From Syntrophaceae bacterium (GTDB taxonomy: Bacteria; Desulfobacterota; Syntrophia; Syntrophales; UBA5619): a stretch of DNA of 49,671 nt. The DNA is taken from contig PLLC01000057.1 in assembly GCA_003141195.1 (NCBI GenBank), positions 1 to 49,671 on the forward strand. Direction: 5' to 3'. The translations under genes were made by a program, and so were the position numbers. Position 1 is the stretch's first letter; the number at the start of each line of letters is the position of its first letter. This document shows, piece after piece, positions 1 to 49,671 of the stretch. Below the pieces are notes generated by a model. The model saw only the letters and a list, made by a program, of their open reading frames with translations, was not told where the DNA came from and made no database searches.

Positions 1-67
1 TAAAACTTTGGACTGTCAAGTTATAAGAGGATGTCAACAGTTTTTAAAAATTTTTTAAAAAATGAAC

Positions 68-137
68 TACCCCGCAGCAAGCTACGGGGTATCAAATGCA
101 TCTATAAGGAATAGGCCTTTCGCAGCAAGCTGCGGGG
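68..137. repeat. Two short GC-rich hairpin repeats at window edge
   Basis: Two copies of a related motif lie 50 bp apart. The first (68-91) has arms TACCCCG and CGGGGTA around CAGCAAGCTA. The second (121-137) reads CGCAGCAAGCTGCGGGG. They sit in AT-rich DNA just outside the insertion sequence. They could be REP-type repeats or terminator stems. No gene is recognisable in bases 1-180. Confidence 0.45.
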
Positions 138-199
138 AATTAACCCGGATGAGATTAAAAATCCTCAACACCCACTTAATACCACTTCGCTTTCAAATA

Positions 200-757
200 C
201 TAAATAATAGCCCAATGGAATCCCACTAAGCTCTGGATCATCTCTGAGCAGTCGGCAATTTTTTTCAGGACGGCTGCCAGGGCTTTTTCAAGTGTTTCCA
301 TGGACAACCAGTAAGCATTCTTAAAATAATTTTCTCGAATGTAATCCCAAAGGTGCTCGACAGGATTTAACTCAGGTGAATAGGGCGGCTGGTAGATGTA
401 TCGAATATTTTCCACCTTGCTCAGGTCTTTACTTCTATGCCATGCCGCCTTGTCCATGATGAGAATGATGCGGTATTCCTGAAATGCTTTAGAGAACTCC
501 TGGAGAAAGATGTTCATCACATCAGTATTTGCATAGGGCAAAATGAGAGAGAAGGATTGGCCATCATTCGGACTTACAGCGCTAAATACGTAGGTAAATT
601 CGCGCACAATCCGTGATGATATAATCGGCCTCAACCCGCTTGGAGCCCAGCAATAGGCAGGATCGGAGATCCTTCCAAAGCGGGCTTCATCCTGAAAGAA
701 GAGTTTCACTGGTCTTTTATCCTCCGGGCAGAAGTCTTTTTCGGCGGTTGCCACCAA
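200..757 (-). CDS. IS630 transposase, C-terminal DDE catalytic part
   Basis: This is the DDE_3-type catalytic domain of an IS630 transposase. The first Asp is in FFQDEARFGRI, the second in ILIMDKAAWHRS (families usually read DNAPWH here), and the terminal Glu is in PELNPVEHLWDYI. All three catalytic acidic residues are present. The listed start is a TTG, but the frame stays open upstream through the A7 tract, where it overlaps the end of the N-terminal part, so this is best read as the 3' half of a gene split by a -1 frameshift rather than an independent gene. Confidence 0.8.
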   Translation of the reverse strand: MVATAEKDFCPEDKRPVKLFFQDEARFGRISDPAYCWAPSGLRPIISSRIVREFTYVFSAVSPNDGQSFSLILPYANTDVMNIFLQEFSKAFQEYRIILIMDKAAWHRSKDLSKVENIRYIYQPPYSPELNPVEHLWDYIRENYFKNAYWLSMETLEKALAAVLKKIADCSEMIQSLVGFHWAII

Positions 758-771
758 CTCCGGAAGTTTTT

Positions 772-1248
772 TTAAAATTCCTCCTGCTTCTCTTTATCTG
801 CTTTGGGATGCTGGGGACGAGGCATGACTTTCCTCCATTTGTGCCGTTGAAGGAGATCGTAGAGATAATCTTTCGACACTTTCTTTGCCAGTCTCTCTTC
901 TATCTGCTCCTTGATTGCAAAGGCATTAAGAATACGCCCCTTTTCTGCTATGGGGCGGATGCTATCCAGCAATTCCGCCTCCTCTTGAAGGCTTAAGTAA
1001 CCGAATCGTCTTCCTCCCCTCCCCTGCAGGGTAAACCCATCTGGACCATTGTGATTGTATTGATATACCCACTGATGGACTGTCCCTTTCGTGGTGCTGA
1101 CATATTCGGCAATAATATTCGCCTGCAATCCTTTGCTCGTTAGGAATATCGATTGCCACCGTTGATATTGCTTTCTTTCTTTGGACGTGACCATTCGCTC
1201 CCTTATTTCATCTTGACCGAGGTGGTTCACCAAAGTTGCACATCTCAT
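772..1248 (-). CDS. IS630 transposase, N-terminal DNA-binding part
   Basis: This 158-residue product carries the N-terminal helix-turn-helix half of an IS630-type transposase, with a TTKGTVHQWVYQYNHNG recognition-helix region and a second winged-helix-like segment before the KWRKVMPRP linker. That half binds the element's inverted repeats. The ATG is preceded at good spacing by GGAGGAG. The frame stops at TAA just before an A7 run, and the catalytic half continues in the -1 frame, so a functional protein needs either a programmed frameshift or the two parts acting together. Alternatively the element is dead through a single-base change. Confidence 0.8.
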   Translation of the reverse strand: MRCATLVNHLGQDEIRERMVTSKERKQYQRWQSIFLTSKGLQANIIAEYVSTTKGTVHQWVYQYNHNGPDGFTLQGRGGRRFGYLSLQEEAELLDSIRPIAEKGRILNAFAIKEQIEERLAKKVSKDYLYDLLQRHKWRKVMPRPQHPKADKEKQEEF

Positions 1249-1326
1249 TTAGGCTCCTCCTTTATGGATTATTTGAAGGAGTATACCATATTAGTTTATT
1301 ATATGAAAGCGAAGTAGAGAATAGAA

Positions 1327-1391
1327 TGTCCTGTCGCCAGGGACAAGCCCTCCGTTACCACCGGACAAGCAGTTTTCCCGCATCCGGCGAT
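1327..1391 (-). ncRNA. Group II intron domains V and VI
   Basis: On the minus strand, 1391-1357 forms a 35-nt hairpin with a GCCGGA/TCCGGT stem and a GGGAAAAC apical region, the shape of the catalytic domain V. The position of the usual AGC triad reads CGC, a variant seen in some bacterial intron classes. It is followed by a second stem (TGTCC...GGACA with a GCGA loop, 1345-1327) as candidate domain VI. The assignment is by eye from pattern and position after the maturase stop codon. Confidence 0.65.
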
Positions 1392-1406
1392 CCCGTGCAT
1401 TACCCC

Positions 1407-2714
1407 TTATTGGGGAGCTGGAAACAGCGTTAGTTGAAGCGTATTATGCCAAAGTATAGTGCGCAGCGAGAAAAGACCCATCCGCTTGAATTCTTCTCTA
1501 TCCGGTTTGTTCACCCCGGGCCACCGGTAGGTGCGCCAGCATTTGTAGATATATGAACGCAGACGTTTCCTGATCCAGGTGTCCAGATGATTGAACATTC
1601 CGACATTCCGGCCCTCTCGATGGTAGTTCCCCCATCCGCGTAGAAGCGGATTGAGAGATTCTATCACCGCTGTTACCGGCTTGTCCCCCTGTTGGCGTTT
1701 CGTGACTTCACGTACCTTGCCGTACAGGGCTAAGAGAGATTTGCTTGCGATGTGTCGTCCCCGATTGGTGAAACGGAACCCCAGAAAATCAAACCCCTCC
1801 TTGAACGTCCGAGTCGAGGTTTTCTCCTCATTCAGTTCCAGTTTCAGCCGACCGAGTTCGGTGCGGGCGTGGTGCAGTGCCCCAGCCGCCTCTTCTTCGC
1901 TCCGGCAGAGAATGACCACATCGTCAGCATAGCGAACGAATTGGTATCCCGCCTCTGTTAGCGCATTATCGAGAGGTGTCAGATACACGTTGCTGAGCAA
2001 CGGACTGATCACACCTCCTTGCGGAGTGCCGGAGGTCGTGTAACGCAGTTTGCCTTCCTCCATCACTCCTGCCTTCAGCCACCCGTGAAGCAGGCCCAAG
2101 ACCCGACGGTCTTTCACCACCTGCCCAACGAGCTTCATCAGGATTTCATGGTTTACATGGTCAAAGAAACCCTTGATGTCCAGATCCACCGCATAGATGT
2201 ATCCCTGCTTATGCAGGGCTTCTACCCGCTTCGCCGCTGTTTTGGTGCTTCGTCCAGGGCGAAATCCGTGGCTGTCTTCGTGGAAATATTCCTCGAAAAC
2301 GGGACTGAGGACATTATGCGCCGCCTGCTGACATGCCCGATCAGTTACTGCGGGAATGCCGAGCGGACGCCGCTTTGCGCTCCCCGGCTTGGGAATATAA
2401 CACCGCATTGCCGGTTTGCTTCGGTACGTGTCCCGTATGAGTCGCCAGCGTAACTCTTGCAGGTGTTCCTCTTCTTTCTCCTGCCATTGCTTGACGCTCA
2501 TCCCGTCCACGCCCGCACTGCCCTTGTTCCTGACCACTTTCCGGGACGCACTCTTCAAGTTGTTCCAGTTGAACACCTTGTCGATCACGCTGTGGAGTAC
2601 CCGGTGCTTCTCCTTTACTGTTCCGTTGCCAGGAAGGTTCGGAGTGCCCGGCGGTACCGCTTCGCGGTTCCGGACCGTTTTCGCTTGGAACGTATCCCTG
2701 CCCGCAGGCTCCAC
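1407..2714 (-). CDS. ltrA: Group II intron reverse transcriptase/maturase
   Basis: The 435-residue protein has the reverse transcriptase palm with the YADD catalytic motif (FVRYADDVVILC), the RT motif SGTPQGGVISPLLSNVYL and the HGFRPGRS motif. A maturase (X/thumb) region follows, with LNPLLRGWGNYHR. It ends at a short C-terminal extension (W..Y.WPG..K) with no HNH endonuclease cysteines or histidines visible, so mobility would rely on an endonuclease-independent route. It splices the intron RNA and reverse-transcribes it during retrohoming. The start is a GTG preceded by GGGAGGACAAC. No internal stop is present, so it may be active. Confidence 0.92.
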   Translation of the reverse strand: MEPAGRDTFQAKTVRNREAVPPGTPNLPGNGTVKEKHRVLHSVIDKVFNWNNLKSASRKVVRNKGSAGVDGMSVKQWQEKEEEHLQELRWRLIRDTYRSKPAMRCYIPKPGSAKRRPLGIPAVTDRACQQAAHNVLSPVFEEYFHEDSHGFRPGRSTKTAAKRVEALHKQGYIYAVDLDIKGFFDHVNHEILMKLVGQVVKDRRVLGLLHGWLKAGVMEEGKLRYTTSGTPQGGVISPLLSNVYLTPLDNALTEAGYQFVRYADDVVILCRSEEEAAGALHHARTELGRLKLELNEEKTSTRTFKEGFDFLGFRFTNRGRHIASKSLLALYGKVREVTKRQQGDKPVTAVIESLNPLLRGWGNYHREGRNVGMFNHLDTWIRKRLRSYIYKCWRTYRWPGVNKPDREEFKRMGLFSLRTILWHNTLQLTLFPAPQ

Positions 2715-3270
2715 GTTGTCCTCCCTTTCACGGTGTCGTCCTTCGTCATGGCCTCGACCTTGGCCACGACTACTATTACGGCGCTGACTTCTTCCGGTCG
2801 CTTCAGGCCCCCACAGCCCTGCTCACTTCTTCACGAGACTTCCGGAAGATCTCACTCGGTCACCACGTTCTCTTATTCAGAAGCTCCCCATGCCTAATCA
2901 CATATATCCAGTCCCACTTCGGCTCTCCGTGCTTCTCCGCAGCTTGCTCCCTGCTTGCGCAAGGCCGGGTTGAATCACCTAATGAAGACTCACCCCCTGG
3001 ACACGCCACCTCGGCCTAATCATCTGCACGCCGTCGCTTTGCAGATCAATACGGGTCTCTTCCTCGGTCTCAGGCCCTACCCCCGCCCGCCTCACGGCGT
3101 AACGAGTAACCAACCTCTGGCAATCCCGCTCGATGGGACGGCGGAAAGGTTCTTCCAGAGTGATAATCCTGCTGTTGACCTCCTTTGACTTTCACGGTCA
3201 TCAAAGGGATGGACTGCACCATCACTACAGAAAACGGGGCTGCAAGTCGCCCATTAGTTCCATCCTCTCT

Positions 3271-3295
3271 GGATTCCCGCCTGCGCGGGAATGAC
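3271..3295. repeat. REP-like palindrome
   Basis: ATTCCCGC (3273-3280) and GCGGGAAT (3285-3292) form a perfect 8-bp stem with a CTGC loop, flanked by GG and GAC. This TTCCCGC...GCGGGAATGAC pattern is a common dispersed repeat in many proteobacterial genomes. It lies just upstream of the deduced 5' end of the group II intron in the intron's orientation, so it could be the stem-loop insertion context favoured by some bacterial intron classes. Confidence 0.6.
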
Positions 3296-3406
3296 GACTT
3301 TTCACGAGGCCGTCAAGATCCGATACAAAATGCAGTATTGACAATTCCCCGGTAGGATAGTAGGCAGACGGTGCCGCGTTTATCTGGTGTGATGAGGAGA
3401 GTGTTT

Positions 3407-4648
3407 ATGGCAGTTCTGATTCCCTTTAAAGCGTTGAGGCCGCGGAAAGCTGTCGCGGAGGCTGTGGCGGCACTGCCCTATGATGTGATGAATGTCGAAG
3501 AGGCACGGGAGATGGTCCGGGAGAATCCTCTGAGCTTTCTCCATGTGGAGAAATCGGAAGTCGACGTGCCGGCCTATCCCGGCGGCGGGGGTGAGCAGGT
3601 CTACGAGATGGCCCGTCAGAATCTGGAGGCACTGATCCGGGACGGCATCCTCGTTCAGGATGATAAACCCTGCCTCTATCTATACAGGCTCCGAATGGGC
3701 GCCCGCGAGCAGACCGGTGTAGTAGCGGGACTCCGGATCAAGGACTATGAGGCGGGGCGGATCAAGAAGCATGAGTTGACCCGGGCCGACAAGGAGGCTG
3801 AGCGGACCCGTCATATCGATACGGTCCATGCCCATACGGGGGCGATCTTCATGACCTACCGGAGAAGTGAGACCATCGGCCGGATCATCGAAGGGATCAA
3901 GCGTGAATTGCCCGAGGTTGATTTCGTTTCCGCCGACGGAATCGGCCATACGGTTTGGGTGGTACGCCGGGATGAAGAGATCCGGAACTTGGTGGAGGCC
4001 TTTGCGACGCTCCCGGCACTCTATATCGCCGACGGTCATACTCGCTCCGCCGCGGCGGCAGCCGTGGCAAGGCAGCGTCGGGAACGGAACCCGTTCCATT
4101 GCGGCGATGAGTCCTACAATACCTTCCCGGCGGTCCTCTTTCCGGATGACGAGGTCCGCATCATGGATTACAACCGGGCTGTCCGGGATCTGGGCGGCCT
4201 CACGGAAGCGGCCTTCCTGGGGAAGGTCGGCAGGATATTCCAGGTCCGGGAGGGTTTCCCGCAGAAGTCCCCTTCTCACCTCCACGAGTTCGGCATGTAC
4301 CTGCCGGGACGTTGGTATCAGTTAATCCTACCGGAGGGGCATGTCGACACCCGCGATCCCGTGAAGGTCCTCGATGTATCGCTTTTGCAGGAACTTCTTC
4401 TGGGACCGGTGCTCGGTATCGCGGACCCGCGGACAGACAACCGGATCAAGTTTATCGGGGGAATCCGGGGCATGGCGGAACTGGAAAGGCTGGTCGACTC
4501 GAGCGCGTATGCCGTGGCCTTTTCGCTCTGCCCCACAGCCCTCGAACAGCTGATGGCGGTGGCGGAGGCGGGTCAGGTGATGCCTCCCAAATCGACCTGG
4601 TTCGAACCCAAGCTCCGGAGCGGTCTGTTTGTACACCTGCTTGATTGA
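3407..4648 (+). CDS. DUF1015 family protein
   Basis: The 413-residue cytosolic protein matches the DUF1015 family, whose members are about 400 residues and often lie near serine biosynthesis genes. The recognisable opening is VLIPFKALRPRK followed by ALPYDVMNVEEAR, then LYLYRLRMG, KKHELTRADKEAERTRHIDTVHAHTG and YIADGHTRSAAA. Its biochemical role is not established. I chose ATG 3407, preceded by GATGAGGAGAG, over a GTG 36 bases upstream because of the ribosome-binding site and the family's usual N-terminus. It lies 115 bp before the oxidoreductase operon on the same strand; co-transcription is possible but not shown. Confidence 0.85.
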   Translation: MAVLIPFKALRPRKAVAEAVAALPYDVMNVEEAREMVRENPLSFLHVEKSEVDVPAYPGGGGEQVYEMARQNLEALIRDGILVQDDKPCLYLYRLRMGAREQTGVVAGLRIKDYEAGRIKKHELTRADKEAERTRHIDTVHAHTGAIFMTYRRSETIGRIIEGIKRELPEVDFVSADGIGHTVWVVRRDEEIRNLVEAFATLPALYIADGHTRSAAAAAVARQRRERNPFHCGDESYNTFPAVLFPDDEVRIMDYNRAVRDLGGLTEAAFLGKVGRIFQVREGFPQKSPSHLHEFGMYLPGRWYQLILPEGHVDTRDPVKVLDVSLLQELLLGPVLGIADPRTDNRIKFIGGIRGMAELERLVDSSAYAVAFSLCPTALEQLMAVAEAGQVMPPKSTWFEPKLRSGLFVHLLD

Positions 4649-4763
4649 TCGCTTGCCGAGGATCGATGCCGTCAGGCAGGTAAAGAGAAGCACAATTTCC
4701 CCTGACCTGAGCTTTTTTTCCCCGAGAAACGGGAGAGGGGTACAGGGTGTATGAGGCAGTTTT

Positions 4764-5915
4764 ATGAATCACGAGAAATCAATCACAGAGATCAAGATAT
4801 TGCAGGGGAATGAGGCGGTCGTGGAAGGGGCTCTGGCCGCCGGTTGCCGCTATTTTGCCGGCTACCCCATCACCCCGGCCACGGAGATTGCCGAACTGAT
4901 GAGCGAACGTCTGCCCCCCCTGGGCGGCGTCTTCATGCAGATGGAGGATGAGATCGCCAGCATCTGTGCCACCATTGGCGCGGCTTTCGGCGGCGCGTTG
5001 GCCTGTACGGCCTCATCAGGACCTGGGATCAGCCTTATGCAGGAGGGCATCGGCTATGCGGCAGAAACCGAGGCGCCCATCGTCGTGGTGAACGTCATGC
5101 GCGGTGGCCCCTCCACGGGCATGCCCACGGCGGCCGGGCAGCAGGACATCATCCAAGCGCGGGCGGGATCTCACGGCGACTACGAGATCATCGCCCTGAT
5201 GCCCTCTTCCTCTCAGGAGGCCTTTGAACTGACCTATCGGGCCTTTGCCCTGGCGCAGCATTACCGGGTGCCCGTCTATGTCCTCTCCGACGAGATCATC
5301 GGTCATACGCGCGAGAAGGTCCGTATTCCCGGCGGACTCAGGCCAATCGAAAGGAAGCACCCCCGGGAGCGGGAAAATTACCTTCCCTACAAGGCCGGAG
5401 CGGACGACCTCCTCGATGGCATGCCGGCCTTCAATGAGGGGTATCGGCTGCTGATCGACGGTCAGCTCCATAGTGAAGACGGCAACCGGGCCGGCCATCT
5501 GCCCGATGTCTGTGCGCAGTTGACCGAGAGGCTCTGCCGGAAAATCACCGGTCATCGGGAAGAGATCTACGATCTGGAGACCCATTTCCTTGACGATGCC
5601 GAGAGGGTGGTCGTCTGCTTCGGCAGCCCGGCCCGTCCGGCCCTGCGGGCGGTCAAGGATGCACGGGATCGTGGAGTCCGGGCAGGGTATATGAAGATCC
5701 GGACGATCTGGCCCTTTCCCGAAGAGGCGATTGCGGCCCTGGCCGGAAAAGCACGGACGCTGATCGTGCCGGAGCTCAATGTCGGACGGGTGGTGCAGGA
5801 GGTGAGAAGGGTGACGGCAGGCCGGACGGAAGTGGTGTCCCTGCCTAAATTGGGAGGCCTGTTGCATACCCCCGATGAGATTCTCGCGGAACTGATGAAG
5901 AGGCGCCGGCCATGA
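4764..5915 (+). CDS. korA: 2-oxoacid:ferredoxin oxidoreductase, alpha subunit
   Basis: This 383-residue subunit of a ferredoxin-dependent 2-oxoacid oxidoreductase carries the PFOR domain I and II folds without the gamma domain, as in four-subunit KorABCD-type enzymes. Visible motifs are GCRYFAGYPITPATEIAE, MEDEIASICATIGA and NVMRGGPSTGMPT. The complex decarboxylates a 2-oxoacid to acyl-CoA and reduces ferredoxin. A 2-oxoglutarate substrate is inferred from the adjacent succinyl-CoA synthetase genes; branched-chain 2-oxoacids remain possible. GAGG precedes the ATG. The gene overlaps korB by 4 bp (ATGA), which implies coupled translation. Confidence 0.9.
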   Translation: MNHEKSITEIKILQGNEAVVEGALAAGCRYFAGYPITPATEIAELMSERLPPLGGVFMQMEDEIASICATIGAAFGGALACTASSGPGISLMQEGIGYAAETEAPIVVVNVMRGGPSTGMPTAAGQQDIIQARAGSHGDYEIIALMPSSSQEAFELTYRAFALAQHYRVPVYVLSDEIIGHTREKVRIPGGLRPIERKHPRERENYLPYKAGADDLLDGMPAFNEGYRLLIDGQLHSEDGNRAGHLPDVCAQLTERLCRKITGHREEIYDLETHFLDDAERVVVCFGSPARPALRAVKDARDRGVRAGYMKIRTIWPFPEEAIAALAGKARTLIVPELNVGRVVQEVRRVTAGRTEVVSLPKLGGLLHTPDEILAELMKRRRP

Positions 5916-6739
5916 ACCCGATCGGTGAAAAATATCTGAGAAAAAAGGCGCTCCCCTTCCTCTGGTGTCCCGGCTGCGGCAACGGCACCATTCTGGGCGC
6001 CACGGTCCGGGCCATCGAGAGTTTGGGTATCCGGGAAGATGTGGCCCTGGTGGGCGGGATCGGCTGCTCCGGCTGGATCCCGGTCTATATCGATGCCGAT
6101 ACCCTCCATAGCTTGCACGGACGAACGCTTCCCTTTGCCACAGGGCTGAAGATGAGCAATCCCAAAAGAAAAGTGATCGTCTTTACCGGCGACGGGGACT
6201 GCCTGGGAATCGGCGGCAATCACTTCATCCACACCGCCCGGAGAAATCTGGACATCACCGTGATCATGGTGAACAACCAGATTTACGGCATGACGGGAGG
6301 ACAGGTGGCCCCGACAACTCCACTCAAGGCGAAAACGAAGACCTCCTTTTACGGGAATCCGGAAGATCCCTTCGATGCCTGCGAGCTGGCGAAGGTGGCC
6401 GGGGCGACCTATGTGGCCCGCTGGACGGCGGCCCATGCCCTGTCCCTGTCCCGGTCCATTGCCGAGGCGATCACCCACGAGGGGTTTGCCTTCATTGAGG
6501 TCATCGCCCAGTGTCCCACTCAGGCGGGACGGATCATCTACGGCACGGCGGACCCGGCCAGGCTGCTGGACACGCTGAAGGCCCAGACGGTATCGGTGAA
6601 ATCGGCGTCGAAACTGGATGCCGAGGCGCTGCAGGGAAAATGGCTCATTGGAACGCTGCATCATGACAAGGGGAAGACGGAATTTTCCCGAAGTTATTTC
6701 GGGATGGCTGGTCCCCGGGGCGGGAAACCGGCCGCCTGA
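5912..6739 (+). CDS. korB: 2-oxoacid:ferredoxin oxidoreductase, beta subunit
   Basis: The 275-residue beta subunit binds thiamine diphosphate. The diphosphate/Mg2+ motif is FTGDGDCLGIGGNHFIH followed by VNNQIYGMTGGQ about 30 residues later. LWCPGCGNGT near the N-terminus is the conserved cysteine region of this family, and GGIGCSGW follows. With KorA it forms the catalytic core that performs the decarboxylation and passes electrons toward the ferredoxin-like delta subunit. It is translationally coupled to korA. After its stop there is an unusual 244-bp spacer before korD, so the delta-gamma-sucCD part may have separate control. Confidence 0.9.
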   Translation: MNPIGEKYLRKKALPFLWCPGCGNGTILGATVRAIESLGIREDVALVGGIGCSGWIPVYIDADTLHSLHGRTLPFATGLKMSNPKRKVIVFTGDGDCLGIGGNHFIHTARRNLDITVIMVNNQIYGMTGGQVAPTTPLKAKTKTSFYGNPEDPFDACELAKVAGATYVARWTAAHALSLSRSIAEAITHEGFAFIEVIAQCPTQAGRIIYGTADPARLLDTLKAQTVSVKSASKLDAEALQGKWLIGTLHHDKGKTEFSRSYFGMAGPRGGKPAA

Positions 6740-6777
6740 AGACCGGTCCAAGATATCAGGAAACGATAGATGGGAGA

Positions 6778-6798
6778 CGGCAGGCAGTGCGCCTGCCG
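6778..6798 (+). other. Hairpin in the korB-korD spacer
   Basis: CGGCAGGC (6778-6785) pairs perfectly with GCCTGCCG (6791-6798) around the loop AGTGC. No T-run follows, so it is not a typical intrinsic terminator. It may be an mRNA processing or stability element, or a REP-like repeat. The remaining spacer to 6983 holds no recognisable gene. Confidence 0.45.
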
Positions 6799-6983
6799 CA
6801 TGAAGGGCAGTCATTCGTGATTTCCTGGGTGACGAACGATCGTCCATGAGTGTTTCAGCAGAATAAAAACCCTCATGCCCTCGCGGATGCTGCGAAGCAT
6901 GGGAATCACCCCCACCATCTTTCCCCCATCCTGTGGGAGGGATGAAGGGAGGGGCATTTTCACGATGAAGGTTTGGAACAGCG

Positions 6984-7193
6984 ATGGTAGATATAATTAT
7001 TGATGAGCAGTACTGCAAGGGATGCGAACTCTGCATGCATTATTGCCCGAAGCAGATCCTGAAAAAATCGGGGCGGCGAAACGCCAAGGGATATGTGCCC
7101 CCGATGGTGGCAGATCCGGAACAATGCTCAAACTGCAGAACCTGCGAACTGATCTGTCCGGAGCTCGCCATAACCCTGGAGGACAAGCCATGA
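6984..7193 (+). CDS. korD: 2-oxoacid:ferredoxin oxidoreductase, delta (2x[4Fe-4S]) subunit
   Basis: The 69-residue ferredoxin-type subunit has two cysteine clusters, CKGCELCMHYCP (residues 11-22) and CSNCRTCELICP (residues 48-59), each of the CxxCxxCxxxCP type that binds a [4Fe-4S] cluster. It relays electrons from the thiamine-bound intermediate to soluble ferredoxin. The size fits the delta subunit of four-subunit 2-oxoacid oxidoreductases. Its TGA overlaps the ATG of korC (ATGA), so the two are translationally coupled. Upstream lies a 244-bp gap after korB. Confidence 0.9.
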   Translation: MVDIIIDEQYCKGCELCMHYCPKQILKKSGRRNAKGYVPPMVADPEQCSNCRTCELICPELAITLEDKP

Positions 7194-7747
7194 GAAAAGA
7201 AATCAAACTGGCCGGTTTCGGCGGTCAGGGGATTGTCCTGATGGGCGTCATGCTGGCGGAAGCGGCGGGGTATTATGAAAATATGGAGATTGCCCAGACC
7301 CAGAGCTATGGACCGGAGGCCAGGGGCGGGGCATGCCGGGCGGAGGTGGTCATTGCCGATGAAATGATTGACTACACGAAGACGCTGAATGCCGATGTCT
7401 TTGTGGCCATGTCCCAGCCTGCCTTGGACCGGTATCTGCCGGAGATCGATCCGGAGACGGCGGCGGTCTTTGTGGATGAAATGCTGGTAACGGCAGTGCC
7501 GGAGACGGTTCGTCATCTCTACCGCATTCCGGCCACCAGGTTGGCCGAGGAGCAGTGCGGGAGCCGGATGGCGGCCAATACGGTGATGCTGGCGGCGGTG
7601 GTGCAGAAGACCGGGATCATCTCCCTGGAGGCGCTGGGCAGGACGATCCGGGAACGCCTGGCGCCCAGGCTCCGCGACATCAATCTGAAGGCCCTGGAGA
7701 TTACCCTGGCCTATCTCAGCGGCGGGGATACCCATGAAACTCTATGA
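7190..7747 (+). CDS. korC: 2-oxoacid:ferredoxin oxidoreductase, gamma subunit
   Basis: This is the 185-residue gamma subunit of the pyruvate/2-oxoglutarate:ferredoxin oxidoreductase family. The signature is KLAGFGGQGIVLMGVMLAEAA at the N-terminus and TQSYGPEARGGACRAEVVI at residues 40-58, both standard for KorC/PorG. It completes the complex with KorA, KorB and KorD. The ATG is within the korD stop overlap. The frame is open further upstream, but that part runs antiparallel in coding sense to korD and lacks family similarity. Its 3' end overlaps the start of sucC by 14 bp. Confidence 0.9.
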   Translation: MRKEIKLAGFGGQGIVLMGVMLAEAAGYYENMEIAQTQSYGPEARGGACRAEVVIADEMIDYTKTLNADVFVAMSQPALDRYLPEIDPETAAVFVDEMLVTAVPETVRHLYRIPATRLAEEQCGSRMAANTVMLAAVVQKTGIISLEALGRTIRERLAPRLRDINLKALEITLAYLSGGDTHETL

Positions 7748-8909
7748 ATACGAGGGCAAGGCCCTCTTAGCCAAGGCCGGCATTCCGGTCCCGAAGGGCG
7801 ATGTGGTTGCCGGCCCGACGGAAGCGGTCGCGGTTGCTGCGGAGCTGGGCTATCCGGTCGTCCTCAAGAGCCAGGTGCTCCGGGGTGGCCGCGGCAAGGC
7901 CGGTGGCATCCGTTTTGCCGCGGATGGGGATGCGCTGGTCCGGGAAGCGGAGGCCCTGCTGGCGCTTTCGATCGGCGGCGAACGGGTGGAAAAACTCCTC
8001 ATCGAAGAGCGACTTACCGTTGCCCGGGAACTTTATGCCGGGATCACGCTGGACCCCCTGACGCTCCTGCCGCAGCTGATGATCTCTCCGTCGGGAGGGA
8101 TGGATATTGAGACCGTGGCCCACAGTACGCCCGGGAAACTCTATCGCTTGCCGCTGGATCCTCTCGACCTGCCCGGTCTGCCCCAGGTCATCGACCTGGT
8201 CCTCATGGCGGGATTGCAGGGTGAGGAGATGCTCAGGGTTGCCGGCACGGTTCAGAATCTCATCAGGGCCTATTTCCGGTACGAGGCCATCACGGTCGAG
8301 ATCAATCCACTCATCATCGATGCGCAGGGCCGTGTGCTGGCCGCCGACGCCAAGCTGGAGATCGACGATTCCGCCCTGGGGCGGCAGAAGGAGGCCGCTT
8401 CTTTCACCCGTAGGGAACGCCTGCTCGATCCTCTCGAAGCGGAGGCCAAGGCCGGAGACATCGCCTATGTGCGTATGGACGAAGGCAATGTCGGACTCGT
8501 CTCCGGAGGCGCCGGTCTCGGGATGGCCTCCATGGATATGATCTTTGTTCATGGCGGTGTGCCGGCCAATTTTCTGGATCTGGGCGGCAATGCCACCCAG
8601 GAAAGGACCGCCGCCGCGCTCCGGATCGTCCTGAAGACGCCCGGCGTGGAGGGGATTCTCATCAACCTCTTCGGCGGCATCAACAACTGTGAGAGCATGG
8701 CGAAGGGGATCGCCCAGGTGCTGGATGCGCTGCATCCCCCCCAGGCCATCGTCGTCAAGATGCGGGGTCACTCCCAGGACGAGGGCTGGGCGATTCTGGA
8801 GGCCCGGCAGATCTCTATCGTCAAGTTCGGCACCACCGAAGAGGCGGTCCTGCTGCTCATGGCAAAATTAAAAGAAAGAGGAGTCAGGGGAAGTGGCCAT
8901 ACTGGTTAA
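7734..8909 (+). CDS. sucC: Succinyl-CoA synthetase (ADP-forming), beta subunit
   Basis: The 391-residue protein is the ATP-grasp beta subunit of succinyl-CoA ligase. It begins MKLYEYEGKALLAKAGIPVP, has VLKSQVLRGGRGKAGGIRF (nucleotide-binding ATP-grasp start), EINPLIID, and a C-terminal CoA-ligase domain with VSGGAGLGMASMD, LDLGGNATQ and INLFGGINNCESMA. With SucD it converts succinyl-CoA, ADP and phosphate to succinate, CoA and ATP, or the reverse. It overlaps korC and sits within the same operon, linking the thioester made by the Kor complex directly to substrate-level phosphorylation. A related acyl-CoA substrate cannot be excluded. Confidence 0.9.
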   Translation: MKLYEYEGKALLAKAGIPVPKGDVVAGPTEAVAVAAELGYPVVLKSQVLRGGRGKAGGIRFAADGDALVREAEALLALSIGGERVEKLLIEERLTVARELYAGITLDPLTLLPQLMISPSGGMDIETVAHSTPGKLYRLPLDPLDLPGLPQVIDLVLMAGLQGEEMLRVAGTVQNLIRAYFRYEAITVEINPLIIDAQGRVLAADAKLEIDDSALGRQKEAASFTRRERLLDPLEAEAKAGDIAYVRMDEGNVGLVSGGAGLGMASMDMIFVHGGVPANFLDLGGNATQERTAAALRIVLKTPGVEGILINLFGGINNCESMAKGIAQVLDALHPPQAIVVKMRGHSQDEGWAILEARQISIVKFGTTEEAVLLLMAKLKERGVRGSGHTG

Positions 8910-9753
8910 CGGGGATACCCGTGTCATCATCCAGGGAGCAACGGGAAAGCAGGGGCAGTACCATACGATGAAATTGTTGGAATATCACGTCCGGGTCGTC
9001 GGTGGCGTGACCCCGGGCCGGGGAGGCGCCCAGGTGCACGGCGTGCCCGTTTATGACACGGTAGCCCGGGTGATGAAGGAAACGCCCGTCGATGCGTCGA
9101 TGATCGTCGTACCGCCGGCCGGTGTGCTCGCGGCCGCCATCGATGCCATCGAGAACCGGGTGCCGCTGGTGGTCGTCATCACCGAATTCGTCCCCCTTCA
9201 TGATGCCCTGAAAATTCGCGGAATGGCCCGGAAAGCGGGCGTCCGCATCATCGGCCCCAATACCATCGGCGTGATCAGCCCCGGCAAAAGCAAGGTGGGG
9301 ATCATGCCCGGCTTCATCTATGGGGAAGGTCCTGTGGGCGTCATTTCCCGGAGCGGTACGCTCACCCACGAGATCGCCTCCAATCTGACCTGCCAGGGCA
9401 TCGGTCAGTCCACCTGTGTCTGCATCGGCGGCGATATGGTGAAGGGCACAGATTTTGTGGATGTGCTCGAACTTTTCCGCTCAGATCCCGAGACCGAGAA
9501 GGTGATCCTGATCGGAGAGATCGGAGGCGCCGGCGAAGAGCTGGCCGCCCGCTACCTCCAGGAGCACCCTTATCCCAAGAAGGTTATCGCCTTCATTGCC
9601 GGCGCCACAGCGCCGCCGGAAAAGCGGATGGGTCACGCCGGCGCCATGATCTCCGCCGGATTCGGAACAGCGGATTCCAAAATCAGAAGCCTGAAGGAGG
9701 CCGGTGTCACGGTGGTGGAGAGTCTCGATGAGATGATCCGCCAGTGTCGCTGA
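8893..9753 (+). CDS. sucD: Succinyl-CoA synthetase, alpha subunit
   Basis: The 286-residue alpha subunit binds CoA and carries the phosphorylated histidine. Visible features are the CoA-binding Rossmann start [15 protein letters not shown], the loop [21 protein letters not shown], and the active-site [10 protein letters not shown] with the phospho-His near residue 240. The start is GTG at 8893, inside the 3' end of sucC, with AGAGGAG upstream. It ends the operon. The next 176 bp hold no recognisable gene or strong terminator before the convergent ABC transporter genes. Confidence 0.92.
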
Positions 9754-9929
9754 TCCCGGCAGGGGGGATGTTGGCTCATGAATGCCGGGGCGATCAGGAT
9801 CTGTCGGGAACGGACGATGCGATCGGAGTTGTGCCGATGGGATCGCTGGACGAACTACCGGATTGCCAAAATCCTGCTCATCCTGCAAATCATGTCAGAA
9901 AACGACCTGAGCAGTTACTTTGTTTTCTC

Positions 9930-10658
9930 CTAATGGGTCAAGATCTTACTCAAGAAGAAGCGGGTTCTCTCATTCTTGGGCTGGGTAAAAAATAGTTCCG
10001 GGGACTCATCCTCAAGGATCTGGCCCTCGTCCATGAAAATGATCCGCGTCGAGACCCGGTGGGCAAAGCCCATCTCGTGGGTGATCACGATCATGGTCAT
10101 GCCTTCGCGGGCCAGATTCGTCATGACATCAAGAACCTCGTTGATCATTTCAGGATCGAGGGCAGAGGTTGGTTCGTCAAAGAGCATGATCTTGGGCTGC
10201 ATGGCGAGGGCCCGGGCAATGGCAACCCTCTGCTGCTGGCCGCCCGAGAGCTGGGCGGGGTAACTGTCCAGTTTGTCCGGAATGCCCACTTTGGCCATCA
10301 GGTCCTTGCCAATCTTCAACGCTTTTGCCCGGCTCTGTTTGCGTACCCAGATGGGCGCCAGAATGATGTTCTCCAGCGCCGTCTTATGAGGATAGAGGTT
10401 GAATTGCTGAAAGACCATCCCCACTTCGGCCCGGAGCTTGGTGATATCTGTCTTTTTGCCACTCAGGGAGATACCGTCGACGATGATCTCTCCATTCTGA
10501 ATGCGCTCAAGCCTGTTGATGCACCGAATGAGCGTGCTTTTCCCGGAGCCGCTCGGACCGCATACCACCACGACTTCCCTCTGTTTGATCGCCAGGTTGA
10601 TATCCTTCAGGACATGGAGTGATCCGAACCATTTATTAACGCCGCGGAATTCGATCAT
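9930..10658 (-). CDS. glnQ: Polar amino acid ABC transporter, ATPase
   Basis: The 242-residue ABC ATPase belongs to the GlnQ/GltL amino acid uptake group. Walker A is [10 protein letters not shown] (about residue 34), the Q-loop lies in [10 protein letters not shown], the signature is LSGGQQQR, Walker B is [14 protein letters not shown] and the switch His is in VITHEMGFA. It powers import through the two permeases encoded just upstream on the same strand. The ATG follows GAGGTTATAGGTTA. The gap to the preceding permease gene is 92 bp and AT-rich without an obvious terminator, so it is likely the last gene of the transporter operon. Confidence 0.9.
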
Positions 10659-10750
10659 TAACCTATAACCTCATAAAAAAGCATCTGTAAATCAACAAAA
10701 GAGATCTCACCTGTCAAGAAGAAACTGTATAGAGCCATTTGAAACTGCAT

Positions 10751-11440
10751 TTAAGGCCGCCGGTCCGGCGACATACGCACTTCGAGGCGATGGGCAACCC
10801 GTGACATGCTGTAGGTGAAGATCCAGTAAACGACCGCGATGAAGAGGTACATTTCGAAAGGGCGCAATTCCCTTTCGCTGACCGTTTGAGCCGCCTTCGT
10901 CAGATCCATCATTCCGATGATGGAGGCCAGAGAGGTGTCCTTGAAGAGGACGATAAACTGGGTGACCAACGCGGGGATCATATTTCGGATGGCCTGGGGC
11001 AGGATCACATCGAACATTATATGCGCATAACTCAGCCCTGAAGCCGTGGCAGCCTCCACCTGCCCCTTCGGGACCGACTGAATCCCGGCACGGATAATCT
11101 CGCCGATATAAGCTCCTTCAAAGATGACGAAGGCTGTCAGCGCCACCCAGTATTCCGGAATCGGCCGGCCGATGATCACCGGCACGAGGAACCAGAACCA
11201 GAAGATGACGATGATCAACGGGACACCACGGATCAATTCGATATAGAGAACCGCGGGGTAGTGGATCCAGGGGCGGTTGGCCATACGCGCCAAGCCGAGG
11301 ATGATGCCAATGACAAACCCGAGTAAGATGGCGGGAATGGCCAGGCGGAGGGTTCCCCCTCCGTAGACACCAATGCCCACCAGCCCCTGTAGGAGGAGGA
11401 ATTTTGCGTTGCTGAAGATAACTGACCAATCAAAACTCAA
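10751..11440 (-). CDS. Amino acid ABC transporter permease (GltK/GlnP-like)
   Basis: The 229-residue inner-membrane permease of the His/Glu/Gln/Arg/opine family has about five hydrophobic segments and the EAA loop EAATASGLSYAHIMFDVILPQAIRNMIPAL (split here only for description), which contacts the ATPase. It pairs with the neighbouring permease to form the channel. The apparent start is a TTG at 11440 that overlaps the stop codon of the upstream permease (TTGA). No ATG occurs in the first 50 residues that would keep the first membrane segment, so the TTG start is preferred. Confidence 0.85.
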   Translation of the reverse strand: MSFDWSVIFSNAKFLLLQGLVGIGVYGGGTLRLAIPAILLGFVIGIILGLARMANRPWIHYPAVLYIELIRGVPLIIVIFWFWFLVPVIIGRPIPEYWVALTAFVIFEGAYIGEIIRAGIQSVPKGQVEAATASGLSYAHIMFDVILPQAIRNMIPALVTQFIVLFKDTSLASIIGMMDLTKAAQTVSERELRPFEMYLFIAVVYWIFTYSMSRVAHRLEVRMSPDRRP

Positions 11441-12180
11441 TGTTCTGCCCCTGTTCCTCGGGCAATGAGGCCCGGAATCGCGTACTTTCTCTCGATCTTA
11501 TTCATAATCATCGAAATGGTAAGGCAAAGAACCAGATAGATCAGGGCTGCTGCAGTCAGGGCCTCCACGGCCTTGGCCGTGTATGTTTCAATCTGCCGGG
11601 CAGCGAAGGTGAGCTCTGCAACGCCGATGGTCATTGCCAAAGAGGTGTTTTTAAGGAGGTTCAAAGATTCGTTGGTCGCCGGAGGAACGATCAGACGTAG
11701 CGCAACGGGGATGAGAATCAACCGGTAAGTTTCGATGACAGAGAGTCCGGAGGAAAGCCCGGCTTCAAGCTGCGTCTTGGGGATGGCCTGAATTCCGGAT
11801 CGAATGACCTCCGCCAGTCGTGAACCGTGGTAAATGCTGATTGCAGCTACTCCAGACCAGAATTCGATTCCGTGCCGGATAAACCATTGCTTGAGGAATT
11901 CCGGGAAGACCTCAGGGGCGCCAAAGTACCAGAAGAAGAGCCAGACCAGAAGGGGAACGTTACGGAAGAATTCGACGTAAACCGTGGCGATGGCATGCGC
12001 CGGCCGGAAGGAAACGGTGCGCATGGCGCCGAAGATGATACCGAGTAAAACAGCGATTATCCAACTGATGGCCGCCAGCCTCAAGGTGGTGGAGAGGCCA
12101 TTGAGCAGCCACGTCAGATGGGGGTCGACCCAGAGAACCGACCAGCGAAATTCATAGGACAATCCAAATAAGCCGAACAT
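11437..12180 (-). CDS. Amino acid ABC transporter permease (GltJ-like)
   Basis: The 247-residue permease of the polar amino acid family has an EAA loop EAGLSSGLSVIETYRLIL...P and membrane segments typical of the HisM/GltJ group. I chose ATG 12180 (MFGLFGLSYEFRW). A longer frame begins at 12246, but it would read through the perfect palindrome at 12196-12223 and overlap the binding-protein gene, giving a charged extension unlike the family. The two permeases are translationally coupled by a 4-bp overlap. With the binding protein and ATPase this forms a complete importer. Confidence 0.85.
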   Translation of the reverse strand: MFGLFGLSYEFRWSVLWVDPHLTWLLNGLSTTLRLAAISWIIAVLLGIIFGAMRTVSFRPAHAIATVYVEFFRNVPLLVWLFFWYFGAPEVFPEFLKQWFIRHGIEFWSGVAAISIYHGSRLAEVIRSGIQAIPKTQLEAGLSSGLSVIETYRLILIPVALRLIVPPATNESLNLLKNTSLAMTIGVAELTFAARQIETYTAKAVEALTAAALIYLVLCLTISMIMNKIERKYAIPGLIARGTGAEH

Positions 12181-12195
12181 ACTTACCAAAAGGGA

Positions 12196-12223
12196 TTCTG
12201 GGGAGAGATATCTCTCCCCAGAA
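12196..12223 (-). promoter_or_regulatory. Perfect 28-bp palindrome between binding-protein and permease genes
   Basis: Bases 12196-12209 (TTCTGGGGAGAGAT) are exactly reverse-complemented by 12210-12223. The palindrome begins 9 bp after the binding-protein stop codon and ends 15 bp before the permease ATG. In RNA it would fold as a very stable hairpin with a minimal loop. Such intercistronic stems in binding-protein transporter operons protect the upstream message from 3' decay or partly terminate transcription, giving excess binding protein. That role is inferred. There is no T-run. Confidence 0.75.
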
Positions 12224-12232
12224 GATCGAAGT

Positions 12233-13093
12233 CTATTTTGGAACAACCTGGTAGAGGAGAAAGGCCTTTACATCTGGAGTCATGGGATAAGGCAGTTCGC
12301 CCTTGGGGCCAAACCACTTGTCATAAAGCTTGAAGTATTCTCCTCCTTCAATCGCTTCCATCAAGGCGGCATTGACGACACCGCGAAAGTCGGAGTCATT
12401 CTTTCGCATACCCATACCGTAAGGCTCATAGCTGATGTAATCCCCGACCACCTCCCATTGGTCCGGGTTGCCGGATTTATACTTTAACCCCCACAGCTGG
12501 ATACCGTCGTTGCAATAGGCGTCCAATTTCCCCTGCTGCAATGCCATGAAGGCCGCGGCCTGGTCCGGGAAAGTTACCAGTTGGGCGTTTGTATATTTTT
12601 CGCGCAGAACTCGCTCATTGGTCGAGCCTTGCTGTGTGCCGATCCGCTTCCCCCCAGTGTCCTGAGCGCCCTTGATGGGGCTGCCTTTCTTTACAATAAA
12701 CTGGGCCCCAGTGACAAAATAGGTGATGCTAAAGTCGATACTCTCACGCCGGGACCGTGTGTCGGTATATGTCTCGGTGACGAGATCCACGGCCTGGCTG
12801 GTCAGCATGGGAATTCGGGTGGATGGGCTGGTTTCCTTCATTTCGAGTTTGATCGGTTTTCCAAGTTTCTTCTCGATCGCCTTATGAACTAGCTCCGCTA
12901 AATCGTTGGAGAATCCGACCCGATCATTCTGTCTATTAATGAAGGAGAAGGGCCCAGAGGCATTGCGGACACCAAGGGTTAAGACGCCGGAATTCTTGAT
13001 CTTGTCCAGGGTCGACGGGCATTGCCCAAAAGAGACCCCGGAAATCCCTATCACCAGAAGACCTACAATCAGGATTCTTACAAATCGTTTCAT
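12233..13093 (-). CDS. Polar amino acid ABC transporter, periplasmic binding protein (GltI/AapJ-like)
   Basis: The 286-residue periplasmic protein starts with a clear signal peptide (MKRFVRILIVGLLVIGISGV..FGQ, about 23 residues). The SBP_bac_3 fold follows: STLDKIKNSGVLTLGVRNASGP, then VGFSNDLAELV, DLVTETYTDTRSRRESIDFS and GTQQGSTNERVL. The GQCPSTL opening and overall motif set resemble glutamate/aspartate and general L-amino acid binding proteins; substrate is not determinable here. I chose ATG 13093, preceded by AAGGAGGGAAAGAG, over an upstream open frame lacking a signal sequence. First gene of the transporter operon. Confidence 0.9.
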   Translation of the reverse strand: MKRFVRILIVGLLVIGISGVSFGQCPSTLDKIKNSGVLTLGVRNASGPFSFINRQNDRVGFSNDLAELVHKAIEKKLGKPIKLEMKETSPSTRIPMLTSQAVDLVTETYTDTRSRRESIDFSITYFVTGAQFIVKKGSPIKGAQDTGGKRIGTQQGSTNERVLREKYTNAQLVTFPDQAAAFMALQQGKLDAYCNDGIQLWGLKYKSGNPDQWEVVGDYISYEPYGMGMRKNDSDFRGVVNAALMEAIEGGEYFKLYDKWFGPKGELPYPMTPDVKAFLLYQVVPK

Positions 13094-13173
13094 AACTCTT
13101 TCCCTCCTTGTCTTTGAATTTGTTTTGTAACTACTCAGGTAGCCCCACCATGGAGCCAAAATTAACTGCGAGT

Positions 13174-13201
13174 AATATATCCCCCCTCCCCACGAATGCA
13201 A
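13174..13201 (-). promoter_or_regulatory. Candidate sigma70 promoter for the amino acid transporter
   Basis: On the minus strand TTGCAT (13201-13196) and TATATT (13179-13174) are separated by 16 bp, about 80 bp upstream of the binding-protein start. The spacing is one base short of optimal and the spacer is G-rich. It is the only reasonable pair I see in the leader. Confidence 0.35.
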
Positions 13202-13218
13202 GCAAAAAATAAAATTTT

Positions 13219-13490
13219 GTCCTGGCCATCGGTGGAGCGGCCGTGGTGGCGAAGAAGGTGCAGTTTGTGGGCATCGCCACGGATGGCACCGGCGGTCTCT
13301 ACTATCCTTTGGGGACGCCCTGGCCCAGGTCATTTCCAGCAAGATTCCTGATGTGTCAGCGACTGCCCGGAGCGGCAACGCCTCGGTGGCCAATGTCAAC
13401 CTGGTTGCCCAGGATGAGGTGGAGACGGCCTTCATTCAGAACAACGTGCTGGATTCCGCCTATTTCAGAAAAGATCAGTGGCAGGGGAAT
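13219..13490 (+). pseudogene. Frameshifted fragment of a TAXI-family TRAP solute receptor
   Basis: The sequence encodes VLAIGGAAVVAKKVQFVGIA (late signal peptide and mature start) and then TGGLYYPLG in one frame. It continues after about 13313 in another frame with DALAQVISSKIPDVSATARS and VNLVAQDEVETAFIQNNVLD. Together these match the first quarter of a TAXI (TRAP-associated extracytoplasmic) receptor. A one-base loss in the G-run near 13311-13314 breaks the frame, the 5' end is cut within the signal peptide (TAA just upstream), and similarity ends near 13470-13490 where the attC-like repeat begins. It is non-functional. Confidence 0.75.
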
Positions 13491-13494
13491 GACC

Positions 13495-13553
13495 GCCGTC
13501 CCCGCGAGCAAACTCGTGTGTCCGTCAGTCGCTAATCCGCAGCGCCGTTATGC
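13495..13553 (+). other. Truncated attC-like cassette recombination site (copy 1)
   Basis: This is the first copy of a 55-bp repeat that recurs at 14208-14262 with 49 of 55 positions identical. It ends CAGCGCCGTTATGC, where GTTATGC (13547-13553) resembles an integron core site (GTTRRRY). Internally GCGAG...CTCGT can pair. The expected left half of an attC (complement of GTCGCTAAT) is not found in the adjoining TAXI fragment, so the site is a right half only. Function is inferred from pattern and from copy 2. Confidence 0.55.
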
Positions 13554-13611
13554 ATGATGACCTTATGAACAAAAAGTTACAATTATATTCCAAACATGAT
13601 AAGGTTAAACC

Positions 13612-13893
13612 ATGAAATACACCCAATGCTTTCTATTTGTAAGACAACGCTCTGACAGGAAAGGGATCAAAGAAGAATGGATACTCGAAACCATCAGTAA
13701 CCCTTTAAAAACTGTAAGATGATCCGACGGGCGAATAAAAAAGTGGAAATATATTGAGGAAGCGGGGAAATATCTGAGAGTCATTCTGTTGGAAGACGGG
13801 GAGACAGTCCATAACGCCTTTTCGACAGGAGCTATAAGGAGGAGTAACCATGAAAATCCGCTACTTTGCAGATACGGATACGGCACTCATTGA
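13612..13893 (+). pseudogene. DUF4258-like ORF interrupted by in-frame TGA
   Basis: The frame from ATG 13612 reads MKYTQCFLFVRQRSDRKGI..WILETI, hits TGA at 13720-13722, then continues SDGRIKKWKYIEEAGKYLRV and LLEDGETVHNAF. The two parts together resemble the small DUF4258 proteins often encoded directly upstream of a DUF2283 protein, possibly as a toxin-antitoxin-like pair. The TGA most simply arose from CGA by C-to-T change and truncates the product to 36 residues. The pseudogene's 3' end overlaps the start of the DUF2283 gene. The AT-rich composition differs from the chromosomal genes nearby. Confidence 0.6.
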
Positions 13894-14056
13894 GTTTTCA
13901 AATGAATCCATTCTGGAAACGAAAGAAATATCAGAAAGCCTCTATATCGATCTGGACCGCAAGGGCAATCTTGTAAGTATGACCATTGAGCACGCAAAAG
14001 AAAAGGCCAATATCTCAGAAGTGTCGTATTTGCAAATGGAACAAATCGTGGCATAA
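13850..14056 (+). CDS. DUF2283 family small protein
   Basis: The 68-residue protein (MKIRYFADTDTALIEFSNES, then LDRKGNLVSMTIEHAKEKA) matches the DUF2283 family of short proteins with a YDxxADxxYI-like start. Partners of DUF4258 are often thought to form toxin-antitoxin-type pairs, but function is unproven. The start has a strong AAGGAGGAGTAACC ribosome-binding site. Its TAA stop lies inside GCATAAC, the candidate left core of the attC-like site, a typical arrangement for integron cassette genes. The upstream partner carries a nonsense codon, so this gene may be an orphan. Confidence 0.75.
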   Translation: MKIRYFADTDTALIEFSNESILETKEISESLYIDLDRKGNLVSMTIEHAKEKANISEVSYLQMEQIVA

Positions 14057-14266
14057 CCAAACAATCCAGCGGATGGGCCCAAGACAGGGCCTTCCCCTGA
14101 TTTCCTCGATGGTCGGATGCTTCGCGCCGAGCCATCGGTGCTGCCGATTGCCGTCCGCTTTCTGGCCGGCGCTGCCGCGCTTGGCCATCAAGCGGCAGCA
14201 GCGGACAGCCGTCCCTGCGAGCAAGCTCGCGTGTACGTCAGCCGCTGATCCGCAGCGCCGTTGGGC
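14051..14266 (+). other. attC-like recombination site (copy 2), unusually long
   Basis: GCATAAC (14051-14057) is the exact complement of GTTATGC at the first site, as expected for the two ends of one cassette. CAGCGG (14067-14072) pairs with CCGCTG (14242-14247), and the site ends in GTTGGGC (14260-14266). Inside are nested hairpins: GTCCGCT...AGCGGAC with GCTGCCGC/GCGGCAGC, and CGATGG..CCATCG. A second, closer CAGCGG (14199-14204) also pairs with CCGCTG around CGT/ACG and GCGAG/CTCGC stems. At 216 bp it exceeds usual attC sizes and may be a fusion of two sites. Confidence 0.5.
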
Positions 14267-14284
14267 GGCAGGAATAGGGACAAG

Positions 14285-17200
14285 ATGAGCGACAAAGCGG
14301 TATTCACCAGGTACCTCAAAGAGCTTTTCGCCGTGGCCCTGCAAGGCGACGCGCGGGAGGAAAGCTTCTACCCGACGCTTGCCGAAATGCTGGCGGATAT
14401 AGCCAAGGCAACCGGGCGGGCGCATGTGCGCGTCACCACCCTTCCAAAACCCACCGATGCCGGCAACCCTGATTTTCGTCTGTGGAATGGCACGGACCGC
14501 ATCATCGGCTATGTCGAAGCCAAGAAACCGACGGAAGATCGACTGGACGTTATCGAGGAGTCCGAACAACTCACGCGCTATCGCTCCACGTTCCCCAACC
14601 TCATTCTGACCAACTTCCTTGAGTTCCGGCTGTACCGGAACGGCGAGCGCGTGGAGACGGTCCTTGCCGCCCGGCCCATGGTTCTCAACCGCCTGCGCAC
14701 GATGCCGCCGTTGGAAAAGCCGGACGAACTGCATGCCCTCCTTGACCGATTTCTCGGTTTCTCGCTGCCCAAGGCGTTCACGGCTGAATCTCTCGCCGTC
14801 GAACTGGCCAAACGCACTCGATTCCTGCGGGATGTCGTCGCTCAGCAACTTGAGCAGGAAAAGGACGCGCCGGGCATGCTTGCCGGGTTCTTTGAAGCCT
14901 TCCATACCTACCTCATCGGCACGCTGACACCGGAGGACTTCGCCGACCTCTTCGCCCAGACCATTACCTACGGCCTCTTTGCCGCCCGGACCCGGGCCGG
15001 GGACGGCTTCAGCCGCCGCACGGCCTACGACAACATCCCGCACACGATCGGTGTCCTCCGCCACCTGTTTCGTTTCATCTCGCTCGACGATCTACCCGAG
15101 CAACTCGCCTGGTGCGTGGACGACATCGCCGAAGTCCTGGCCGTGGCCGACGCGCCCGGCATCCTCGACCGCTACTACCACGAAGGCAAGGGAAGCGACC
15201 CCATCGTTCACTTTTACGAGACTTTCCTCGCGCAATACGACCCCGCCGAGCGCGAGCGCCGCGGCGTTTACTACACGCCCGAACCGGTGGTCGGCTACAT
15301 CGTCCGTTCGCTGCACAGCCTACTGAAGACCGAATTCGGCAAACGCGATGGATTGGCTTCCGACGGCGTAACACTTCTCGACCCGGCGGCGGGCACCATG
15401 ACCTTCATCGCCCGCGCCGCGCAGCAGGCCGTCGCCGAGTTCGAGGCCAAGTACGGCAGCGGCGGGCGCGAGGACTTCATCCGGCGGCACGTCCTCAAGA
15501 ACTTCTACGCCTTCGAGTTGATGATGGCCCCCTACGCCGTGGGCCACCTCAAAATGGGCTTTTTCCTCGAAGAACTCGGCCACCGTCTGACGGACGAGGA
15601 GCGTGTCCCCTTCTACCTCACCAACACCCTCGACAACGAGGAGTTGGAACAGAGCAACCTGCCGGGCTTTTCCGCCTTGGCCGAGGAATCCCGCCTCGCC
15701 GGAACCGTCAAGAAGCAAACCCCGATTCTCGTGATCCTCGGCAATCCGCCGTATTCGGGGCATTCGAGCAATCTAAGTGAAAAGATGTGTGAGATCCACA
15801 AAGGTCACAAATATGTCATAGGATGGAATCCAAAGGCGGGCGGTGGCGCAGAGGCCATTGATTGCATAGCCAAGCATGAAATAGGCGGCATTTTGCAGCC
15901 AACGTTCATAGGGCATCTGATAAGGGATTATTTCTTTGTGGACGAAAAGCCTCTGGGCGAGAAGAATCCGAAATGGCTCCAGGACGACTACGTGAAGTTC
16001 CTCCGCTTCGCCCAGTGGAAGATCGAGCAGGCCGGACGCGGGGTTGTCGGCATGATCACCAACCACGGCTACCTCGACAACCCGACGTTCCGGGGCATGC
16101 GCCAGAGCCTGATCCGTACCTTTGACGAGATTTACATCCTCGATCTGCACGGCAACTCGCTCAAGAAAGAGATCTGCCCTGATGGGAGCCCCGACAAGAA
16201 CGTTTTCGACATCCGGCAGGGCGTGGCCATAGCTTTTTTCATCAGGCGCGGCGGCAAAAGGAAGGCCGATGCGGTTGTCCGACATACCGATCTCTGGGGT
16301 TTGAGAGAGTCAAAGTATGGCTGGCTCGATGACCGCGACCTGAAGCAAACCGATTGGCAGGAGTTAAAGCCGACGTCGCCGTTCCATCTGTTCGTACCGC
16401 GCGACAACGCACTGGACGCCGGTTATCGCCGTTTTGTCGGCATCCCCGATTTGTTCCCGGTCAACAGCGTCGGCATCGTGACGGCGCGCGACAGACTGAC
16501 GATTCACTGGTCAAAAGAAGACATCTGGAAAACGGTAACCGTCTTCGCCGGTATGGATGCGGAAGTGGCGCGCCAAGGGTACAATCTCGGCAAAGACGCG
16601 CGAGACTGGAAGGTGTCGTTTGCTCAAAAAGACCTGCTGGATTCCGGCCCCTCGCGAGACAAGATCGCGCCTATTCTCTACCGGCCCTTCGACATCCGCC
16701 ACACCTACTACACCGGCCGATCGCGCGGGTTCATCTGCATGCCCCGTCCCGAGGTTATGCGCCACATGCTGGCGGGGGAGAATCTGGCATTGGTCACCTG
16801 TCGACAACTCGCCCAGGCTGGCTGGTCTCATGCCATGGTGAGTGATCAAATAACCGACGATTCCTTTGTGTCGAACCGCACGCGGGAACGTGGCTACCTG
16901 ATGCCCCTCTACCTCTACCCCACCGCTGACCGCGCGGACCTCTTCGCTCTTCACGAACCGTCGGAACGCTGTCCGAATCTGAACCCCAAAGTGGTCGCGG
17001 CGTTGGCTCAGACATACGGCAAGGAACCCTCGCCCGAGGAGATCTTTCACTACGTTTACGCCGTCCTGTATGCGCCCGCGTATCGTGAGAAATATGCCGA
17101 GTTACTGCGTATGGATTTCCCGCGCGTGCCGTTCACGGCGGACGCGAAGCTGTTCCAGAAACTCGCCGCCTTGGGCGCGCGGCTGACCGCCCTGCATCTG

Positions 17201-17596
17201 CTCAAATCCTCCGCCCTCGACCCGCCCGCCTGCCGGTTCGAGGGCGAGGGCGATAGCCGCATCGGCAAGGGAAGAAAGGCCGGGTTCCGCTACGAGCCGG
17301 GTGAACAGTGTGTGTACATCAACGCAACCCAGTATTTCGCGCCTGTGGCCGAAACCGTGTGGAGTTATCAGGTGGGCGGCTACCAGGTCTGCGAGAAGTG
17401 GCTGAAAGACCGCCAGGAACGCCGTCTTGAGCTGGACGACATCCGCACCTATTGCCGCATCGTCACGGCGCTCGGGCTGACCATCGAGATTCAGGAGAAG
17501 CTCGACGCCCTGTATCCTGGCGTTGAGAAGAGCGTCGTGACCATACCCGGACACATGTCGGAAGTGGAATCAGGAAGCCCAACAAATGTACTATGA
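14285..17596 (+). CDS. Single-chain Type IIG-like restriction-modification enzyme (N6-adenine methylase)
   Basis: The 1103-residue protein fuses three parts. Near residues 60-90, NPDFRLWNG...GYVEAKKP is a PD-(D/E)xK nuclease motif. The N6-adenine methyltransferase core has motif I LLDPAAGTMTF (about residue 365) and motif IV ILGNPPYSG (about 485). A C-terminal third with LYRPFDIRHTYYT, TRERGYLMPLYLYP and GYQVCEKWLKDR fits the specificity/DNA-recognition region of such enzymes. It would both cut and methylate DNA at a specific site. I chose ATG 14285 behind AGGAATAGGGAC. The gene begins 23 bp after a GTTGGGC core and its last codons contain the complementary GCCCAAC, so it looks like a very large integron cassette. 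Confidence 0.85.
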   Translation: MSDKAVFTRYLKELFAVALQGDAREESFYPTLAEMLADIAKATGRAHVRVTTLPKPTDAGNPDFRLWNGTDRIIGYVEAKKPTEDRLDVIEESEQLTRYRSTFPNLILTNFLEFRLYRNGERVETVLAARPMVLNRLRTMPPLEKPDELHALLDRFLGFSLPKAFTAESLAVELAKRTRFLRDVVAQQLEQEKDAPGMLAGFFEAFHTYLIGTLTPEDFADLFAQTITYGLFAARTRAGDGFSRRTAYDNIPHTIGVLRHLFRFISLDDLPEQLAWCVDDIAEVLAVADAPGILDRYYHEGKGSDPIVHFYETFLAQYDPAERERRGVYYTPEPVVGYIVRSLHSLLKTEFGKRDGLASDGVTLLDPAAGTMTFIARAAQQAVAEFEAKYGSGGREDFIRRHVLKNFYAFELMMAPYAVGHLKMGFFLEELGHRLTDEERVPFYLTNTLDNEELEQSNLPGFSALAEESRLAGTVKKQTPILVILGNPPYSGHSSNLSEKMCEIHKGHKYVIGWNPKAGGGAEAIDCIAKHEIGGILQPTFIGHLIRDYFFVDEKPLGEKNPKWLQDDYVKFLRFAQWKIEQAGRGVVGMITNHGYLDNPTFRGMRQSLIRTFDEIYILDLHGNSLKKEICPDGSPDKNVFDIRQGVAIAFFIRRGGKRKADAVVRHTDLWGLRESKYGWLDDRDLKQTDWQELKPTSPFHLFVPRDNALDAGYRRFVGIPDLFPVNSVGIVTARDRLTIHWSKEDIWKTVTVFAGMDAEVARQGYNLGKDARDWKVSFAQKDLLDSGPSRDKIAPILYRPFDIRHTYYTGRSRGFICMPRPEVMRHMLAGENLALVTCRQLAQAGWSHAMVSDQITDDSFVSNRTRERGYLMPLYLYPTADRADLFALHEPSERCPNLNPKVVAALAQTYGKEPSPEEIFHYVYAVLYAPAYREKYAELLRMDFPRVPFTADAKLFQKLAALGARLTALHLLKSSALDPPACRFEGEGDSRIGKGRKAGFRYEPGEQCVYINATQYFAPVAETVWSYQVGGYQVCEKWLKDRQERRLELDDIRTYCRIVTALGLTIEIQEKLDALYPGVEKSVVTIPGHMSEVESGSPTNVL
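17577..17583 (+). other. Candidate left core of a lost attC
   Basis: GCCCAAC fits RYYYAAC and is the exact complement of GTTGGGC at 14260-14266, the start of the unit carrying the restriction-modification gene. It lies within the last six codons of that gene. The rest of an attC is not recognisable downstream: 40 bp later the ribosome-binding site of the HD-GYP gene begins. Confidence 0.45.
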
Positions 17597-17625
17597 ACGA
17601 GAATACGTAATCTAAAGGAGGCATC

Positions 17626-18885
17626 ATGTATCCGAAAATATCGGTGAATCTCGGAAATCTCGTTCTCTCCCTCTCGGATGCCCTGGATCTGGCGTTTTAT
17701 TCGCTGGCCATGCACCAGCAGCGCACGGCTTTCATCGCCTGGGAGTTGGGAAAAAATGCAAAGTTGCCGGAAAAAAGGATTGAAAACGTTTTCATTGCCG
17801 GCTTGCTTCACGACATCGGAGCATTGTCGATCGAGGAAAAAAGATCTCTTCACGATAACGAAACCGCGGAGGTGGAACCGCACTGCATTCGAGGACAGCA
17901 TCTTTTCAAATCCAACCCGTGGCTTGCGTCATGCGCAGACCTGGTGCGATACCACCACCGGGATTGGGTTACGTATGAAGAGCCGCGAGACGCTCCCGAG
18001 GTATTCGACTCGCAACTTCTCTTTCTCGCGGACTACCTGGAACGTCAGATAGACCGAAAGACATATATCCTGCATCAGAACGAAGCACTCTGTGGCCAGA
18101 TGAAGGAACTCGCGGGCAAGCAGATCGACAGAAAGATCGTCGACCTGTTCCTTGAAGTATCCCAACGGGAAGAATTTTGGCTGGACCTGACGTCTCCCCG
18201 CCTATACTCATTGCTTCTACACAATGGTCCATTTCAGGCAATTGAGATCGACCTCAACAACATCGCGATCTTCGCCAAACTGCTCGGCATGATTGTCGAT
18301 TTCAAATCGCCCTTTACTGCTACTCATTCATCCGGCGTTGCCCAGTGTTCCATGCTCCTTGCCGAGATAGTCGGTATGTCGGAAACCGAGGTGAAGCTGA
18401 TGGAAGTAGCGGGGTTGCTCCACGATCTCGGCAAGCTGGTCGTCCCCAACTCGATCCTTGAAAAACCAGCGGGGCTGACGCATGAGGAGATGGCCGTGAT
18501 GAAACAACATACCTACCACACATTCTCCATCCTCAGCACCATCGGAGGACTTCAGATGATTGCCGAATGGGGCGCTTATCACCACGAGAGGCTGGACGGC
18601 AAGGGGTATCCTTTCAGGCGTAAGGCCCATGAAATGAATATCGGGGCGCGGATTATGGCCGTTTCCGATATATTTACAGCGCTGGCAGAGGATCGCCCGT
18701 ATCGCAAGGGCATGAAGACGGAGAACATAAAAAATATCCTTCAAGAGCAGGCCTCTCATGGCATACAAGACTCCCACATTGTGAAGCTTCTGCTGGAGAA
18801 CATTGAGGAGGTCCGCCAGGTTGTAACTGAAAGGCAAGAGCAGGCCCGGCATTACTATCAGACCGAGGTTGAAAAACCGGAATAA
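17626..18885 (+). CDS. HD/HD-GYP domain protein, probable cyclic di-GMP phosphodiesterase
   Basis: The 419-residue cytosolic protein has two HD regions. The first (about residues 25-130) has IAGLLHDIGALS and RYHHRDW. The second (about 210-400) is a full HD-GYP domain: HSSGVAQ, VAGLLHDLGKLVVPNSILEKP, KQHTYHTF, HHERLDGKGYP and AVSDIFTALAEDRPYRKG. HD-GYP proteins hydrolyse cyclic di-GMP at a metal centre bound by the HD residues and the GYP loop; all those residues are present. No sensory or receiver domain is fused. The ATG follows AAAGGAGGCATC. It lies directly after the cassette-like region and may mark the chromosomal boundary. Confidence 0.87.
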   Translation: MYPKISVNLGNLVLSLSDALDLAFYSLAMHQQRTAFIAWELGKNAKLPEKRIENVFIAGLLHDIGALSIEEKRSLHDNETAEVEPHCIRGQHLFKSNPWLASCADLVRYHHRDWVTYEEPRDAPEVFDSQLLFLADYLERQIDRKTYILHQNEALCGQMKELAGKQIDRKIVDLFLEVSQREEFWLDLTSPRLYSLLLHNGPFQAIEIDLNNIAIFAKLLGMIVDFKSPFTATHSSGVAQCSMLLAEIVGMSETEVKLMEVAGLLHDLGKLVVPNSILEKPAGLTHEEMAVMKQHTYHTFSILSTIGGLQMIAEWGAYHHERLDGKGYPFRRKAHEMNIGARIMAVSDIFTALAEDRPYRKGMKTENIKNILQEQASHGIQDSHIVKLLLENIEEVRQVVTERQEQARHYYQTEVEKPE

Positions 18886-18903
18886 TTCCTTTACGGGAGG
18901 AGA

Positions 18904-19788
18904 ATGGAAATAAAGGGTGTTTCCCAATGGGGCGGCTGGCCGGTCCTGAAGACCGCCGGCTGGAACCTGGTCCTGCTGAGTGCGGGAAGCGCGCTGACCG
19001 CCGTGGGGATCAACGGGATCCTGATCCCCCATCGCTTCGTCAGCGGCGGGGTGACGGGGCTTGCGCTCCTCCTCCATTATCTCGTGCCGGCCCTCTCCGT
19101 CGCCCTGATCTACGCCGTCGCGAATGTGCCGCTTTTTCTGGCCGGCTGGTTTTTCATCAGCCGCCGGTTCTTCTTCTACAGCATCGTCGGGACGATCATC
19201 TTTTCCGGCGCCATTGCCTGGGTGGATGTCGGCGCCATTCCGGTCCAGGACCAGCTTCTGGCTGCCATCCTGGCCGGCATCATCCTGGGAACAGGGTCGG
19301 GAATCATCCTGAAGTCGCTGGGGTCGGCGGGCGGGACCGACATCCTGTCGGTGATCCTCCTCCAGCGTTTCTCCATTCGTCTGGGGACGACCAGCCTCGC
19401 CTTCAACGCTCTGGTCCTGGCGGCGGCGGCCCTGCTCTTCTCCCTCGAGGACGCCCTCTATACGCTCATCTACCTCTACGTTTCCGCGCAGATCGTGAAC
19501 CTCGTGGTCACGGGCCTGAGCCAACGGAAGGCGATCTTCATCATCTCGCCCCGGTGGCAGGAGATCTCCCGGGGGATCCTTGATGAGATCCACCGCGGGG
19601 TGACCATCCTCCGCGGTCAGGGAGGCTTTTCGCAGCGGGAGCAGCAGATCCTCTATACGATTGTGACCTTTAGGGAGCTGGCCACCTTGAAGCAGATCGT
19701 CCGCCGCAACGATCCGGACGCCTTCGTCGTCGTCACCGACACCACGGAGGTGATGGGGCATCGCATCGGGAATCAGCCCCACTGGTGA
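18904..19788 (+). CDS. YitT/DUF161-family membrane protein
   Basis: The 294-residue inner-membrane protein has five to six hydrophobic segments in its first 200 residues, including NLVLLSAGSALTAVGINGIL and GTGSGIILKSLGSAGGTDIL. A soluble C-terminal DUF2179 domain follows (QRKAIFIISPRWQEI, GVTILRGQGGFS..EQQILYTIV, DPDAFVVVTDTTEVMG). This architecture is that of the YitT family, whose transport function is not settled. GGGAGGAGA precedes the ATG. It lies 18 bp after the HD-GYP gene and 9 bp before the cyclotransferase gene, so the three may be co-transcribed. Confidence 0.87.
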   Translation: MEIKGVSQWGGWPVLKTAGWNLVLLSAGSALTAVGINGILIPHRFVSGGVTGLALLLHYLVPALSVALIYAVANVPLFLAGWFFISRRFFFYSIVGTIIFSGAIAWVDVGAIPVQDQLLAAILAGIILGTGSGIILKSLGSAGGTDILSVILLQRFSIRLGTTSLAFNALVLAAAALLFSLEDALYTLIYLYVSAQIVNLVVTGLSQRKAIFIISPRWQEISRGILDEIHRGVTILRGQGGFSQREQQILYTIVTFRELATLKQIVRRNDPDAFVVVTDTTEVMGHRIGNQPHW

Positions 19789-19797
19789 CCCTTCATC

Positions 19798-20640
19798 ATG
19801 AAACAAAAGAGACTTTTTCAACATGCTGTTAAAGCCGGAATCCTCGCGGCGTTCTTGATGGCGGCGCTGGTCTGCCTGCTTCCGGGCCTTGTCCGTGCGG
19901 AGGCCGGGCCGCCGTCCGCGGGGCGGAAACAGGTTGCTCTCCCCGTCTATGGTTACCGGGTGGTCAACGTTTACCCCCATGACCGGCAGGCCTACACGCA
20001 GGGGCTCATCTGGTACGACGGATTTCTCTACGAGGGCACCGGACTGAACGGCGCCTCCAGCCTGCGGAAGGTCCGCCTGGAGACCGGCAGGGTGGTCGAA
20101 CAGCATTCGCTGGACCGGCAATATTTCGGCGAAGGGATCACGGAGTGGGGCGGCAGGCTGCTGCAATTGACGTGGAAATCGAACCTGGGGTTCATCTACG
20201 ACCGTTCGAGCCTGAAGGTGCTGGGAACATTCCGCTATCTGGGCGAGGGCTGGGGGTTGACTCACGATCGGGACCGCCTGATCATGAGCGACGGTACCGC
20301 GACCCTGCGGTTCCTCGACCCCCGGACCCTCCGGGAAACGGGGCGTCTGAACGTGCGGTACGGTGACGTCCCGCTGACGGACCTCAATGAGTTAGAGTTC
20401 GTTCAGGGCGAGATCTACGCCAATGTATACCAGACGGATTGGATCGCGAGGATATCCCCCCAAACCGGCGCCGTGACCGGCTGGATCGATCTGCGCGGGT
20501 TGCTCCCGGAGGTTGATGGACGGATTCCCGTGGATGTGCTCAACGGGATCGCATACGACGCCGGCAGGAAGCGGCTGTTCGTGACGGGGAAACTGTGGCC
20601 GAAACTCTTCGAAATCGAGCTTTTCCGCCGCGACCCGTAG
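19798..20640 (+). CDS. Glutamine cyclotransferase family protein (exported)
   Basis: The 280-residue protein has a basic N-terminus, a hydrophobic signal segment (AGILAAFLMAALVCLLPGLV) and then a five-bladed beta-propeller of the plant/bacterial glutaminyl-peptide cyclotransferase type. Family motifs are YTQGLIWYDGFLYEGTGLNG, YFGEGITEWGGRLLQLTWK, GEGWGLTHDRDRLIMSDGTA, DLNELEFVQGEIYANVYQTD and VLNGIAYDAGRKRLFVTGKLWPKLFEI. The enzyme converts N-terminal glutamine of peptides to pyroglutamate, here in the periplasm. The length equals the family's usual size and the catalytic Glu-rich surface motifs are kept. Confidence 0.88.
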   Translation: MKQKRLFQHAVKAGILAAFLMAALVCLLPGLVRAEAGPPSAGRKQVALPVYGYRVVNVYPHDRQAYTQGLIWYDGFLYEGTGLNGASSLRKVRLETGRVVEQHSLDRQYFGEGITEWGGRLLQLTWKSNLGFIYDRSSLKVLGTFRYLGEGWGLTHDRDRLIMSDGTATLRFLDPRTLRETGRLNVRYGDVPLTDLNELEFVQGEIYANVYQTDWIARISPQTGAVTGWIDLRGLLPEVDGRIPVDVLNGIAYDAGRKRLFVTGKLWPKLFEIELFRRDP

Positions 20641-20717
20641 GCAGAGGGCCCGACAAACCGGGAATCCGTATGGCGGCTTTCCGCCGGGCGGATTCCCGGC
20701 GCGGCCGGTTCAGACGG

Positions 20718-21440
20718 CTACTGCTTCTTGAGCGCCTCCCGGATCTGGCGGCCCGTCTCCGGCCCCTCAAGGGCCTTTTCCATGGCGCTGGAGAGGACGC
20801 CGTTGATTTCGTTCTCGAGCTTCTCCTCCGAGAAGATGACGTGGTCCAGGGTGGAGCTGCTCTCCGAGGTGACCCGGTAGAAGATCCTCTTCTTCTGGAC
20901 ATCGGCGAAGACCAGCGTCACCCGTGTCTTGGCGGTGTAACGTTTCCTCGGAAACGTATCGAGACAGGTCACGTCAAGCTCCTCGATGGCGCCGCCGACG
21001 AGGATCGTTCCCCAATCCGGCCGGATCGTGTTTTCCTGAAGATCCCAGACCGCTTTCTCCGGGGAAACACCATATCCCGATTGAATCAGAAGCTCGCGCA
21101 GGGCCGCAGCCACGGCGTCAGCCGCCTTGACGTATTTCGGCAGGATCGGGATGGAGGAGCCGTCCGATTTGACGACCCGGCCGAGCAGAAGCGTGTCCTC
21201 CATTTTCCGACGGTCGATGAAGGAGGCCACGGTCAGGCTGAATTTCCGGCCGTCGGTCACGGCGGGCTTGATCACCTTCGTCGGTTGATATCGCATGTTC
21301 ACATTGTAGAGCTTGGGCGCGCAGCCCATCGCCAAAACGAGCAGCAAAAGGCAGACGAGCATCCCGGCGTGCCGCAGAGCGGCCAATTTGCCGTATTTTC
21401 CGGATGCGGCCACTGTGGCCGCAACGTTCTCAGCAATCAT
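20718..21440 (-). CDS. YajG-like putative lipoprotein
   Basis: The 240-residue product has a hydrophobic stretch MLVCLLLLVLAMGCAPK with a lipobox (LAMGC, Cys near residue 41), so it is probably a lipoprotein despite 26 extra N-terminal residues. The start is supported by GGAGGTAGTTGTC before the ATG. The mature part (KFSLTVASFIDRRKMEDT, then DWGTILVGGAIEELDVTC and KTRVTLVFADVQKKRIFY) resembles the loosely defined YajG lipoprotein family by pattern only. Function is unknown. It is transcribed convergently to the cyclotransferase gene. Confidence 0.65.
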   Translation of the reverse strand: MIAENVAATVAASGKYGKLAALRHAGMLVCLLLLVLAMGCAPKLYNVNMRYQPTKVIKPAVTDGRKFSLTVASFIDRRKMEDTLLLGRVVKSDGSSIPILPKYVKAADAVAAALRELLIQSGYGVSPEKAVWDLQENTIRPDWGTILVGGAIEELDVTCLDTFPRKRYTAKTRVTLVFADVQKKRIFYRVTSESSSTLDHVIFSEEKLENEINGVLSSAMEKALEGPETGRQIREALKKQ

Positions 21441-21531
21441 GACAACTACCTCCTTGAAACCAGTGAAAATTCAATAGCGGTAACCCTTTCTCACCCCACA
21501 AAGCAGACTCTTCCGGCCGGTGAAGGAGGGG

Positions 21532-24282
21532 TTATTTCGCCTTTCCCCCCTTCTTTTCAAGGGTCAGCAGGATCTCTCCCGTCTTCTTGAGCTCATCGCC
21601 GTAGCCTCCCCAATTCCCCTGGCGGAGGAATTCCTGCGCCTTCCGGAAATGGCCGAGGGCCTCGAGGGCCGTCTGCCGGTCGCTGAGCTCCGCGCCCGCC
21701 GCGGGCTTCTTCGCCTCCGCCTGCGGCTCCCGGTCCTTCATCGGCCCCCCGCCGAAGATCTTCTGGAGGGCGAGGTCGAGCGTCTCCTCCATGGCGATGT
21801 TGTTCCCGTAGGCCACGATCACCCTTTTCAGCTCGGGGAGCTGGCCGTTTTCGGCGGCGAGATAGAGGGATTCGACGTAGAGGATCGACTTCTCGATCGG
21901 GATCGCCAGCAGGCTTCCCCGGATCACGCTCGATCCCCGCTGCTGCCAGAGGGTGAGCTGCTTGGAGATTTCCGTATCCTGGTCAATCCGCGCCTCGATC
22001 TGGCGGGGACCGTAGACCAGCTTCTGCTTGGGGAACTTATAGACGATCACCTTCCCGTATTCCGGAGCGTCGCAGCGGGCGGCCATCCAGGCCGACATGT
22101 TGTCCTTCATGCTGGGGGTAAAGGGGGCCAGCAGGATGAACTCCTCCTTCTCGGCCCCGGGGAGCTTCATGATCGTGTAGTAGGGGTCCATGGCCTGCTG
22201 GCCGCCGGCGATCTGTTTGCCGGGGATGGACCAGAGATCTTCCTTGTTGTAGAAGACCCGCGGGTCCTGCATGTGATAAGCCCGGTACATCCGCGCCTGG
22301 ATCGCCAGCAGCCCCGGCGGATAGCGGACGTGGCGCCGGAGCGCCTCCGGCATCTCCCCCAGGGGCTTGAAGACGCCGGGGAAGATTCGGCTGTAGGTCT
22401 GCATGATCGGGTCGGTCGGGTCGCTTACGTAAAGCTGAACCGTTCCGTCATAGGCGTCCACGACCACCTTCAATGTGTTGCGGATATAGTTGCCCATGTC
22501 CGGGGTCGGCTCCGAATAGGGGAAACGGTCCGTGACCGTGTAGCCGTCGATGAACCAGAGCAGGCGCCCCTCCGGTGAGATGACGAGATAGGGGTCATTG
22601 TCCAGGTGTGCAAAGGGGGCGACCATGGAGACACGCTCGCGGACGTTGCGGTGGTACATCACCCGGCTGTCGGAGGTGATATCGTCGGACAGAAGGAGGG
22701 TGATGGAACCGAAACGGACCGCAAAGATCAGTTTCTTCAGAAAGGAGAGGGGGACCCCTCCCTTTCCTTCGTAGCGGGAGTATACGTTCTTGTCGCCCAC
22801 GGGGTAGTCGAACTCCGGCATTTTGGTCCGGACGAAGACATATTCGTTGGAGTTCTCCCCAAAGTAGATCTCCGGGCGGTTGACCTTAAGCGGTGTTGTC
22901 GAGACGGGGGGGATGTCCTTGATGAAGAATTCCGGGAGCCCCTCGGGGGAGATGCGGTTCACGGGGCCCAGGACGACGCCGTAGCCGTGGGTGTAGGCGA
23001 GATGCTCGTTGACCCAGGTCCGGGACGGCAGCGCCGGATAGGAGATTTCCCGCGGGGAGAGCATCACCTGCCGGTATTCGCCGTTGATCGTGTAGCGGTC
23101 GTTGTCGACGCCGGTAAACTTGTAGTAGGTCCGCATCTCCTGGAGCTGGCTGTAGGTCTGCAGCAGCGGAGCATGGTTCCACAGCCGGATGTTCTTTACG
23201 GTCAGGTTGTTCTTCTCCAGGTCCTTTGCCGTCAGATTATCCTCCGTCGGGAACTCCTTCTCCTCGATCTGGGTCAGGTCGTAGGCGAGGCGCGTATAGC
23301 GGATGTTCTTCTCGATGTAGGGGGTTTCGGCGACGATCTCGTTGGGAATGACCTGGAATTTCTGGATGAGGGAGGGGTAGATCCCCCGGCCCAGGACTGA
23401 CACGGCGATGAGAAGGAGAACCGCCGCCGCCGGAATCCGCCAGTCCGGGCGGACGGCGAAGAAGATTGCGGATAGCCCGGCGAGGGCGTAGAGCCCCATC
23501 ATGAGTTTCAGGACCCAGAGCTGCGTGGTCACATCGGTGTAGCCCGGCCCGAAGACCACCCCCCGTTTCGTGAAGAGCAGATCGTTGAGGTCGAGCCAGG
23601 CGCCGAAGACGCCCCAGAAAAAGAAGAGGGCGATGAGGAGCGCGAGATGAATCCGTGCGGCCGGGGCAATCTTCCAGATCCGGGGCGGGATGAACAGAAA
23701 TGATCTCCGGATCAGATAGAGGAACCCCGTGGCCGCCACCGTCACCATCAGGACGAACTTCAGCCAGCCGTAGATGTGGAGGAGGAAGGGGAACTGGAAG
23801 ACATAGAAGCCGACATCCTTCTGGAAGAGCGGGTCGGAAACGCCGAAGGGGGAGGGATTCAGGAAGAGCAGAAGGTTTTCCCACTGGGCGGATCCGTTCG
23901 CGGCGGCGAAAAGGGCGAACAGGAGGGCGCCGATGGGGATCAGGACCTTGAGGAGGCCCGGCCCCATCTCCTGCAGAGGGATGCGGAACCCTGCCGCACC
24001 CGTCTGGTCGCCGAAAAGGGGTACCCGCGACAGGCGAAGCGCGATCAGGAGATTGCCGCAGAAAATGATGAAGAAGCCCGCCCCGAAGAGGGCGCCGGTC
24101 TTGATCTTTGCCAGGAGGGTCACGGTAAAGATCGTCTGGTAACCCACCTCCTGGAACCAGAACCACTCGGTGATCAGGCCGATGATTCGAAGAAAGATCA
24201 TAAACAGGACCATCACGGCGATGAAGAGGATCACGCCTTTTATCTGTCTCATCTGGGACTGGGGTGTATGGACGGTGGTCAT
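21532..24282 (-). CDS. UPF0182 (COG1615) family integral membrane protein
   Basis: The 916-residue protein belongs to UPF0182. The N-terminal third has about seven membrane segments (for example GVILFIAVMVLFMIFLRIIG). A large extracytoplasmic region follows with the family's ETPYIEKNIRYTRLAYDL, WVNEHLAYTHGYG and TRYEGKGGVPL-like stretches, plus PYLVISPEGRLLWFIDGYT and YDGTVQLYVSDPTDPIMQTY. The C-terminal 100 residues are helical and charged. Length is normal for the family and no function is established. AGGAGACAAAACC precedes the ATG, which lies 21 bp downstream of the radical SAM gene on the same strand. Confidence 0.9.
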   Translation of the reverse strand: MTTVHTPQSQMRQIKGVILFIAVMVLFMIFLRIIGLITEWFWFQEVGYQTIFTVTLLAKIKTGALFGAGFFIIFCGNLLIALRLSRVPLFGDQTGAAGFRIPLQEMGPGLLKVLIPIGALLFALFAAANGSAQWENLLLFLNPSPFGVSDPLFQKDVGFYVFQFPFLLHIYGWLKFVLMVTVAATGFLYLIRRSFLFIPPRIWKIAPAARIHLALLIALFFFWGVFGAWLDLNDLLFTKRGVVFGPGYTDVTTQLWVLKLMMGLYALAGLSAIFFAVRPDWRIPAAAVLLLIAVSVLGRGIYPSLIQKFQVIPNEIVAETPYIEKNIRYTRLAYDLTQIEEKEFPTEDNLTAKDLEKNNLTVKNIRLWNHAPLLQTYSQLQEMRTYYKFTGVDNDRYTINGEYRQVMLSPREISYPALPSRTWVNEHLAYTHGYGVVLGPVNRISPEGLPEFFIKDIPPVSTTPLKVNRPEIYFGENSNEYVFVRTKMPEFDYPVGDKNVYSRYEGKGGVPLSFLKKLIFAVRFGSITLLLSDDITSDSRVMYHRNVRERVSMVAPFAHLDNDPYLVISPEGRLLWFIDGYTVTDRFPYSEPTPDMGNYIRNTLKVVVDAYDGTVQLYVSDPTDPIMQTYSRIFPGVFKPLGEMPEALRRHVRYPPGLLAIQARMYRAYHMQDPRVFYNKEDLWSIPGKQIAGGQQAMDPYYTIMKLPGAEKEEFILLAPFTPSMKDNMSAWMAARCDAPEYGKVIVYKFPKQKLVYGPRQIEARIDQDTEISKQLTLWQQRGSSVIRGSLLAIPIEKSILYVESLYLAAENGQLPELKRVIVAYGNNIAMEETLDLALQKIFGGGPMKDREPQAEAKKPAAGAELSDRQTALEALGHFRKAQEFLRQGNWGGYGDELKKTGEILLTLEKKGGKAK

Positions 24283-24303
24283 GGTTTTGTCTCCTTGTGT
24301 TGC

Positions 24304-26031
24304 TTATATGGGGACAGATTTAAAATCTGTCCCCGGTTGCGGTGGCCCAAAATCTGTCCCCGGTGGCCCGGACAGTGCCTTCCGGTATTCGCTGATGAGC
24401 AGTGTTTTTTCGGTGCCGTGGTCGATGAAGTCCCACGGCAGGATCTCCTCGGTTTCCTTCCGGCGGTAGACGTAGAAGTCGGGATTCACATTTACCTCCC
24501 GGAAGGCATTTGCCCAGTTGCCTCCACGCCGATGGACCGCCAGCAGGATCCTGCCCACTGTTCGGTCGCCCAGCGAGAGCAGGGCCTGGATGTAATTCCA
24601 CTTCGGGATATCGTGGATGACTCGGACCGCCTTCTCGCCGCGCAGGGCGTCGGTGATCCGCCGGATCCTCCGCTTGACGACCGCCGTATCCTCCAGTGGG
24701 TGCCATTGGAACGGGGTGCCGGGTTTGGGGATGAACTGGTTGATGCTGAGCGTCAGACGCCGGAACCCTTTCCTGCCTTTCGAATACCGGCGTGCGTGGT
24801 GCTCCATCCCCTTGACCAGCCGGACGATGGCATCCATATCCTCGTCCATTTCCGTCGGGAGACCCACCATGAAGTAAAGCCTCACTTGAACCATATCACA
24901 TTCCATCAGTTTTTCCACTGCAGAAAAAATCTCCCCTTCGGTGATCCCCTTGCGGATCACATCCCGGAGGCGCTGGGAGCCGGCCTCGGGGGCGAGGGAG
25001 ACGGTCTCCACGCCGGTTTCCTTCAGGAGCGCCGCCATGGGTCCGCTCAGGCGGTCCAGGCGGAGAGATCCGACGGCCACGGATCCGCCCGCGTCCAGAA
25101 TGGAGCGGCACAGGGGGATGAGGGCGGGGTGGTCGGAGACGGCCGTGCCCAGAAGGCCGATCGTTTTTTTCTTTTCGAGTCCCCGCCGGAAGGAGGGCGC
25201 CAGCGCCGCGGCGCTCCGGAAACGTGCCGGCCGGCAGACGAAACCGGCGGCGCAGAAACGACAGCCCCGCCGGCAGCCTCGGCTGACTTCTGTGAGGAAC
25301 ATGCCGCCGAACTCGGTGTCCGCGGTGGTGATGCCCTGTTCGGTCGGAAAGGCGTCGAGGTCGGCGGCCCACGGCCGGACGATCCGCCGGGGAAAGGCGG
25401 GATCGACCGGTTCCCGGGCAGTGATGCGCCCGTCCTCCCCGGTGGTTACCTGGTAAAACCGGGGGACGTAGGCCCCTGCGATCTCCTTCTGGATCCGGGC
25501 GAGGAACGCCTCTCGGGGGAGATCCCGCCGGAGGGAGGCCGCCAGATCGAGAAATCCGGGGAGAACCGCTTCGCCTTCGCCGAGCAGGAAGAGATCGAAG
25601 AAGTCGGCGAGGGGCTCGGGGTTCAGCGTGGCGGCGATGCCGCCCGCGATGACGAGGGGATCCTTCTTCCCCCGTGCCGCGGCCTCGATGGGGATTCCCG
25701 CCATCTCGAGCATCCGGAGGATCTGGGGATAATCGTTCTCAAAGGAGAGCGAGAAGGCGATGATATCGAAGTCGGCAAGGGGCCGCTGCGACTCGATGCT
25801 GATCAGGGGGTCGTCGTCGCCGGGTTCGGGGAAGAATACCCGTTCGCACAGGCAGGCGGGATGGCGGTTGATCAGGGCGTAGACGGCCTGAAAGCCGAGA
25901 TTGGACATCCCCGTCCGGTAAAGGTTCGGATAAGCGAGGCAGACCGTCAGGGATTCTCCCCAGACCTTCCGGGACCAGCCCTCCTCACCGGCGAGACGAT
26001 CCAGGCATCTCTTTTTTTGCTTCCAGGACAT
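24304..26031 (-). CDS. Radical SAM protein with B12-binding-like N-terminus (TIGR03960-like)
   Basis: The 575-residue protein has an N-terminal cobalamin-binding-like region (LTVCLAYPNLYRTGMSNLGFQAVY; ..LIAGGIAATLNPEPLADFFD) and a radical SAM domain with the [4Fe-4S] motif CRRGCRFC at about residue 255. YFMVGLPTEMDEDM, NQFIPKPGTPFQWHPLED and a C-terminal WDFIDHG region follow. This is the arrangement of a widespread uncharacterised family often fused to or next to a DUF2344 protein, absent here. The last about 20 residues (GTDFGPPQPGTDFKSVPI) are encoded by REP-like repeats and are unlikely to be ancestral. No strong ribosome-binding site is visible at the start. Confidence 0.87.
   Translation of the reverse strand: MSWKQKKRCLDRLAGEEGWSRKVWGESLTVCLAYPNLYRTGMSNLGFQAVYALINRHPACLCERVFFPEPGDDDPLISIESQRPLADFDIIAFSLSFENDYPQILRMLEMAGIPIEAAARGKKDPLVIAGGIAATLNPEPLADFFDLFLLGEGEAVLPGFLDLAASLRRDLPREAFLARIQKEIAGAYVPRFYQVTTGEDGRITAREPVDPAFPRRIVRPWAADLDAFPTEQGITTADTEFGGMFLTEVSRGCRRGCRFCAAGFVCRPARFRSAAALAPSFRRGLEKKKTIGLLGTAVSDHPALIPLCRSILDAGGSVAVGSLRLDRLSGPMAALLKETGVETVSLAPEAGSQRLRDVIRKGITEGEIFSAVEKLMECDMVQVRLYFMVGLPTEMDEDMDAIVRLVKGMEHHARRYSKGRKGFRRLTLSINQFIPKPGTPFQWHPLEDTAVVKRRIRRITDALRGEKAVRVIHDIPKWNYIQALLSLGDRTVGRILLAVHRRGGNWANAFREVNVNPDFYVYRRKETEEILPWDFIDHGTEKTLLISEYRKALSGPPGTDFGPPQPGTDFKSVPI
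24310..24361. repeat. REP-like repeats (GGGGACAGATTT palindrome plus half copy)
   Basis: GGGGACAGATTT and AAATCTGTCCCC form a near-perfect palindrome (24310-24334). A further half copy AAAATCTGTCCCC lies at 24349-24361, followed by a repeated CGGTGGCCC. The repeat is inside the 3' end of the radical SAM coding frame and just before the UPF0182 gene, where it may also form an intercistronic hairpin. Confidence 0.7.
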
Positions 26032-26072
26032 CTTCTTTGCTTTCGACTTCCCGCCGGGTCCGTCCTAACAGA

Positions 26073-26189
26073 CTGTTGAAAAACGCCCATCTGCTGCGTT
26101 TCCTCATCCTTCATCGTTGCGACGTACATGAAAGTACGTCTCACTCCTTGAGGATTTCGGCGGCCTTGCATCTGGGCTTTTTTGAACAG
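26073..26189. repeat. MITE-like dispersed palindromic repeat, copy A
   Basis: Terminal inverted repeats CTGTTGAAAAACGCCCA (26073-26089) and TGGGCTTTTTTGAACAG (26173-26189) flank an interior with a second stem around GTACAT..GTACGTC. The same element recurs in opposite orientation at 29691-29810. Position directly after ftsZ suggests it may act as a transcription stop for the dcw cluster. A further TTTTTCAACAAC lies between it and the ftsZ stop codon. Confidence 0.7.
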
Positions 26190-26215
26190 CCCGTAAAACC
26201 TTTTTCAACAACCTC

Positions 26216-27361
26216 CTAATCCGCCTGCCGCCGGAGGAAAGTGGGGATCTCCAGATCCGGATTTTCCTCGTCTTCACCCGTTTTGGTCTTGACCGCCACG
26301 GCGTCGGCGGTTTTTTCATTCCGGATGAAGGTCGGAACGGCTATGTTGCCCCCCCGCCGGAAGTCTCCGAGCGATGCGACGTTTGCCTTGGCGGCCGACT
26401 CGGTGCTTTCAAAGCCGGTGGCGATTACGGTAATCCGGATCTCATCGCCCATCGATTCATCGACGACCGTGCCGAAGATGATGTTCGCATCCTCGTGCGC
26501 CTCCGCCTGGATCATCGAGGAGGCCTCGTTGATCTCGTGGAGGGTCATGTTCGGACCGCCGGTGATGTTCAACAGGACGCCGCGGGCGCCCTGGATGGCA
26601 TTATCTTCGAGGAGCGGCGAGGAGATCGCCTTCTGCGCCGCCTCCACCGCCCGGTTCTCGCCGCCGGCCGTTCCGGTTCCCATGAGGGCCAGCCCCATCT
26701 GCGACATGATTGTCTTCACGTCGGCGAAGTCGAGATTGATCAGTCCCGGAACCATGATCAGGTCAGAGATTCCTTTGACGGCGTGGTAGAGGATGTCGTC
26801 GGCCTTCCGGAAGGCATCGATGAGGGAGATATCCCGTCCCCCGAGACTCAGAAGTCGCTGATTGGGAACGATGATCAGGGTGTCCACCATCTTTCGCAGT
26901 TCGGCGATCCCCACCTCCGCCTGTCCGTTCCGCTTTTTCCCCTCAAACTGGAAGGGTTTTGTCACGACCGCCACGGTCAGGGCGCCAATTTCTCTGGCGA
27001 TTTCCGCCACGATCGGTGCGCCCCCGGTTCCCGTGCCTCCGCCGAGGCCCGCGGTGATGAAGACCATATCGGATCCCTCGATGTGTTCGCGCAACGTCTC
27101 CCGGGTTTCGAGGGCTGCCTGCCGGCCGATGTCGGGGTCCGAACCGGCGCCCAGCCCTTTGGTGGTTTCGGCGCCCAACTGAATCTTGACTGGTGAGGCG
27201 GATGCCTTCAGCGCCTGCGCATCGGTGTTGGCCGCGATGAAATCGACCCCCCGCAGGTTATAGGAGATCATCGTGTTCACCGCATTTCCGCCCGCGCCGC
27301 CGATGCCGATCACCGTGATCGTTGCCGTGCTCACCAGACCCTTATCCGACAATTCGAACAT
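26216..27361 (-). CDS. ftsZ: Cell division protein FtsZ
   Basis: The 381-residue tubulin homologue polymerises with GTP to form the division ring. Visible are [14 protein letters not shown] near the N-terminus, the tubulin signature [13 protein letters not shown] (about residue 105), [11 protein letters not shown], and the C-terminal peptide IPTFLRRQ that binds FtsA and other partners, after a linker of about 50 residues. Length is normal. It is the last gene of the dcw cluster, 14 bp after ftsA. Confidence 0.97.
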
Positions 27362-27375
27362 AACGCCTCCCCTCC

Positions 27376-28602
27376 CTAAAAGAATTCAAGAACCCACTGT
27401 TTAAGCCTCTTGAACGGACGACTGATGAAATTTCCTTCTGCCCGGCTCAGTTTCTCCCGGGCGATATTCCGGCTCCCGAAGAGCACAAGTCCCACGCCGG
27501 TTGCATACAGGGGGCTGTTGACCACGTCCGTAAGCCCCCCGATGCCCGTCGGGCAGCCCCGTCGAACCGGCATGTTGAAGATCTGTTCCGCCAGTTCGGG
27601 GACCCCCTCGAGGATCGCCGTTCCCCCCGTCAGGACCACGCCCGCGGCGAGGATGTCCTCGCAACCGGAGCGGGTGATCTCCTTGCAGGCCATGCCGAGG
27701 ATCTCGTCCATGCGAGGCTCGATGATCCGGCCGAGGATCTGCCGGGAAACCTCCCGCGGCCCCCTCCCCCCGACGCTGGGGACATCGATGATTTCATCCT
27801 TGGGGATCAGCGGCATGTAGGCGCAGCCGTATTTGATCTTGATCCTCTCCGCCTCGGCGAGAGGCGTCCGGAGCCCTGTGGCGATGTCGCTCGTGACGTA
27901 ATGACCGCCGACCGGCAAGACCGCCGTGTGTTTGATGCTTCCCTCCGAGAAGATCGCGATATCCGTAGTGCCGCCGCCGATATCGATCAGCGCGACGCCC
28001 AGGTCCTTTTCGTCATTGCTCAGGACCGCCTCGCCGGAGGCGATCTGTTCCAAGACGATGTCGTTGATGTCGAGACCCACGCGGTTGACCGACTTCACAA
28101 TGTTCTGGATGGAGGTCACGGCGCCGGTCACGATATGGACCTTGGCCTCCAGGCGGACGCCTGCCATTCCCACCGGATCCCGAATCCCGTCCTGTTCGTC
28201 GACCACGTAGTACTGGGGCAGGGTATGGAGGATCTGCCGGTCCAGGGGGATCGCGATGGCCCTGGCCGCGTCGATCGCCCGCTCGACGTCATCCTCTTCC
28301 ACCTCCCGCCCCTTGACGGCCACGATGCCCAGACTGTTCTGACCGCGGATGTGGCCGCCGCCGATGCCGGTATAGACCGAACGGATCTCGCAGCCGGAGG
28401 TGCGCTCCGCCTCTTCCACCGCCCGCTTGATCGATTCGACGGTGCTTTCGATGTTGACCACGACACCCTTCCGCAGCCCCTCCGAGGGGTGGGAGCCGAT
28501 GCCGATGATATCGATTCCCGTTTCCCGGACTTCAGCGACGATCGCGCAAGTTTTTGTCGTCCCGATGTCCAGACCGACAATGACGTTTTCTCTTTTCCCC
28601 AT
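27376..28602 (-). CDS. ftsA: Cell division protein FtsA
   Basis: The 408-residue actin-like ATPase anchors FtsZ filaments to the membrane. It shows the phosphate-binding loop [14 protein letters not shown], the PHOSPHATE-2-like [27 protein letters not shown] and a C-terminal amphipathic helix ([17 protein letters not shown]) that inserts into the inner membrane. I chose ATG 28602 behind GGAGGATCG. An ATG 21 bp upstream overlaps the stop of a small ORF (ATGA) and gives seven extra residues, so either start is possible. Confidence 0.96.
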
Positions 28603-28619
28603 CGATCCTCCAGCCTTTT

Positions 28620-28757
28620 TCATAACGGCTCAAAATAGAAGCTTCTCCAGGCCTCTACCCTGAAGGGCACGCGCAGCAACTTGCTGGCTTCTTCAAGTGG
28701 ATGCGCCTTTTGCCATACAACCCCGTCTCGAAAATCCTGAGAGGGCTTCCTTCTCAT
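28620..28757 (-). CDS. Small ORF between ftsQ and ftsA, possible truncated four-helix-bundle protein
   Basis: This 45-codon ORF begins with ATG behind TTAGGAGACAGA and ends with TGA overlapping an alternative ftsA start (ATGA). Its product MRRKPSQDFRDGVVWQKAHP.. resembles the N-terminus (DF..L.VWQKAH) of the four-helix-bundle/S23 family, which normally runs to about 120 residues. After about 20 residues the similarity is lost. It is either a remnant of an inserted gene or a real short coupling peptide. No such gene is standard in dcw clusters. Confidence 0.4.
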   Translation of the reverse strand: MRRKPSQDFRDGVVWQKAHPLEEASKLLRVPFRVEAWRSFYFEPL

Positions 28758-28793
28758 TCTGTCTCCTAACTTCGGAGTAGCTACCCTTTTTCA

Positions 28794-29630
28794 TCACATC
28801 CGGAATCCCTTCCCGGCGCCCGCCGGTTTTCTGGGTCCCGCCGGTTCCAGGATGTTTCGCCTCTGGACGTTGATCTTCGCGGGGTTGCTGAGGTCGATAA
28901 GCAGAAAACCCGTTCTCAGATTCTTCCGGTCCAGATCGGCCATGACGGAGGTCAGGCGTTTGAGTTTGTTTTCATAGCCGTCGAAGCCAAGCTGCAGGCA
29001 GAGGCCCGTGTCGGCGAACAGGGAGAGCCCGAAGGTCTCGTTCCCGTGGATCTCCGACACCTTGCCGATCTTGGGACCGTCCTTGATCCCCGCAAGATCG
29101 TTCAGAAGGGAGAGGGATTTCTTCACCAGCGCCCCATCGAGGATTCCCCCCCGGACGCAGCCCGTCAGAATGGGAAGATCCGACTCCTCTCCGGTTTCCA
29201 GTTTCTTGAAGGGCGTGCCTTCGCCGTCAACCAGGTAGAGCCCTTCATCCCTCTCGAGGAGGGCGACCGCCTTTCTTTCCCGTACGACGATGACCAGCCG
29301 GCCGGGAAACTCCCGCCCGACGAAGACCTCCCTGATCCAGGGGTTCGCCCGGATCCGGCGGGCAATGGCAGCTCGGTTGATCGTCAGCAGGTTCGCCGAA
29401 GAGCGGACGGAGGCCAGGGTCAGGATCTCCTTTTCGGTCAGCTCCTGGCATCCCTTCACGACGGTCTCCCGGATGCGGAGATCGGGGGAACGGAGTATCC
29501 GGTCGTAGCCGATCACGAGCGCAGCCGTGATGAAGACGATGGCGCCGGTCAGGAGGATCACCCTGCCGATCTCCCGCAGAACCTCTCCCGCGCGGCGTCT
29601 CAGCCGGTTTTTTTTCGCTTCTAATTGCAT
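28794..29630 (-). CDS. ftsQ: Cell division protein FtsQ
   Basis: This 278-residue bitopic inner-membrane protein links early and late divisome proteins. It has a basic cytoplasmic tail (KKNRLRRRAGEVLREIGR), one membrane segment (VILLTGAIVFITAALVIGY) and a periplasmic POTRA domain (LRIRETVVKGCQELTEKEIL). A FtsQ beta domain follows with RKAVALLERDEGLYLVDGEG and LIDLSNPAKINVQ. I chose ATG 29630. No strong ribosome-binding site is seen there, and a GTG 18 bp upstream is an alternative. The open frame upstream of that runs into the MITE-like repeat and is not ancestral. Confidence 0.9.
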   Translation of the reverse strand: MQLEAKKNRLRRRAGEVLREIGRVILLTGAIVFITAALVIGYDRILRSPDLRIRETVVKGCQELTEKEILTLASVRSSANLLTINRAAIARRIRANPWIREVFVGREFPGRLVIVVRERKAVALLERDEGLYLVDGEGTPFKKLETGEESDLPILTGCVRGGILDGALVKKSLSLLNDLAGIKDGPKIGKVSEIHGNETFGLSLFADTGLCLQLGFDGYENKLKRLTSVMADLDRKNLRTGFLLIDLSNPAKINVQRRNILEPAGPRKPAGAGKGFRM

Positions 29631-29690
29631 ACAAAACGGCTTTTTCACGGGTAAATCCGCAATAAGTCGGCAAAACCGCCGATCCGGGAA

Positions 29691-29810
29691 GGCTTCGTAA
29701 AAAGCTCCAGAGGCAAGGTGCGCAAAGCCTGAGGAATGAGGCGTACTTTTCCGTACACCGCAGTGACGAAGGATGTAGCGCAACGCAGCCTATGGACTTT
29801 TTCCGAAGTC
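29691..29810. repeat. MITE-like dispersed palindromic repeat, copy B
   Basis: This copy is in reverse orientation to copy A (26073-26189). Terminal arms read GGCTTCGTAAAAAGCTCCA and TGGACTTTTTCCGAAGTC. Shared interior blocks in the same order include GCTGCGTT, ACATCCTTC, GTAC..AAAAGTACGCCTCA and CCTTGC. It fills the gap between murB and ftsQ inside the otherwise compact dcw operon, where it may attenuate transcription or supply processing sites. Confidence 0.7.
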
Positions 29811-29814
29811 GTCT

Positions 29815-30734
29815 TCATGGTTCCCCGATGATCTTGACCTCGATTTCGAGGGTATTACCGGTCCTTTCGAAAACCCGCCGCTGAATCAGGGCAATCAGGC
29901 GGAGGATCTCCTCCGCGGTCGCCTGCCCCCGGTTGACGATGAAATTCCCATGTTTTTCGGAGACCTGGGCGTCACCGATCCGGATCCCTCTGAGCCCGGC
30001 CTCTTCGATGAGCCTGCCGGCGGGGCAATCCCGCGGGTTCTTGAAGACGGAACCGGCATTCCGGAATTCCAGCGGGTGTTTTTCCCTTCTCATCCCGATG
30101 ATTTCCCGGACGCGCCCGGCGATCTTTTCCCCGTTCCCCCGCCGCAGACGGAAAGCCGCGCCGATGATAATCGTTTCCGCCGGCAAGTCAAGGTTTCTGT
30201 ATGCAAAACGAAGCTCCTCCCGCGCGGCGGCGCGGATCACGCCCGAAGCATCGAGGAGGCTTACGGATTCAACGATGTCCTTGATCTCCCCCCCGTAGGC
30301 CCCGGCGTTCATCCGGACGGCGCCGCCCACGCTGCCGGGGATGCCGGCGCAGAACTCCATCCCCGCGAGCGCTTCGCGCGCCGACCGGCTCACCAGCTCG
30401 GACAGCGGGCAGCCGGCCCCCGCGAGAAGAAGAACGCCGCCCTTTCCCTCATCCCGGAGGCTCAGGCCGTGCAGGCGCGTAAGCGAGACGAGGGCGCCCC
30501 TGTAGCCCCCGTTCCGGACGATCAGGTTGGTCCAGTTGCCGACCGGAAGAAAGGCAATCCGCCGCCTCCGGAGAAAAGCGACGATCCCCATGAGTTCCCC
30601 TTCATCTTCCGGAAAGAGAAGGACGTCGATTCCCCCGCCGACGCCGATCGAGGTATGGCGTCCGGCCGGTTCGTCGAAGAGGATCTCTCCGGTTATCCGC
30701 TTCCGGAGCTCCCCGCGGAAGGTCTCATCCCCAA

Positions 30735-30738
<4 letters not shown>
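29815..30738 (-). CDS. murB: UDP-N-acetylenolpyruvoylglucosamine reductase
   Basis: The 307-residue flavoenzyme reduces enolpyruvyl-UDP-GlcNAc to UDP-MurNAc with NADPH in the cytoplasm. FAD-binding motifs are [29 protein letters not shown] and [22 protein letters not shown]. The C-terminal domain has [23 protein letters not shown] (catalytic Ser and Glu region) and EKHGNFIVN. Its form matches the shorter type II enzymes. I chose ATG 30738 behind GGGGAGGAAAGGACGG, whose ATG overlaps the murC stop (ATGA). Copy B of the MITE-like repeat lies just downstream. Confidence 0.95.
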
Positions 30739-32140
<1,402 letters not shown>

Positions 32141-32144
<4 letters not shown>

Positions 32145-33406
32145 CTTTCTCCTCCAGGGCATGCCGCCGGCCGCCGGTTTTCGACGAGCTCCAGACAGCC
32201 GTCGACGATGGCCGCCGCCGCGCGGACGTTGCCCAGAGAGGCGGAAGCCGTTTCCATTTGTTTGATCTCCTCCGGATGCCGGCAGAGCCTTTCGATCACC
32301 GCCGCCAGCCTCCGTCCGTCCAGCTCCTTCTCCGGGATCATCTCCGCCGCACCCACCCGGGCGAGAACCTCTGCGTTTTGCGTCTGATGGTCGTTCACGG
32401 CGAAGGGAAAGGGGATGAGGATGGCCGCCTTCCCGCCGCCGGTGATCTCCGCGATGGAGGTCGCGCCGGACCGGCACAGCAGCAGATCGGCCGCCCGGTA
32501 GGCTGTCGCCATGTCCAGGATGAACGGGGAAACCTCCGCCGCGAAGCCCCGTTCCCGGTAGGCCCCCGCGACCATCTCCCGATCCATCTCCCCCGTCTGA
32601 TGGATGAAGCGGATCTGATCCTTCAGGTGTTCAAGGCTGCCGAGGGCGTTCATGACGATCCGGTTGATCGCATGGGCCCCCTGGCTCCCGCCGAAGATCA
32701 GGAGGGTGAAACGCGGATCGCGTTCCCCGGTCTTTGTTTGATCCTCGAGAAAGGCCGCGCGGATCGGGTTTCCCGTAACCCGCGTCCGGCCAGCGGGGAA
32801 CCAACGTGCCGACGCTAAGAAGGTCACGAAGATCCGGTCGGCGAAACGGCCGAGAATCCGGTTGGTCAGGCCCGGAAAGGCGTTCTGCTCGGCAATCGCC
32901 GTCTTCAAACCCATCAGTCGGGCGGCGAGGACCGCCGGTCCCGAGGCGTACCCGCCCACGCCGACGACGACGACGGGTTGAAACGCGCGGAGGATCCGGA
33001 AGGAGGCGAGCAGGCTGCCCGGGATCTTGAGGAGGGAGGCCAAAATCCGGCCCGGCCCCCGCCCCTTAAGACCTTCTACCTTCAGCGTTCGGAGGGGGAA
33101 ACCCAGTTCGCCCAGAATCTTCTTTTCCAGCCCCCGTTCCGTGCCGATGAACAGGACGCGGTGGGCCGGATCCCGCCGGAGGAACTCCTCGGCAATCGCG
33201 ATCCCCGGAAAGAGGTGGCCGCCCGTTCCGCCACCGGCGATGATCATGCCGACGTCGCGGGGATCCGGAGACGGGCCGCAAGGCCTTTCCCCCGCCCCGT
33301 TCCCGGTCCATCGGGATGCGGGCGCCGCCGTTTGCGGATCGCCGGGATGCTGTTTGTCGAGTTTTTTGTCTTCCATGTTTTTAAAAAGCCGGAACGTCGC
33401 CGTCAC
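32141..33406 (-). CDS. murG: UDP-GlcNAc:undecaprenyl-PP-MurNAc-pentapeptide transferase
   Basis: This GT28-type glycosyltransferase on the cytoplasmic membrane face makes lipid II from lipid I. It shows the glycine-rich loop [66 protein letters not shown] and [37 protein letters not shown]. The GTG at 33406 overlaps the ftsW stop (GTGA) and gives 421 residues, with about 52 residues before the usual MurG start. An internal ATG at 33250 would give the standard length but lacks a ribosome-binding site. The start is therefore open. Confidence 0.93.
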
Positions 33407-34506
33407 GATTCATAAGACGAAATGTTCAACAATATGCCCACCGCCACGAGGGACATCATCAGGGACGTGCCCCCGTAACTCAGAAAGGGGAGGGCGAGCC
33501 CCTTGAGGGGGATGAGCCCCATGACGCCCGCGATGTTGATGAACGCCTCCAGGGCGAGCATCATCGTCAGCCCTGCGCCCATCAGGTTTCCGAACAGGTC
33601 CGGGGCCTTCAGCGAGATCTGGAAGCCGCGGACGATCAGGATGATATAGAGGAAGAGGATCAGCCCCACGCCGATGAAGCCGCTCTCCTCCGCGATCACC
33701 GAGAGGATGAAATCCGTATGGGGTTCCGGGAGATAGAACAGTTTCTGCATCCCGTCCCCGATCCCCACGCCGAAGGGACCGCCGGAGCCGAAGGAGATCA
33801 GCGACTGGATGATCTGAAAACCCGAATGGCGGGGATCCTTCCAGGGGTCGAGAAACACGGTCAGACGGGCCAGTCGGTAACTCTTGTGGAGGAGAAGCCA
33901 GAGGGCCACGGGGAAAAATAGCGCGACGAGGCCAGTTAGGTAGACGATCCGGCCGCCAGCCATGTAGATCATCAGGAAGGCGAGGAGCGCGAGGATGACC
34001 GTCGTGCCGAAATCAGGCTGGAGGAGGATCAGGCCGACCAGGACCCCCGTGACGCCGAGGGGAATCAGCATCCCCTGGCGGAACTCCCGGACATGATTGA
34101 CCTTCTCCGTCAGGAAATGGGCCAGGAAGAGGATCAGGGCGACCTTGACCATCTCCGAGACCTGGAAGGAGAAGACCCCAAGGTTGAGCCAGCGGACGGC
34201 GCCGCCGGCGCGGATCCCCAGATGAGGGATCCAAAGCGCGCACAGGAGGATTCCCGATGCCGCGATGACGGGCCAGGCCAGCTTCCGGAGCTTGTAATAG
34301 GGGATCCGGGTCGTGAGCACCATGACGCCTAGGCCGAGGAAGAGGAAGAATATCTGCTTCTTGAGAAAAAACTGGCCGTCACGGAACTTCTCCGTGGCGA
34401 GGATGGAACTGGAGCTGTAGATCATCACCGTCCCGATGGTTACGAGGAGCAGCGTGACCAACAGGAGGATCAGATCCGGTTTTTTCTCTCTCGAAAGACT
34501 TTTCAT
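33403..34506 (-). CDS. ftsW: Lipid II polymerase FtsW (SEDS family)
   Basis: The 367-residue SEDS glycosyltransferase of the septum has about ten membrane segments. Typical stretches are VMIYSSSSILA, QPDFGTTVILALLAFLMIYMAGG, GFQIIQSLISFGSGGPFGVGIG, QKLFYLPEPHTDFILSVIAEESGFIG and LKGLALPFLSYGGTSLM. It polymerises glycan strands with the class B penicillin-binding protein FtsI encoded in the same operon. I chose ATG 34506, three bases after the murD stop; an ATG 21 bp upstream inside murD would add seven residues. Confidence 0.94.
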   Translation of the reverse strand: MKSLSREKKPDLILLLVTLLLVTIGTVMIYSSSSILATEKFRDGQFFLKKQIFFLFLGLGVMVLTTRIPYYKLRKLAWPVIAASGILLCALWIPHLGIRAGGAVRWLNLGVFSFQVSEMVKVALILFLAHFLTEKVNHVREFRQGMLIPLGVTGVLVGLILLQPDFGTTVILALLAFLMIYMAGGRIVYLTGLVALFFPVALWLLLHKSYRLARLTVFLDPWKDPRHSGFQIIQSLISFGSGGPFGVGIGDGMQKLFYLPEPHTDFILSVIAEESGFIGVGLILFLYIILIVRGFQISLKAPDLFGNLMGAGLTMMLALEAFINIAGVMGLIPLKGLALPFLSYGGTSLMMSLVAVGILLNISSYES

Positions 34507-34508
34507 CT

Positions 34509-35855
34509 CTAAAGTTGCCCGACCCATTCCTGGAAACAGTTGCCCCGCTCTTTGTAGTCCTCGAATTCATCGAAGCTGGCGCATCCCGGCGAGAGGAGGA
34601 CGACGTCGCCGGGCGACGCGGATCTGTAAGCCGTTTCCACCGCCTTTTTCAGCGTGGCTGTGAGTGTCGTTCGGACCACGCCGCCGAGCAGACCGTTGAT
34701 CTTCTCCCTTGCCTCGCCGAAAAGCACCATCTCCTTCACCCCCCGGCGGATCAGGGGGGCGAGGGTCTGAAAATCCCCCTCCTTGTCCCGCCCCCCGAGG
34801 AGGAGGACGACCGGCTGGGAGAAGCTCTCCAGCGCCCGCATGACGGCGCCGACGTTCGTTCCCTTGGAATCGTCGTAAAAGAGGACGCCGTTCTTCTCCC
34901 CGGCGTACTGGATCCGGTGGGCGATCCCCCGGAAGCCTTCCACGGCCCGGATAATCGCCGGGGGCTCGCAGCCGCACGCCCGGGCCGCGAGGATCGCCGC
35001 CATCACGTTTTCACAATTGTGCCGCCCGGGAAGGTGAATCATCGCGATGGGATATTCCTCTTTCTTCCCCGCAGGGAGGAGATGGATGAGTTTCTCCCCG
35101 GAGAGGAACATCCCGCGGTCGACGGCGCCGGAGGAGCTAAAGAACTCCGTCCGGGCGCTTAGACGCCCGCGCAGCGATATCGATGCCCCTTCGTCGGCAT
35201 TCAGGATCGCGAGGTCCCGGGCGGTCTGACGGGCGAAGAGCCCCTCCTTGACCTCCCGGTAGGCGGCGAAGCTCCCGTGGTAGTCGATATGGTCGGTGGT
35301 CACATTCAACAGAATGGCGATCCGGGGGTGGAGCGTCCCCGCCCATTGGAGCTGGAAGCTGCTCACCTCCACGACCGCCCAGTTCGCCTCCTGCGGGCCG
35401 TCGACATAACCGATCAGGGGGGCGCCGATGTTCCCGCCGACGAAGACCTTCTTCCCCGCCGCACGGAGGATCTCGCCGGTCAAAGAGGTCACCGTGGTCT
35501 TGCCGTTCGTGCCGGTGATGGCGACGATCGGGGTCGTGAGGAACCGCGAGGCGAGTTCAAGCTCGCTCAGCACGGGGATCCCGCGCCGGACGGCCTCAAC
35601 GAGGATCGGGTTCGCCGGATAAATGCCCGGCGAGGGAACGACCCAATCGACGTCGGTCAAGATCTCCGGCCCGTAGGGGGCGACGGTCAGTTCCGCCTGA
35701 AGATTTTCCAGGGCGGTCTGGGCCTCCCCCCAGGTCGATACCGGCTTAGCGTCGGTGACGGCAATCCGGACCCCCCGGCCCGCGAGGAAACGGGCCGTCG
35801 CCAGCCCCGTCTTCCCGACGCCGAGGACCGCCACTTTTTTTCCATGCAGATCCAT
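34509..35855 (-). CDS. murD: UDP-N-acetylmuramoylalanine--D-glutamate ligase
   Basis: The 448-residue cytoplasmic ligase adds D-glutamate to UDP-MurNAc-L-Ala. Motifs are VAVLGVGKTGLATARFLAGRG (N-terminal uracil-binding Rossmann), SPGIYPANP, the P-loop ITGTNGKTTVTSL, LNVTTDHIDYHGSFAAY and GRHNCENVMAAI. The C-terminal domain has FYDDSKGTNVGAVMRAL, LLLGGRDKEGDF and LLSPGCASFDEFEDYKERG. The length is normal. It lies 10 bp after mraY and is followed at once by ftsW. Confidence 0.96.
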   Translation of the reverse strand: MDLHGKKVAVLGVGKTGLATARFLAGRGVRIAVTDAKPVSTWGEAQTALENLQAELTVAPYGPEILTDVDWVVPSPGIYPANPILVEAVRRGIPVLSELELASRFLTTPIVAITGTNGKTTVTSLTGEILRAAGKKVFVGGNIGAPLIGYVDGPQEANWAVVEVSSFQLQWAGTLHPRIAILLNVTTDHIDYHGSFAAYREVKEGLFARQTARDLAILNADEGASISLRGRLSARTEFFSSSGAVDRGMFLSGEKLIHLLPAGKKEEYPIAMIHLPGRHNCENVMAAILAARACGCEPPAIIRAVEGFRGIAHRIQYAGEKNGVLFYDDSKGTNVGAVMRALESFSQPVVLLLGGRDKEGDFQTLAPLIRRGVKEMVLFGEAREKINGLLGGVVRTTLTATLKKAVETAYRSASPGDVVLLSPGCASFDEFEDYKERGNCFQEWVGQL

Positions 35856-35865
35856 AACGTATCCT

Positions 35866-36945
35866 TTACCTCAATTTCAATGTGCTGATGGCGACGAGCG
35901 CCAGCAGGACGGAGATGATCCAGAAGCGGACGATCACCTTGGGTTCCGGCCACCCCTTGAGCTCAAAATGGTGGTGGATCGGGGCCATCCGGAAAATCCT
36001 CTTCCCGCCGGAGAGCTTGAACCAGCCGACCTGAAAGATGACCGAGAAGGTCTCCAGGACGAAGATCCCGCCGACGATGGCCAGTAAAATCTCCTGTTTC
36101 GTCAGGATGGCGAGGGCGCCCAGGGAGCCGCCGAGAGAGAGGGAGCCCACGTCCCCCATAAAGACCTGGGCGGGATAGGTGTTGTACCAGAGGAAGCCGA
36201 TCCCGGCGCCGACGACCGCGCCGCAGAAGATTGCCAGTTCCCCGGTCCCCGCCACATAGGGGATCTGGAGGTACGTCGCGATCTTGACGTTGCCGGCAAA
36301 GTAGGCGAACATGAGGTAGGTCGTAAAGCAGGTGATCGCCGGGCCGATGGCGAGGCCGTCCAGGCCGTCGGTGAGATTGACGGCGTTGGCCGCGCCCACG
36401 ATGATGAAGGTGGACAGCAGGATGTACCCCCATCCCAGGTTCGGCAGGACCGTCTTGAAAAAGGGAATCGTCACGTTCGGGTTGAACCCCGGCTTGGTAT
36501 AGAGAATGATGCTGACGAACAGCGCGATCGCGATCTCCGCGGCCAGTCGGACCTTTCCCGGCATGCCCCGGCTGTCCTGCCGGGCGAGCTTCCGGTAGTC
36601 GTCGAGAAAACCGATCAGGCCGAAACCGACCATGACCATGACGACAAGCCAGATGCAGCCGATGGTCAGGTTGGCCCAGAGGAACGTGGAGATGGTCACG
36701 GCGAAGATGATCAGGATGCCGCCCATGGTCGGCGTCCCCTTTTTGGCAAGATGGGAGTCCGGTCCGTCCTCCCTGATAGTCTGGCCGATCTGGAGCTCCT
36801 GGAGTCTGCGGATGAGCCAGGGGCCGATGACGAAGCAGATCACGAGCGCGGTGATCGCCGCATAGATCGTCCGGAAGGTGATGTACCGAAAGACATTGAA
36901 AAATGAGTATGTGTCATGTAGCGGATATAAAAGATGAAAAAGCAT
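35866..36945 (-). CDS. mraY: Phospho-MurNAc-pentapeptide translocase
   Basis: The 359-residue membrane enzyme transfers phospho-MurNAc-pentapeptide to undecaprenyl phosphate, forming lipid I. About ten membrane segments are visible. Family signatures are [21 protein letters not shown] (Asp pair), [40 protein letters not shown] and the C-terminal [16 protein letters not shown]. All catalytic acidic residues are kept. AGGAAGG lies nine bases before the ATG. The gap from murF is 47 bp. Confidence 0.97.
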
Positions 36946-36992
36946 TTTTTACAACCTTCCTGATGCATCCGGTGTTTTTTGTGCGGCGAACC

Positions 36993-38423
36993 CTACACCG
37001 TTTGCGGTTTCAGGTCAAATGCCGCAATGATTTTCTCCGCCACCGCTTCCATTTTCATCTTTCGGGATCCCTTGATCAGGATCCAGTCTCCCTTTTTCAG
37101 CCGGGACCGAAGAGAAGAGACAACCTCTTCCGGCGCCTCGAAAAACGTGATCCGCTCCGCCGGAAATCCCCTACGGATCGCCCCGGCCGCCAAAGCCTTC
37201 GTCAGGGATCCCTTGAGAAAGAGGTCGTGAATGCTTGCATCCGCAAGAAGCGTCCCGATTTCCTTATGCAACGCTTCCGATCGTTCGCCAAGTTCGAGCA
37301 TGTCGCCCAGAACCGCAATGGCACCGCCGCTTCCCCGCAGGCCCTGAAGGGTCTTCAGGGCCTCCCGTACCGAGGCGGGATTGGCGTTGTAGGTGTCGAT
37401 CATCAGGAAGGCGCCGTTTCCGAGCCGCCGGATCTCGGTCCTCCCGGGGACCGGGTGGAAGGCGGCGAGGCCCGCCGCGATCTCATGACGGTCGAAACCC
37501 AGCGCCCATGAGGCGGCGGCGGCGGCGAGGGCATTTATGACATTGTGCTCCCCGGCGGCGGCCAGGAAAACCGGGGCGCCGATTCCGTCGATGACGAGGT
37601 TGAAACGAACCCCCTCCGGCCCGGCCGGTTCGATTCGCTGGCCGGTGACCTCGGCGCCCGGACCGAGGCCAAAAGTGATGCCTTTCCCCCGCCATCGCCC
37701 CGCGAGGAGGCCGATGGCCGGGTCGTCGTGGTTGAGGATCGCCGTGCCCCGTCCGGCCATGACCTCAAAAAGAGATCCTTTTTCCTCCCGGATCGTCTCC
37801 AGGGAACCGAGCCCTTCGAGGTGGGCGGGACCGATGTTCGTGATCAGGCCGACATCCGGTCCGGCGATGGCCGCGAGCATCGCGATTTCTCCCGGGCTGT
37901 TCGTCCCCATCTCGACGATGACGAGTTCATGTTCCTCCCGCAGTTTAAGCAGGGTCAGGGGAAGGCCGATCCGGTTGTTCAGATTGCCTTCCGTCTTGAG
38001 GATGTTCCGCGCGCGCGCGGCGATCGTCGCGACCATTTCCTTCGTCGTGGTCTTCCCGGAACTTCCGGTGATCGCAACCAGCGGGACGGAAAATCGCCGC
38101 CGCCAATCGCTGGCGATGTCGCCCAGGGCCCGCAGGGTGTCCAGGACGCCGATCGCCGGCACCTCTTCCGGCGTAGCGGCGAGTTTCTCTGCAGCATCCG
38201 CCCGAATGAGAAGCCCGGCGGCCCCCCGCTCTGCGGCCTTTGTTAGACAGCCGTGGCCGTCGAAGTTTTCACCCGCAAGGGCGATGAAGAGGTTTCCCGC
38301 GGCCAAGGTGCGCGTGTCCGTGGAGACGCCCCGGCAGGACCAGCCGCGGCCGCCCCGGAGCGGAGCGCCTCCCGTGGCCTTCAGGATCTCGCCGGCGGAA
38401 AGGATCGGGGCTGCATCCGTCAT
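36993..38423 (-). CDS. murF: UDP-MurNAc-tripeptide--D-alanyl-D-alanine ligase
   Basis: The 476-residue Mur ligase adds the D-Ala-D-Ala dipeptide. Visible are the N-terminal RGVSTDTRTLAAGNLFIALAGENFDGH, P-loop ITGSSGKTTTKEM, VEMGTNSPGEIAMLAAI, NIGPAHLEGLGSLE and the C-terminal MIDTYNANPASVREALKTL with VLGDMLELG. ATG 38423 behind GGGAGGGAAGGATC overlaps the murE stop (ATGA). No ddl gene for making D-Ala-D-Ala is present in this cluster, so that must be encoded elsewhere. Confidence 0.96.
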   Translation of the reverse strand: MTDAAPILSAGEILKATGGAPLRGGRGWSCRGVSTDTRTLAAGNLFIALAGENFDGHGCLTKAAERGAAGLLIRADAAEKLAATPEEVPAIGVLDTLRALGDIASDWRRRFSVPLVAITGSSGKTTTKEMVATIAARARNILKTEGNLNNRIGLPLTLLKLREEHELVIVEMGTNSPGEIAMLAAIAGPDVGLITNIGPAHLEGLGSLETIREEKGSLFEVMAGRGTAILNHDDPAIGLLAGRWRGKGITFGLGPGAEVTGQRIEPAGPEGVRFNLVIDGIGAPVFLAAAGEHNVINALAAAAASWALGFDRHEIAAGLAAFHPVPGRTEIRRLGNGAFLMIDTYNANPASVREALKTLQGLRGSGGAIAVLGDMLELGERSEALHKEIGTLLADASIHDLFLKGSLTKALAAGAIRRGFPAERITFFEAPEEVVSSLRSRLKKGDWILIKGSRKMKMEAVAEKIIAAFDLKPQTV

Positions 38424-39952
38424 GATCCTTCCCTCCCGGTCTGCCAAAGCTTCAGCTTCTCCCGCGCAATCGCCCGGTCGTCGAAGGGAACCTTCCGGCT
38501 GCCGATGATCTGGTAATCCTCGTGGCCCTTCCCCGCGATGAGAACGATGTCCGCGGTCCCGGAGAGACCGATGGCTGCGGCAATGGCCTCTCTCCGGTCG
38601 GGGAGGACAAGGTAGCCTCTCTGCCTCGGATGTCGTTCTAATCCCGCGATATCGGAGAATTTCGGCGCCCGGATCCCCGTTTCGATCTCCCGGATGATCT
38701 CCAGGGGATCCTCCGTCCGCGGGTTGTCCGAGGTCACGATGGTGAGATCGCTATAGGCAGTCGCGGCCTCGCCCATGAGCGGCCTCTTCCCGCGGTCCCG
38801 ATCCCCGCCGCACCCGAAGACGGTGATGATCCTCTCCGTCCGGAAGGCGGAGAGATTCTGGAGGACCCGTCGCAGGGCGTCGTCCGTGTGGGCGTAATCG
38901 ACAAAAACGGCGGGTTGCCCCGCCGCGCTGACTTTCTCCAGGCGTCCCGGAACCTGGGACAGCCGGGCGATCCCGTTCCGGATGGCCTCTTTGGGGATTG
39001 CAATGGCCCTGGCCGCCGCGGCCGCGGCCAGGATGTTGTAGAGGTTGAATCTTCCCATCAGCGGGGAGGCGATATCGAATTGAATGGCTTCAAGACGGAT
39101 GTTCGCCTCGATCCCTCCGAGGGAGAGACGAAAAGGCGTGGCGGTGACGTCGCAGGGGTTTTCGAGGCCGTAGGTGAGGCGGCCGCCCGCGACGTCCCGG
39201 ATGATCCGTTGCCCCCAGGGATCGTCGCCGTTGAGGATCATCCGCCGGGGGCTGTTTTTTTTGCCGCCGGGGAGGACCTCGGTAAAAAAACGGCTTTTCG
39301 CCTGGAAGTAGTTTTCCATCGTTCGGTGGTAATCAAGGTGGTCTTGGGTGAGATTGGTGAAGATCCCCAGGTCGAATGCGCAGTCATCGACCCGGCGAAG
39401 GTCGATGGCGTGCGACGATACCTCGGCGACAACGTGCGTGACCCCATGATCGCCCATCTCCCGGAGGATCCGCTGCATCTCGAAGGATTCGGGCGTGGTG
39501 TTCGGGGCGGGGAAACGCTTTTCGTCGTAGCGGTAGTTGACCGTTCCCAGGATGCCGACCGAATGACCCGCAGCCCGGAGGATCGCCTCCAGAAGATAGG
39601 CGACCGTGGTCTTTCCGTTCGTTCCGACCACGGCGATGAGACAGAGGGAGGCGGATGGGTGACCGAAGAAATTTCTCCCGAGGCGGCCGAGGACCTGACG
39701 GCTGTCCCGGACGCGGATGGCCGTGACGCCGGCGGGCGGAGCAAAATCCCGTTCGTGGATGATGAAGCGGGCGCCACGGGCCAGGGCGTCGTCGATGAAT
39801 TCATGGCCGTCCGTCTTGAGGCCGGGGATCGCCACGAAGAGGCTGTCTTTTTCGCACTGCCGCGAATGGTAACAGATTGAACGGACCTCGCCGTCCGGAT
39901 CCCCCGTGATCCCGAGGGTTTCGATTTCCTTCATCAGCGGCGGAAGTCGCAT
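38420..39952 (-). CDS. murE: UDP-MurNAc-L-Ala-D-Glu--meso-diaminopimelate ligase
   Basis: The 510-residue Mur ligase adds the third stem residue. It shows the P-loop VVGTNGKTTVAYL, EVSSHAIDLRRVDDCAFDLG, TNLTQDHLDYH and VFVDYAHTDDALRRVLQNL. The DNPRTEDP motif near residue 410 is the marker of meso-diaminopimelate specificity rather than lysine, consistent with Gram-negative peptidoglycan. FGCGGDRDRGKRPLMG precedes it. It follows ftsI by 10 bp and overlaps murF by 4 bp. Confidence 0.96.
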   Translation of the reverse strand: MRLPPLMKEIETLGITGDPDGEVRSICYHSRQCEKDSLFVAIPGLKTDGHEFIDDALARGARFIIHERDFAPPAGVTAIRVRDSRQVLGRLGRNFFGHPSASLCLIAVVGTNGKTTVAYLLEAILRAAGHSVGILGTVNYRYDEKRFPAPNTTPESFEMQRILREMGDHGVTHVVAEVSSHAIDLRRVDDCAFDLGIFTNLTQDHLDYHRTMENYFQAKSRFFTEVLPGGKKNSPRRMILNGDDPWGQRIIRDVAGGRLTYGLENPCDVTATPFRLSLGGIEANIRLEAIQFDIASPLMGRFNLYNILAAAAAARAIAIPKEAIRNGIARLSQVPGRLEKVSAAGQPAVFVDYAHTDDALRRVLQNLSAFRTERIITVFGCGGDRDRGKRPLMGEAATAYSDLTIVTSDNPRTEDPLEIIREIETGIRAPKFSDIAGLERHPRQRGYLVLPDRREAIAAAIGLSGTADIVLIAGKGHEDYQIIGSRKVPFDDRAIAREKLKLWQTGREGS

Positions 39953-39962
39953 CGGAACACCT

Positions 39963-41951
39963 TTAAGAACCCATGCCGAAGGTGATGGTGCAGAGGCGGT
40001 CCTCCGGCGCGGGCATCCCGGCCGCCGGCTGCTGGACGGTCGCCCAGCCGCTTCCGACGACGCGGATCTCGATTCCTTTTTCCTTGGATTTCTTCAGCAC
40101 CTCGCGAATCGTCATCCCCCGGAAGTTCGGCACGACCGTATCGTCCGTTTCTACCCCCGTCCGGTCCGTGAGCGACGCCGGGGTGGAAGCGAGCCTCACC
40201 TTCATGTCGTTGCTGAGGGGATTTTCCTCTTCCGGCGCGGGATTTCCCCGGATGTTTGTCTTGAAACAGGTCAGAAGCTGTTCGCCGATATTCTTGAAGA
40301 CCGGGGCCGCCGCTACGCCCCCCCATCGGTCCCGCTGCGGCTCGTCCAGGCTGACCAGGATCGCGATCTGCGGGTCCTCGGCCGGGAAGAACCCCATGAA
40401 GGAGGTCTTGACCCGCTCCGTCGAATAGACCCGCCGGGCAAAATCAAATTTCTGCGAGGTGCCCGTCTTTCCGGCGACGGCGACGTTCACGATGCTGGCA
40501 CGTTTGCCGGTGCCGTCTTCCATGCCGACCACGTCGGTCAGGATCGCCGTTAGCCGTTTTGCCGTTTCCGCGGAGATGACCCGGCGGACCACGGTCGGAT
40601 GATAGGCCTGGACAAGGTTTCCCTTCCGGTCCATGAGCCCCCGGACGATGAAGGGTTTCATCAGGATCCCCTGGTTGGCGACGCTGGAGAGGGCGGTGAT
40701 GAGCTGGATGGCCGTTACGGAGATCCCCTGGCCGAAGGCGACGGTTGCCGCGTCCACCCGGGTCCATTTTTCCACCGGCCGCAGGAGACCGCCCACCTCG
40801 CCCGGGAGGTCGATACCGGTTTTGTCGCCAAATCCGAACTTGCGGATGTACTGGTAGAATTTTTCTTTACCGAGTTTTTCCGAAATTTTGATCGCGCCGA
40901 TGTTGCTCGAATACTTGAGGATGTCGTGCACGCTCAGGGCGCCGTGGCGCTTGCGCTGCGCCTCGTGGAACACCCGGTCGGCGATCGCATAATGGCCGTT
41001 TTCGCAGTTGAACAGGTCCGTTTCCTTGACGACGCCCTCTTCGAGTGCCGCCGCCACCAGAAAGGGCTTGAAGGTGGAGCCGGGATCGAAACAGTCGGTG
41101 ATGGCCTTGTTTTTCCCGGTGGCGGGGTTGACCGCGGAGAAACGGTTGGGGTCGAATCCCAACTCGTTGGCCAGGGCGAGGATTTCTCCCGTGCGGGGAT
41201 CCATGACGATCGCGAATCCTCCCTTGGCCCCCTTGTCCTTTACGGCGGCCTTCAGATGGGATTCCACAAGGTGCTGGATGCGGTTGTCGATGGTCAGGAC
41301 GAGGTTGTAATTCTCCTTCTGGACGGTTTCGGGCCTCTCCACGCGGGGGTAGAGCCGCTTCCCCTTGGCGTCCCTCGTCCAGATCAGCTTTTCGGGGGTG
41401 CCCTTCAGGTAGTGGTCATAGCGTAGTTCGAGCCCTTCCAGACCGGTGGCGTCCATGCCGACGAAGCCGATCAGATGGCCGGCCAGTTCGCCGCTGGGAT
41501 AGTAACGCTTGGGTTCCTTGATGATGAAGATCCCATCGACGCCTAACTCCTGCACGAGATTGGCCTGTTCGGGGGCGATTCTCCGGGCGAGCCAGCAGAA
41601 ATTCTTCGCGCCGGACAGTTTCTTCTGGAGAACCGTCTTGTCCGTCTGGAGAATGGCGGCGAGGCGCCCGGCCACCTCGCCGGGGTTGTCGATCTTGGAC
41701 GGATCGGCGCAGACGGAATCGACCATGATGGTGGCGGCCATCTTTTCGCCGTTCCGGTCGAAGATGATCCCCCTTTCCGGTTGCAGCAGAAGGGTCTGGG
41801 TATGCTGTTTTTCGGCGAGGGCCTTCAGCTCCTTGCCGGACAGAATCTGCAGTTGAAAGGCGCGCGAGGCGAGCGCGATGAAAAGCACCAGGAAGAAGGC
41901 CAGCAGGGTGGCAATCCTGAATTTCATCCATTTTCTCGATTCGCCGGTCAT
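39963..41951 (-). CDS. ftsI: Septal peptidoglycan transpeptidase FtsI (PBP3) with PASTA domain
   Basis: The 662-residue class B penicillin-binding protein has one N-terminal membrane segment (IATLLAFFLVLFIALAS) and a dimerisation domain. The transpeptidase domain has active-site SxxK in DPGSTFKPF, SxN in KYSSNIGA and KTG in VAGKTGTSQKF. A single PASTA domain (VVPNFRGMTIREVLKKSKEK..) ends the protein, a feature missing from the E. coli enzyme but frequent in other lineages. It cross-links septal peptidoglycan made by FtsW. Its ATG overlaps the ftsL stop (ATGA). Confidence 0.95.
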   Translation of the reverse strand: MTGESRKWMKFRIATLLAFFLVLFIALASRAFQLQILSGKELKALAEKQHTQTLLLQPERGIIFDRNGEKMAATIMVDSVCADPSKIDNPGEVAGRLAAILQTDKTVLQKKLSGAKNFCWLARRIAPEQANLVQELGVDGIFIIKEPKRYYPSGELAGHLIGFVGMDATGLEGLELRYDHYLKGTPEKLIWTRDAKGKRLYPRVERPETVQKENYNLVLTIDNRIQHLVESHLKAAVKDKGAKGGFAIVMDPRTGEILALANELGFDPNRFSAVNPATGKNKAITDCFDPGSTFKPFLVAAALEEGVVKETDLFNCENGHYAIADRVFHEAQRKRHGALSVHDILKYSSNIGAIKISEKLGKEKFYQYIRKFGFGDKTGIDLPGEVGGLLRPVEKWTRVDAATVAFGQGISVTAIQLITALSSVANQGILMKPFIVRGLMDRKGNLVQAYHPTVVRRVISAETAKRLTAILTDVVGMEDGTGKRASIVNVAVAGKTGTSQKFDFARRVYSTERVKTSFMGFFPAEDPQIAILVSLDEPQRDRWGGVAAAPVFKNIGEQLLTCFKTNIRGNPAPEEENPLSNDMKVRLASTPASLTDRTGVETDDTVVPNFRGMTIREVLKKSKEKGIEIRVVGSGWATVQQPAAGMPAPEDRLCTITFGMGS

Positions 41952-42268
41952 TTCAGTACGATCACCTGTTTTCTTTCCGGGTACATCATCTGCAGCTTCT
42001 CCCGGGCGATGGTTTCGATCCTCTGGGGTGATCTCAGCGTGGCAAGTTCAACCTTGAGCTTCGTCTGTTCTTCCGTGATCTGTTCCCGGCTGCTCAGCTC
42101 CCGGGCGATCTGGTACTCCAACTCCGTCATGTGGATGTGGCTCCATACGTAGAGGAGCGCCACCGTCATCAGGATGGAGGCGATGAAGATCCAGGTCGAA
42201 TATCCGATCCGGCCGGGTGCGCGCTCCTGCGGTCGAACCGTATGTTTGAGAACCTCTACGGCCTGCAT
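41948..42268 (-). CDS. ftsL: Cell division protein FtsL
   Basis: The 106-residue bitopic protein has a short cytoplasmic tail and one membrane segment (WIFIASILMTVALLYVWSHI). A periplasmic coiled coil follows (LEYQIARELSSREQITEEQTKLKVELATLRSPQ read in heptads) and ends EKLQMMYPERKQVIVL. The size, topology and place between rsmH and ftsI identify it; sequence conservation in this family is low. It activates the FtsWI synthase with partner FtsB. Its start overlaps the rsmH 3' end by 13 bp. Confidence 0.85.
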   Translation of the reverse strand: MQAVEVLKHTVRPQERAPGRIGYSTWIFIASILMTVALLYVWSHIHMTELEYQIARELSSREQITEEQTKLKVELATLRSPQRIETIAREKLQMMYPERKQVIVLK

Positions 42269-43206
42269 GATCCGATCCTCTCCGCCGTTCTGAGCTTTGC
42301 GCTTCTGGCCCGCGGGTTGTCGCGGATCTCCGCCTCGCCCGCGACCACTGGCTTCCGCGTCACAACTTTCATCGTCGGCTTCCGGCCGCAGGCGCAGACG
42401 GGAAGGTTAGGGGGACAGATGCAGCCTTTTTCTCCGGCGCGGAAGGCGTTCTTGACGATCCGGTCTTCCAGCGAATGAAAGGAGATGACGGAGAAGCGTC
42501 CCCCGGGTTTGAGAAGATCCATCCCGCCGACCAGCGCTTGTTGCAGGTTGGCGAGTTCGTCGTTGACGGCGATCCGGAGGGCTTGGAAGGTCCGGGTCGC
42601 CGGATGGATTCGGGCGGGTCCCCTGGTCCTGGGCAATGCCCCGGCCACCACGCCGGCCAGATCGGCCGTCGTCCGGATGGGGGAAAGGGTCCGCCTCTCC
42701 ACGATGGCCCGGGCGATTCTCCCCGCCATCCTTTCCTCGCCGAACTTCCGGATAAGCCCCCCTAACTCCTCTCCGGAGAGGGTGTGGACGAGATCATACG
42801 CGCTCGGACCCCGGACCTGGTCCATCCGCATGTCCAGGGGGGCGTCGAGAGTGAAGCTGAATCCCCTCTCCGCCGCGTCCAGTTGATGGGAGGAAACGCC
42901 CAGATCGAGGAGGATTCCCTCCACCTTTTCGATGTTCATCCCGGACAGAGTGGTTTCCATGTCGGCGAAATTCCCCTTCACCAGAATCGCCCGGTCGCCG
43001 AAGGGCGCCAGACGCTTCCCCGCTTCCCGGAGCGCATCCCCGTCGGCGTCGATGCCGATCAGGCGGCCGTCCGGCGCCGAGTTCCTCAGGATTTCAAAGG
43101 CGTGTCCCCCGCCTCCCAGCGTGCCGTCCACATAGACGGCGCCGGCCCGGCATTGAAGGGAAGCGATGACCTCTCCGACCAGGACCGGTTTGTGGAAGAC
43201 GTCCAT
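42256..43206 (-). CDS. rsmH: 16S rRNA (cytosine1402-N4)-methyltransferase
   Basis: The 316-residue SAM-dependent enzyme methylates N4 of C1402 in 16S rRNA. It begins HKPVLVGEVIASL and has motif I DGTLGGGGHAFEIL, IGIDADGDALREA, ILLDLGVSSHQLDAAERGFSF, PLDMRMD, HPATRTFQALRIAVNDEL and SVISFHSLEDRIVKNAFR. Standard length and standard place after mraZ. The start ATG lies 51 bp after the mraZ stop. Confidence 0.96.
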   Translation of the reverse strand: MDVFHKPVLVGEVIASLQCRAGAVYVDGTLGGGGHAFEILRNSAPDGRLIGIDADGDALREAGKRLAPFGDRAILVKGNFADMETTLSGMNIEKVEGILLDLGVSSHQLDAAERGFSFTLDAPLDMRMDQVRGPSAYDLVHTLSGEELGGLIRKFGEERMAGRIARAIVERRTLSPIRTTADLAGVVAGALPRTRGPARIHPATRTFQALRIAVNDELANLQQALVGGMDLLKPGGRFSVISFHSLEDRIVKNAFRAGEKGCICPPNLPVCACGRKPTMKVVTRKPVVAGEAEIRDNPRARSAKLRTAERIGSCRP

Positions 43207-43257
43207 TTCATGATGCCTTCGTAAAACAAATCGAAAAAGCCATTGTACCGGGGCCTT

Positions 43258-43704
43258 CTATATCCCCAGATCTGCCATATAGTCGCTGAAGCCGTCCAGG
43301 TTGTCCCCGCTCTTCTTCATCTCGGCCTCGAACCTTTCCTTGCTCCAGATCTCGATAACCTTGATCATTCCGGCGAGTACGATGTCCTTCTCCAACTTTG
43401 CAAATTCCCTGAGATTGGGGGGGATGAGGATGCGCCCTTGGCCGTCGAGGGTGCAATCGACGGCGCCCGACATGAAAAACCGTTGAAAGGCGCGCACTTC
43501 TTTCCTGAGAAGGGACTGGTGGGAGACTTTTTCTTCGATCACCCGCCACTCGTCGTAGGGGAAGACCATCAGATAACCGTCCCAGTTCGTGATGACGAGA
43601 CGGTTGTCGTATTTCTCGGCGAACACCTCGCGCAGTCGTGATGGGAAAATGACTCTCCCCTTGTCGTCGATGGCGTGGTAATATTGACCTCGGAAGACGG
43701 ACAT
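43258..43704 (-). CDS. mraZ: Transcriptional regulator MraZ
   Basis: The 148-residue DNA-binding protein has two SpoVT/AbrB-like MraZ domains: [21 protein letters not shown] with [16 protein letters not shown], and [27 protein letters not shown]. MraZ forms rings that bind repeated GTGG boxes upstream of its own gene and repress the dcw operon. Three such boxes are present just upstream. I chose ATG 43704 behind GGAGGAAA; an ATG 18 bp upstream would lie on that ribosome-binding site. Confidence 0.95.
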
Positions 43705-43718
43705 TGAAGAATTTTCCT

Positions 43719-43780
43719 CCACTATAATCCACTTTGCACCACTTTGAGGCCAAGATAGAGGAGGTTTCCGCCTTTGTCAA
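43719..43780 (-). promoter_or_regulatory. mraZ/dcw promoter with three MraZ boxes
   Basis: On the minus strand TTGACA (43780-43775) and TATCTT (43757-43752) are 17 bp apart, a consensus-like sigma70 promoter. Immediately downstream, GTGG occurs three times at exactly 10-bp spacing (43742-43739, 43732-43729, 43722-43719), two within AAAGTGG. This is the known MraZ operator pattern. Bound MraZ would cover the transcription start and early leader, giving autorepression of the dcw cluster. Confidence 0.8.
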
Positions 43781-43790
43781 GAAATATTTT

Positions 43791-44843
43791 TTACTTTTTT
43801 TGTCTGTTAATTTGATATTTTAAAACGGCCCTGTTGTGCGCAGCGAGGTTGACGGAGAAGTCGTGTGATCCGTCGTTCTTCGCCACGAAATAGAGGTAAT
43901 CGACTTTGGCGGGGTAGAGGGCCGCTCGGAGGGAATCGATGCCGGGGTTGGCGATGGGTCCCGGCGGGAGGCCGCTGATCCGGTAGGTGTTGTAGGGCGT
44001 GTCCGATTTCAGGTGTCTCAGCAAGACGGTTTTCACGTGATTGCCGTCCTGTTCGAGGTTATAGACGGCTGTCGGATCGCTCTGCAGTTTCATTCCCTTT
44101 GCAAGACGATTGTGAAAAACGGCGGAGATGAGCTCTTTTTCGTCCTTGTTGCCGGATTCCTTGCCGATGATCGAGGCGAGGGTTACCCACTGGGCGTGGG
44201 TCAGGCCGATCTCCTCCACGCGCTTCCGCATCTTCGGCGTGACCTCCTTCCAGAACTTCCCAACGAGGATCCGGAGGATCTCTTGGGTCGTCATGGACCG
44301 GTCGAACCGGTAGGTGTCCGGGTAGAGGTATCCCTCGATGCTGTCCGCTTCGATGTCGAGAGAGGTGAGAAAAGATCGGTCGACGGCCAGCGTCGCGAAT
44401 TCCTTCTCATTGATCAACTTGAAGACAGAAAGCCGTCGGGCCACCTCGTTTACGGTGATGTCCTCGGGCAGTGTCACCGGATAAACCTTGATCTCCCCGT
44501 GGACCAGTTTGTCGAGGATCGCCGACGGCGTCATGGTGCCGGTGAGTTCATATTCACCCGCCCGAATGTGTTTCTCGACCCTCTTTCCGAGGGCCAAGAC
44601 CCAGAAAAAAGGACGGTTCCCGGCCAGACCGGCATCGTTGAGAATCTCCGTAATCCGGAAGAAGCCGGACCCTTTCGGAATGTCGACCGTCCTGACGGCC
44701 GTGTGGAGATTGACGGGGGTTGTCGCGTAGCGGTAGAAGGCCGCCCCGGTCAGAAACAGAACCAGAAGGCACAGGAGAACCTTTTTCCGTCTATAAAACC
44801 ATTTCATTCGAGATATCATTTTTGAATATGCTTGCATGTTCAT
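43791..44843 (-). CDS. mltG: Endolytic murein transglycosylase MltG (YceG)
   Basis: The 350-residue inner-membrane protein has one N-terminal segment (VLLCLLVLFLTGAAFYRYA), a LysM-like region (GSGFFRITEILNDAGL..) and the YceG catalytic domain: EGYLYPDTYRFDRSMT, ASIIGKESGNKDEKELISAVFHNRL, LQSDPTAVYNL, YNTYRISGLPPGPIANPG and DYLYFVAKNDGSHDFS. It cleaves nascent glycan strands to end their growth. The usual (V/I)EKE motif reads IIGKE, so one conserved Glu is missing. The start overlaps the ruvX stop (ATGA), and the dcw promoter begins just after this gene. Confidence 0.9.
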   Translation of the reverse strand: MNMQAYSKMISRMKWFYRRKKVLLCLLVLFLTGAAFYRYATTPVNLHTAVRTVDIPKGSGFFRITEILNDAGLAGNRPFFWVLALGKRVEKHIRAGEYELTGTMTPSAILDKLVHGEIKVYPVTLPEDITVNEVARRLSVFKLINEKEFATLAVDRSFLTSLDIEADSIEGYLYPDTYRFDRSMTTQEILRILVGKFWKEVTPKMRKRVEEIGLTHAQWVTLASIIGKESGNKDEKELISAVFHNRLAKGMKLQSDPTAVYNLEQDGNHVKTVLLRHLKSDTPYNTYRISGLPPGPIANPGIDSLRAALYPAKVDYLYFVAKNDGSHDFSVNLAAHNRAVLKYQINRQKK

Positions 44844-45280
44844 GGGGCCGTATGTCCGGTTTCCCCCTCACGGGCCAGCGCATCGAGATAGCCCTGAAGG
44901 ATGATGCTGGCGGCCAGACGGTCGACGACCCCTCTTTTCTTCTCCCGGCGGACGCCGGTCTCCCGGAGAAGCTCCTTCGCCTCTTTCGTTGAGAGGGTTT
45001 CATCCCGGCGGATGACGGGAAGGGTAAAACGGGTCTGCAGCCGCCGGATAAACCGGTTGACCTTCTCGCACTGGATCCCCTCGCTGCCGTCGAGACGGAG
45101 CGGATAACCCACGACAATACTTTCGACGCCGAAGCGTTCGATGAAAACGGCGATCGCCGTGAGATCCGCATCGCGGTTCTTCCGGACGACGGTCCCAACC
45201 CCCTGCGCCGTCATTCCGAGCTCATCGCAGACCGCAACGCCGATCCTCCGGCTGCCGTAATCCAGCCCCAGTACCCTCAT
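44840..45280 (-). CDS. ruvX: RuvX/YqgF family putative Holliday junction resolvase
   Basis: The 146-residue RNase H-fold nuclease starts MRVLGLDYGSRRIGVAVCDE with the first catalytic Asp, then VGYPLRLDGSEG and RRDETLSTKEA, and ends near VDRLAASIILQGYLD with the last acidic residue. Family members act in 16S rRNA 5' end processing and were proposed as Holliday junction resolvases. I chose ATG 45280 behind ACGGGAGAAACG; an upstream extension is not conserved in type. It is translationally coupled to mltG. Confidence 0.92.
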   Translation of the reverse strand: MRVLGLDYGSRRIGVAVCDELGMTAQGVGTVVRKNRDADLTAIAVFIERFGVESIVVGYPLRLDGSEGIQCEKVNRFIRRLQTRFTLPVIRRDETLSTKEAKELLRETGVRREKKRGVVDRLAASIILQGYLDALAREGETGHTAP

Positions 45281-45324
45281 CGTTTCTCCCGTCGATAAAC
45301 AAAGATCCTTATAAATCATCCGAC

Positions 45325-45777
45325 ATGAGAATTCCACCCCATTCATCTCCCCGGAAGAAATGGTTGATTCCGTTGCAAAACGTCCCAAACGCCGCGATTC
45401 AGGGACTGCTTCGGAAAAAGTTCATCGGCAAAGAGCTCTCTACAACGACCACGGCGGACCCCTTCATGACAAAATATCTTTTTCCGGGAGGCAATATGCC
45501 GTCCATTGCGCAGATCGGCGCCGCCGTTGAAAAGAGCTTTGTCATGGAGGACTGGCACCTGATCGGCCCCGATTATGACAGGACGCTCATGGCCTGGTTT
45601 GAAAACTTCGACTCGGGCTGGGATCAATTGAAAGCGAAATACGGCGAGCGGTTCTACCGCATGTGGAAATACTACCTGCTTTACTGCGCCGGGTCCTTTC
45701 GCGCCCGGCATGTTCAACTTTGGCAAATCGTCTTCTCGAAGCACGGCGTCCCCGGAGGCTATGAAACCATTCGGTGA
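45325..45777 (+). pseudogene. cfa: C-terminal fragment of cyclopropane-fatty-acyl-phospholipid synthase
   Basis: From about residue 42 (DPFMTKYLFPGGNMPSIAQI) to the end (FRARHVQLWQIVFSKHG) the frame matches the last third of CFA synthase, including EDWHLIGPDYDRTLMAWFENF and YGERFYRMWKYYLL. The SAM-binding core and catalytic cysteine of the full enzyme (about 380-420 residues) are missing. The first 40 codons do not resemble it, so the gene was cut by a rearrangement. It lies divergently next to ruvX, at the junction between the dcw cluster and a decayed region. Confidence 0.75.
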
Positions 45778-46578
45778 GGGGGGATGAGGCGGTGAACTCT
45801 ATGCCGGATAAATCAGGTTCCTGAGGGGTTATTACAAAATCATGGAAATCGTTTACAGGGCGCTGAAGCAGCCCAATGCCGTGGCCAAGATCACCGGCCT
45901 TATCTCCAACGTGATCCACAGGATAAACTGTAGTCCCGAGAAGTAAGCGCTTTATATCAGCCGCCAGACCTGCGCGCTGCACGCCCGACACGCCAGAACT
46001 GCCCGTTGCGTGATGTCGAGAGTCTGCGAGAATGCGATACCCTTCCCTGATCGAAGCGACCAGGGCAATGGAATGAATAACAGTCGACCTCGACTAGCAC
46101 AAGTCCTCGGAGCCGGTTCATTATTATTTACTCCGGCAATTAAACATGGCCATTAAATCTGTGCGATGCCCGTATTTCCTGTAAACGTCGATCATTCGTT
46201 GCTATATTTAGTTGCCGGTGTAATAAAACCGAAGATTATGGGTAGGAAGGGTGCATCGAAACGTTTTCTTTGCAACTTTTAATAATTACATGTCCAATAT
46301 GGTGTGTCTATGGTTTTCCATCACAATTGGCTCGATGACATTCCCCAGAGTCAGGTTCTATGCATTTCATACCGGCCCTTCCCCAGCACCTATGACACAT
46401 CTCCCAATCAATTTTTCCATATCTCTAACTCTTCGGTGTGTCCACTTAATCGGGGGGAATATCAGGTTGAAACTAACAAGCCGCCCCATCGGAAAACGAG
46501 ACGGCTTAAAGATGAATTAGTGATTTGAACAAATTACGGCTGACACTTTTCAGTCATGTCATATGCAACCATTTCATA
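45778..46578. other. Decayed intergenic region without a clear gene
   Basis: About 800 bp with no gene I can support. A 34-codon frame (45842-45946, +) reads MEIVYRALKQPNAVAKITGL and continues for a further 14 residues. It looks like the tail of a longer protein but I do not recognise it. The rest becomes AT-rich with frequent stops. Frames between 46251 and 46528 have no recognisable motifs or good ribosome-binding site. Confidence 0.5.
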
Positions 46579-47028
46579 TTAAGGTTTAACCACCATGACA
46601 GGGCATTTTGAACCTTTGACTACTTTATCTGCAACGCTGCCCATAAGCTGTTTCAGAATCCCTGTCTTTCCATGAGATGCAATAACAATCAAATCAATCT
46701 TTTTCGCTTTCTGCTCGCTCAATATCACTTCAGAGGGAACACCATTCTTGACATCAAAAATAACTTTTATCTTCTTCTCCTTGATAATAGCCTCGGCTTC
46801 TTTTTGCAACTTGTCTGTGGACGCCTTGACACTCTCCTTCTCGAGCTGTTTGACGACTTCATAACTGAGGCAGTAATCAACGGCACATTGTTTGATTTGC
46901 TCATCGATAACATGTAAGAGATAGATTTTGGTATCATACTGGGTTGCAATATCAACCGCCTTCTTCAATGCCGCATCTGCAAATTTTGAAAAATCTGTTG
47001 GAACAAGGATATTCTTTGGTGCAAACAT
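46579..47028 (-). CDS. Universal stress protein, UspA family
   Basis: The 149-residue single-domain Usp starts with KNILVPTDFSKFADAALKKA (first strand and the conserved Asp). It ends with the ATP-binding signature ASHGKTGILKQLMGSVADKVVKGS.. and CPVMVV, so it is of the nucleotide-binding type. Such proteins support survival under stress such as energy limitation. An AAAGGAGGTAAGATT ribosome-binding site precedes the ATG. It lies upstream-to-downstream with the NADH dehydrogenase gene on the same strand (129 bp gap). Confidence 0.92.
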   Translation of the reverse strand: MFAPKNILVPTDFSKFADAALKKAVDIATQYDTKIYLLHVIDEQIKQCAVDYCLSYEVVKQLEKESVKASTDKLQKEAEAIIKEKKIKVIFDVKNGVPSEVILSEQKAKKIDLIVIASHGKTGILKQLMGSVADKVVKGSKCPVMVVKP

Positions 47029-47157
47029 AATCTTACCTCCTTTTTCTTTTTTATTTTACAGTATAAAACTTATTCTAACAGATTGTTATGCCCATTTTCA
47101 ACTATTATTTGATGGAATGTCAAGATTATAAATATAAATACGAAATAATGATTATGA

Positions 47158-48486
47158 TTATCCTTTAGGCGGGTCATTGTCACGCTTGGTCCCATAGACA
47201 CAGGAGGATGATTTAGGAGGGGAGCCTATCTCTGAGGGAAAGACAAAGCGGACGGCCCGTTCGTATAATAGATAGTCCCATGCCCAGTTGATGAGAACCA
47301 TCATCCGGTTACGGAAACCGATGAGGTTGAAGAGGTGAATAACGAGCCAGAGGAGCCAGGCAAAAAAACCGGTATAGGTTCTCGAACCAATGGCCACCCC
47401 AGCGGTATTGCGACCGATGGTGATCATCGAGCCCCGATCACGGTAATAAAAAGGCCGTGGCGCTGTTTCATCGATTTGTCGCAAGATGTTTTGTGCAGCC
47501 GTAATTGCGGATTGGATAGCGACCTGGGCAACCATAGGCAACACACGATTATTTTCGCTGATGGAAGCCAGATCTCCAACCACGTAGATTTCCGGGTGAC
47601 CTGGTACCTGTAACGTCGGCAGAACAGGAACACGTCCATCCCGGTTTGTCGGCAGGCTCGATAGGGTAGCAATCGGTTCCCCTTTTACACCGGCTGTCCA
47701 AACAACGGTCCGTGTAGGAATCTTATTCTGGCCACTTAATCTCGCTGTATCTGGGGTCACTTCTACGACTTTCGCCCCTAATCGCACTTCAATACTCATC
47801 TTCTTGAGCCTCTCAAGCGTATAGATGCTCACCGTCTCCGGCATATTAGCGACCAGCCTGTCCGACGCTTCAAGGAGAATGATCCGGACAGTTTGAAAAT
47901 CGATAGAACGGTAGTCTCGGACGAGGGGACCATGAACAAGTTCGCTCAGTGCACCGGCGTACTCCACTCCTGTGGCGCCACCGCCCACGATAACAAATGT
48001 GAGAAGGCTTCTGCGTCTATCCTCGTTTGTCTCTCTGGCGGCCCCTTCAAAACAGCATATAATGTGGTTTTTTAGGGTAACTGCTTCTTCCAGGGTCTTC
48101 AGATAATAGGTATGGGCTTCCACCCCCGGTATGTCGAATGAATGAGTCATACTTCCCGTGGACAGAATCAGATAATCGTAAGAAATCTCCTCACCATCGG
48201 TTTCTAATATTCTATTTTGCAGGTTAATCAGCCGGACGTTGGCCAAAGCAAAGTCTACGTTGGGAAGATTCCAGAAGATGCTGCGAACGGGGTATGCGAT
48301 ATCCTCCGCTTCCAGTTCGGCTGCCGCTACCTGATAGAGGAGAGCAAGGAAGGTGTGGTAGTTGTTCCGATCAACAATGAGGACATCAACGGGCTTGTTC
48401 GCCAGCCTCCGGGCAGCCCAGAGTCCGCCGAATCCCGCGCCAACAATGACCACTCTCGGTTTTACACGCTGGTTCATCTTTGCCAT
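47158..48486 (-). CDS. ndh: Type II NADH:quinone oxidoreductase-like flavoprotein
   Basis: The 442-residue FAD-dependent pyridine nucleotide oxidoreductase has an N-terminal FAD motif VVIVGAGFGGLWAARRLA, a second Rossmann motif TFVIVGGGATGVEYAGALSEL for NADH, TRTVVWTAGVKG, and the FAD-closing IYVVGDLASI. AQVAIQSAITAAQNI and a hydrophobic C-terminal region (FFAWLLWLVIHLFNLIGFRNRMMVLINW) for membrane attachment complete the NDH-2 pattern. It passes electrons from NADH to quinone without proton pumping. The start is weakly supported; an ATG nine bases downstream is possible. Confidence 0.88.
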   Translation of the reverse strand: MAKMNQRVKPRVVIVGAGFGGLWAARRLANKPVDVLIVDRNNYHTFLALLYQVAAAELEAEDIAYPVRSIFWNLPNVDFALANVRLINLQNRILETDGEEISYDYLILSTGSMTHSFDIPGVEAHTYYLKTLEEAVTLKNHIICCFEGAARETNEDRRRSLLTFVIVGGGATGVEYAGALSELVHGPLVRDYRSIDFQTVRIILLEASDRLVANMPETVSIYTLERLKKMSIEVRLGAKVVEVTPDTARLSGQNKIPTRTVVWTAGVKGEPIATLSSLPTNRDGRVPVLPTLQVPGHPEIYVVGDLASISENNRVLPMVAQVAIQSAITAAQNILRQIDETAPRPFYYRDRGSMITIGRNTAGVAIGSRTYTGFFAWLLWLVIHLFNLIGFRNRMMVLINWAWDYLLYERAVRFVFPSEIGSPPKSSSCVYGTKRDNDPPKG

Positions 48487-48575
48487 TTGGATTTAGGTTT
48501 TATATCGGCATATGGGGATACTAAAAACTTTTTCTGTAAAGAAAGCAATGGTCCTTATGAAAATCTTTTACCTTT

Positions 48576-48710
48576 TTACCCGGCCCTGATCCCCAGCCTT
48601 GCCTCGGTCAGTAAGGGATTATCTTTTAATGCCCGAGCGAGACAGTCTTTCAGTGAAAGGGGGCTTGGGATGGCTCCACTCTGGGTTCCCGTTGCACCTG
48701 TCGCGTCGAC
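48576..48710 (-). pseudogene. Remnant of a TolC-family outer membrane efflux protein
   Basis: The minus strand from 48710 reads VDATGATGTQSGAIPSPLSL, then KDCLARALKDNPLLTEARLG, which matches the start of an outer membrane efflux (TolC) repeat (SLxxCLxxALxxNPxLxxAR). It ends at TAA (48578-48576), and upstream in the same frame another stop follows a signal-peptide-like stretch. The other about 380 residues of such a protein are missing. The rest of 48487-48878 shows no gene. Confidence 0.55.
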
Positions 48711-48878
48711 TTTTTAATCTTGTGCTTTTGCTTCACCTAAAACACAGGGCAGAGCCCCCCAGTCAACGATTAGGATGATGCTCAAACGTATTCTTCGAAA
48801 AAAATTCTTCATCCTGAAATCCTTATCCAGCTGTATTCTGATCAAATACGGACCATGCACACTTCCTACATTAAAAAT

Positions 48879-49418
48879 CTACACCGACTGCGACTCAATC
48901 TGATTGACAACTTTCCCGTATTTTTCGTGAATCATCTTTCTGTCGAATTCATAGAACTCCGCAAGCATCTTATCCTGCTCCTCCGGCGTGAAATACTCCA
49001 TGCAGGGGTAGAAAAAATGCTTATCCTCCTTTTCGATATGTATGGGATAAAAATGGGCCAGTTCCTTCAGGAGGGTGACGACTTCCTGTGATGTATCTTC
49101 TCCCGTGAGATGTCTTTCTTTGGCATCCACCAGCATAGCAACCGTTTTCCGGGCATACTTATGTTCCTCTACCAACTCTTCCATGATCCGGGCGTGTTCC
49201 CGGGAGAGCTGTTTATTAATGAGATCTCGAAAGAGGATATCCTCCTCCTTGCCGTGGTGCGTCCGGTCGGCGTAAGTCCGAATGAAGTCCACAGCGGTAT
49301 CCACAAATAGGGGGTCCACCTTTTTCTGTTCAGTAATCTTCCTGGTTTCACCCTCAAAGCAGCTCAGCATCTTTTCAATCAACCTGTGTTCCCGCATCAG
49401 GGGGCCGATCGGCTTCAT
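48879..49418 (-). CDS. Hemerythrin-like (HHE domain) protein
   Basis: The 179-residue all-alpha protein shows repeated His/Glu metal-ligand motifs of the hemerythrin cation-binding family: MREHRLIEKML, RTYADRTHHGKEEDILF, LSREHARIMEELVEEHKYARK and FYPIHIEKEDKHFFYPCMEYF. Such proteins bind a di-iron centre and act in oxygen, NO or iron handling in anaerobes and microaerophiles. The ATG lies behind GAGGAGGTGTCGTC. It stands alone between a TolC remnant and an IS element. Confidence 0.9.
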   Translation of the reverse strand: MKPIGPLMREHRLIEKMLSCFEGETRKITEQKKVDPLFVDTAVDFIRTYADRTHHGKEEDILFRDLINKQLSREHARIMEELVEEHKYARKTVAMLVDAKERHLTGEDTSQEVVTLLKELAHFYPIHIEKEDKHFFYPCMEYFTPEEQDKMLAEFYEFDRKMIHEKYGKVVNQIESQSV

Positions 49419-49532
49419 GACGACACCTCCTCTTTATTGTGTGTTTGATTTATCTGTTTGACTATCCGTGTATTCCATCAAGTTGGCCGCCTGTTTGACT
49501 GCCTATGTATATTCGAATATCGCTCTCATCCT

Positions 49533-49671
49533 TGACCTGCCCCCAGAACATGTACCACATTTAGAGTTAGAGTTCTGCCATTTTTTTATTTCTCAATGCA
49601 GATACGCCTCTGGTGCCGGAGGGCGGTAATTCAAAGAGCTGTGTGGCCTGAACGTGTTGTATTCCAATCGC
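49533..49671 (-). mobile_element. IS3-family insertion sequence, end only (cut by window edge)
   Basis: TGACCTGCCCCCAGAACATG (from 49533) is a terminal repeat of the type seen at IS3-family ends. It is followed inward by the 3' end of a transposase gene on the minus strand. The remainder lies beyond the window. Confidence 0.65.
49593..49671 (-). CDS. IS3-type transposase (OrfB/integrase core), C-terminal end, partial
   Basis: The last 25 codons read RLEYNTFRPHSSLNYRPPAP followed by EAYLH and TGA. The YNxxRPHSSLxYRPPAPE pattern is the hallmark C-terminus of IS3-type integrase-core transposases, just after the catalytic Glu. The N-terminal part is outside the window. Confidence 0.8.
   Translation of the reverse strand, partial: RLEYNTFRPHSSLNYRPPAPEAYLH

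Follow-up and report, generated by a model that had tools for sequence, protein, structure and literature searches.

Integrons are bacterial platforms that collect genes. In integron theory a cassette consists of a gene and an attC site, and the spacer and the extrahelical bases of the folded attC are the features by which the integrase IntI recognises it. Canonical attC sites have a core of the form GTTRRRY / RYYYAAC, R''-R' and L''-L' complementarity, an unpaired central spacer, a crossover after G and a bottom-strand hairpin. Several described systems resemble the elements reported here. ORF-less or gene-less cassettes of Vibrio and Treponema are non-coding, bounded by crossovers, present in many paralogous copies and suggested to be selfish or regulatory (PMC1382264, PMC11014356, PMC8876359), but they consist of a non-coding body plus a classical attC. 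CALIN elements are cassettes without a nearby intI, defined by at least two attC sites. Insertion sequences of the IS1111-attC group and hairpin-ended MITEs combine hairpin structure with insertion specific to integron att sites. In the open-licence literature on ORF-less cassettes, IS1111-attC elements and MITEs in integrons, we found no earlier description of cassettes made of hairpins only.

We analysed 49,671 nucleotides of contig C96 of a Syntrophaceae bacterium, the whole stretch being called the window. Between positions 13491 and 17596 it holds a remnant array in which a fragment of a short repeat unit (U') is followed by a gene cassette with its attC (cassette A), a complete copy of the unit (U) and a second gene cassette (cassette B). 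U is a mini-cassette, a unit of two hairpins with almost no body. The features, all on the forward strand, are as follows.

13243..13484, +: remaining part of a TAXI/NMT1-like TRAP solute-receptor gene, truncated by the U fragment (weak match to Pfam NMT1_3, E 2e-4)
13491..13547, +: U', the right half (3' part, with L' box) of a second U, ending at the crossover G^TTATGC (covariance model R2, 32.5 bits)
13548..14108, +: gene cassette A, which opens with TTATGC behind the crossover and closes with the last G of its attC
13612..13849, +: DUF4258-like pseudogene with an in-frame TGA at 13720 (Pfam DUF4258 at E 0.007, below the cut-off)
13850..14056, +: DUF2283 gene of 68 aa (Pfam DUF2283, E 2.6e-14), its stop codon overlapping R''
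14051..14108, +: classical attC of cassette A, about 58 nt (R'' GCATAAC, L'' CAGCGGATGGGCCC, L' GGGCCTTCCCCTG, terminal G)
14109..14260, +: U, a 152-bp mini-cassette without ORF, between two crossover points (covariance model R2, 160 bits)
14108..14137, +: hairpin 1 of U, in which the core GATGG(C)T pairs with R'' AGCCATC (14130-14136) in a consensus fold backed by compensatory changes
14137..14148, +: L'' box of U (GGTGCTGCCGAT), pairing with 14248-14259, with covariation GC>AU and CG>GC in relatives
14248..14260, +: L' box and terminal crossover G of U (ATCCGCAGCGCCG), placed by core strings and consensus fold
14261..17596, +: cassette B, encoding a Type ISP/IIG restriction-modification enzyme, likely from ATG 14285 and bounded on the left only
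17577..17583, +: GCCCAAC, complementary at every base to the start core of cassette B, with no attC after it
17626..18885, +: HDOD/HD-GYP domain gene directly behind the restriction-modification gene (Pfam HD_5/HDOD)

A string search of the window retrieved all four core strings at the positions claimed by the initial annotation: GTTATGC (13547-13553), GCATAAC (14051-14057), GTTGGGC (14260-14266) and GCCCAAC (17577-17583). GCATAAC occurs twice and GCCCAAC three times in the 49,671 bases, and from these counts we estimate the chance of each end core lying no more than about 30 nt from the stop codon of the unit to which it belongs at approximately 0.002-0.004. The annotation also stated that the end core of the DUF2283 unit complements its own start core, and cassette A obeys this rule (GTTATGC and GCATAAC). 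It has the complementary cores, the L''/L' arms and the final G of an integron gene cassette, and its circle-junction duplex stops at G, like that of canonical cassettes. Complete attC sites of relatives occupy the same position relative to U as 14051..14108. The annotation had named an attC covariance model as a check. Ours was built from ten sites, taken from relatives and from the C2 array of the same genome and excluding the window sequence, and it detected 30 attC sites at E<0.01 across 14 related loci. In the window its sole match with E<5 was 14050-14113, at a non-significant score (10.3 bits, E 2.7) that is low partly because the right core of this site is now part of U. An Rfam scan of the window gave no match.

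Cassette B is well defined on one side. Its product matches Pfam Type_ISP_C (4.6e-89), N6_Mtase and PADLOC REase_MTase_IIG (5.5e-259). A close copy in another genome (G011:C28) has an attC before it and a decayed intI, with its attI, as a neighbour; its DNA similarity to cassette B sets in precisely at 14261, and this fixes the left crossover independently. The right end that had been proposed at 17577 did not stand. No attC of its own follows position 17583, and in G013:C82 the GCCCAAC stretch is also present and continues into the same HD gene at 90% identity, again without an attC. Hence, 17577 is not proven to be a cassette end. In G006 the HD gene is preceded by a short remnant of the restriction-modification gene.

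A TIGR02249 search found no integron integrase on C96, so that the window does lack an integrase, as had been proposed, while the genome does not lack intI altogether. The genome-wide search for IntI-type recombinases, another check named by the annotation, uncovered two decayed intI genes elsewhere, each beside attI and cassettes. The one on C2 has an internal, in-frame deletion of about 168 residues, and behind it come attI, a gene cassette and a good attC; the one on C89 matches only in its C-terminal part and adjoins attI. None scored above the family cut-off in this genome. A direct-repeat search for attC arrays near IntI genes was uninformative because the attC sites are too divergent. 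The region is what is left, in decayed form, of the cassette array of a chromosomal integron, without the integrase that once adjoined it. Like a CALIN it has cassettes with no intI nearby; one classical attC is visible in the window, besides U and U', and the genome has decayed intI elsewhere. These data bear out the reading of the initial annotation as integron cassettes without an integrase in a chromosome of deltaproteobacterial (Syntrophales) type. Exact matches to the repeat, which lie mostly in Syntrophaceae and other deltaproteobacterial MAGs, agree with that chromosome type.

The two related sites of the initial annotation are real copies of one repeat (89% identity over 55 nt; a 65-nt probe ending at 14272 matches 13495-13549). 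We found no third copy in the same genome, where other probe matches are at chance level. The first site, 13495-13553, had been taken for the attC of a gene cassette and proved to be the 3' fragment of a truncated U. This fragment is 88-91% identical to U and to the U copies of relatives, and is joined on its left to the broken TAXI-type receptor gene. When copies from other genomes are aligned, conservation runs exactly from G^ATGG to CCG^. To the left there is often a whole classical attC, in the order R'' (RYYYAAC), spacer, L'', loop, L', spacer, G; to the right the sequence starts with TT. Hairpin 2 is formed by L'' with L' and contains nested hairpins. Both hairpins show compensatory changes: 2-29 AU>UA, 7-24 UA>GC, 32-156 GC>AU and 33-155 CG>GC.

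U is not confined to this locus. Further species, genera and families of the order have copies with 80-94% identity, and U is also present in other Desulfobacterota; within the class Syntrophia the covariance model R2 detects it in 22 of 155 genomes, and blastn in 19. Three further sequence families (E, F and T) have the same two-hairpin architecture, and full lengths range from 53 to 196 bp. Family E (165 bp) occurs in 25 of the 155 genomes of the class, with copies 93-96% identical in different families of bacteria, a sign of mobility. In G370, U and E directly abut, which points the same way. Family F has the core GTTCGTG/CACGAAC and follows classical attC sites in G312, where it is present in several copies; family T (GTTGTCG) occupies solitary sites. 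Some copies are reduced to hairpins of 53-59 bp. Searches for U gave one short, chance-level match in plasmids, none in phages and, by exact pattern, none in viral contigs; the absences reported here are bounded by genome completeness and MAG binning. Two further loci, on C3 of the same genome (L003) and in Azohydromonas (L078), show short pattern matches only.

The contexts of these units follow one rule: mini-cassettes sit exactly between crossover points, after attI, after a classical attC or at a solitary G^WT. For example, G019 has the order intact IntI (353 aa, 476 bits), attI, U, with nothing between attI and U. A flank resembling this attI precedes a 58-bp minimal U and then a gene in G016:C100, and in G129 an attI homologous to that of G019 is followed by a gene cassette (complementary cores, classical attC) and then by a truncated U. 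Families other than U also occur at attI (G080, G109, G060, G046, G016), and sequence-unrelated elements of the same architecture separate attI from the first gene cassette in G080, G060, G046, G016:C3 and G110. A complete classical attC directly precedes a mini-cassette in G312, G370, G192, G378, G109, G129 and the window. The array G109:C53 contains six mini-cassettes, some of them internally deleted, between gene cassettes that retain an attC of their own, and some of its cassette boundaries have no mini-cassette. Five of these six gene cassettes pair their own start and end cores over 7-9 bp, and the sixth over 5 bp.

This rule is also visible in the junctions. The crossover G is present at 56 of 57 distinct left junctions. 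A simple attC test, strict enough to miss the window's own attC among others, is passed by 21 of the 57 left flanks against 3% of shuffles, and 12 more flanks are attI-like. The 50 right junctions include 36 of the form G|TT and 9 of the form G|AT. Core pairs across families are GTA/TAC (19), GAT/ATC (16), GTT/AAC (13) and GTC/GAC (1). IntI cleaves GAT triplets at G^A in secondary-site reactions (PMC10127599), in agreement with the GAT core as well as with the G|AT flanks.

Judged by position, a cassette moved by IntI is the best-supported reading of these units. They have no ORF, are bounded by crossovers and lie at attI and between cassettes, as do ORF-less cassettes, from which they differ in being two hairpins with a variable core and no unpaired spacer. 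They share with canonical attC sites the R''-R' and L''-L' complementarity, the crossover after G and the bottom-strand hairpin, but depart from them in two tested features. Their cores start with GAT, GTA, GTC or GTG besides GTT, although they remain paired, and the unpaired central spacer is absent. With one copy (G312) left out of the comparison, the circle-junction duplex is uninterrupted over 15-23 bp in nearly all intact mini-cassettes measured, whereas in gene cassettes it spans 5-9 bp and ends at G. Two duplexes have decayed, to 7 bp in the window U and to 6 bp in the G009a copy. In the L stem, the minimal E has one unpaired T in L'' and the long forms have a mismatch.

We consider it probable, from positions and pairing, that the mini-cassettes are widespread cargo-free cassettes, here within a remnant integron array, which integron integrases would have inserted and which may spread as minimal selfish cassettes. 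In these units the first bases after the left crossover pair with an internal R''-like box to form hairpin 1, and an L''-like box pairs with the L' box ending at the right crossover G to form hairpin 2. In a putative circular form these boxes would merge into one continuous duplex of 15-23 bp. In the proposed mechanism, integrases would insert the units as single-strand hairpins at attI, at attC crossovers and at solitary G^WT. Several observations count against a role of IntI. The units lack the unpaired spacer, and pairing the spacer of the VCR lowers its recombination by IntI1, drastically when extrahelical bases are also absent (PMC2727003). Many cores are not GTT, some copies lie near no recognisable att site, the pairing of the window U across the junction has decayed, and this genome has no intI above the family cut-off. 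It is conceivable, if somewhat less than an even bet, that the units form a distinct class of integron parasite, cargo-free and two-hairpinned, with paired arms and a freely varying self-complementary core, recombined unlike canonical attC sites through a variant substrate mode of IntI or by another enzyme.

Alternatively, the units would be integron-targeting MITEs, non-autonomous and moved by a separate enzyme (RNA-guided of IS1111/IS110 type, or a single-strand transposase of IS200/IS605 type) aimed at the attC/attI crossover. Their hairpin ends, fixed orientation, absence of an ORF and of a visible target duplication, and arms without the canonical attC spacer are in line with this, and some IS1111 members are known to have one end of attC as their target (PMC11187229). 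However, a longer target is expected of such transposases, and the attI, attC and solitary sites agree only in G^WT. No transposase accompanies the units in the arrays read, and four unrelated sequence families obey one rule. From IS1111-attC elements and hairpin-ended MITEs the units differ in having no transposase, in also occupying attI and solitary G^WT, and in their cassette-like core pairing. We regard this explanation as unlikely. It is less likely still that the same mobile unit is a functional regulatory cassette, kept for an effect on expression at position 1 as promoter, attenuator or insulator. Mini-cassettes often directly follow attI (the 12 attI-like flanks among 57), and gene-less Vibrio cassettes have promoter activity, which is not predictable in silico (PMC11014356). 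Yet any recent insertion by IntI would also land at position 1, copies shrink to 53-59 bp hairpins and recur within one array, and scans of U, weak as such scans are, found no sigma-70-like promoter or terminator-like site. The single attC of about 216 nt (14051-14266) favoured by the initial annotation, with U as its outer part, is exceedingly improbable and was rejected: U does lie between the R'' GCATAAC and the next core, and shuffled sequences fold less well than the 217-nt bottom strand (z -3.5), but U has its own paired core, directly follows attI elsewhere and is preceded by a complete classical attC, and the G109 array has cassettes whose attC is with or without a unit behind it, the adjacency to attI and these mixed boundaries being decisive. 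U is thus a unit of its own, separate from any attC.

If mini-cassettes are indeed cassettes inserted by integron integrases, hairpin-only units without spacer at attI, attC and G^WT in many Desulfobacterota would be a natural test of the features that IntI needs. Integron evolution would gain a selfish component, and the unusually long 'attC' sites and the fragmented assemblies met in this group would have an explanation. Such boundaries may be overlooked, or given the wrong length, by software for attC detection.

In one IntI subgroup, attI lies 3' of intI, and intI, attI and the cassettes follow in that order and share one orientation; in G080 and G109, by contrast, intI and the cassettes are divergent. 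Loci with attI downstream of intI:
L024, G019:C228
L145, G000:C2 (own genome)
L023, G010:C106

Internal losses in intI recur in the genus of the own genome (G000, G005 and G010). Damaged intI genes:
G000:C2:24086-24628 (own genome, L145), about 168 residues gone, frame kept
G000:C89, about 59774-60019 (own genome, L146)
G005:C251 and G010:C106, each without an internal part other than that missing from G000:C2

U and E are ORF-less mini-cassettes. In L149 (G245:C450) and L150 (G274:C35), the flanks of U are almost the same, and U occupies a solitary G^AT site, apparently with no array around it. In L156 and L162 (G370:C76 and C153), U and E stand in tandem without a gap, in both orders (E-U and U-E).

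The HDOD/HD gene still adjoins the R-M gene in G013:C82, as in the window (17626-18885 and 14285-17596); in G006:C320 a short remnant of the R-M gene precedes the HD gene. A 24-nt hairpin, TTCCCGGCGACTGCGTCGCCGCGA, separates attC from the R-M cassette in G011:C28 (L235, about 3696-3719) and is possibly a mini-cassette relic.

In cassette A of the window, a TGA at 13720 interrupts the reading frame of the DUF4258-like gene (13612-13849), which lies upstream of DUF2283; together, the two genes look like those of toxin-antitoxin cassettes.

Follow-up and report, generated by a model that had tools for sequence, protein, structure and literature searches.

Restriction-modification genes are already known from integron cassettes (PMC9892861, PMC8618304, PMC4176335). 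A review (PMC12409362) describes integron defence genes, those of type II and type IV systems included, as reduced in size, and attributes this to a limit on the size of cassettes. Median coding sequences are given as 362 bp for sedentary and 575 bp for mobile integrons in PMC5371416, where in one arrangement excision (5.25e-5) was still seen for cassettes roughly 3,000 bp long. On the side of the enzymes, DrdV is a single chain in which slow methylation is set against rapid cleavage by multi-site assembly (PMC10201449), and Type ISP enzymes carry a helicase-like ATPase as well (PMC4666363). From slow methylation and rapid cleavage of the DrdV type it would follow that a single gene is enough for such an enzyme to enter a new host, and Type IIG enzymes would suit transport by cassette, since a chain that protects its own host does not depend on a second gene.

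The gene described here lies in a window of 49,671 bp, which is the whole of one contig (C96) in a draft genome of 3.27 Mb and 108 contigs. It encodes a predicted DrdV-like Type IIG nuclease-methyltransferase; the gene very probably moved as one unusually large integron cassette, about 3.3 kb long, and is now frozen in place. Like the known restriction-modification cassettes it would have moved with its attC as one unit; the difference is that here one full-length chain of 1103 amino acids is carried. No full-length Type IIG cassette was found in the literature searched, which includes a section of PMC12259885 and covers the 2025 work of Darracq, Kieffer, and Getz through a review and reference lists. 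In four genomes a gene of 3.3 kb has a complete attC at its end. This bears on the supposed cassette size limit, which becomes directly testable as complete cassettes of about 3.3 kb exist, and even a one-gene defence system of this size appears able to travel by the integron route.

The encoded enzyme and its recognition region

The PADLOC model REase_MTase_IIG matches nearly the full length of the protein (5.5e-259), and Pfam recognises Type_ISP_C (4.6e-89) and N6_Mtase, while NCBIfam holds no family for it. A motif alignment was made of the window protein and 39 homologues, drawn from 66 full-length open rows plus the window. Invariant in all 40 sequences are P62, D63, E78, A79, and K80, which we take to be the nuclease motif, and D366, P367, G370, F374, and N487-P488-P489-Y490, presumably the methyltransferase motifs. 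In a Foldseek search with the AlphaFold2 model (mean pLDDT 84), DrdV ranked first (E 1.7e-41) and the Type ISP enzymes LlaBIII and LlaGI came next. With DrdV (PDB 7lo5/7lvv; phmmer 2.2e-53) the protein shares an N-terminal nuclease, a methyltransferase, and a C-terminal recognition domain in a single chain, although the identity in the structural alignment is about 21–23%. With LlaBIII and LlaGI it shares the fold and the C-terminal specificity domain, but it has 1103 instead of 1578 amino acids and no helicase family was matched in the Pfam scan. Membership in Type ISP was therefore rejected, as no SF2 helicase-like ATPase accompanies the two Pfam domains. As expected of a Type IIG enzyme, HMM, motifs, and fold place a nuclease, a methyltransferase, and a recognition domain on the same chain, and the Pfam scan shows no helicase or translocase domain. 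HMM, motifs, and fold also support the original prediction of a single-chain nuclease with an N6-adenine-type methylase. The protein would presumably methylate an adenine in its target and cut unmethylated DNA. A second Type IIG-like enzyme with a frame of 1062 amino acids and 42% identity is encoded on another contig of the same genome (G000:C4:19444-22575), and similar ones occur in G005 and G010.

The most informative counterpart, L164 (G216:C257), comes from the same phylum as the window but from another family. Its DNA is 93% identical to the window over 14272-15759 and 84% over 16904-17585, and its protein is 90–97% identical over residues 1–476 and 80–93% over residues 883–1062. Over residues 707–824 L164 reaches 34–45% identity to the window protein versus 65–79% to that of another homologue, L084, and over the same residues the window protein is 71–82% identical to that of L018. 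In a whole-protein tree of 68 rows, from which partial or frameshifted rows were left out, L164 groups with L084 (SH-aLRT 100). The L164 enzyme is a mosaic with a different recognition region, and the simplest reading of the alignments is that this region was exchanged between related cassette-borne genes. A tentative extension, to which we give rather less than even weight, is that integrons spread full-length Type IIG cassettes across phyla and that recognition regions are swapped while nuclease, methylase, and attC edge are kept. If true, this would be a mobile restriction system which changes its target by recombination within the cassette.

Cassette boundaries in the window and on related contigs

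The features of the locus are collected in Table 1. The reading frame is open and yields 1103 amino acids from an ATG, or 1111 from an upstream TTG. The ATG lies 18 bp 3' of the core GTTGGGC, which conforms to GTTRRRY, and near its other end the frame contains GCCCAAC (17577-17583), a 7/7 complement of that core. In both cassettes of the window R'' and the cassette's own left R' are complementary at 7/7 positions. In the whole window GTTGGGC occurs twice and GCCCAAC three times; searches of the whole window with Rfam and for tRNAs gave no match.

Table 1. Coordinates of the restriction-modification cassette and its surroundings in the window
Feature	Position	Strand	Basis
Right half of older attC, ends in core GTTATGC (13547-13553)	13491..13553	+	aligns to right half of 14051-14266 and to G009/G013 attC
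Cassette 1, 713 bp	13548..14260	+	7/7 core pair GTTATGC 13547 / GCATAAC 14051
DUF2283 gene of cassette 1	13850..14056	+	Pfam PF10049, 2.6e-14
Complete attC of cassette 1, 216 bp, R'' GCATAAC to R' GTTGGGC	14051..14266	+	site family twice in G009:C23, twice in G013:C61
Core GTTGGGC, left edge of restriction-modification cassette	14260..14266	+	L018/L084 blastn homology starts at 14256; G011 at 14261
Type IIG nuclease-methyltransferase (predicted), 1103 aa	14285..17596	+	PADLOC REase_MTase_IIG, Pfam Type_ISP_C + N6_Mtase, DrdV fold match
R'' core GCCCAAC + 2 bp, remnant of the cassette's own attC	17577..17585	+	identical in L164, which has a complete 59-bp attC
Junction to non-cassette DNA	17586..17625	+	G013:C82 has the same junction
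HDOD/HD-domain neighbour, outside the cassette	17626..18885	+	Pfam HD_5 and HDOD; conserved in G013 and G006

A complete attC 3' of the restriction-modification gene is absent from the window, where only R'' and about 2 bp are found. L164 has the same right-edge letters, GGAAGCCCAACAA, and then a complete 59-bp attC ending in GTTGGGC, and the two diverge after 17585. As L164 continues into the full site at the shared edge, the window must have lost its attC about 2 bp past the core, and because the right site consists of so little, the last codons of the reading frame lie beyond the cassette. The enzyme had originally been placed exactly between complementary cores; the perfect core pair stands, but the site breaks off on the right, and the window copy is a former, stranded cassette and not an intact one. 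L164 in turn is without the left core, its homology to the window starting at 14272, and its attC falls below the arm-energy threshold used in the scans and was recognised by the perfect core pair, the shared edge, and reading.

Parts of the locus recur in relatives of the host. A genome of the same family (G013:C82) has the same broken junction followed by the HD-domain gene, with 90% identity over window positions 16895-18891, on a contig which ends inside the enzyme gene. In a genome of the same genus (G006) a toxin-antitoxin-like pair sits before the HD gene, together with an apparent short remnant of the 3' end of the enzyme gene, both read by eye. Another member of the family (G011) keeps the first 670 bp from the core (14261) as a truncated, broken gene behind another gene that is followed by GCCCAAC. 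The junction in the window and the DNA downstream of L018 have 11 bp in common, CAAATGTACTA; this match was dropped, as it may be due to chance and supports nothing.

Homologues flanked by attC had been called for in the original prediction, and a complete site at the end of the gene was found in four genomes, those of L164, L018, L084, and L036; like all comparisons here this rests largely on MAG contigs. L018 and L084 begin at GTTGGGC and end in GCCCAAC with a complete 59-bp attC, and in blastn their homology to the window starts at 14256, beside the left core. L018 is labelled Proteobacteria, and an identical sequence, G283, belongs to the phylum of the window; L084 comes from another, small phylum (44 genomes). 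The stop codon is located about 43 bp past the start of R'' in L018, L084, and L164. In L036, from the Anaerolineae (Chloroflexota), GTTAGAT precedes the start codon, and the stop codon is followed by a 71-bp attC, GCCTAAC...GTTAGGC. For each of the four sites the fold of the bottom strand is more stable than that of the top strand. L018 adjoins BrnT, VapB, PIN, and Phd/YefM genes, and toxin-antitoxin genes are frequent neighbours in cassette arrays. The 3.3-kb gene is of ordinary length for its family: the window protein and those of the four copies with an attC have 1050–1121 amino acids, and the family median is 1048 (67 ORFs).

Some further observations were made on these contigs. Upstream of the L036 enzyme (L036:1690-2633) lie genes for a ThsB-type TIR protein and an 8xMP membrane protein, possibly a further defence unit. 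The next gene past the L084 attC (L084:6233-8638) starts 17 bp after the R' core and encodes 801 amino acids with pentapeptide repeats and a part that looks NTPase-like by eye; this gene is not followed by a visible attC. The array in L018:1-9330 contains several copies of a palindromic stretch, GTTCGGTCGCGCTGCGCGCGCCCGAAC, close to its attC positions, which may be a small repeat that inserts at core sites.

Prevalence, mobility, and selection

Homologue loci were taken as the best 80 of 351 relatives and scanned with a strict attC rule (RYYYAAC to GTTNRRN, 50–160 bp, arms at or below -12 kcal/mol, at least 5/7 core pairs), which excludes the G216 site for its arm energy. The 80 loci, 640,930 bp in total, gave five sites, of which three lie no more than 60 bp from the stop codon of the enzyme (binomial 2.6e-5). 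Counted by gene ends, after removal of seven loci without a stop codon or 60 bp past it, this amounts to 3 of 73 homologue ends versus 0 of 309 ends of other ORFs of at least 150 amino acids in the same loci (Fisher p 0.0067). The 43 ends counted as "further" include the repeats L144 (=L018) and L180 (=L036) and may hold more than one locus per genome. GTTRRRY was found 15–35 nt 5' of the start in 7 of 72 loci (from the same 80) versus 9 of 576 control windows (p 0.0008). Cassette carriage is thus real, yet a minority state. Homologues at fixed sites, with no attC and no conserved GCCCAAC, had been named beforehand as the pattern that would speak against carriage; the close relatives contradict this pattern, which fits most of the distant homologues, 70 of the 73 ends among the best 80 of 351 relatives having no strict-rule site.

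Relatives were present in 38 of 400 Chloroflexota genomes, and among the ends examined there (30 loci fetched) an attC was found only at the L036 gene itself. In the 44 genomes of the phylum of L084 only its own gene and one relative of 42% identity were obtained. No close cassette copy was detected in viral contigs (three relatives, 32–38%), phage records (two distant Listeria matches), or plasmids (303 records, all below 60% identity).

In the host genome the closest match to an integron integrase is an incomplete gene on contig C2 (L001:1461-3120 = G000:C2), which lacks its middle part, from position 124 to position 293 of a model of 315 positions. The window contig has no match to TIGR02249, and no functional intI stands beside the array as it would in a complete integron. 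The window resembles a CALIN in having attC sites without a nearby integrase, but differs in that it comprises one complete attC and two partial sites only. The C2 locus is a dead integron in the same genome, with two attC-like sites downstream, at about 25,730-25,800 (by eye) and at 27,087-27,142 (by a scan in which ten shuffles yielded 0–4 sites each); a PIN-like gene, also recognised by eye, lies between the integrase gene and attC-like sites. As its own attC is mostly lost and the only clear integrase gene found is internally deleted, the window copy is stranded. An integrase above the family cut-off was found in none of the six genomes of L018, L084, L075, L019, L031, and L091, in neither of the two of L036 and G216, and in three of eight other relatives tested. 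In the genome of L018 (G061), several short ORFs of about 65–102 amino acids on multiple contigs have matches to the integrase model that are confined to its final 50 positions.

On this basis the cassette would start with TTGGGC, after the G of 14260, and would have ended in the attC beginning with GCCCAAC at 17577. An integron integrase probably put it behind the attC of the DUF2283 cassette; the rest of its own attC would have been lost later, where it met the HD-domain gene, and the integrase gene would have suffered an internal deletion, which leaves the copy frozen. That restriction-modification can move as a single cassette, as originally proposed, is consequently supported by the attC-bearing relatives for the lineage and not for this copy.

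A different history, in which homologous recombination or other elements were the main means of transfer between genomes, the gene entered integron arrays only now and then, and the cassette form is a side branch, we consider somewhat unlikely. It would explain that the five cassette-associated rows of the tree stand among non-cassette relatives and need at least three label changes, and that the gene and its HD neighbour are common to G013 and the window. However, leaders without an attC still carry GTTGGGC (L031, L051) or TGGGC (L075, L091, L029, L032), which suggests cassette ancestry followed by decay. The chance that the protein has degenerated into an inactive relic, retained by accident, appears smaller again: the decayed array, the deleted integrase, the truncated G011 copy, and the lack of any sigma-70-like promoter at 13400-17800 (0 found; shuffles mean 1.9) would agree with it, but the frame is full-length and its motifs are invariant, and dN/dS versus L164 is 0.138 over the first 490 codons. 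For the window copy dN/dS is 0.255 versus L164, 0.168 versus L018, 0.156 versus L084, and 0.154 versus L036, so purifying selection has maintained a functional enzyme in the longer run. An ordinary chromosomal restriction-modification gene with chance 7-mers beside an unrelated attC is highly improbable: the many homologue ends without a strict site and the mere core plus 2 bp on the right of the window are what it would lead one to expect, but complete sites stand at the same place in four genomes, homology edges fall at the core, control ORF ends have none, and L164 in particular joins the right edge of the window to a full site. The reading as a formerly mobile, now stranded cassette is therefore preferred.

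The neighbouring DUF2283 cassette and older array traces

The 216-bp attC which closes the DUF2283 cassette belongs to a family of sites found in relatives, with 88–91% identity in long alignments to two sites in a genome of the same genus (G009:C23) and an 86% alignment to G013:C61. Its 3' end pattern occurs twice in its own genome without mismatch, both times in the window, and with at most one mismatch in 11 of 61 genomes (relatives and own), where not all matches were attC-like when read. The older attC at 13491-13553 has its left half missing. Between this site and the DUF2283 gene, at 13608-13850, lies a reading frame with an internal TGA, presumably DUF4258-like. The stretch at 13220-13486 resembles, by eye, part of a binding protein of a TAXI-type TRAP transporter and is joined directly to the half attC.
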